Shown: positions 1 to 32,855 of the stretch, piece by piece
Layout: every line of letters starts with the position of its first letter
Numbering within the stretch: the stretch's first letter is position 1
Assembly (NCBI GenBank): GCA_028823105.1
Contig: JAPKCC010000031.1
Span: 1-32,855 of the forward strand
Length of the DNA stretch: 32,855 nucleotides
Direction of reading: 5' to 3'
From: Phycisphaerales bacterium
GTDB taxonomy: Bacteria > Planctomycetota > Phycisphaerae > Phycisphaerales > SM1A02
Program-made: the position numbers and the translations under genes
The notes under the pieces: generated by a model
Databases searched by the model: none
What the model was told of the DNA's origin: nothing
What the model saw: only the letters and a program-made list of their open reading frames with translations

Positions 1-141
1 TGGGGAAACACCCCCGACTGCGGCTCGGTTGGTGATAACCAGAGACCGTCTGTACCCGAGCATTTTGAGAACACCGAGGCTCACTCTTTTTGACACCGTT
101 TCCAAATGCGAAGAGGGTTGCGCTCCCGCTATTCACCACGA

Positions 142-173
142 AACGACCCCCTCCTTGAACGGAGGGGGTCGTT
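142..173. terminator. Strong hairpin, likely transcription terminator
   Basis: A perfect 13-bp stem (142-154 pairs with 161-173) encloses a 6-nt loop. It lies 93 bp beyond the stop codon of the minus-strand DUF2200 gene. Neither side has a long T run: the plus side continues gtctttctc and the minus side tcgtgg. It may act in both directions, also closing a plus-strand unit that starts left of the window. The cgacccc/ggggtcg core recurs in the hairpin at 25949-25974. Confidence 0.65.
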
Positions 174-265
174 GTCTTTCTCGGTGGCGCAGGCATCGAT
201 TCGAGCGTTCCGACCCGGTATGCGCCGTGCCGCCGTCATGCCGTTCGTCGAACGAATGATCCGTG

Positions 266-634
266 CTACCCGGTCCGGAGGATCTTCTCCATCTTGCGGC
301 CCTTCGCGAGTTCATCCACGAGCTTGTCGAGGTACCTGACCTGTCTGGTGAGTGGATTCTCGATGTCTTCGATGCGGTAGCCACAGATGAGGCCCTTGAT
401 CAGTGGTGCGTTCGAGTTGATCCTGGCCTGCTTGAAGAAGGCCTCGAAGGTCGCTTCGGCCTCGATGAGTTTCTGGAGACGGTCGTCATCGAAGCCGGTC
501 AGCCAGTGGATCACCTGGTGCAGCTCTCCCTGGGTCCGGTCCTTCTTCTCGACCTTGTTGACGTAGTGGGGGTAGACCGATGCGAAGGTCATCTTCGCGA
601 TGCGTGCATCGTGCTCGGGGGTGGTCGTCGGCAT
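266..634 (-). CDS. DUF2200-family small cytoplasmic protein
   Basis: This 122-residue protein matches the DUF2200 family in length and pattern. An opening FASVYPHYVNKVEKK block is followed by HWLTGFDDDRL, the IKGLICGYRIEDIENP stretch, and a C-terminal RYLDKLVDELAKGRKMEKIL helix. No signal peptide or membrane segment is visible, so it should be cytoplasmic. The family has no established biochemical function that I know of. I chose the ATG at 634 because it begins the conserved region and has a GGAG Shine-Dalgarno about 8 nt upstream. The longer open frame reaching 787 has an arginine- and proline-rich, non-protein-like extension. Its 5' end overlaps the end of the next upstream minus-strand gene by 46 bp if that gene is read to its stop. 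The family assignment is confident. Confidence 0.85.
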   Translation of the reverse strand: MPTTTPEHDARIAKMTFASVYPHYVNKVEKKDRTQGELHQVIHWLTGFDDDRLQKLIEAEATFEAFFKQARINSNAPLIKGLICGYRIEDIENPLTRQVRYLDKLVDELAKGRKMEKILRTG

Positions 635-1068
635 GGGTCGTGCTCCGTTCGTGAGATCAACCGGTGGGACTCGACGGTACCTCGGCGATGATATGCGATG
701 ATATGCGATGGTCCGAGACTGCTCGGCCGGGGTGCATGGCAGTGCCGGCCGGTCGATCCCGAAGCGGCGGCGCCGCATTCCGGGCACTGCCGCGGTTCCG
801 GTTCCGCGTTCATCCAGTCCAGTCGATCATTGCAATGGCCGCAGCGGTTCGGGTCACGGGGACGGAGTCTTCCGACCCAGCACCATCGAAGTCCCGCCAG
901 AAAGATCGCCGGCAGGAAGACGAGCAAGCCGTACGTGTTCGCGTAGTACGCAAGGGATCCGATCTGGCACGTGAGGCCGGACGAGCGACCCAGGAATGGA
1001 ATCGCCATCGCGATCACCGCCGCGGTCGGCCACCACCAGTCCCGAAGCCGTAGGCGGAGCACGTCCAT
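589..1068 (-). CDS. Putative small membrane protein with zinc ribbon
   Basis: The 159-residue reading from the ATG at 1068 has two hydrophobic segments, roughly residues 10-27 (WWWPTAAVIAMAIPFLG) and 38-62 (SLAYYANTYGLLVFLPAIF). A CxxC...CxxC zinc ribbon follows (NRCGHC and QCPECG, about residues 75-99). Planctomycetes commonly encode short membrane proteins with such ribbons, but I do not know a function. The last 50 or so residues are rich in Arg, His and Ser and look poorly protein-like, so the true end may be earlier through a frameshift or sequence error. The frame is open upstream to 1398, but no start there has a good ribosome site. Its tail overlaps the DUF2200 start. Coding status is moderate, function unknown. 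Confidence 0.45.
   Translation of the reverse strand: MDVLRLRLRDWWWPTAAVIAMAIPFLGRSSGLTCQIGSLAYYANTYGLLVFLPAIFLAGLRWCWVGRLRPRDPNRCGHCNDRLDWMNAEPEPRQCPECGAAASGSTGRHCHAPRPSSLGPSHIIAYHRRGTVESHRLISRTEHDPCRRPPPSTMHASRR
685..710 (+). repeat. Tandem 10-bp repeat (2.6 units)
   Basis: The unit gcgatgatat occurs at 685-694 and 695-704, followed by a partial gcgatg to 710. It lies 51-76 bp upstream of the DUF2200 start on the minus strand, inside the doubtful tail of the zinc-ribbon gene. A 10-bp period equals about one helical turn, so a protein-binding array is conceivable, but simple slippage is equally likely. Confidence 0.7.
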
Positions 1069-1456
1069 GGGATCGCGACAATCGAAGTTGGGAGGTTGTA
1101 TTGGCAACGCATCCTCTCCGAACCGTCGGGCGGAGCGTCCACCCTCGTCTGGAGGGATTCTAGTTCGGACCGCAGGTGGTGCTTCTTCGATTCTCCGCAC
1201 CTTCATCGTCTTTGTGACGTCAGTACGACACTTTTGGCGCCTCATACGCGACCATTCAGGAACATCCGCCACGTCAGCGTTTGAGAGAGGTTTCTCCGAC
1301 CCAGGAGGGGGCCAATCATGGTCGCGCCCGGGCCCAGATGCCCAGAGCGTCTTGGGTTGAGGGACGGCAGATTGAATGCCATAGACCGTTGGAACCAAGA
1401 TCCTGCGGGCTCGTCAGCGAGATCACCCGACCCGTGAGAAACGCTATGCTCCGTCT
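1069..1456. other. Stretch without a confident gene
   Basis: The minus-strand frame stays open through this 388-bp region, but the translation lacks domain-like character and no start has a convincing ribosome site. The right end should hold the promoter of the metal operon. A TATGCT hexamer at 1445-1450 lies 6 nt before the GTG at 1457. No clear -35 box was found, and no riboswitch or operator was recognised. Confidence 0.4.
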
Positions 1457-1921
1457 GTGAAGATTTTGGCCCATGGATTTCCTGTGCCGGTGTTTGCGCT
1501 GCTCCTCGCGACGGCGTTGGCATCGCGCGGGCCCGCTTCGATCCTATTCGCCGGCGATGTCCACGCCAACATCCATCATCATGACGGATCGTTGCATCCC
1601 CACGGCCACTCGCATCTCGAATCCGAAGGTACTCCGAGCGATTGTGGCTCGCACGACTTTCCCTGTGCGGGTGATTGCTTCGACGAGGACCACTGTTGCT
1701 GCCATGGGCACCATCATGACTGCGGTATTGGCAGCGATGCGCTTTACGCCCGGGAGCGAGATTCGGTACCGACACCGGCCACGATCGCATCATCGGCCGA
1801 TGCAAATCGACTGTGGCGGATGTTGCGGATGTCGCGTGCGCAACGGCACTTCAGGCCGCATACTCGTGGGCGACCGCCGGATTTCTTGATCCAACTCCGA
1901 ACACTTGTGCTGTTGACCTAG
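1457..1921 (+). CDS. Secreted His/Cys-rich protein, first gene of metal operon
   Basis: The 154-residue protein starts at GTG. A hydrophobic N-terminal segment (about residues 8-24) looks like a signal peptide or anchor. Two metal-ligand clusters follow: a His-rich stretch at residues 36-53 (HANIHHHDGSLHPHGHSH) and a Cys/His stretch at 74-89 (CFDEDHCCCHGHHHDC). The C-terminal third is basic and unremarkable. I do not recognise a named family. Position directly before a CzcCBA-type pump and ligand density suggest a periplasmic metal buffer or sensor-like accessory, which is inference. No Shine-Dalgarno precedes the GTG, while a TATGCT box ends 6 nt upstream, so a leaderless message is possible. 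A shifted ATG at 1473 opens a different, less protein-like frame. Confidence 0.65.
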   Translation: MKILAHGFPVPVFALLLATALASRGPASILFAGDVHANIHHHDGSLHPHGHSHLESEGTPSDCGSHDFPCAGDCFDEDHCCCHGHHHDCGIGSDALYARERDSVPTPATIASSADANRLWRMLRMSRAQRHFRPHTRGRPPDFLIQLRTLVLLT

Positions 1922-2018
1922 ATCCGGCTGGTTACCCCCGTCGTGCTATCACGTGCGCTACGCGCACCTGAGGCCTGATCGGTCTGCCTCACCCCGTTCG
2001 GAGTATTCCACCTTGCTG

Positions 2019-3449
2019 ATGAACCCATCCCGGCCCGCGGTCGCCCTTGCGGGCGCCATCGTGATGCTCGCGGGCTGTCAGAGCTATGAACCCAAACCGC
2101 TCGACCTCGCGTCTCACCGAGATATGTGGTCGGCTCGATTGCCGGGTGATGAGCCGGTGCGGGCGTTCGCCGAACGGCTGGCGGGATCTGGTCAACCCAG
2201 TGTCTTCGATCCCTCTGATGGGTTGAGCCTTGCCGAAGGCGAGCTGGTCGCGCTGGTGTACAACCCTGACCTGCGGCTTGCCCGCCTCCGTGCCGGCATC
2301 AGCGCGGCCACCGCGGATCACGCCGGTCTTTGGGATGATCCGCAACTGACGGTCGATTTCCTCCAGGTCACCGAGAGCATTCCGAATCCATACTTCATCA
2401 CTCCGGGTCTTGCGTTCACGATTCCAATCTCGGGTCGCCTCGACGCCGAGAAGGAGCGTGCGGATGCGGTGCTCGCAGCCGAGTTGACACGGGTGGCAGA
2501 GGTGGAGTGGGCGGTTCGGATTGAAGTCCGCCAGGCTTGGCTCCGCTGGTCTGCCGCGAAGATGCATGCCGAGCAGACCGAGCAGCTTCTTGCGTCGATC
2601 GAGTCGCTCGTGGGATCAACCTCGCGGCTTGCCGAAGCCGGCGAGATGCTGCAGACCGAAGCAGCGTTGTTCACCATTGAACGAGCGAGTCAATCGCGAG
2701 TACTCCTGAAGTTTCGTGGCGATGCGGCTGAGGCTGAGCAGCGGTTGCGATCACTGCTCGGAGTCTCACCGGATGCGCCACTCGAACTCCAGTCGACGTT
2801 GGTCGCGACCGCGGATCCCGACCAGCCAACGGCGGACGCTGCCGCCGAGCGGAATCTCACGTTGGTGCGGCTCCGAGACGAGTACGAGGTTGCGGAGCGG
2901 ACGCTCTATCGCGAGGTCCGGGAGCAATACCCGGATTTGACGATTGGGCCGCTCGCCGATTTTGACCAAGGGCAGAAGATGCTTGGTTTCTCTTTGGCGC
3001 TTCCGATACCCATCTTGAACGCCAACAAGCAGGGCATTGCAGAGGCGATCGCTGAGCGCGAACTCGCACGAGCGGCTTTCGAGACCGAGTACGATCGACT
3101 TGTTGGTTCACTCGCAGCGACGCAGGTTCGGATCGAAACGCTGCGTGAGCAACGGAATCTCATCGAGTCTGAGATCGCGCCATTGGTAGACCGCCAGCTC
3201 GGCGATGCCCAGCGGCTGCTGGGGCTCGGTGAGGGCGGGGGGCTCATTCTCCTGGAAAGTCTGTCGCGGGTCGGGCAGACACGGATGGAACTCATCGAGA
3301 CGCGGTTGGCCGAATCGCTCGCAGAGTCAGAATTGTCCCATCTCCTCGGTCCGCCCTCGCCGTCGATCGAAACAAGTGAAAACCCCACCGATCAGCACGC
3401 CACCACCGCAGGCCACGCCGGCTCGCGCCTCCCCAAGGTGACCCCATGA
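2019..3449 (+). CDS. Outer-membrane efflux lipoprotein, TolC/CzcC/CusC type
   Basis: The 476-residue product is the outer-membrane channel subunit of a tripartite heavy-metal efflux pump. The start at 2019 gives a short signal peptide ending in a lipobox (MLAGC, Cys20), as in CusC-type channels. The frame is open 22 codons further upstream, but that part would displace the signal. The body carries the two repeated long alpha-helical blocks of the outer membrane efflux family, with Ala/Glu/Arg-rich heptads around residues 130-260 and 330-450 and a GFSLALPIPILNANK strand segment. The C-terminal tail contains several His residues. Its stop overlaps the ATG of the adaptor gene (ATGA, 3446-3449), which implies translational coupling. 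Metal specificity cannot be read from this subunit. Confidence 0.88.
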   Translation: MNPSRPAVALAGAIVMLAGCQSYEPKPLDLASHRDMWSARLPGDEPVRAFAERLAGSGQPSVFDPSDGLSLAEGELVALVYNPDLRLARLRAGISAATADHAGLWDDPQLTVDFLQVTESIPNPYFITPGLAFTIPISGRLDAEKERADAVLAAELTRVAEVEWAVRIEVRQAWLRWSAAKMHAEQTEQLLASIESLVGSTSRLAEAGEMLQTEAALFTIERASQSRVLLKFRGDAAEAEQRLRSLLGVSPDAPLELQSTLVATADPDQPTADAAAERNLTLVRLRDEYEVAERTLYREVREQYPDLTIGPLADFDQGQKMLGFSLALPIPILNANKQGIAEAIAERELARAAFETEYDRLVGSLAATQVRIETLREQRNLIESEIAPLVDRQLGDAQRLLGLGEGGGLILLESLSRVGQTRMELIETRLAESLAESELSHLLGPPSPSIETSENPTDQHATTAGHAGSRLPKVTP

Positions 3450-4846
3450 CTACACAGACCAGACAGACCACACATATCAAACGACTCAAAACCGCAATGG
3501 CAATCGCGAGTGTCTCTCTGACGATGCTCCATTCAGGCTGCATTCAGGAACCACCGCAAAGCACCGGGCCGGATCAGGATGAGGCTGGCTCGGCGGACAC
3601 CAACCGGATCGACATCCCGGCGACCGTTCGCAGCAACCTCGGCATCACCTTCGTCAGTGTGGAACGTCGTCGCGTCGACAGCACGATTCGTGTGCCCGGA
3701 GCCTTCGAGCTCCAGCCTCGCGCCCGCCGTGAATACCGCATGACGCTCTCGGGCGAAGTCCGTCTCGAAGTCGACCAGTACCAGCAGATCGAGGCGGGCG
3801 ATGTGCTCTACCGTTTTCGCTCGCCGCGGTGGCCGGAGCTGCAGCACGAGATCATCATGGGCGAGCAAGATATTGAAACCGCGCTCGCGGAAATTGATGT
3901 TGTTCGAGCTCGGATCAGTGAGTCAGAGCGCCGGCTCGCCCTCACTCGTGATCGATTGTCTTCGCTCTCCGACGCGGAGATCCGTAACGCAGATCTTGAA
4001 GCACAGGCCGCGGAGATTGAGGCAAGCCTCCCGCGGATCGGCGCCGAGCTTCGCCAAGCTGAGACAAAGCTGGCCAATGCGCACCGTACTCGTGAACATG
4101 CGCTGCACCGAGCGTCAGCCGCGACCGGGATCGACGAGTCTCAGCTTTCCCAAGAGATTGAGCACGACGGGCAGATGCTCCCTTCCTATCGAAGGATCGA
4201 TTGGATCGAAGTCCGTGCCTCCGAATCCGGCGTGGTCGAAACACTTGCGTTGACCGATGGCGCATTCGCCGATTCCCCGTCGCTGGTGGTCTCAACGATC
4301 GACCCCACTCAGGTTCGATTCCGCGCGATCGCACTCCAGGCGGATCTCGTTCGGCTCGGCACCGCGGAAACCGGTCGAATCGTGCCCCCGACCACGCCCG
4401 GCATTCCGATCGGAGATGGCGTTGATTCCTCCATTATGATCGGGCTCGAAGCGCATCCCGAGCAGCGGACCGTCACGCTTCTCGCAACTCCCGTGGAGAG
4501 CAGGGCATGGATCAGACCGGGTGTATCCGCATTCCTCGAAGTTGTTGCTGAGACGACCGAACGCCCGGCGCTTGCCATCCCTCGTTCCGCGATCGTCAAG
4601 GACGGCATCACGCACGTCTTCTTCCGCCGTGACCCGAAAGACCCCAACAAAGCGATTCGAGTCGAGGCTGACATGGGCGTCGATGACGGACGCTGGGTCG
4701 CGATCAATAGTGGCCTCTCACTCCAAGACGAAGTCGTTCTCGACGGCGCATTCGAGCTCAAGCTGGCAACCCAGCAAAGCGGCGTGATGCAAAAGGGCGG
4801 CCACTTCCACGCCGACGGCACCTTCCATGAAGAAACCGATGAATAG
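3446..4846 (+). CDS. Efflux RND periplasmic adaptor, CzcB/CusB type
   Basis: This 466-residue membrane-fusion protein links the inner-membrane pump to the TolC-like channel. It has an N-terminal signal with lipobox (LHSGC, Cys32), so it is probably an inner-membrane-anchored periplasmic lipoprotein. A first barrel-sandwich half (about residues 70-125, with VDQYQQIEAGDVLYRFRSP) is followed by a coiled-coil hairpin (about 130-225). The second half contains ASESGVVETLALTDGAF, and beta-barrel and membrane-proximal regions follow. The last 17 residues hold four histidines (GGHFHADGTFHEE), suggesting metal binding at the tail. The start overlaps the channel gene stop by 4 nt, and the pump gene begins 13 nt after its stop. 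Family and operon role are secure; the metal handled is not. Confidence 0.9.
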   Translation: MTTQTRQTTHIKRLKTAMAIASVSLTMLHSGCIQEPPQSTGPDQDEAGSADTNRIDIPATVRSNLGITFVSVERRRVDSTIRVPGAFELQPRARREYRMTLSGEVRLEVDQYQQIEAGDVLYRFRSPRWPELQHEIIMGEQDIETALAEIDVVRARISESERRLALTRDRLSSLSDAEIRNADLEAQAAEIEASLPRIGAELRQAETKLANAHRTREHALHRASAATGIDESQLSQEIEHDGQMLPSYRRIDWIEVRASESGVVETLALTDGAFADSPSLVVSTIDPTQVRFRAIALQADLVRLGTAETGRIVPPTTPGIPIGDGVDSSIMIGLEAHPEQRTVTLLATPVESRAWIRPGVSAFLEVVAETTERPALAIPRSAIVKDGITHVFFRRDPKDPNKAIRVEADMGVDDGRWVAINSGLSLQDEVVLDGAFELKLATQQSGVMQKGGHFHADGTFHEETDE

Positions 4847-4859
4847 GAACGAGAGATCA

Positions 4860-7800
4860 ATGCTGAAACGACTTATTCAGTTCTCGCTCGATCATGCAGC
4901 GCTGGTGCTCGTGCTCGCCGGTGTCCTGCTCGCGGTCGCGGCCTTCCGCCTGCCCCAGACGCCGGTCGACGTGTTCCCCGAGCTTAATGCGCCGACGGTC
5001 GTCATCATGACCGAGTCGCCCGGTCTCGCGGCCGACGAGGTTGAGCAGTATGTCAGCTTTCCCATCGAGACCTCGGTCAACGGCATCCCAGGCATCCGCC
5101 GTGTGCGCACGAGTAGTGCTATTGGGCTGTCCATCGCCTACGTCGAGTTCGACTGGGGTGTAGACATTTACCGCGCCAGGCAGCTCGTTTCCGAAAGGCT
5201 CGACACGGTTCGTGAGGAGTTGCCGGCCGACGCCCACGCCGAGATGACACCGATATCGAGCATCACGGGAGAGATCATGCTGCTTGCGGTCTCCGCGTCC
5301 GGCGGATCCGTCTCGCCATTGGAACTCCGGGCCTACGCCGAATACGACTTGCGGAACAAGCTGCTCACGATCCCAGGCGTGGCCCAGGTTTCGGTGATCG
5401 GCGGAGAGCTCCCCGAGTATCAGGTGCTCGTGCAACAAGAGAAGCTGAGACTGTACGACCTCAACATCGGCGATGTCATCGCCGCGGCAGGTGAGTCGCA
5501 CAGCACACTGAGCGCCGGGTATCTGCCCGATGTGGGCAGCCTCGAACTGCCCATCCGCCAGAGCGGCCGCGTGCGATCGGTCGCCGACATCGACGGGACA
5601 GTGATCAAGTACCACGGGGGTGCCCCAGTCACGATCGGTCAGGTCGCCGATGTCCGACTCGGCCCGGCACTCAAACGCGGCACCGGGGCTGAAGGCGGCC
5701 GTCCCGCGGTTGTCATGACCGTGCAGAAGGCGCCGGGAACCAACACGCTCATCATCACAGATGAAATCGATGCCATGCTCGATGTGCTCGAAGCGTCGCT
5801 CCCGGAAGGCGTGGAGATAAACCGGCAGATCTTTCGTCAATCGGACTTCATCAACCTGTCCGTGACCAATGTTGTTCATGCACTCCGAGACGCGGCGATC
5901 ATCGTGTCGATCATCCTAGTCCTTTTCTTGCTCAACATCCGCGCGACGATCATCACGCTCACAGCCCTGCCGCTCTCGCTGGCGGTCGGCCTGCTCGCCC
6001 TCGATTGGATGGGCGAGACAATCAATGTCATGACCCTTGGCGGGCTTGCGATCGCCGTGGGTAGCCTCGTGGATGATGCGATTATCGATGTCGAAAATGT
6101 GTTGCGCCGAATGAAGCAGAACGCGGCCAAGCCCGAGGAGGAGCGACAGCCCAAGCTGAAGGTTATCTTCGACGCGAGCAATGAGATCCGCCCAGCGATG
6201 GTGTTCGCGACCATCATTATCGCCTTGGTTTTCCTGCCGCTGATGTTTCTCGAGGGGATCGAGGGCCGGTTTTTCCGCCCACTTGGCATCGCGTTTGTCG
6301 TGTCGATCGTTGCATCGCTCGCCGTCGCGCTCACCGTGACGCCGGCGATGTGTCGTTACCTGCTACACGCCCAGCCAAGCAAGCGGGAGTCGTCGGACGG
6401 CTTCCTCGTCCGGTTCCTCAAGCGTTTGTACGAGCCAAGCGTACGACTGGCAGTTCGTCTTCGGGTGTGGGTTCTTTCACTGGCAGGCGTCGCGACGGCC
6501 CTCGCGATCGCGCTCGCCTCGACGTTCGGGACCTCATTCCTGCCTGAGTTCCAGGAGGGCACCTTCACGGTTTTCCTCAGCGCACCGCCCGGAACCTCGC
6601 TCGTCGCGAGCGACCGCATGGCTTCGTCAGTTGAGAAGCAACTTCTCCTCGTCGACGGCGTCAGGAGTGTTACGCGGCGCACTGGACGCGCCGAACGCGA
6701 CGAGCACGCCGAGCCAGTCAGCAACTCTGAGATCGAGATCACGGTCCTTCCTGGTCATGACAACATCGTCGTCCGCGAGCAGATCTCGGAGATCCTCGAT
6801 CGCGTGCCCGGCATCACCACAAGCATCGGCCAACCGATTGAGCATCGCCTAAGCCACATCCTCTCGGGCACGCCCGCGGCCATCGCGATCAGCGTCTACG
6901 GTGACGATCTCGATGTGCTGCGGATGATCGCCAAGGAGATCGAGACGACGCTCAAACCGCTCCCTGGTGCCCGCGATGTTGCGGCCAATCGCGAGGTCAT
7001 GATCCAGTCGTTGCCCGTCGAGTACCAACCCACCGAGCTCGCGGCTTACGGGCTGACGCCCCGCTCGGCTTCGGAGCAGGTCCGTAACGCGATCTTCGGC
7101 GTCAAAGTCGCGGAGGTGAACGAGGGCGTCCGGCGCTACTCGCTTGTGGTGAGACTCGAAGACCAGGCGCGGGGCACTGTCCGCGATCTCAAGAACCTCG
7201 TGCTACAAGGCATGGGCGGCGCCCTGGTACGCCTCGGCGAAGTTGCGGTGATCGGCCCGGAGATGGCATCCAATCTCATCGTTCGCGAGAATGCCCAGCG
7301 GAAAGCGGTGGTGTCGTTGAACGTCGCCAAAGGATCGAATCTCGGGCACCTCATCGCGCAAGTGCGCGATCGTGTCGATCCGATCGTGCAGAAACATGGC
7401 TATAGCGTGAAGTACGGCGGGCAGTTCGAGGCTCAGCAGTCCGCCAGCCGGACCATCATGCTCTTCAGCGGGCTTGTTGTGCTGATCATGGTCGTACTGC
7501 TTCATCTCGCGATCGGTTCGCTGCGGGTGTCGCTGCTCGTACTGGTCAACCTCCCGCTCGCCCTCATTGGGGGCATTCTGGCGATCTTTCTATCCGAGTC
7601 GCCCAACCCAATTGCCAACGCCGCGGCCTTGTTCGGCATTGGAAGTTACATCGCCCCGGTCATCTCGATCGCGAGCCTTGTTGGGTTCATCACGCTGTTC
7701 GGGATTGCCGTTCGCAACGGCATCCTGCTGGTCAATCACTACAAGCACCTGATGACGGAAGAAGGAGTACCCATGCACGAGGCCATCGTGCAAGGGTCGA

Positions 7801-8024
7801 TGGAACGGCTCGTACCGATTCTCATGACTGCGCTCACCGCGGCCTTGGCCCTCATCCCGATCATTCTCAAGGGTGATAAACCGGGCAATGAGATCCTGGC
7901 TCCGCTGTCGGTGGTTATCCTCGGCGGTCTACTCACTTCGACATTTCTAAACCTCATCGTTGTACCGGCGGGCTACGCCGCCATCCACCGTCTCAAGATT
8001 GCGACCCGTGCCGGGCGCGACTAG
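4860..8024 (+). CDS. Heavy-metal efflux RND pump, CzcA/CusA family
   Basis: The 1054-residue inner-membrane proton-driven transporter has normal length for the HME-RND family. It shows the N-terminal transmembrane helix (about 10-30), two large periplasmic loops (about 31-335 and 525-855) and two sets of transmembrane helices. The helix-4 signature reads AIAVGSLVDDAIIDVEN, with Asp405, Asp406, Asp410 and Glu412. The DFG aspartate of classical CzcA is replaced by AVG, as in pumps outside the Zn/Co/Cd-type CzcA group. The periplasmic stretch RTGRAERDEHAEPV and the later GQPIEHRLSHILSG block are typical of this family. ATG 4860 is preferred over the upstream in-frame ATGs because GAGAG lies about 6 nt before it and the protein begins MLKRLIQFSL as relatives do. 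The substrate metal is unknown. Confidence 0.93.
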   Translation: MLKRLIQFSLDHAALVLVLAGVLLAVAAFRLPQTPVDVFPELNAPTVVIMTESPGLAADEVEQYVSFPIETSVNGIPGIRRVRTSSAIGLSIAYVEFDWGVDIYRARQLVSERLDTVREELPADAHAEMTPISSITGEIMLLAVSASGGSVSPLELRAYAEYDLRNKLLTIPGVAQVSVIGGELPEYQVLVQQEKLRLYDLNIGDVIAAAGESHSTLSAGYLPDVGSLELPIRQSGRVRSVADIDGTVIKYHGGAPVTIGQVADVRLGPALKRGTGAEGGRPAVVMTVQKAPGTNTLIITDEIDAMLDVLEASLPEGVEINRQIFRQSDFINLSVTNVVHALRDAAIIVSIILVLFLLNIRATIITLTALPLSLAVGLLALDWMGETINVMTLGGLAIAVGSLVDDAIIDVENVLRRMKQNAAKPEEERQPKLKVIFDASNEIRPAMVFATIIIALVFLPLMFLEGIEGRFFRPLGIAFVVSIVASLAVALTVTPAMCRYLLHAQPSKRESSDGFLVRFLKRLYEPSVRLAVRLRVWVLSLAGVATALAIALASTFGTSFLPEFQEGTFTVFLSAPPGTSLVASDRMASSVEKQLLLVDGVRSVTRRTGRAERDEHAEPVSNSEIEITVLPGHDNIVVREQISEILDRVPGITTSIGQPIEHRLSHILSGTPAAIAISVYGDDLDVLRMIAKEIETTLKPLPGARDVAANREVMIQSLPVEYQPTELAAYGLTPRSASEQVRNAIFGVKVAEVNEGVRRYSLVVRLEDQARGTVRDLKNLVLQGMGGALVRLGEVAVIGPEMASNLIVRENAQRKAVVSLNVAKGSNLGHLIAQVRDRVDPIVQKHGYSVKYGGQFEAQQSASRTIMLFSGLVVLIMVVLLHLAIGSLRVSLLVLVNLPLALIGGILAIFLSESPNPIANAAALFGIGSYIAPVISIASLVGFITLFGIAVRNGILLVNHYKHLMTEEGVPMHEAIVQGSMERLVPILMTALTAALALIPIILKGDKPGNEILAPLSVVILGGLLTSTFLNLIVVPAGYAAIHRLKIATRAGRD

Positions 8025-8064
8025 TTTCACCTGAACCCTTCGCACCTATGAAAGAGAGCAACCA

Positions 8065-8607
8065 ATGAAGACGAACTCGAATACCCCCCTTGGACTCACC
8101 CTGGCCGCCACTCTTGGCTTCATGGTCGCCGGCTGCGGCGAACCGAGTGAAGGCGACGCACATGGTCCCGAAACGGATAAGAGTCATGAAACGAGCGAAG
8201 ACAGTCATGTCCATGCCGATGGCTCGACCCACGCCGCCCACGAAGAAGAAGCGGCCGATGATCATGCTCACCATGACGACGAGGTCTCGCTCCCTTCAAC
8301 CATGATCGCCGACATGCAAGTTGAACTTGCTCAGGGCCACGGCGCGATCAAAGCCGGAGAAGAGAGTCACCTTGTTGTAAAACTGCCCTACAACGACAAC
8401 GGTGCGACTGTCATCCGAGCCTGGATCGGTACCGAAGATCGCACACTTTCGTTCGTTGGCAAAGGCGAGTACGCCTCCTCGCATGACGACTACGACATCC
8501 ACGCGATGGCACCGGACCCACTTCCCGAGAACGCCATGTGGTGGATCGAGATCGAGAATCCCGACGGCTCCAAGGGCCTTGGCTCCGCAACACCGATCAT
8601 GGAGTAG
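8065..8607 (+). CDS. His-rich lipoprotein, last gene of metal efflux operon
   Basis: The 180-residue protein has a signal peptide and lipobox (MVAGC, Cys24). An acidic His-rich linker follows at about residues 32-73, with HVHADGSTHAAH and DDHAHHDDE motifs. The C-terminal domain (about 80-180) is compact and beta-rich, with a LPYNDNGATVIRAWIGTEDR segment and a WWIEIENPDGSKGLGS ending. It starts 40 nt after the pump gene with a GAGAG ribosome site, so it belongs to the operon. A periplasmic metal-binding or metal-delivery role is inferred from composition and position; I know of no established function. The final 118 nt are duplicated 3675 bp downstream. This copy is the complete one. Confidence 0.8.
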   Translation: MKTNSNTPLGLTLAATLGFMVAGCGEPSEGDAHGPETDKSHETSEDSHVHADGSTHAAHEEEAADDHAHHDDEVSLPSTMIADMQVELAQGHGAIKAGEESHLVVKLPYNDNGATVIRAWIGTEDRTLSFVGKGEYASSHDDYDIHAMAPDPLPENAMWWIEIENPDGSKGLGSATPIME

Positions 8608-8951
8608 CGCTCAATCACCACACGGTCAGTCCCTTCGCTCGATGGTCTCAAATGCTTCGAGAGCCCGGATGCTGGGCGGTGGTCGGCGCCAAGAATTTCC
8701 TTGTTCGTGACAGATCACCATGTCATTCGCCGCCGTGGCCGTGACCGCCGTGGTGGTGACCGCGATGGTCGGCCGAATCGGGAGCGGGCTTGCACTTGCC
8801 CTTCTTCGCCTGCCACGCCTGGTCAATGGCAGCGAGGTACTTCACCGGTTCTGCGATGACCTTGGGTTCGCAGCCAGCGCAGCAGAGGCGACCAGCAACG
8901 ACCATCTCGGTGGGTTCGCCCATGGATCCGAGCGGTCCTCCCAAAACGACG
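8490..8951 (+). repeat. Left copy of 462-bp direct repeat
   Basis: This segment is repeated in the same orientation at 12165-12626 (offset 3675 bp). I counted five differences, at 8495, 8516, 8917, 8943 and 8944, leaving 400 identical bases at 8517-8916. It spans the 3' end of the His-rich lipoprotein gene, the convergent intergenic gap and the 3' part of the minus-strand CCxGC gene. Similarity stops abruptly at both ends. Confidence 0.95.
8723..8951 (-). pseudogene. Truncated copy of CCxGC metal-binding gene
   Basis: This minus-strand fragment encodes the last 76 or so residues of the gene kept at 12398-12745: GGPLGSMGEPTEMVVAG, the RLCCAGCEP metal motif, and the His/Gly-rich end HRGHHHGGHGHGGE. 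Homology ends at 8951, within the domain. Beyond it the frame stays open to 9088, but the translation is unrelated and contains no matching half-domain. The internal ATG at 8923 could make a 65-residue remnant; no ribosome site supports it. One coding difference from the right copy changes Lys to Glu in MGKPTE. It is most simply a by-product of the duplication. Confidence 0.75.
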
Positions 8952-9127
8952 GGTGAAGAGGAGGGCGATCCGAGCAGAGTTTGCCATGGTGGTTCTTTGT
9001 TTGTCGATACCAATGCATTCATTCGAGCATTCGGATATTTGGTTGCCAGGCATTGTCGTAACCCCATGCTGTGGCTGATCTTGGGCATGAGAAGCGTCTT
9101 TTCTCTGCAAGTCGGCTGGAATTGTCT

Positions 9128-9156
9128 TTGGTCATGCCGTTTTTCAGAGATACAGT
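9128..9156 (+). promoter_or_regulatory. Candidate sigma70-type promoter of the inserted gene
   Basis: TTGGTC (9128-9133) and TACAGT (9151-9156) each match the consensus at four of six positions and are separated by 17 bp. Transcription would start near 9163, about 60 nt before the ATG at 9224. It is the best-spaced pair I saw in the 272-bp gap between the left repeat and the gene. Confidence 0.35.
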
Positions 9157-9223
9157 GTTGAGTGCTTTCGGAGAACAGAGCGTCCCGACATGTTTAGACC
9201 CACATATTCGAGGATCAAAAGAG

Positions 9224-12097
9224 ATGATTCATAAAACTGTCATTGGTGTATTTGCTGCGTTGTTCCTGATGATCCCAGCCCCGGCCGCTCATGCTCAGAT
9301 TGGACAGTGGGTGTTCGGTATCGACGGCGTACAGGAATCAGGCGAACGCATCAGCCAACTCGATGACGGTGATTTTATTTCCTGCGGAAGAAATGGTTAC
9401 ATCACTCGCCACGATGGCACCACCACCGTGATCGAATGGATGATCACCATTCCGGATTTCTATCCTCACGACGTGATCGAAACAAACAGTGGTCAGATTG
9501 CCGTCGCCGGTATGTTCTTCGTGAACAGCAACCAGGCCTTTGTTGCGATGGTCCTGCTTGATGGTACGGGATCTCTTCTGTCACATCGTGTGTATCCGGG
9601 AAATGACCTGTATCAACTTCTCGAACTCATTCAAACGAATGATGAAGGCTTTCTGATTGCGGTGGAGGTCATCGATCCCAGTTCCTCAAGCAGGCATCCG
9701 ATGCTCATCAAAACCGACCCCAGTGGCATGGAAATCTGGATGTATCGCTACGACGCTTCGGATTTCCTGTTCGAAGATGCTGCTTTCTGTTTCGTGGAAG
9801 AAGAGGTAAAGGATGATGCCCACTCCTTGTATCACCTGACCGGGCGATTCAAGGGTAGTTTCACCATGAGTCTTGAAACCTTGATGATGACCGTTGACCA
9901 GGACGGTGTTGTCCAGGCGGCCGCCACGATCGGATTCGACAATCACTCCGATTATGGTCGCGGTTTACGGCTCACAGGTGATCAGATTCTTGTCACCGGC
10001 TATTCCAAGGAGATCGGTGAAGGTGGTGGTACCTATTTGATGCTTGTGGACATGGGCTTCAACATCATGTGGTACTACGGCATTGAATCCTTCTCGGGTA
10101 CCAAGGAGATCGTCCTGGATTCCGATGGTCAGGTGATTCTTGTTGGTCGAACGAGTTTTCCGAATCCTGTCGATAACGCCGCAATCGTTGCCTGCGAATT
10201 TACAAACCCCACAAACATCACGGGTATGCAGTATGGCGGGCCGCTTTCGGATTATGCCAATGATTATGCCGTCGATGCCTTGACTGGTGGGTACGCATTG
10301 CTCGGCGCAACACAATCATTTGGAGCCGTTGAGCAAGACCACTATCTCGTGAGGACGGATGCAAACATGAACAGCGGCTGCAATGAATCAGAATTTGCGC
10401 CGCTGGTTGTGCCCAACCCGATTCCCATGATCCCCGTGATCTTCGATTCGATAGCGGTCAGTTCGGTCAGCCAGCCGCAAATGCAGCGTGCAAATGTGGC
10501 ATACTTCGAGGATCCCATCTGCGAGGATCCGCCGGATCCCTGTGCATGCGTTGATCCACCCGTGGACATGGTCGGGTGGTGGACCATGGATGAACTCGTC
10601 GGTCCGATCGCAGCCGACTCGGTTGCCGGCAACGATGGCAATTACGTGAGTAGCCCGATCCCCTCGGTTGGCAAGGTCGACAACTGTCTAGACTTCGATG
10701 GCATCGACGATTACGTCACGGTGCCGGATGATGCCCTCCTGGACGTGGGGACGTCCGTTGACGGGGACTTCACGATCGATGCGTGGATCTGGATCGATAC
10801 AACCACCACGATGGAATGGGGGCCGATCGTCGATAAAATTGGAGCGGGCATCGGCTACGAATTCTACGTACACGACGATACCCTTCAGTTGTACCTTGCC
10901 GATCCGCTGATGCAGGCATTTCTCGCCAGTACGAATCCGGTCCCTCACAATGAGTGGGTACACGTGGCGGCGATCGTGGATCGAACCAGTGGGAGTCGCT
11001 TCCTCATCAACGGCGTGGAGGAATTGGCCGTTGGTGTGCCTCCATCGATGAGTTACGAGAACAACTCCGCGTTCCTGATCGGCAAGATGAACTCGGAACC
11101 CTTGAATTCCGGGTCGCCACCGCATTATTTTGACGGCAAGATCGACGAGGTTGAATTCTTCAATCGAGCTCTTGATACCAGTGATGTGCGGGGGATCTAC
11201 AACGCAGGAGATTGCGGCAAGTGCAAGGTCGATTGCAATCCGCCGTGGGACGTGCCGTTCTGTATCGACGATATGTCTGTCATCGTCGGGATACCTGTCT
11301 GCAATTATTCCCCGATCGATGCCACCGTTGAACTCTCCTTTGCGGGGCTAACCCCTGCAACCTGTGGCGGTATCGACGGCCCGATCAACTTCACGGTTCT
11401 TTCGCCGGGCAACCCTCTCGTTGTTCCGGGCAACCAGTGCGTGACGGTCATGGTGAAGATCGAACGCCCCATCCAGATGGTCGCGCTCAACCAGGTGGGC
11501 TGCTACGAGGTCACGGTCACAAATCTTGGTAACGGGAATTCGAGTACGTGTCGCGGTTCGGTGCAGGACAAACGTAACCTCTGTCCCCTGAGTCCAGATG
11601 ATGAGGTTGCGATGGTCATTGGTCTTCCAACTCAGATCAGCATCCCAATCCTCAACACCGCCTTCAAGAGTGAAACAATCACCTGGCGCGCGGTGGCCTA
11701 CGACCCGAACATGGAATTGAGTGACAACTATTCACTCGATGGTGGCGAGCCAGGCTCTTCAGCTGGCGGAGAAATCCAAACGGCAATTGGAGAAATCTCC
11801 ATGTTGCGGATTGATGTCACGGCAATGGCCTTCGAGTTTGGATATTCCGACCTTGTCATCTACACCCAAGAGGAAGGCGAATTCTATCCACTGACGTCCA
11901 TCATGATGAAGACGGTCATCGCCGAGGGTTGCACAGGCGACTTCAACGACAGTGGTTTCGTTGATGGTGGCGACCTTGGCTTGCTCTTAAGCGCCTGGGG
12001 CAAGTGTCGTGGGTGCCCGGAAGATCTGAATGGTGATGGCTTGGTCAACGGAGGTGACCTGGGCATCTTGCTTGCGCTCTTTGGACCGTGCCCCTGA
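9224..12097 (+). CDS. Large secreted propeller/LamG protein with dockerin-like tail
   Basis: The 957-residue protein begins with a clear signal peptide (cleavage probably after AHA, about residue 24). Residues about 26-420 resemble a beta-propeller built from repeated 'ITGxTxxxGxGxTYLMLVD'-like blades, as in delta-60 or SBBP-type proteins. Residues 449-655 form a LamG/concanavalin-like domain (GWWTMDE, FDGIDDYVTV, WVHVAAIVDR, FDGKIDEVEFFNRAL). A Cys-containing beta-rich region follows. The C-terminus carries two dockerin-like calcium loops, GDFNDSGFVDGGDLG (about 905) and DLNGDGLVNGGDLG (about 933). ATG 9224 has AGGA 9 nt upstream and starts the signal peptide; the upstream open frame is not convincing. 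By eye, base composition is less GC-rich than in flanking genes. It is the only gene between the two 462-bp repeats and has no evident link to metal efflux. The role is probably extracellular or cell-surface. Confidence 0.85.
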   Translation: MIHKTVIGVFAALFLMIPAPAAHAQIGQWVFGIDGVQESGERISQLDDGDFISCGRNGYITRHDGTTTVIEWMITIPDFYPHDVIETNSGQIAVAGMFFVNSNQAFVAMVLLDGTGSLLSHRVYPGNDLYQLLELIQTNDEGFLIAVEVIDPSSSSRHPMLIKTDPSGMEIWMYRYDASDFLFEDAAFCFVEEEVKDDAHSLYHLTGRFKGSFTMSLETLMMTVDQDGVVQAAATIGFDNHSDYGRGLRLTGDQILVTGYSKEIGEGGGTYLMLVDMGFNIMWYYGIESFSGTKEIVLDSDGQVILVGRTSFPNPVDNAAIVACEFTNPTNITGMQYGGPLSDYANDYAVDALTGGYALLGATQSFGAVEQDHYLVRTDANMNSGCNESEFAPLVVPNPIPMIPVIFDSIAVSSVSQPQMQRANVAYFEDPICEDPPDPCACVDPPVDMVGWWTMDELVGPIAADSVAGNDGNYVSSPIPSVGKVDNCLDFDGIDDYVTVPDDALLDVGTSVDGDFTIDAWIWIDTTTTMEWGPIVDKIGAGIGYEFYVHDDTLQLYLADPLMQAFLASTNPVPHNEWVHVAAIVDRTSGSRFLINGVEELAVGVPPSMSYENNSAFLIGKMNSEPLNSGSPPHYFDGKIDEVEFFNRALDTSDVRGIYNAGDCGKCKVDCNPPWDVPFCIDDMSVIVGIPVCNYSPIDATVELSFAGLTPATCGGIDGPINFTVLSPGNPLVVPGNQCVTVMVKIERPIQMVALNQVGCYEVTVTNLGNGNSSTCRGSVQDKRNLCPLSPDDEVAMVIGLPTQISIPILNTAFKSETITWRAVAYDPNMELSDNYSLDGGEPGSSAGGEIQTAIGEISMLRIDVTAMAFEFGYSDLVIYTQEEGEFYPLTSIMMKTVIAEGCTGDFNDSGFVDGGDLGLLLSAWGKCRGCPEDLNGDGLVNGGDLGILLALFGPCP

Positions 12098-12164
12098 CGT
12101 GACTTGAGCGCGATAATCGCCTTGGCGGCATCTTCGACGAGCGGCTGGACCGACAAGGGACCGT

Positions 12165-12626
12165 CTACGGCATCCACGCGATGGCACCGGTCCCACTTCC
12201 CGAGAACGCCATGTGGTGGATCGAGATCGAGAATCCCGACGGCTCCAAGGGCCTTGGCTCCGCAACACCGATCATGGAGTAGCGCTCAATCACCACACGG
12301 TCAGTCCCTTCGCTCGATGGTCTCAAATGCTTCGAGAGCCCGGATGCTGGGCGGTGGTCGGCGCCAAGAATTTCCTTGTTCGTGACAGATCACCATGTCA
12401 TTCGCCGCCGTGGCCGTGACCGCCGTGGTGGTGACCGCGATGGTCGGCCGAATCGGGAGCGGGCTTGCACTTGCCCTTCTTCGCCTGCCACGCCTGGTCA
12501 ATGGCAGCGAGGTACTTCACCGGTTCTGCGATGACCTTGGGTTCGCAGCCAGCGCAGCAGAGGCGACCAGCAACGACCATCTCGGTGGGTTTGCCCATGG
12601 ATCCGAGCGGTCCTCCCGCAACGACG
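12165..12626 (+). repeat. Right copy of 462-bp direct repeat
   Basis: This is the second copy of the segment at 8490-8951. It completes the minus-strand CCxGC reading frame on its right side, whereas the lipoprotein gene is cut off on its left side. Differences lie within the first 27 bases and the last 35 bases, while the 400-bp core is identical. That pattern suggests recent duplication or ongoing homogenisation of the core. Confidence 0.95.
12166..12282 (+). pseudogene. 3' remnant of His-rich lipoprotein gene
   Basis: This fragment encodes the last 38 or so residues of the lipoprotein at 8065-8607 (IHAMAPVPLPENAMWWIEIE through ATPIME) and ends at the same TAG. Upstream, the frame stays open only to a TGA at 12100-12102. 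The extra residues (LERDNRLGGIFDERLDRQG) do not resemble the complete gene. There is no signal peptide and no start before an internal ATG at 12181. One substitution changes Asp to Val relative to the intact gene. Confidence 0.75.
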
Positions 12627-12745
12627 CAGGTCTCAAGGGGGTAGTCCTTGCGCTGCGTGTCGGCAACGGCCTTATCGAGTATCTCGATGAACTTCTTCGG
12701 GCTCGCTTTGAACTGACGTTCGCAGCCCTTGCAGCACAGGCGCAC
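12398..12745 (-). CDS. CCxGC metal-binding protein, probably 5'-truncated
   Basis: The 115-residue frame contains 1.5 copies of a repeated domain. It opens in the middle of one unit (VRLCCKGCERQFKASPKKF), then holds a full unit: YPLETCVVAGGPLGSMG, RLCCAGCEPK, PVKYLAAID. It ends in a His/Gly tail (HRGHHHGGHGHGGE). Relatives I recall have complete units and a signal peptide, so the first half-unit and leader appear missing. The only plausible start is GTG 12745, with no good ribosome site. Its frame is the same as that of the upstream BudA-like gene and separated from it by one TGA (12764-12766). The Cys pairs and His tail point to binding of copper or a similar metal in the periplasm; this is inference. 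It may be expressed, or it may be a remnant. Confidence 0.5.
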   Translation of the reverse strand: MRLCCKGCERQFKASPKKFIEILDKAVADTQRKDYPLETCVVAGGPLGSMGKPTEMVVAGRLCCAGCEPKVIAEPVKYLAAIDQAWQAKKGKCKPAPDSADHRGHHHGGHGHGGE

Positions 12746-12763
12746 GAGCCGGTTCTGATGAGA

Positions 12764-13528
12764 TCAGCCTGCGGCTGGCAGCTGCAGCGACGCGCCTGGC
12801 TTCAAGGTCAAACCGTCGATGTGGCCGGTCAGCACGCGGCCGTCATATTCGATGATCGCATGCACGTGGATGGCGGTGCCGTGGTGGGTGAGCACACCCG
12901 CTGCGTCGGCGGCGTAGAAGCCCACGATGCGTGCGTTCCGCGGCTTGTCGGTTGACCATCGCCACGGTTCAGCGTCGATGCTTGTCGGATTCGTCGCGTG
13001 GGGGCAGAAGCCATTGATGACGTGGATCTCTAGTCGCTCGGCGACGCCGTCGATCACGAATGGGAACGGACGAGTGGTATCAACGCCGTGATCGCGAGCG
13101 GTCTGCTCGATCAATGCCTCGAGCTCGGCACCCGTCGCGGACTTCTCCATGGTGAGTTCGACGCGGTCCCACCGTGCCACGGATGCGACAGTCAAGAGCG
13201 TCGCCTGATCGCTCGGTGACGCACTCGGCCCGGAGATCTGTACGCCGTCGCCATCGGGTCGAGCGACCCAGACCTTACCGTCGAGAATCGTGACTTCGCC
13301 CTCGAGACCCGCAAGTGCGCCCACGGCAATCACGCCCTGGCTGGAGACGTCGACCAACCCGACCCGAGCCTCGGTCTGCCCGTCACGCATGACCGCTCGC
13401 ATCGCGCCATGTTGCTGCACCTCGATCGCCGTCGCTCCTTGCTTCGAACATCCGGCGCTGAGGGCAAGGCATGCGATGACTGCGATGACCATGATGACGG
13501 TGATCGATCGAAAGTAATCAAGATGCAT
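12764..13528 (-). CDS. Lipoprotein related to acetolactate decarboxylase (BudA/AlsD)
   Basis: The 254-residue product has a signal peptide with lipobox (LSAGC, Cys27). Two blocks match the alpha-acetolactate decarboxylase fold: EGEVTILDGKVW at residues 76-87, and ARIVGFYAADA...HVHAIIEYDGRVLTGHIDGL at 199-240. His221, His223 and His236 are placed like the zinc ligands of that enzyme, although the second gap is two residues longer than in AlsD. The region where AlsD carries its catalytic arginine reads LEIHVINGFCPHA, so the classical reaction is doubtful. Known BudA/AlsD enzymes act in acetoin synthesis and are not lipoproteins. ATG 13528 has GGAG about 10 nt upstream. The gene sits beside a metal-binding frame, so a metal-related extracytoplasmic role is possible but unproven. 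Confidence 0.65.
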   Translation of the reverse strand: MHLDYFRSITVIMVIAVIACLALSAGCSKQGATAIEVQQHGAMRAVMRDGQTEARVGLVDVSSQGVIAVGALAGLEGEVTILDGKVWVARPDGDGVQISGPSASPSDQATLLTVASVARWDRVELTMEKSATGAELEALIEQTARDHGVDTTRPFPFVIDGVAERLEIHVINGFCPHATNPTSIDAEPWRWSTDKPRNARIVGFYAADAAGVLTHHGTAIHVHAIIEYDGRVLTGHIDGLTLKPGASLQLPAAG

Positions 13529-14043
13529 GAATTCGAAGCTCCGACGTGATCTCTATGAGAATGCGTACTGGCGGAATATCCGGGAAAAGCGTTATACCCT
13601 TGTGCGCGGAGTTGGTACGAGGAGATCCCCCAGGCCAGCGGCATAGATACACCGATGCACGCCGGACGACGGATTTTCCCGTCATGCGGCCTCTTGGACC
13701 CTGTTCGGATCCGGCCTTGTGGTCGGGAGCGTGATCGCGATCCTCGCGGCCGCGAATCGATCGTGATTGGGCCGGGTACCTCTGCTCCTGGTCGGCATCC
13801 TCAGCGTCTGGATCGGGCTTTTCTACTTGGCTGGATGCCGCGCATGCTGGTGGTCGGATCCGTGTTTGGGTTGTCGTTGCTGCTGCTTGGATGGTGTCGC
13901 CGGCGTGCTCGATCGAAGTCGATGCTCCGGTCGAATGAGGGCGACGTTTCAAGGTCGCCGATCTCCGATCTGATTTAGTCGGACGATCCGGGTTGCGGGT
14001 CGCATGGACTCGCCGTCGTCGGAGACTGGTTACCTTCGAGCGC
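13529..14043. other. 515-bp stretch without a confident gene
   Basis: This stretch should hold promoters for the divergent BudA-like and dehydrogenase genes; a TATAAC hexamer lies on the minus strand near 13590. Plus-strand frames between about 13680 and 13950 encode three hydrophobic stretches (GSGLVVGSVIAILAAA, LLLVGILSVWIGLFYLAG, MLVVGSVFGLSLLLLG). They are spread over two frames and interrupted by a TGA, with no good start. This could be a decayed small membrane gene, a frameshifted assembly, or chance. Confidence 0.35.
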
Positions 14044-15000
14044 ATGACCACTGATCACCCCAACGACCTTTCGGGCATGACCATCGGTTTCATCGGGCTC
14101 GGCCTGATGGGCCAACCGATGGCCACCAACCTTCATCAAGCCGGTGCGGCACTCGTGATTCCCCGCCGAGCCTCCGACGCAGTGGCGGATCTGGGCAACG
14201 ATCGCGTCGAGGTCCTGGAGACGCCGGCGGAGATCGGTCGGGCCGCGGATCTGGTGATTCTCATGCTGCCGACCGCGAAGGCGGTCGAATCGGTGTGTCT
14301 CGGATCCGACGGTCTGATCTCGGCGATGGGGTCCGGGAAGCTCGTGATGGATATGGGAACGACCGACGGGAAGACGACACTCGCGGTGGCCGAGCGTTTG
14401 CGGGAGGCCCACGCAGCATTCGTCGACGCACCGGTGACCGGCGGGCGAGTGGGGGCAACGAAGGGGAAGCTGACGATCTTCGTCGGTGCGGATTCATCCG
14501 AGGACTACGACCGCGTCGCACCCGCATTGGCCGTGATGGGTGGAAACGTGACTCGGATTGGGCCGGTCGGTTCAGGTCAGGCCGCGAAGGTCATCAACCA
14601 GCTGATCAACTTCTCCACGCAGGTTGTGGTCGCGGAAGGCATCGCATTGGCCCGCCGATCGGGACTCGATCTCAACACCCTGATCCCGGCGCTGGCGGGC
14701 GGGGCGGCAGACTCGGTGGTCCTGCAGATCCTCGGCCCCAGGATGGCGGCGGACGACTGGTCGATCACGGCGCATCTGGAGATCGCGGTCAAGGACATGG
14801 ACATCGTCCTCAAGGCCGCCAACGCTCAGGGGCTCGATCTGAAACTCTCTGAACTCGTGCGATCTCGTTGGGACGACGCGGCGAAGACCATCGGCGCCGA
14901 GCACGACATCGCAGAGATCGTGCGACTTGTCGATCCCGGATTCTCGGGCGGTGGCTGGCATGGAGGCGGTGATTCCGTCGGTTCCGGAACCAGTGAATAG
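14044..15000 (+). CDS. NAD(P)-dependent 3-hydroxyisobutyrate dehydrogenase-family enzyme
   Basis: The 318-residue cytoplasmic enzyme belongs to the beta-hydroxyacid dehydrogenase family (3-hydroxyisobutyrate, tartronate semialdehyde and related reductases). The N-terminal Rossmann fold shows GFIGLGLMGQPMA (about residues 15-26) for the dinucleotide. The substrate-binding block FVDAPVTGGRVGATKG lies at 126-141. The catalytic lysine is Lys182 in GQAAKVINQL. Length is close to the family norm, with a Gly-rich tail of about 25 residues. The exact substrate cannot be told from sequence. ATG 14044 has only a weak GAG nearby; an in-frame ATG at 14077 directly before TIGFIGLG is the alternative start. 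It stands alone, converging with the kinase gene 29 bp away. Confidence 0.85.
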   Translation: MTTDHPNDLSGMTIGFIGLGLMGQPMATNLHQAGAALVIPRRASDAVADLGNDRVEVLETPAEIGRAADLVILMLPTAKAVESVCLGSDGLISAMGSGKLVMDMGTTDGKTTLAVAERLREAHAAFVDAPVTGGRVGATKGKLTIFVGADSSEDYDRVAPALAVMGGNVTRIGPVGSGQAAKVINQLINFSTQVVVAEGIALARRSGLDLNTLIPALAGGAADSVVLQILGPRMAADDWSITAHLEIAVKDMDIVLKAANAQGLDLKLSELVRSRWDDAAKTIGAEHDIAEIVRLVDPGFSGGGWHGGGDSVGSGTSE

Positions 15001-15029
15001 GTCCGCGTTCGTGCCGGGTTGCGGGTTCG

Positions 15030-16067
15030 CTACTTTGAACGCGGCCGCAGGCCCAGCAGTTCCTCGGCCCGTTCACCGAGCGGGTGATCGGCAAGGTTCG
15101 GCTCGGTGTGTTCAGCGAGGTGCTCGACGACCTCGGCGTAGACCGTTTCGCGGTCGGGACTGGTGTCGATATCCACGCAGCGGCCCTGTTCCTTGAAGAG
15201 GCTCACCGTCGGAAGCGTCACCGCCTTGAAGGTGTCAAAACGCTGCTTGAGGCTCTTCACGTTGTCGTCGCTTCGCCCCGAGTACTTCGCTCGGCCCATG
15301 ATCCGTTTCTCGAGCACCGCGTATGGACATTCGAAGTAGAGCATCCGAGGGAGCTCGGCATCGCGGCCGAAGACCTCGTACCACGCGTCGAGGTTTCCGA
15401 GTGATCGCGGGAATCCGTCGAGCAAGAAATTATTGCGACCGGTGGTTCGAGTGACCGAGTCCATCGCTTTCTTGAGGAGAGTCACCACGATCTCGTCGGG
15501 AACGAGATGGCCCGGCGTGATGAATCCCTCGATGGTCTCGGCCATCGGACCACCGTTCTCGAGTTCGGCCCGCAGGAGATCGCCGGTTGACAGATGGGTC
15601 CAGCCCAGCTGGGCCTCGGCGAGTTCGCACATCGTTCCCTTGCCCGCGCCGGGACCGCCGAGCACGAAGACCACGTTTGGTTTGGGGCACGGCTGTCTCG
15701 GATCAAAGTGATGGATCGTGACGGTCGGGGCCGGCGCGACGCCCTTCTTGTAGACGTGCCATTCCCGGTCGGTCGGCGGCAGGTCATCCTCGCCCGTGAT
15801 GTCGTAGGCGAGGTGGCCGTCCAGACGGGCGATTCTCCAGGAGCGATAGCTGTTGGAATAGGAGAGCGACGGGCTTCGTTCGCTCTTACCGTCCGCCCGG
15901 TCCCAGGCCATCTTTCCGTTCCAGTAGCCAAGGCTCGAGGTCGTTCCCGACTCACTCTCGACCGGTGGGGCGGTGGACGGCACGAAGAGCCCGTCTACCT
16001 CCGGAATACCTGCTCCCGACAACTCGACGAAGAACGTGTTCGGGGAAGGGTCATTCGCGGAAGGCAT
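15030..16067 (-). CDS. UMP/CMP-kinase-like nucleotide kinase with N-terminal extra domain
   Basis: The 345-residue protein has a C-terminal adenylate/UMP-CMP kinase domain (about residues 130-320) that looks strikingly like eukaryotic short-LID UMP-CMP kinases. Features are NVVFVLGGPGAGKGT (Walker A at 137-145), THLSTGDLLRAEL, FLLDGFPRSLGNLDAW (DGFPR 217-221) and GRAKYSGRSDDN (264-269), with no zinc-binding LID. Residues about 10-115 form another domain (VELSGAGIPEVDGLFVPS, a WRI segment, then APAPTVTIH). It recalls short domains repeated in algal and protist proteins, not one I know from bacterial adenylate kinases. The predicted reaction is phosphoryl transfer from ATP to UMP, CMP or AMP. 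ATG 16067 is chosen because GAGAG lies 5 nt upstream; the longer frame from 16145 lacks a ribosome site. Confidence 0.85.
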   Translation of the reverse strand: MPSANDPSPNTFFVELSGAGIPEVDGLFVPSTAPPVESESGTTSSLGYWNGKMAWDRADGKSERSPSLSYSNSYRSWRIARLDGHLAYDITGEDDLPPTDREWHVYKKGVAPAPTVTIHHFDPRQPCPKPNVVFVLGGPGAGKGTMCELAEAQLGWTHLSTGDLLRAELENGGPMAETIEGFITPGHLVPDEIVVTLLKKAMDSVTRTTGRNNFLLDGFPRSLGNLDAWYEVFGRDAELPRMLYFECPYAVLEKRIMGRAKYSGRSDDNVKSLKQRFDTFKAVTLPTVSLFKEQGRCVDIDTSPDRETVYAEVVEHLAEHTEPNLADHPLGERAEELLGLRPRSK

Positions 16068-16211
16068 GGTTTCTCTCGGGTCGGTGATCGGCGCCGTGGT
16101 TCGCGGCGAAGATGGGGGAGCGACTGAGGAGTGTAACTGAGCCATGGAATCGGTTCGTAGTCCGGGAGGCGCCGGTCACCGCAATCCCACGCGTGGACTC
16201 GAAACGGATGG

Positions 16212-17375
16212 CTACGACGGTTCGGGCCACGGTCCGTCCCGGGTCACGTTGACGAGCTTCTCCCCGTCCAGACGAAACAGTCCGCCGGAGCATCCGAACC
16301 AGAGGACGCCATCCTTGTCCTGGAACATTTCCTGCACATGGGCGCCGTTCGGTCCGTGGCAGTACGCGTACATGCTTCCGCTGCCACACGGGCACGGAAG
16401 CTCGTTGATCGTCAGCCCCTGATCGGCACCGAATGCGGTGAAGGTCGTGCCGTCGTAGCGGCATGCGCCGGCACCGAGGGTGGAGAACCACAGGTGGCCC
16501 GTCTGGTCTTCGAAGATCTCGTAGACGCGATCATTGTTCAGCCCGTCCTTCTTGGTGAAGTTCCGGAACGACGTGCCGTCGTAACAACTCACGCCGCCAC
16601 CGTTGGTGCCGATCCAAATCTTTCCGCGGCGATCACCCTGGATGCATCGAACTTGATTTCCTGCGAGACCGTCCTTGACCGCGAAACTGGTGAACGATTC
16701 GCCGTCGTACCGGTGCACGCCCTCGCCGTCGGTGCCGAACCAGAGGTTTCCGGCCTGGTCCTCGAACATGCCGAAGACCACTTTCGGCGTAAACCGAGAT
16801 GATGGATTTTCGACCTCGACTCTCGGAAGTGGGAACGGCACGAACGACGTGCCGTCAAATCGGCAGACACCGCGGTGGGTGCCGGCCCAGATGGTGCCCG
16901 ATCGGTCTCGCATCAGACTCCACACGCTGTGGTCGCTGAGGCCGTCAGCCACCGTGAAGTTGGTGAAGATCCCCGACTCGTAGCGACTGACGCCACCATC
17001 CGTCGCGAACCACATCGCGCCGCCACCGTCCTGCAGGATTCCGCGAACCGCCGAACCGCCGAAGCCCTCCTTCACACTGAGGTAGGTGAGCGTCTTTCCG
17101 TCATAGCGACAGATGCCGTCACCGTTGGTGCCGAACCAGAAGTCACCATCTCGGTCTTGGAAGACTTCGCGAATATACGCGCTGATCTGTGGCGGCTGGT
17201 CGAGGATCCAGATCTGCGGGGCAGGAGGCCCCGCCAGTTCTTGAGCGGCCGTGAAGCGTGGGGCCGACGACACGGCGGCGAAACACGCGATGACCAGCCA
17301 CAGCGGTACCACGCCGATGGAGGTGGACTTGCTTCGAAGATTGGTCGATTGGACACGATTCTCCATCGTGTTCAT
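16212..17375 (-). CDS. Secreted two-component-regulator-propeller (Reg_prop) protein
   Basis: The 387-residue protein has an N-terminal hydrophobic signal (about residues 20-44) and then at least seven propeller repeats. Their hallmarks are 'DRDGDFWFGTNGDGICRYDG', 'GTIWAGTHRGVCRFDG' and 'GKIWIGTNGGGVSCYDG'. Such repeats form the periplasmic sensor of hybrid two-component systems, but here no kinase or membrane anchor follows, so it is a free-standing secreted propeller. A CPCGSG insertion interrupts the last blades. ATG 17375 has GAGGA about 8 nt upstream and overlaps the stop of the preceding DUF6288-like gene by 4 nt (ATGA), so the two are translationally coupled and probably work together. 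The ligand is unknown. Confidence 0.85.
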   Translation of the reverse strand: MNTMENRVQSTNLRSKSTSIGVVPLWLVIACFAAVSSAPRFTAAQELAGPPAPQIWILDQPPQISAYIREVFQDRDGDFWFGTNGDGICRYDGKTLTYLSVKEGFGGSAVRGILQDGGGAMWFATDGGVSRYESGIFTNFTVADGLSDHSVWSLMRDRSGTIWAGTHRGVCRFDGTSFVPFPLPRVEVENPSSRFTPKVVFGMFEDQAGNLWFGTDGEGVHRYDGESFTSFAVKDGLAGNQVRCIQGDRRGKIWIGTNGGGVSCYDGTSFRNFTKKDGLNNDRVYEIFEDQTGHLWFSTLGAGACRYDGTTFTAFGADQGLTINELPCPCGSGSMYAYCHGPNGAHVQEMFQDKDGVLWFGCSGGLFRLDGEKLVNVTRDGPWPEPS

Positions 17376-19831
17376 GACGAGATCCTCGAGTTTCCCCTGG
17401 TGGATGAGGGGGTCGGTCGGAGATCCTTCAGGGTGCGGAGTTCATCGTTTTCGTGGTGTTCGTCACTGGCGTTGATGTCACGGATCAATCCCGGGATGTC
17501 GAGCTTTTTGAGTTTTTCCGGGTTCCACTTTCGTTCGACGAGGTCGGCCTGGAGCGCTCGAAGCCTCGGGATCTCCGATCGCGCGGCACCGCCGTAGAGG
17601 CGAAGCGTGTTCAGGCAGCGATCGATGCGGTTGCCCATGCCCCAACGGTCGGGGTCGATGAGCGTCACGCACATGGGCATTCCTTCGGCGATGCGGTGTT
17701 TCGCGAAGAGATCGATTCCGGCGAGACGAATGCCGTCCGCAAACATGATCCCGCTCGGTGCCGGTTCGAGGATGGCCTCATGAATAGCCGGCAGCAGTGG
17801 TTCGATCGCCTCGAAGGAGAGGTTTTTGTAGACCGAGTCGAAGGTGCCTCTGGCGCGGCCATCTTCGTTTCGAAGCCCGGTGGCGACTGCGGCGCGGAGG
17901 GCGTCGGGATCGACGCCCTCCAGCGATTGGCCGAGCATGCCTTCGCGTCGATCAAACAGTGCGAAACACAAATACCGTTGTTGCATGCCCCGCGGATCCG
18001 AGGCGTCCGGAGCCTCGGCGAGCATCGCGAGGAGGTCGGGAAGTGCGGGCATTGCGGGGGTGCCAATCGCGGCGAGCGCCTCGGCAGCCTTGATGCGCAG
18101 CCAGAGATCTTCGGCTTCGAGTCTGGTACGGAGGGCGGGGACGAGTGAGGCGGCACGGCCTTTGAGCATGATGGCGGCCTGGCACGCGCCGAGCTGTGCA
18201 TAGAGATCATCGCGTTGGAGCATCTTGCCAAGGACCCGTGTTGGGTCACTTTCGCGTCGAGCGAGCTCGATCGCGGCGCGTTCTCGCACCACCGGTGACC
18301 AGCTTTCGAGGTTCCGGAACAACTGGCGATCCGAACGATCGGCCCACGTCTCGAGTCGGGTGCGGGAGCCCCAGTCTTGTCCATCGGCCACGATTTCTTC
18401 GGCGGTTTTACGCCCGATCTCGGGCGCGGTGCTCGGGGTGCGGCCGGTGAGGTGAATTCGATCGAGCGGTTGGGCGTAGGCGAGCAGCATCGCACCCGTC
18501 GCATCCCAGTTCCGGTAGCTGTCGGGCTTCGCCTGCGGCGGCCCCTGGTGCTGGAAGGTTCCGTTCCAACCCCGAGCCAGGTCGTAGTACCAGCCGAACT
18601 CCTCCATCCAGGCGCCGCTGGCGTTCGGTCCCGACAACGCGACGCCGGGCATCGCCCAGAGCATGTTGAAGTAGTTGCCGGTGTGGCCGTTGTCTCGCTC
18701 ACTTCCGTGGGAGGCGACGCTCATTCTCGAAAAGTACTCGGCGGCCTCGGCATCCTCCAGTAGATTGAAGAGCATCGCGGCGGCGCCGTTCTTGCCGTTG
18801 TCGTCGTGGGTCTCAATCCACGGATGATGGTCCCCGTACGGAACGCTTCCCTTGCCGACGTAGAACCGCATCAGGCGGGCGCTCTTCTCGATCGCCTCGT
18901 CGAGCTCGGGATTCTCGACGCCGGCCTTCCGGGCGAGGACCATCGAGATGGTGAGCGGAAGCCCCGGGGCGTTCATCATGCCGTAGCCGGAGAGTCGGCC
19001 GTTGGACTGCACCATTCGGTGTCCCCACGAGCCCACTTCGCTCTGGCCGTGGACGATCTCCATGGTGATCCGCTCGAGGTTCGGCATAAAGGTCTGGTCG
19101 CCCGAGGCCAGAATGTATTCCGCCATGAGAATGTTGATCGGGCCGTACCACCATGAATGCAGACTTCGCCGTTCGAGATCGGAGTACGTCGAGAACGACT
19201 CGACTTGCTGCCGGACCAGTGGGAGGTAGTCGGGGTTGCCGCTCGCGAGGAGGGCGAGGGCGTTGTAGCACCGCTCGATCGGCGTTCCCTTCTCCGGATT
19301 CGCGGCCATCTTCGCGGCGAGCGCTTTGCAACCACGTTCGAAAATCTGCGTCGACTTCCGGCAATCAAAGGGTGCGGTGGCGGCGTAGCGGCCGAGCACC
19401 GGAAGATTCACGGTGACTCTCTTCCGTCGGCCTTCGCGCCAGTTGATCAGGACGAGTCGCCCGCTGGATGCTTCGGCGGTGCCGATTGCTTGGCCCAATT
19501 CTGTGCGCGGATCGGACTTGAACAGGCGGCCCGCCGCGCCGAGGATGACGTCGCCCGGTCGGAGGATCCCGTCGGCCGGGGAGCCGGGGTCGACGGTCGT
19601 GACCATGATCTGTCGCGCCTCGCTGGTTTCCAACTTGTTGCTGTATATCCAGCCTCGAGCGCCGGTGGGACCAAGATTCCAATCGTGGGTGGCGCCCTCG
19701 GGGATCGGATCGCCTTTGGTGAAATCGGGGTTCGAGACCTTCGAGGGCGGGGCGGCATGCACCGTGGTGGTGAGCACGCAGGCGAGTAGGGCGACGGCGA
19801 TGGACGCCATGCGGGAGTGCGTTGCGATCAC
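17372..19831 (-). CDS. Secreted DUF6288-like protein with PDZ and HEAT-like parts
   Basis: The 819-residue protein has a signal peptide (MASIAVALLACVLTTTVHAA, about residues 8-27). The planctomycete-typical opening THDWNLGPTGARGWI comes next, followed by a PDZ-like domain (VDPGSPADGILRPGDVILGA) at about 75-140. A long alpha-helical middle section with many Trp/His residues (HSWWYGPINILMAEYIL, GHTGNYFNMLWAMPGVALSG) follows. The C-terminal third looks like HEAT repeats (about 525-640). This layout matches the DUF6288 family as I recall it; no activity is established. I chose GTG 19831 because AAAGG lies 7 nt upstream. ATG 19810 is a possible alternative but lacks a ribosome site. The upstream open frame to 20035 is not protein-like. 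It is coupled to the Reg_prop gene by an ATGA overlap. Confidence 0.82.
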   Translation of the reverse strand: MIATHSRMASIAVALLACVLTTTVHAAPPSKVSNPDFTKGDPIPEGATHDWNLGPTGARGWIYSNKLETSEARQIMVTTVDPGSPADGILRPGDVILGAAGRLFKSDPRTELGQAIGTAEASSGRLVLINWREGRRKRVTVNLPVLGRYAATAPFDCRKSTQIFERGCKALAAKMAANPEKGTPIERCYNALALLASGNPDYLPLVRQQVESFSTYSDLERRSLHSWWYGPINILMAEYILASGDQTFMPNLERITMEIVHGQSEVGSWGHRMVQSNGRLSGYGMMNAPGLPLTISMVLARKAGVENPELDEAIEKSARLMRFYVGKGSVPYGDHHPWIETHDDNGKNGAAAMLFNLLEDAEAAEYFSRMSVASHGSERDNGHTGNYFNMLWAMPGVALSGPNASGAWMEEFGWYYDLARGWNGTFQHQGPPQAKPDSYRNWDATGAMLLAYAQPLDRIHLTGRTPSTAPEIGRKTAEEIVADGQDWGSRTRLETWADRSDRQLFRNLESWSPVVRERAAIELARRESDPTRVLGKMLQRDDLYAQLGACQAAIMLKGRAASLVPALRTRLEAEDLWLRIKAAEALAAIGTPAMPALPDLLAMLAEAPDASDPRGMQQRYLCFALFDRREGMLGQSLEGVDPDALRAAVATGLRNEDGRARGTFDSVYKNLSFEAIEPLLPAIHEAILEPAPSGIMFADGIRLAGIDLFAKHRIAEGMPMCVTLIDPDRWGMGNRIDRCLNTLRLYGGAARSEIPRLRALQADLVERKWNPEKLKKLDIPGLIRDINASDEHHENDELRTLKDLRPTPSSTRGNSRISS

Positions 19832-20082
19832 GAAATGCCTTTCAGATGATCTTGGTCGCCGGCGATCGGGGCGAGAATGGAGTGCCGAGGGGGCTCGGCG
19901 AACGCCGTCATGGTAGTCCAACCAGGGTCGAGCCCCGTCAAGAGAATGTGCTGAAGTAGAAACCAGGACTCGCGATATGGTCTCCATGTCGGCTTTCGAG
20001 GATGATGTGGCCATCATTTCGGAATCAGGCATCACACCCTCCGGCAGGTCCGGACATGCTCCATCGGAAGGAACACGACACC

Positions 20083-21024
20083 ATGCAGACTCTTCTCGGC
20101 CGGTTCGGACTCCCGTTCTTTTTGCTCCTTCTCATTCTCGGAAGTACCGCGGTCGCGGACGCGCCGGTGAAGGTCTTCCTACTCGCGGGGCAATCCAACA
20201 TGGTCGGCGCCGGACAGATCGCGGCCAACTCGGCTCGCAACGGCGGCCAGGGATCGCTCGAATGGCTCGTCGAGTCGTCGCCGGCGAAGGAGAAGTATGC
20301 GCATCTTCGGAACTCGTCCGGCGAGTGGGTCGAACGCAAGGACGTTCGGATCTGGAACTTCGGACGCACCGGTGGGCTTGCGCCGGGATACGGATCGAAC
20401 CTCGGGACCATCGGGCCGGAGCTCGGATTCGGCACCGTGGTGGGGGAGGCCTTCGACGAACCCGTGCTGCTCATCAAGATCGCGTGGGGTGGCAAGAGCA
20501 TCGGCAAGGACTTTCGTCCGCCGAGCGCGGGTGGAGAGGTCGGTCCGGAATACCGGATCCTCGTCGATCGCACGAAGGAGGTCCTGCAGGATGCGGGAAG
20601 GCAGTTCCCCGAACTCGCCGGCCGGACCTTCGAGCTCGCGGGCATCGGTTGGCATCAGGGATGGAACGATCGGGTCAACCAAGAATTCAACGACGCCTAC
20701 GAAGTGAATCTTGCCCACTTCATCCGCGACATCCGTCGCGACCTCGATGCCCCGGACCTTCCCTTCGTCATCGCCGAGACCGGGATGAGTGGTCCTCAGG
20801 AGAAGCATCCACGAGCCCTGTCGCTCATGGCGGCACAGGCGGCGGTCGCAAAGATGCCTGAATTCAAGGGAAACGTGGCCTTCGTCGGCACCCGGAGTTT
20901 CTATCGGGAACCGGATGCCTCGCCGTCTGGCCAGCAGTATCACTGGAATAGCAACGCCGAGACCTACTACTTGATCGGGGAAGCGATGGGCAAGGCGATG
21001 TTGGTCATGGTTCCGAGCAAGTGA
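20083..21024 (+). CDS. Secreted SASA-family carbohydrate acetylesterase
   Basis: The 313-residue protein has a signal peptide (to about residue 26, VADA). A domain of the sialate O-acetylesterase (SASA, PF03629-like, CE6-related) family follows, and it should remove acetyl groups from polysaccharides outside the cytoplasm. The nucleophile motif is VFLLAGQSNM (about residues 31-40). Other family signatures are LLIKIAWGGKSI, GIGWHQGWND, FVIAETGMSG and the final QYHWNSNAETYYLIGEAM carrying the catalytic His. ATG 20083 has GGAAGGA about 10 nt upstream. The gene diverges from the DUF6288-like gene across a 251-bp gap and converges with the SGNH hydrolase gene 30 bp away. Confidence 0.87.
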   Translation: MQTLLGRFGLPFFLLLLILGSTAVADAPVKVFLLAGQSNMVGAGQIAANSARNGGQGSLEWLVESSPAKEKYAHLRNSSGEWVERKDVRIWNFGRTGGLAPGYGSNLGTIGPELGFGTVVGEAFDEPVLLIKIAWGGKSIGKDFRPPSAGGEVGPEYRILVDRTKEVLQDAGRQFPELAGRTFELAGIGWHQGWNDRVNQEFNDAYEVNLAHFIRDIRRDLDAPDLPFVIAETGMSGPQEKHPRALSLMAAQAAVAKMPEFKGNVAFVGTRSFYREPDASPSGQQYHWNSNAETYYLIGEAMGKAMLVMVPSK

Positions 21025-21054
21025 GCGGGCACGCGGGTTCGAAACCCCTCGAAT

Positions 21055-21816
21055 TCACTTGAGCGCGGGGACGATCGCCTCGGCCCACATCTCGTATCCG
21101 GTCGGCGTGAGATGGAGGAAGTCGGGCATGAGTTCCTTCGGAATCGTTCCATCGGGAAGCGTGAACTGATCGCCGAGTGCGTTGATCGTGTAGCGGGCCG
21201 GTCCGCCGGCCTTCTTGGCGGCCGCGTTTTCGGCGGCGACGAATGACCGCAAGGCCTGGTTGATCTGGCAGACATCACCTCGCATCGGATTGAAGTGCTC
21301 GCCTCGCGGGAAGATTTCGAGGATGTGAATTTTCGCGTCCGGGCACTGGGCGGCGAGCACCAGTGCAACATCGGCCATCCCGGCGAGGGTCTCTGCGGCA
21401 TCACTGGTTCCGTGGCCGAGATTATTCGTACCGATCAACAGGACCACGTGTTTTGCCTTGAGTCGCGTGACGGGTGCTTCGGCCAGTCGCCACAGGACAT
21501 TTTCGGTGCGGTCGCCCGAGTTTCCGAGGTTGAGCGCGCCGAGCGGGGCGATGTGCTTCTCCCAGACTTGCTTGCCCGGGCCTTCCCACGCCTGAGTGAT
21601 CGAGTCGCCAACGAATAGCACGTTGCACGGTTCGGCTTCGCGTGCGCGGCGAAGAAGTTCGGCCTCGCGATCAATGGCCCATTTGTCAGTTCGGGCGGCG
21701 GGGACTTGTGAGCTGGGCGGCGTCACGGCCGCGGCGGCGCCGTCCTGCGGCGAGGCGTGCGGACTCAAGGACAGCGAGCAAGAGATGGCGACGATGGCAA
21801 GGGTGTGGAAGATCAT
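21055..21816 (-). CDS. Secreted SGNH/GDSL-type hydrolase (PAF-acetylhydrolase-like)
   Basis: The 253-residue protein has a signal peptide (about residues 1-23). All four SGNH blocks are visible: VLFVGDSITQAWEG (Ser nucleophile, about 66-79), LNLGNSGDRTENVLWRL (Gly), LLIGTNNLGHGTS (Asn), and PDFLHLTPTGYEMWA (Asp-x-x-His) near the C-terminus. The pattern is closest to the PAF acetylhydrolase IB-like subgroup common in planctomycetes. A deacetylase or esterase role on extracellular carbohydrates is likely, fitting the neighbouring SASA esterase on the opposite strand. The ribosome site at ATG 21816 is weak (GGTGA). The two esterases end tail to tail. Confidence 0.87.
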   Translation of the reverse strand: MIFHTLAIVAISCSLSLSPHASPQDGAAAAVTPPSSQVPAARTDKWAIDREAELLRRAREAEPCNVLFVGDSITQAWEGPGKQVWEKHIAPLGALNLGNSGDRTENVLWRLAEAPVTRLKAKHVVLLIGTNNLGHGTSDAAETLAGMADVALVLAAQCPDAKIHILEIFPRGEHFNPMRGDVCQINQALRSFVAAENAAAKKAGGPARYTINALGDQFTLPDGTIPKELMPDFLHLTPTGYEMWAEAIVPALK

Positions 21817-21993
21817 TCGTTAATTGTTCACCCAAGACCCCGGCGGCGTCAAATCATGCCGCTTCGTTCCCCACCTCAGGATACGGCCCCCGGCGTTCGC
21901 GATTGGGAGTCTCCGAGCCGCGTGTCGAGGGCCATAGGCGTCGTCTCTGGTGGTCTGCCGCCGGGATTTCGTGCAATCCGTACCCTGAGGGCG

Positions 21994-22461
21994 ATGAGTC
22001 TTGCTGACAAGGAACAGAATGAGCACCGCCGATACTCGGTCGCCTGCTTCAATGCGGCGTGGGAGCTCATGGAACGCACAGATCGTTCTTCGGAGGACGA
22101 TCTTCGGATGATGGAGTGCTGCATGGCCTCGATTCATCATTGGCGTGGTCGCGAAGACTGCAGCCCAAAGAACCTCTCGATTGGCTACTGGCAGGCATCC
22201 AGGATTGCGTCCCTCCTGGGGCAACGCGACGGGGCAGTGAGGCATGCGGCGACCTGCCTCGATCTCAGCCGGGATCTCGGACCGTTCCTGTGTGGGTATG
22301 CAGAAGAAGCGACTGCCAGAGCAGCCTTGATCGACGGCGATGTCAGCCGCGCGAGAATTCATCTCAAGGAGGCGACGGCGCTCTGCGCAGAAGTCACCGA
22401 TCCGCAGGGTCGCGGAATGCTCGACGCGGACCTCATCGAACTGGCGGATCGGCTCGCCTAG
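21994..22461 (+). CDS. Small helical TPR-like protein of unknown function
   Basis: The 155-residue protein is all-helical by pattern: RRYSVACFNAAWELMERTD, EDDLRMMECCMASIHHW, SIGYWQASRIASLLGQRD, VRHAATCLDLSRDLG, EEATARAALIDGDVSRARI. The spacing resembles three or four tetratricopeptide-like hairpins. Similar short proteins are widespread in bacteria as uncharacterised hypotheticals. No signal peptide or membrane segment is present, so it is probably cytoplasmic. ATG 21994 has GAGG about 4 nt upstream and begins the conserved part; the upstream open frame to 21757 overlaps the divergent SGNH gene and is not protein-like. The function is not known. Confidence 0.75.
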   Translation: MSLADKEQNEHRRYSVACFNAAWELMERTDRSSEDDLRMMECCMASIHHWRGREDCSPKNLSIGYWQASRIASLLGQRDGAVRHAATCLDLSRDLGPFLCGYAEEATARAALIDGDVSRARIHLKEATALCAEVTDPQGRGMLDADLIELADRLA

Positions 22462-22536
22462 ACATCAACGCCGATGGTGATGGAGGCATCGTCACGACGC
22501 AGAACGACGATCGACGTCCGGAATCGCCTCGACCGG

Positions 22537-22614
22537 TCACTCGGGCGTCATGATCAGGCACACGTGGCATCGGAATTCGAGATACCTCGGACTCGACTCG
22601 AGCAGGCGTTTCAT
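22537..22614 (-). other. Possible micro-ORF in gap before aquaporin gene
   Basis: Within the 297-bp gap 22462-22758, the minus strand can encode a 25-residue peptide, MKRLLESSPRYLEFRCHVCL plus five residues. The frame is open about 40 codons further upstream with protein-like composition but no start codon. A CxxC-like pair (CHVC) is present. There is no convincing ribosome site, so it is listed only as a possibility. Confidence 0.18.
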
Positions 22615-22652
22615 CCCGTCGTCCAGCGGCGATGGTTCGAACGCGGTCGCCG

Positions 22653-22661
22653 TGATATTCT
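22653..22661 (+). promoter_or_regulatory. Candidate extended -10 promoter for aquaporin operon
   Basis: TGATATTCT (TGn followed by TATTCT) lies 97 bp before the aquaporin GTG. The same TGnTATTCT pattern appears before the thioredoxin gene at 24587-24595. No good -35 hexamer was found, which is acceptable for an extended -10 element. Confidence 0.3.
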
Positions 22662-22758
22662 CCGAAGGCCGGCAAGATCTTCTTTCCAGGAACAGGTCGG
22701 ATGACGTGAGGATCCTCGATCAGGGGATTCTCCATCTGCCTACCGTCAGGAGTCGGTC

Positions 22759-23430
22759 GTGATCCCCGCGAAACTGCTCGTCGAGTTCATCGGCACGTTC
22801 ATTCTCACGCTGACCACCGGCATGACTGGCCTGGCCGGGGTCTACTTCGGCGCCGCCGCGTCATGGTTCGGCCCGATGGTGATTGCGGGCGTGCTCACGG
22901 TGATGATTTTCGCGGTCAGGAACATCTCCGGGGCGCACTTTAACCCTGCGGTCACCCTCGCCCTCACGCTCCAAGGCAACTTTCCGCGGAAGAATGCCGG
23001 GCCGTACATGGCGGCTCAGATTCTCGCGGCGGTCCTTGCCGGATTCCTCGTGCTCGCCCTCAAGGGCGCGATGGCCGCCGAGGAACTCGTGGTCGCACCG
23101 CTCGAACTCGCCGCCATTCCCACGCTGGTCTTCGAGATTTTCTTCACCTTCGCGCTGATCTCCGTGATTCTCATCGTCGCGACGACGAAGGACTCCGCGG
23201 GACATCGGTTCTTCGACATCTTCGTCGGTCTCACCGTGTTCGTCGGGTCCTACGTGGCCGGACCGGTCTCGGGCGGGGCGTTCAACCCCGCCGTCACCTT
23301 CGGGCTCGCGACCATGGGGTTCTTGAACCTCTCGGACACTTGGATGCACTTCTGCGGGCAGTTCACCGGCGCCTTCGTCGCCGTCGCGGTCTTCAGCGTT
23401 ACGATGAAGCCCAGTACCCGTGACGAATGA
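22759..23430 (+). CDS. MIP/aquaporin-family channel
   Basis: The 223-residue inner-membrane protein has six hydrophobic segments and the two half-helix motifs of aquaporins: GAHFNPAVTLAL (NPA at residues 62-64) and GAFNPAVTFGL (NPA at 176-178). It should form a water or small-solute channel. The residue after the second NPA is Val179, where classical aquaporins and glyceroporins have the selectivity-filter arginine, so the pore may be wider or differently selective. The usual TM5 histidine position also looks replaced (FVGSYVAGP). GTG 22759 is supported by AGGAG 7 nt upstream. The HIT gene starts 15 bp after its stop, so the two are very likely co-transcribed. Confidence 0.88.
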   Translation: MIPAKLLVEFIGTFILTLTTGMTGLAGVYFGAAASWFGPMVIAGVLTVMIFAVRNISGAHFNPAVTLALTLQGNFPRKNAGPYMAAQILAAVLAGFLVLALKGAMAAEELVVAPLELAAIPTLVFEIFFTFALISVILIVATTKDSAGHRFFDIFVGLTVFVGSYVAGPVSGGAFNPAVTFGLATMGFLNLSDTWMHFCGQFTGAFVAVAVFSVTMKPSTRDE

Positions 23431-23445
23431 CAGAGAAGGCGACGT

Positions 23446-23937
23446 GTGCACATGACAGAAACCAAAGTCCGTCCCATCGCCGATCGGCTCGATCGACTTC
23501 GCCGTGGAGATGATCCACAACTCATCGCACGCATGGCGAGTGGGTGGGCGATTCTCGGCAATCACCAGCCGGGTCCGATCAACGGCTGCTGCATGCTCCT
23601 ACCGGATCCCGTGGTTCCGTCGATCAACGATCTGAATGAGCAGGAACGAGTCGCGTTCATGACCGATTTCGTGCGGCTCGGAGATGCGGTACTCGCGGTG
23701 ACCGGGGCGGAGCGGATCAACTATCTAATCCTCTGCAACCAAGTGCCGGAATTGCATGGCCATGCGATTCCCAGGTTCGCCACGGAGGACTCCGAGGCTC
23801 GAAAGCTCGGACCGTTCGAAGCCTACGACTTCGCCAAGGCTCGGAAGGCTGATGCGGAGGGGCACGATGGGCCACTGATCGCACGGCTTCGGGTTGCACT
23901 CGATCAACTGACCACCCCCAAGGCATCAGGCTCATGA
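23446..23937 (+). CDS. HIT-family nucleotide hydrolase/transferase
   Basis: The 163-residue cytoplasmic protein has the HIT-family pattern: an early GCCMLLPDPVVPSINDLNEQ block that resembles the ligand-binding strand, NYLILCNQVPELHGHAIPRF, and a helical tail. The active-site triad normally reads HxHxH; here it is ELHGHAIPR, so His104 and His106 remain and the first His is Glu. Relatives cleave diadenosine polyphosphates or nucleoside phosphoramidates, and the true substrate here is not known. GTG 23446 has AAGG 6 nt upstream; the in-frame ATG at 23452 is an alternative. It lies between the aquaporin and GNAT genes in what looks like one operon. Confidence 0.78.
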   Translation: MHMTETKVRPIADRLDRLRRGDDPQLIARMASGWAILGNHQPGPINGCCMLLPDPVVPSINDLNEQERVAFMTDFVRLGDAVLAVTGAERINYLILCNQVPELHGHAIPRFATEDSEARKLGPFEAYDFAKARKADAEGHDGPLIARLRVALDQLTTPKASGS

Positions 23938-23986
23938 GGAGTCGGAAGGCGACCGTGGGGCGAATCGGATCCGAAGCTGGTGTGCC

Positions 23987-24520
23987 GTGGACCATCTGAA
24001 GCCGGAGCGGGTCGTTCCCATCGATGATTCAGAGGTTGACGACCGGCTTGATCGAGAGATCCGGGAATTGCTCTCGGCGTGTTTCATCAAAACGGGCGAC
24101 GAGGTCTTTCGAGATCGTCGCTACTTCACCGAGATGCCGAGTCGGCGATGGTTGCTGCGGGATGAAGGTCGCCTGGTCGCTCATGTCGCGGTGCATGAGC
24201 GAACCATCGAAGACGGGATTCGGATGCTCGGGATCGCCGAAGTCTGTGTCACCCCGACCCACCGCGGACGCGGGCTGATGCAGGGATTGCTCAGGGCCGT
24301 CCACGAATGGGGGGGCGATGCGGGGTTCGGCTTTGCGACGCTCTTCGGTCGGCCGGATATCTACGCTTCGAGTGGATATCAACGGTGCCCGGAGCCAGTG
24401 ATGGTCCTTGAAGGCGGCTCGAAGAAGGTGGTACGCCCGCCCGGAGATTTTCTGATCCGCCGTCTCGGGGTGTGGCGCTGGCCGCCACACGTCGTCGATC
24501 TCGGCGGGCCCGTGTTCTGA
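23987..24520 (+). CDS. GNAT-family N-acetyltransferase
   Basis: The 177-residue protein carries the acetyl-CoA-binding GNAT core: LRDEGRLVAHVAVHER strand region, then IAEVCVTPTHRGRGLMQGLL with the R-G-R-G-L-M pyrophosphate loop at residues 93-98. LFGRPDIYASSGYQRC is typical of the Eis-like or predicted-acetyltransferase subgroup. The C-terminal region is Arg/Trp-rich. It should acetylate a small molecule or protein in the cytoplasm; the acceptor is unknown. The GTG at 23987 begins the conserved frame, without a strong ribosome site. The gene is 49 bp after the HIT gene on the same strand, so co-transcription is probable. Confidence 0.8.
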   Translation: MDHLKPERVVPIDDSEVDDRLDREIRELLSACFIKTGDEVFRDRRYFTEMPSRRWLLRDEGRLVAHVAVHERTIEDGIRMLGIAEVCVTPTHRGRGLMQGLLRAVHEWGGDAGFGFATLFGRPDIYASSGYQRCPEPVMVLEGGSKKVVRPPGDFLIRRLGVWRWPPHVVDLGGPVF

Positions 24521-24586
24521 ACACCGATGTGGGGCACTCGTATCCGCTGGATCAAGCATCGCGGGCGTGGGCCGACCGGCGCCTCG

Positions 24587-24595
24587 TGGTATTCT
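24587..24595 (+). promoter_or_regulatory. Candidate extended -10 promoter for thioredoxin-like gene
   Basis: TGGTATTCT fits an extended -10 (TGn plus TATTCT). Transcription would start near 24602, just upstream of the AAGGAG at 24611-24616. No convincing -35 box is present. Confidence 0.35.
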
Positions 24596-24622
24596 GCTCG
24601 AACCTCTTGAAAGGAGTCAATG

Positions 24623-25918
24623 ATGAACCGATCGATCACCCTCACCATGGCGGGACTCGCCACTGGGATATCCGCGATGACCATCGCGGCTCCGCCGACC
24701 GCCGACGAGATCAAAGCCAAGACCGAAACCGCGATGACCTACTACCGGTCACAGGGCGAGAAATTCTCGCTCGAGGATCCAGGTTTTCACGCCGTCCTTG
24801 ATGCCCAACTCAACGGCGTCGACCCCACGGAATGCGACATCGAAGTCATCCGCGGCATGCAGATGCTCTGGGCCTACTCGCCCAACGCGAAGCCGATCTG
24901 GATCGGCCGGATCGTCGAGATCGGGCAGGGCGACCAGTGGCTCGATGCGAGTCTCATGCTCGCCGGCATGGGAGAGAACGATCAGGCACTCGCGATCGCC
25001 ACGCCGCACGGATTCGTCGAGGTGCCGGATGCCCGGCTTGGCGAAGTACTGCAGGCCCTCAACCAGCTCGACCCCGAGCAGCTGATTCCAATGCAGGTCG
25101 AGCTCGTTGGCCTCGTTGATCGGATGCCGACCAATGATCCCAGCAGCTTGATGCAGGGCTGGGGGTCGTACCCGGGACTTCTCGGGAAGGCGCAGGTTGA
25201 AGCCGGGACCCGACGGAAGATTCACAATCGTGTCGTCGACGGCATGAAGAAGAACGTCGTGGTACTCGAAGAGGAAATAAAGTCGGCCCCGGACGCCGAA
25301 AAGCAATCACTGGAGATGACGGTGGGTCGCATGAAGAGCACGATTGCCTTCCTCGATGGCCCTGCCGGTCGCGGTGAACTCATTGGTTATCCCGCGCCTG
25401 CCGTTGACTTCCTCTGGAACAGTGACGGGACCGCGATGACCAGCCTCGGCGACCTCAAAGGCAAGGTCGTGGTCCTCGATTTCTGGGCGACGTGGTGCGG
25501 TCCGTGCGTCGGGTCGTTTCCACAAGTCAAGGAACTGGTCGCGTACTACGAAGGCTACGACGTCGTGGTGCTCGGCGTCACCAGCGAACAGGGAAACGTG
25601 ATCTTCCGCGATGAACGCGGCAAGACGGACGCGGAGAACTTCGAGCAGGAATGCGAACTGATGGCCGACTACGTGAAAGCGATGGAGGTCACCTGGCCGA
25701 TCGCATTCAGCAAGCAAGAGGTCTTCAATTCAGACTTTGGCATTCGGGGCATCCCGCACGTCGCGATCATTGCGCCGGACGGCAAGGTCGCCTACAACAA
25801 CTTGCATCCCGCCGACCCGCTGGAAGGCAAGGTCGAGAAGATCAATGGTCTCCTCAAGAAGGCCGGCCTGAAGTATCCGCCGACGGTCGAAGAGAAGAAG
25901 GCGACCGAGAAGGGTTGA
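24623..25918 (+). CDS. Secreted thioredoxin-like (TlpA/ResA-type) protein
   Basis: The 431-residue protein has a signal peptide (ending about residue 23, TIAA). A 240-residue alpha-helical N-terminal region of unknown role follows, then a TlpA/AhpC-TSA-like thioredoxin domain: PAPAVDFLWNSDG, GKVVVLDFWATWCGPCVGSF (WCGPC at about 291-295) and the cis-proline loop GIRGIPHVAIIAPDGKV. Unusually long acidic inserts (about 320-350) lie between the active-site helix and the cis-Pro region. It probably acts as a thiol-disulfide oxidoreductase outside the cytoplasm. Two adjacent ATGs (24620 and 24623) are possible; the second is 6 nt from AAGGAG and so preferred. A hairpin terminator follows 30 bp after the stop. 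Confidence 0.88.
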   Translation: MNRSITLTMAGLATGISAMTIAAPPTADEIKAKTETAMTYYRSQGEKFSLEDPGFHAVLDAQLNGVDPTECDIEVIRGMQMLWAYSPNAKPIWIGRIVEIGQGDQWLDASLMLAGMGENDQALAIATPHGFVEVPDARLGEVLQALNQLDPEQLIPMQVELVGLVDRMPTNDPSSLMQGWGSYPGLLGKAQVEAGTRRKIHNRVVDGMKKNVVVLEEEIKSAPDAEKQSLEMTVGRMKSTIAFLDGPAGRGELIGYPAPAVDFLWNSDGTAMTSLGDLKGKVVVLDFWATWCGPCVGSFPQVKELVAYYEGYDVVVLGVTSEQGNVIFRDERGKTDAENFEQECELMADYVKAMEVTWPIAFSKQEVFNSDFGIRGIPHVAIIAPDGKVAYNNLHPADPLEGKVEKINGLLKKAGLKYPPTVEEKKATEKG

Positions 25919-25948
25919 TCCGGTCGAAGATCCCTGGAAACGAAGAAT

Positions 25949-25974
25949 GCGACCCCGGCTCTGGCCGGGGTCGC
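25949..25974 (+). terminator. Intrinsic terminator hairpin after thioredoxin-like gene
   Basis: An 11-bp perfect GC-rich stem (25949-25959 with 25964-25974) encloses the 4-nt loop tctg. It lies 30 bp after the stop codon. The trailing side is only gttcgt, so the U tract is poor. Confidence 0.7.
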
Positions 25975-26065
25975 GTTCGTATGGTGGGATGGCATCGTGC
26001 GACGCCTGCCCATGAGCGTCGAGATTCGTCGTCGAATCGACGAAGGATCTAGACTCCTCCTTCAC

Positions 26066-26109
26066 CATGAGTTGTTCATGAGTCGTTCATCTTTCGTCCA
26101 TGAGTCGTC
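26066..26109 (+). repeat. Four tandem 11-bp repeats before phosphatase gene
   Basis: The consecutive units are catgagttgtt, catgagtcgtt, catctttcgtc and catgagtcgtc. They abut the GGAGG ribosome site (26110-26114) of the phosphatase gene. Three units contain ATGAGT, so each could serve as a decoy start codon in other frames. The array may be a transcription-factor site, an upstream-start control element, or a slippage product. Confidence 0.85.
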
Positions 26110-26121
26110 GGAGGCCCCGCC

Positions 26122-27495
26122 ATGTCACGCCCAGTTCTTCCGGTTCTCCTTCCTGCGGTGATGGTGGCAATTTTGGTCGGCCTCTGGCCCGCCCACGCCG
26201 CCGTGGCGGATGAGTCAATCGGGGTCTTAGAGTCGTTCGACTCGAACTACGTCGGTGAGTGGCGTATCGACGGACGCGCCTATGTCGTCGAAACGCGCGC
26301 CACGATTCCGGTCGCCGGCCCGTTGCCACCCGCCGGGGCGGAGTCGCCGGTGGCCGGGCAACTGGTTCGGGTCAAATACGACGTCCGCGACGGCGTGCGA
26401 TACATCACTTGGATGCAACTCCTTGGCATCGGTCCGGAATCGGTGCAGGACGGACCGCATCTGATCTGGAGTGACGATGATTCCGCGACCATGATTACCG
26501 TCGTGGATGGCGAGGTGATTCGAAGCGTCCACGATGGCATCTCCGACGGCGATGAACTTTCGACGCCGAGTCGGACGATCCCCGCGATCCGCATCGGTTC
26601 GGCGATGGCGCCTCCCGCGTCATCGTGGCCCGACGCGAAGAGAATCCTCGCGGTAAGCGATCTCGAGGGAAACCGCGAGACGTTTTTGGCGTTTCTGCAG
26701 GGCAACGGCGTGGTGAACGCGGCAGGCGAGTGGATCTGGGGAGATGGTCACCTGGTCTTGAACGGAGATATCGTCGATCGCGGCGAACAGGTGACGGAAC
26801 TGCTCTGGATGATTCGCCGCCTCGAACGGGAAGCCGTCCGGGCCGGAGGTCGGGTGCACTACGTGCTGGGGAATCACGAGTCGATGGTGATGGCCGGCGA
26901 TCTTCGTTACATCCACCCGAAGTACCGATTCACAACCGATCGAATCGGTTCGTCCTACGACGACCTCCATGGGCCCAACAGCGAACTGGGACGGTGGCTT
27001 CGGAATCACAACAGCGTGATTCGGGTCGGTCCCTTTCTCTTCGTGCATGCGGGATACTCGCCGGAGCTCGATCGGCTCGGATTGGAACTCGACGAGATCA
27101 ATCGGACGATCCGCGTCGGACTGGGGCCACCCGCCTGGCCGACGGCAGCGAAGGCCGATCTTCGTACCGGACTCATCTGGCATCAGCAGGGGCCGCATTG
27201 GTATCGGGGGTACTTTCCTCGCCATGCCGCGGACTGGGGCGGTCGGCCGAGCGAGGAGATGATCGCGTCGATTCTGAATCGGCACGGGGTGAAACACATC
27301 GTGGTGGGACACACCGTGGTCGACGAGGTTGGGCGGATCGATGGTCGGCCGGAACTCATCGGCATCGACGTCGCCTGGCGAGACCCGTCGGAGGCAGCGG
27401 GGCTTCTGCATGCAGAGGGAAGGCTTTACCAGGTCGATGCGAGCGGCCAGAAGACTCCGCTCGACTCCGGTCAATCCCCGACCTCGGGTAAGTGA
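26122..27495 (+). CDS. Secreted PPP-type metallophosphatase (Shewanella-like)
   Basis: The 457-residue protein has a signal peptide (about residues 1-29) and a beta-rich N-terminal region (to about 165). A calcineurin-like phosphoesterase domain follows: VSDLEGN (178-184), GDIVDRG (215-221), GNHE (250-253), HAGY (309-312) and GHT (396-398). These are the two-metal ligands of the PPP family, and the arrangement resembles Shewanella-like phosphatases. The first motif has Glu where GDxHG normally has His. It should be a periplasmic or exported phosphoester hydrolase; the substrate is unknown. ATG 26122 has GGAGG 7 nt upstream. The 11-bp tandem repeats lie directly before that site. Confidence 0.87.
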   Translation: MSRPVLPVLLPAVMVAILVGLWPAHAAVADESIGVLESFDSNYVGEWRIDGRAYVVETRATIPVAGPLPPAGAESPVAGQLVRVKYDVRDGVRYITWMQLLGIGPESVQDGPHLIWSDDDSATMITVVDGEVIRSVHDGISDGDELSTPSRTIPAIRIGSAMAPPASSWPDAKRILAVSDLEGNRETFLAFLQGNGVVNAAGEWIWGDGHLVLNGDIVDRGEQVTELLWMIRRLEREAVRAGGRVHYVLGNHESMVMAGDLRYIHPKYRFTTDRIGSSYDDLHGPNSELGRWLRNHNSVIRVGPFLFVHAGYSPELDRLGLELDEINRTIRVGLGPPAWPTAAKADLRTGLIWHQQGPHWYRGYFPRHAADWGGRPSEEMIASILNRHGVKHIVVGHTVVDEVGRIDGRPELIGIDVAWRDPSEAAGLLHAEGRLYQVDASGQKTPLDSGQSPTSGK

Positions 27496-27571
27496 TCGGC
27501 AGGGTCACCGCCCGAGGCGGTAGCATCCTCGCATCGGGGTCGATGATCGGCCGCCGGTGCGGAGCAAGTCC

Positions 27572-28543
27572 ATGACTCAGAATCGTCGTCGTTTTCTCGC
27601 CACCGGTGCTGCTGCATCGGTTCTTCCGATCAGCGCGGCGATCGCGCGGGTACAGGATTCACCGGAGGCGATCTCGAAGCCGGCATCCGGCGCCCGGCGG
27701 ACGCATCCCATCGCGTTGTCGACCTATTCACTCTGGCGATTCCGAAACGATGAACTTCGGAGCATGAACACCTGCATCGACCTCGCCGACGAGTTTGGGT
27801 TCGACGGCATCGAGTTCCTGCTCTATCAGATCGGCCAGAACGAACTCATCAGTCGGTCGCAGCGAATGGCCTACAAGAGGCGGGCGCAGCGGCTCGGACT
27901 CCCCCTGATGGGTCTTTCGACACATCAGGGATTCGTGACCCCGGATCGCGAGAAGCGAGCGTTCAACATCGATCGAACCATCGCGCAGATCGAGATCGCC
28001 TACGACCTCGGGATTCCAACCATGCGGGTCAACACCGGGACGTGGGGGACGTCGAAGGACTTCGACGATCTCATGGCCAATCGCGGGATCGAGTCGCCGC
28101 TCGATGGATACACCGATGAGGACGCGTTCCCCTGGGTGATCGAGGCGTTCGAGAAGTGTCTGCCGACCGCAGAGCGTTGCGGTGTGGTGCTCGGTTTGGA
28201 GAACCACTGGGGCCTCGGCCTGACGCCGGAGGGCATTCTGCGGATCGTGAATGCGATCGACTCACCATGGTTGCAGGTGACCACGGATACCGGAAACTTC
28301 CTCGACGATCCTTACGAACGACTTGCCAAAATGGCGCCGCATACGGTCCTGGTACAGGCCAAGACGTACTTCGGCGGCGGCCAGTGGTACAGCCTCGACC
28401 TCGACTATCCCCGGATCGGGCGCATCCTGAACGAGCACGACTACCGCGGTTGGATCTCGTTGGAATTCGAGGGCATGGAGGACTATCGAACGGCGATTCC
28501 GAAGAGCCTCGAATTGCTGCGGTCGTCCTTCCCGCGAGGCTAG
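27572..28543 (+). CDS. Tat-exported sugar phosphate isomerase/epimerase-like protein
   Basis: The 323-residue protein begins with a twin-arginine signal (NRRRFLATGAAASVLPISAA). A xylose-isomerase-like TIM barrel follows (AP endonuclease 2 superfamily). Barrel motifs are IALSTYSLWRF, GFDGIEFLLYQ, TMRVNTGTWGT, GVVLGLENHWG (metal-binding Glu), VTTDTGNFLDD, VLVQAKTYFG and GWISLEFEGMED (terminal Glu). The family isomerises or epimerises sugars, or breaks them down, using a divalent metal. Export by Tat suggests folding with metal in the cytoplasm. Many paralogues occur in planctomycetes, and the substrate cannot be assigned. ATG 27572 has GGAG 8 nt upstream; GTG 27557 is a less likely longer start. 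Confidence 0.88.
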   Translation: MTQNRRRFLATGAAASVLPISAAIARVQDSPEAISKPASGARRTHPIALSTYSLWRFRNDELRSMNTCIDLADEFGFDGIEFLLYQIGQNELISRSQRMAYKRRAQRLGLPLMGLSTHQGFVTPDREKRAFNIDRTIAQIEIAYDLGIPTMRVNTGTWGTSKDFDDLMANRGIESPLDGYTDEDAFPWVIEAFEKCLPTAERCGVVLGLENHWGLGLTPEGILRIVNAIDSPWLQVTTDTGNFLDDPYERLAKMAPHTVLVQAKTYFGGGQWYSLDLDYPRIGRILNEHDYRGWISLEFEGMEDYRTAIPKSLELLRSSFPRG

Positions 28544-28615
28544 CCTCTCGTCGAGCGGAAGGAATTGGCGAGTTCAAGGCGACGGGCTCGGCGGTCACTG
28601 ACCGCTCCGGCAGGA

Positions 28616-30469
28616 TCAGGCTCGATTCTGGATCGCGTCGAGTTCGGACCAGCGGGCGTACAGTTCCTTCACCCGGCCCTGCGCGTTGGAGAGCGATTCG
28701 TACGCTGAGGTCGATCGAACATGATCCGACGAGAGTGACGGGTCGGCGGCCGCGCGTTCGGATTTCGCCGCGTCCTTCTCGGCTTCGAGGATCGCCTTTT
28801 CCATGCCGTCGTATTCTCGCTTTTCCTTGTAGGTCAGCTTGTTGCGAAGCCGGTTGTCCTTCTCGGGCGCCGCGTTCTTCGTCTTGCTTGCTTTCGATTT
28901 CTTCGCTTTCTTCGACGACCCGGAGTTCGGGGTCGCTGCGGAAGCGCTCGGGTTCTTCCGATACTTGTTCCACTGGCCGTAGGTCACGAATGACTTGGCG
29001 CCGCCATGGTCGTCGAGCCCGATGTACTCCGTCGCGATCCGTTCGAGCATAAACCGATCATGGGTCACCAAGACCAGCGCGCCGGGGAATTCAAGCAGGG
29101 CTTGTTCGAGCACTTCGAGCGAGGGGATGTCGAGATCGTTCGTCGGTTCGTCGAGCAACAGAACGTCGGCGGGGTTGAGCATGAGATTCGCGATGAGCAC
29201 CCGGGCCTGCTCGCCACCCGAGAGGTTCTTGACAGAGGTCGAGAGTTGGTCAGGTTCGAAAAGGAATCGCTTCGCCCAGCCGCTCACATGGATCATTCGT
29301 CCGCCGTATTCCACCATGTCGCCGATGGGGCAGAGGGCCTCGTGGAGGGTTTGTTCCGGAACCAGGGTGCCCCGATGCTGGCTGAACACCACGGTGCGAA
29401 GTTCCGCGGCCCGCTTGATGGTCCCGGTATCGGGCTCCAGATCACCGGACATCAGTCGTAGCAAAGTGGTCTTGCCGGACCCGTTGGGGCCAAGGAGTCC
29501 CAGTCGCTGGCCGGGCGTCAGCACCAGATCCAGCGAGTTGAACAGCTGCTTGCCGCCCATCGCCTTGCCCACCGCGTGGAGCGCGAGCAGTTTTTTGGTC
29601 TTTCGATCGGTGGCCTGGAAGTCGATGGTCGTGGTCTTGGTGGGTGCCGCATTGCGGTCCTTGGTCGCTTTCAGTTCACCACGACGGGCGGTGGCATCCT
29701 CGACTTGAGTCTTGTTCCGGGTCTGGCGTCCCTGGATTCCCTGCCTCAGCCACGCAGTGTCTCGTTTCACCTTGTTGGCGAGAATGGACTGGGCCGCGGC
29801 CTGCCCGTCGAGGAACTCTTCCTTGCGTCGGATGAAGTTGGTGTAGTTTCCTTCGGCTTCGAAGGTGCCGCCCGGAAAGGCTTTCGAGAGTTCGATGATC
29901 CGGTTCGCGGTGTTCTCGAGGAAACGCCGATCGTGGGTGACGAACATCATGGTGATGTTCGAGTTCTTCACGAACGACTCCAGCCACAGGACGCCCTCGA
30001 GATCCAGATGGTTGGTCGGTTCGTCGAGCATCAACACGTCAGGATCGTGGACCAGGGCGCAGGCGAGCGAGAGTCGCTTTCGCCATCCGCCCGACAGCGT
30101 TGAGACGGATCTGGTGAAGTCGGTGAATCCAAGTTTCGAGAGGACGATCGACGCCCGGGTATCGCCATCGACGCGATCATCGCCATCGCTCGCGAGTTCG
30201 GCGGTGACGGCCGAGATCGGCGTCGCATCGGGTTCGAAGCGGTCGTCCTGCGCCACGTAGACAAGTTTCGAACCCTTGCGGCGAATGAGTTCGCCCGTGT
30301 CGGCTTCCTCGACGCCCACCAAGACCTTCATCAGCGTGGACTTCCCGGCACCGTTGGGGCCAATCAGTCCGACGCGATCGCCGACGATCAATTGAATGGC
30401 CACGTCCTCGAAGAGCACGTTGGACGGATACGACTTCGTGAGATGACGAGCGGAGAGCAGATTGGACAT
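28616..30469 (-). CDS. uup: ABC-F family ATPase, Uup-like
   Basis: The 617-residue soluble protein has two ATPase domains and no membrane segment, as expected for ABC-F proteins that act on the ribosome or on DNA structures. Walker A motifs are GPNGAGKST (37-45) and GPNGSGKTT (327-335). Signature motifs are LSGGWRKR (125-132) and LSGGEQAR. Walker B motifs are DEPTNHLD and DEPTNDLD, each followed by a VTHDRRF/VTHDRFM switch. The inter-domain linker (about 210-280) is charged and helical. A Lys-rich segment (about 525-550) and a C-terminal coiled coil (about 555-610) resemble Uup. ATG 30469 begins the conserved MSNLLSARHLTKSY block; no clear ribosome site precedes it. The gene is convergent with the epimerase gene. 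Confidence 0.9.
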   Translation of the reverse strand: MSNLLSARHLTKSYPSNVLFEDVAIQLIVGDRVGLIGPNGAGKSTLMKVLVGVEEADTGELIRRKGSKLVYVAQDDRFEPDATPISAVTAELASDGDDRVDGDTRASIVLSKLGFTDFTRSVSTLSGGWRKRLSLACALVHDPDVLMLDEPTNHLDLEGVLWLESFVKNSNITMMFVTHDRRFLENTANRIIELSKAFPGGTFEAEGNYTNFIRRKEEFLDGQAAAQSILANKVKRDTAWLRQGIQGRQTRNKTQVEDATARRGELKATKDRNAAPTKTTTIDFQATDRKTKKLLALHAVGKAMGGKQLFNSLDLVLTPGQRLGLLGPNGSGKTTLLRLMSGDLEPDTGTIKRAAELRTVVFSQHRGTLVPEQTLHEALCPIGDMVEYGGRMIHVSGWAKRFLFEPDQLSTSVKNLSGGEQARVLIANLMLNPADVLLLDEPTNDLDIPSLEVLEQALLEFPGALVLVTHDRFMLERIATEYIGLDDHGGAKSFVTYGQWNKYRKNPSASAATPNSGSSKKAKKSKASKTKNAAPEKDNRLRNKLTYKEKREYDGMEKAILEAEKDAAKSERAAADPSLSSDHVRSTSAYESLSNAQGRVKELYARWSELDAIQNRA

Positions 30470-30650
30470 TGGGAATTCAGAAGAAACGCCGATCGGTCGG
30501 TCGGAGCCTCGGACTTCGAACGGAGGGATTACAGACGACCGGGCATTCTCGCCGAATTCCGTCGGAATCTCGACCCCGGAAGGCCGCAATTCGGATCGCT
30601 TCGTCGCACATCGCAGGCGGTTCTCGGAACCCCGCGTCGCGGATCAGAAA

Positions 30651-30680
30651 CTCCGCCCCGGCCTTGCAGCCGGAGCGGAG
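30651..30680 (-). terminator. Intrinsic terminator after C39-like peptidase gene
   Basis: A 12-bp stem with one mismatch (30651-30662 with 30669-30680) encloses a 6-nt loop. On the minus strand it is followed by tttctg. It lies 38 bp downstream of the stop of the minus-strand gene that ends at 30719. Confidence 0.6.
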
Positions 30681-30718
30681 TCGTGGTCGTGGTTGGGTGT
30701 GTCGGAAGGGATGGTGCT

Positions 30719-32701
30719 TCAGAGGCACTTCCCCCAAGCACTGAGGATCAGGGCCATATCGGCACCGTTGACGATGCCGTCGCCATTGAGATCGGCACCG
30801 TCGTCGCCGTTCTCGCCCCACGAACTCAGGACGAGTGCGAGATCGCCGCCGTTCACCTGACCGTCGCCGTTGAGGTCCTCCGGGCAGGGAAGGGCCTGTG
30901 CGACTTCAGGAGAATCGAACCAGCCCTGTTCCTCGCTGTGCTGTTTGGGGTCGTAGTTACTGGAGCTCCGGTCGACCTTGAAGCCCATCCCGACCAGTTG
31001 CCCGACGAAGGGAGATGCTTCCGCGCCTCGTTCCTCGAGTCCTCGGGCTCCGAGTCCGAAGCACCGGACCCGGCCCTCATCGGCCACCAGAAGCTGGTTC
31101 AGATCGTCGATGTCGAAGCCGGTGATCTTCTCCACGGGGAGTTCGATGATCGAGACCTGACCTTCCCGGTCGAGCGTGGAGATCCTTCGATCACCTTCCT
31201 GAGCGAACCAGATCGTGCCGGCGCCATCTTCGACGATGATCGTCTGGTTGAATCGTTCGGGGTCCAGGGGAAGCGAGGCGGGCACGCTTCGGATCTGAGG
31301 CTCGATTTCCGGATCGCCGCTCGTCTCGAAGATGACCCGAAGGTTGGGCGAGAAGGCGAGAACCGTGTGCATCGAGTCGTCTTCGGAAGTCCGTTCCCGT
31401 CGCGACGGGATGACTTGTCCGATCTGGAAGGGAGCTTGCGCTTCCCAGGCCACGGTCGGGGGATTGCGGTCGGCGTCGGGATCAGTGGTGACGGCATCCA
31501 TCCCGGTGATCGCGATCAGTCGATCGTTGTGACGAAGGACGAGGGTCCGGTCGCTGCAGAAGGTGATTCCGTCGGCCGGGGGAAGATCCAGCTCGCCGAG
31601 CGGGACGGGTCGCATGGTCGCCTCTTCTTCGTCGTTCTCGCGGAACATGATCGAGCCATCGGCGGCGATCAGGAAGGGGCGTCCGTTCGGGGCGATGGTG
31701 AGGCTCTGGCCGGTGTTCCAGTAGGACGCCCCCACGCCGGCGGGTGCGAGTTCGATCTCGAAGTCGTTCTGGCCGAAGGGCATTCCGCCCGTTTCCACGG
31801 CACACGAAGTGCCGTCGTCATAGCTGTGCCAGGAGTAGCAGTTCGCGGGGCGAATCGCGAGCCGCGCATCGATGAGTCGGAGGAAGGAGTCATTGGAGTT
31901 CCGCTGGATGCGGTTCATTCCCTGGTTGGGAAGGAGGCATGATCCGAAGGTCGTGAAGGACACCACGAGGTCGGAGTACCACGGGCAGTCGTGGTCCAGT
32001 GTCTCGAACGTCGACTGGACGGTGTTTTCATCTCCGGATCCACCGGGATCGTTGACCTTGATCTTGCGAGTGGATCCGTTCCGATACCCGCCGACGAAGG
32101 TCATGCAGTGGCCGCCACTTCGTTTGATGACCCGCTCATCGCACCAGTTGTATCCAAGCGTCGCGTACTTGCCGTAGCAAACCGTCTGGATCGCGTCTTC
32201 GCAGATGCCGGCACGCGAGAGTTCACGCAAGGTCACCACGTTCCAAAGGGAGTGGCGTTCGTCTTCGATGACGAAACGTGAGCCGACTTCGTCCTGCAGG
32301 ACGTTCCTGGCACCACGGAAGCCTCGGCCGCCCGTGGTCCCGTTGGTCGGACTCGTGTTCATTTCGTCGGCGAGTCGATCGATGAAGTCAGTCGCATCGG
32401 CATGATTGGAATTCAACTGCCAGTCGGCCTGACCGGGAGCACAGTAGGTGTAACCATGGTTCGCGATGTACGCGAAGAGGTTGCTTGTCGCGGTCGGGAC
32501 ACAGTACATGCCGCCGGGGTCACCGTCGGAGTCGGCCCCGAGGCCAGCACGATTCTGGTCGAAATCCGGCATGTGGGAAACGACGAATTCGTAGTTCGTG
32601 CTCGAGCTGTATCGCTGAGTATCAAGATCGGCAAAGAGGCTCGTGCTGAGCACGGTGGCGGTGACGCTGCTGGACACGATGAGGAGTGATCGAGGGTGCA
32701 T
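30719..32701 (-). CDS. Secreted C39-like cysteine peptidase candidate with dockerin-like tail
   Basis: The 660-residue protein has a signal peptide (about residues 1-24). The N-terminal domain (about 40-260) fits a papain-fold, peptidase C39-like pattern: DPGGMYCVPTATSNLF (Cys67), SGGHCMTFVGGY (His198) and KIKVNDPGGSGD (Asn217/Asp218). Residues about 290-570 look like a beta-propeller with repeated 'IAPNGRPFLIAADG'- and 'GAGTIWFAQEGDRRI'-type strands. The C-terminus has two dockerin-like calcium loops, CPEDLNGDGQVNGGDLALVL and DLNGDGIVNGADMALIL, and ends KCL. ATG 32701 has GGAG about 8 nt upstream. The peptidase assignment rests on motif order and is an inference. A hairpin terminator follows the stop. 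Confidence 0.8.
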   Translation of the reverse strand: MHPRSLLIVSSSVTATVLSTSLFADLDTQRYSSSTNYEFVVSHMPDFDQNRAGLGADSDGDPGGMYCVPTATSNLFAYIANHGYTYCAPGQADWQLNSNHADATDFIDRLADEMNTSPTNGTTGGRGFRGARNVLQDEVGSRFVIEDERHSLWNVVTLRELSRAGICEDAIQTVCYGKYATLGYNWCDERVIKRSGGHCMTFVGGYRNGSTRKIKVNDPGGSGDENTVQSTFETLDHDCPWYSDLVVSFTTFGSCLLPNQGMNRIQRNSNDSFLRLIDARLAIRPANCYSWHSYDDGTSCAVETGGMPFGQNDFEIELAPAGVGASYWNTGQSLTIAPNGRPFLIAADGSIMFRENDEEEATMRPVPLGELDLPPADGITFCSDRTLVLRHNDRLIAITGMDAVTTDPDADRNPPTVAWEAQAPFQIGQVIPSRRERTSEDDSMHTVLAFSPNLRVIFETSGDPEIEPQIRSVPASLPLDPERFNQTIIVEDGAGTIWFAQEGDRRISTLDREGQVSIIELPVEKITGFDIDDLNQLLVADEGRVRCFGLGARGLEERGAEASPFVGQLVGMGFKVDRSSSNYDPKQHSEEQGWFDSPEVAQALPCPEDLNGDGQVNGGDLALVLSSWGENGDDGADLNGDGIVNGADMALILSAWGKCL

Positions 32702-32824
32702 GTTTCTTCTCCGGTGGGGACATGCTTGCGAGTGAGATCCGGCTCCAGAGATGGGTCCGGGACACCATCGGGTAGACGCCAGCCGCGACGATGTGACGGT
32801 TGAGTCTGGAGGATGCTTGAGATT

Positions 32825-32853
32825 ATTTTCGGGGAGGCCTTTGCGGTCCTCAA
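32825..32853 (-). promoter_or_regulatory. Weak candidate promoter for C39-like peptidase gene
   Basis: On the minus strand TTGAGG (32853-32848) and GAAAAT (32830-32825) are 17 bp apart, and each matches consensus at four of six bases. The implied leader is about 115 nt. The rest of 32702-32855 shows nothing else recognisable. Confidence 0.25.
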
Positions 32854-32855
32854 AC

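Follow-up and report, generated by a model that had tools for sequence, protein, structure and literature searches.

A secreted LamG/dockerin-type gene between 462-bp direct repeats in a planctomycete draft genome: a probable case of insertion with long target duplication

By comparing Helicobacter pylori 26695 with J99, Nobusato et al. (Gene 2000) arrived at the proposal of insertion with long target duplication, and in the passages that describe it (PMC3031569, PMC1643837, PMC4978471, PMC2869330) the cargo frequently consists of restriction-modification genes. For Arabidopsis, Woodhouse et al. mention long target duplication as one explanation and, in the part of their text concerned with it, prefer the insertion of a circle (PMC2869330). 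In the relevant section of their work, Johnston et al. (PMC3784515) propose that donor DNA bridging two sister chromatids leads to duplication of whatever lies between its points of attachment, and homology-facilitated illegitimate recombination, as outlined in the corresponding part of PMC3240628, combines one homologous and one illegitimate end.

The gene acquisition considered here probably belongs to the first of these kinds, insertion with long target duplication, and the features described for that kind are found in it. It lies in a window of 32,855 nucleotides (the whole stretch of DNA that was analysed, which is a whole contig of a 3.35-Mb draft genome in 194 contigs). As in the passages on long target duplication, a gene-sized insert is missing from the orthologous place in a close relative, the long direct repeats that flank it are single-copy in the empty allele, and no transposase is apparent. 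Unlike the H. pylori cases described there, the planctomycete cargo is of the secreted LamG/dockerin type and not restriction-modification, and the copies in the window show an identical core with altered edges. Similarly, the transposed Arabidopsis genes, for which circle integration was proposed, have flanking direct repeats that match the orthologous target and are largely genic; in that eukaryote part of the reported cases have source genes within the genome (PMC2869330), whereas here only dockerin-tail matches are present. The bridging of two sister chromatids by donor DNA, proposed as the route to pneumococcal transformation merodiploids, would yield the structure of the window, although the duplications in that account span about 100–900 kb and involve existing repeats (PMC3784515), whereas here the duplication is 462 bp and the empty allele has no pre-existing repeat. 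The entry of short foreign DNA into a chromosome without mobility genes is also a point of likeness to homology-facilitated illegitimate recombination, but, as far as the mechanism is set out in PMC3240628, a long duplication is not predicted by it alone. No planctomycete case of such an insertion was among the part of the titles listed in a literature search. The preliminary description had presented the locus as an unusual non-transposon route; no transposon hallmarks were seen, but such a route has already been published under the name of insertion with long target duplication. The reading that we regard as probable is that foreign DNA of 3.2 kb was inserted downstream of a metal-efflux cluster with a 462-bp target duplication, the core of which was later homogenised. 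The features of the locus are as follows.

8065–8607, plus strand: intact lipoprotein-like gene, its 3′ end inside the left repeat copy, beside a CusA/CzcA-type efflux gene
8490–8951: left repeat copy, 3675 bp before the right copy; its left side is native, and its right side, which faces the insert, is altered
8517–8916: identical core, 400 bp equal to 12192–12591, from which the relative G007 differs by scattered bases and gaps
8723–8951, minus strand: 3′ fragment of the CCxGC (TRASH-like) frame, cut off by the insert
8952–9223, plus strand: left noncoding end of the insert, GC 48.5%, for which the search of 181 family genomes (few candidates scored in each) listed no match
9224–12097, plus strand: cargo gene for a secreted-type protein that has a LamG-like domain and ends in a dockerin type I-like tail
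12098–12161: right noncoding end of the insert, short
12165–12626: right repeat copy, altered on its left (insert) side and native on its right side
12165–12282, plus strand: dead 3′ lipoprotein fragment, carrying D144G and D151V
12401–12763, minus strand: longer native CCxGC frame, 121 aa, perhaps truncated at its own start

A repeat of this extent, with five differences and a 400-bp identical core, had already been claimed, and an ungapped comparison at an offset of 3675 bp confirmed it: the two places, 8490–8951 and 12165–12626, form a 462-bp direct repeat whose copies differ only at 8495, 8516, 8917, 8943 and 8944, and the exact run of 400 bp extends over 8517–8916 and 12192–12591. BLAST extends the match to 8487–8951 and 12162–12626, at 98.7% identity. 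Self-comparison of the window gave no second long direct repeat, and the left copy, used as a query against the 3.35-Mb genome, returned just these two places, both in the window contig. Past the ends of the repeat no significant similarity was detected (best E 0.046). A longer, diverged lipoprotein fragment upstream of 12165 was rejected, since the residues there align unconvincingly with homologs, and the junction was therefore placed at about 12162.

An empty site in a relative, which the preliminary description had suggested looking for, was found in G007, a genome of the same genus. The lipoprotein was matched in 26 of the 61 genomes searched (the window's own, G000, and 60 relatives), and its closest relative is that of G007, at 93% protein identity. 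On contig G007:C130, positions 817–9067 align to window 746–8951 and positions 8619–10104 to window 12162–13663, and the two alignments overlap only in the repeat; G007 has a single repeat copy, no insert, collinear flanks and the same genes adjoining. The DNA of 7400–8951 was matched in four of the eight genus genomes, the window's own included: in G005 the match, at 72–75%, is to segments that precede the end of the lipoprotein gene, with an additional 65-base piece at 83%, in G003 it covers 28 bases, and only in G007 does it span the repeat, so that polarity is read from one genome. Relative to this empty site, in which the target is single-copy, the comparison shows the arrangement of the window to be an insertion. 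Acquisition of the gene by insertion is thus well supported, with the structure read from one assembled contig and one informative empty-site genome. In the same region, G007 (L061, 10105–10723) has about 620 bp that are absent from the window at 13659–13663, beside the same genes, which is an indel between the two species.

The upstream gene at 4827–8024 matches PF00873 and reaches 688.8 bits against TIGR00914, slightly below the cut-off of 701.45, and the lipoprotein at 8065–8607 has no family match in Pfam or NCBIfam. The right copy retains the last 39 of the 180 lipoprotein residues. On the minus strand, the CCxGC frame of 121 residues survives in the left copy for about 75 residues inside the repeat, the listed match there covering 80 residues at 93% identity and running slightly past the repeat. 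Of the reciprocal truncation proposed earlier, the lipoprotein half is firm, as this gene is completed by the left copy, but completion of the CCxGC gene at the right is doubtful, because the 121-aa frame starts directly after the stop of the neighbouring gene, the best seven matches outside the genus lie in open frames of 317–455 aa (two of them with stops inside the match), and the G007 version has an internal stop, its frame being split over two matches (L061, G007:C130, 8848–9206, minus strand). All TRASH-type matches of 12401–12763 were sub-threshold. The split frame in G007 suggests either that the gene is decaying in the genus or that the G007 assembly contains an error. Among 63 lipoprotein loci, four have a CCxGC relative, adjacent only in L132 (the G007 contig) and about 2.4–3.9 kb downstream in L134, L139 and L143, so that adjacency of the G007 type is not general.

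Some further observations concern the same genes and their relatives. The minus-strand gene at 12764–13528, adjoining the metal-related genes, is alpha-acetolactate decarboxylase-like (PF03306, 39.3 bits, cut-off 25), and its protein lies far below the NCBIfam equivalog cut-off for that enzyme. In a congener, L062 (G005:C103) carries the lipoprotein domain in tandem at 3377–3716 and 3746–4085, with DNA 82.6% identical, and both matches fall in an open frame listed as 331 aa. A direct repeat of at least 100 bp at no less than 90% identity occurs in one of the 63 lipoprotein loci from named genomes, L173 of Verrucomicrobiales, in which 4829–5039 and 5886–6096 form a 212-bp direct repeat of 91% identity, 1057 bp apart, in the same lipoprotein family; this could be another small insertion with target duplication.

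The open reading frame of the cargo opens at 9071, and the ATG at 9224 was chosen as the start. The protein matches PF13385 with its LamG-type domain (3.5e-22), its tail alone matches PF00404 at 1.9e-5, and the NCBIfam GC-type dockerin model stays below its cut-off; the PF13385 and PF00404 matches agree with the earlier statement that the sole cargo is a secreted LamG/dockerin-type gene. Composition was compared with 358 kb of the genome, with open reading frames picked mechanically and their gene status unchecked. The 148 open reading frames of at least 400 aa in this sample have a GC of 0.622 ± 0.017, and the cargo, at 53.8%, is lower than all of them; its tetranucleotide distance exceeds that of all 209 windows of the sample. 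The GC3 of the cargo, 0.634, is low yet inside the sample (7.4% of the 148 frames are at or below it), and the 15 dockerin-like frames of the sample have GC contents of 0.596–0.642.

The distribution of the cargo is uneven. The whole protein matches 50 of 61 genomes, most of the listed matches being short and confined to the dockerin tail; the C-terminal half was matched in G026, G021, G034, G018 and G033, and a near-full-length match among the 61 was seen only in G013, at 45%. At E ≤ 1e-8, the N-terminal part was detected in four of the 181 family genomes, the window's own included, and in one of the eight genus genomes. The GC of the cargo relatives in G013 and G112 equals that of their own surroundings. 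At the DNA level, the insert matches 55 of the 181 family genomes, mostly at the dockerin tail, and outside G000 the listed matches leave bases 1–1037 uncovered and reach no further than base 3151 of 3210 (two candidates scored per listed genome). A source of the insert was not found in the 181 family genomes (few candidates scored in each), in viral contigs or in plasmids, and the window's own genome contains no source copy of the cargo except dockerin-tail matches. From its alien composition and patchy distribution, the insert looks foreign to the host genome. Elsewhere in this genome, the 3′ end of L095 (G000:C54) and positions 8461–8690 of L106 (G000:C95), both dockerin-type stretches, have 230 bp in common at 99.6% identity, perhaps through recent exchange between paralogous tails.

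The absence of a transposase, an integrase and a terminal inverted repeat, noted at the outset, was borne out by inverted-repeat, RNA and domain searches. None of 15 inverted-repeat pairs links the two insert ends, no RNA family was found up to E = 1 in 8000–13600, and no transposase or integrase domain was found in the cargo protein, the only insert frame scanned, or in five neighbours. A transposon, an integron cassette or a phage-borne insertion that has lost its mobility gene is hardly credible as the origin. The foreign composition of the insert would suit such an origin, as would the match of the LamG stretch to five PHROG phage protein families, one of them a virion structural family, but LamG is widespread, so that a phage-family match says little. 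Transposases duplicate a few bases of their target rather than 462, no terminal inverted repeat was found at the insert ends and the window contains no tRNA. In addition, genome-contig and viral-contig scans with the single cargo protein, which detect close relatives only, gave no relatives, and among 72,556 plasmid records there was one match, to LamG only. The repeats were also considered as arms of a composite transposon; this was rejected, as no insertion sequence was seen and the repeats consist of the end of one gene and part of a gene on the opposite strand. Ku-dependent end-joining was set aside because no Ku gene was found in the draft genome (among 14 control genomes, Ku was detected only in Bacillus subtilis). 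ComEC is present in the genome, as it is in 10 of the 14 controls.

The five differences between the repeat copies can be polarised against G007. At 8495 and 8516 the left copy equals G007 and the right copy is changed, and at 8917 and 8943–8944 the right copy equals G007 and the left copy is changed; in all four events, each copy is native on its outer side and altered on its insert-facing side, for which the random chance is 1 in 16. The event at 8917 is ambiguous, the altered copy encoding E (12 of 19 homologs), the native copy K (2 of 19) and G007 T, and at 8943–8944 the altered copy gives L, which is present in none of the 19. In the right-copy lipoprotein fragment, D144 has become G where D stands in all eight aligned sequences (including the window's own and two from G005), and D151 has become V where D stands in seven of the eight. 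These left-edge changes look more like those of a dead fragment in decay than like a functional allele from a donor.

All differences fall within the outer 62 bp of 462, which has a chance of about 3e-4 under an even spread. Fourfold-site divergence between G000 and G007 is 88 of 1417 over five neighbouring genes, or 0.032 per lineage. The core contains 285 bp that belong to a cut-off gene fragment in one copy or the other, and about nine changes would be expected there if the duplication were as old as the G000/G007 split, against none seen (P about 1e-4); at the edges, four changes were seen against 2.0 expected (P 0.14), so the neutral expectation is not exceeded. The core is more alike than the edges beyond chance, and from this we infer that it was homogenised. 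Of the earlier proposal that edge clustering reflects an older donor copy homogenised in the middle, the contrast between core and edges stands, but an older donor is not favoured at the left edge, in view of D144G and D151V. The identical core may be explained in one of three ways: exchange homogenised it, the insertion is recent and its edges changed as it took place, or the assembler merged variants.

An older date would be compatible with insertion and target duplication, and differs from the favoured reading in age: the insertion would precede the G000/G007 split, and G007 would have lost it through recombination between the repeats. The insert-side edges, with four events in 61 bp (6.6%) against a neutral change of 3.2% per lineage since the split, point in this direction, but the excess is not significant at the P value just given, and neither G007 nor any of the other six congeners gave a match to the N-terminal part of the cargo. 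We consider this early date distinctly unlikely.

The main rival, an assembly artefact, is unlikely, and would bear on both the repeat and its core. A graph loop, formed by a separate circle or by the copy of another strain, could have been walked through the chromosome, or core variants could have been merged, and merging by assemblers would be expected to leave just such a pattern, edges that differ around a core that does not. The assembly is a draft of 194 contigs, and in a repeat sample of 358 kb (15 of the 194 contigs, four of them in part, mostly chosen for dockerin-like genes) there is no other exact within-contig repeat of at least 64 bp, so that a 400-bp exact repeat is exceptional there. 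Contig C54 ends 70 bp from the 230-bp stretch that is 99.6% identical to C95, which indicates that contig breaks can occur close to repeats. Walking through a loop in an assembly graph need not involve any ambiguity, but the result would be the same for a separate circle. Against an artefact, the 30–35 bp on either side of the cargo are homologous to the native site and yet differ from it (identities 27 of 30 and 32 of 35). Since altered edges would not arise from an erroneous join inside shared sequence, some molecule probably has the cargo next to the repeat on both sides, an arrangement that requires either a duplication or a circle; as judged from the sequence, the cargo probably lies between repeat sequences either in this chromosome or in a circle. 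The insert contains no replication gene. Overlaps of contig ends, which might have revealed the word size of the assembler, were absent among 28 ends (12 whole contigs, of which the window is one, gave 24 and partly covered contigs four).

In the favoured reading, insertion with target duplication, the incoming 3.2-kb DNA with its one secreted LamG/dockerin-type gene would have entered downstream of the metal-efflux gene cluster and duplicated 462 bp of the target, leaving one copy bordering each side. The left side would thereby have kept the complete lipoprotein gene and the right side the longer CCxGC frame, with a shortened version of each in the opposite copy. The two incoming ends would have joined the chromosome at points 462 bp apart, most simply on two sister copies of the replicated region bridged by the donor; a circle intermediate could have had an equivalent effect. 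Recombination of the RecA type between the two copies may then have kept the 400-bp core identical, and the outermost 26–35 bp, too near the ends to be copied over, would have drifted. Such exchange has a minimal homology length and cannot copy stretches too close to the ends of a repeat.

The preliminary description had favoured integration, by a single crossover, of a 3675-bp circle that held the cargo together with an internal piece of the locus. The structure is compatible with it, but no donor with cargo plus locus was found in the family genomes, viral contigs and plasmids searched, and direct insertion with target duplication fits equally; we regard the circle as unlikely. The polarity against G007 is of the Campbell type, running from native to altered in the left copy and from altered to native in the right (with 8917 ambiguous), and direct repeats of this size would permit excision; in a variant, the circle could even now be excised from the chromosome and enter it again. 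The same polarity of hybrid copies is, however, also expected from the decay of dead fragments. A circle needs a donor in which the cargo was already joined to the locus, and no such donor or circle was seen in the 181 family genomes (few candidates scored in each, one genome per species), in viral contigs or in plasmids; outside G000 the matches to the insert DNA were confined to the dockerin tail and to short conserved stretches (few candidates scored per genome), and the cargo relatives in G013 and G112 have no long flanking repeats. A diverged donor should moreover leave differences across the repeat, and the core has none. In Arabidopsis, Woodhouse et al. argue for the re-insertion of circles at homologous targets, in the part of the text that treats it (PMC2869330).

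It is very unlikely, but worth stating, that the insert is a transposase-free cassette with its own 462-bp attachment segment, cycling between chromosome and circle by host homologous recombination. If this were true, populations could acquire and lose a surface-protein gene precisely, the cassette itself would be the origin of the altered edges, and the core would be identical because it is often exchanged with the chromosome.

Insertion with long target duplication has been known since 2000, its mechanism is left open in the passages describing it, and the examples cited there are mostly restriction-modification genes of H. pylori. The locus described here is a case outside restriction-modification genes, in which a sister-species empty site, an alien gene of surface-protein type and repeat copies with an identical core and altered edges make the mechanism testable. 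It also suggests a way in which uncultured planctomycetes could enlarge their sets of secreted proteins without the help of mobile elements.
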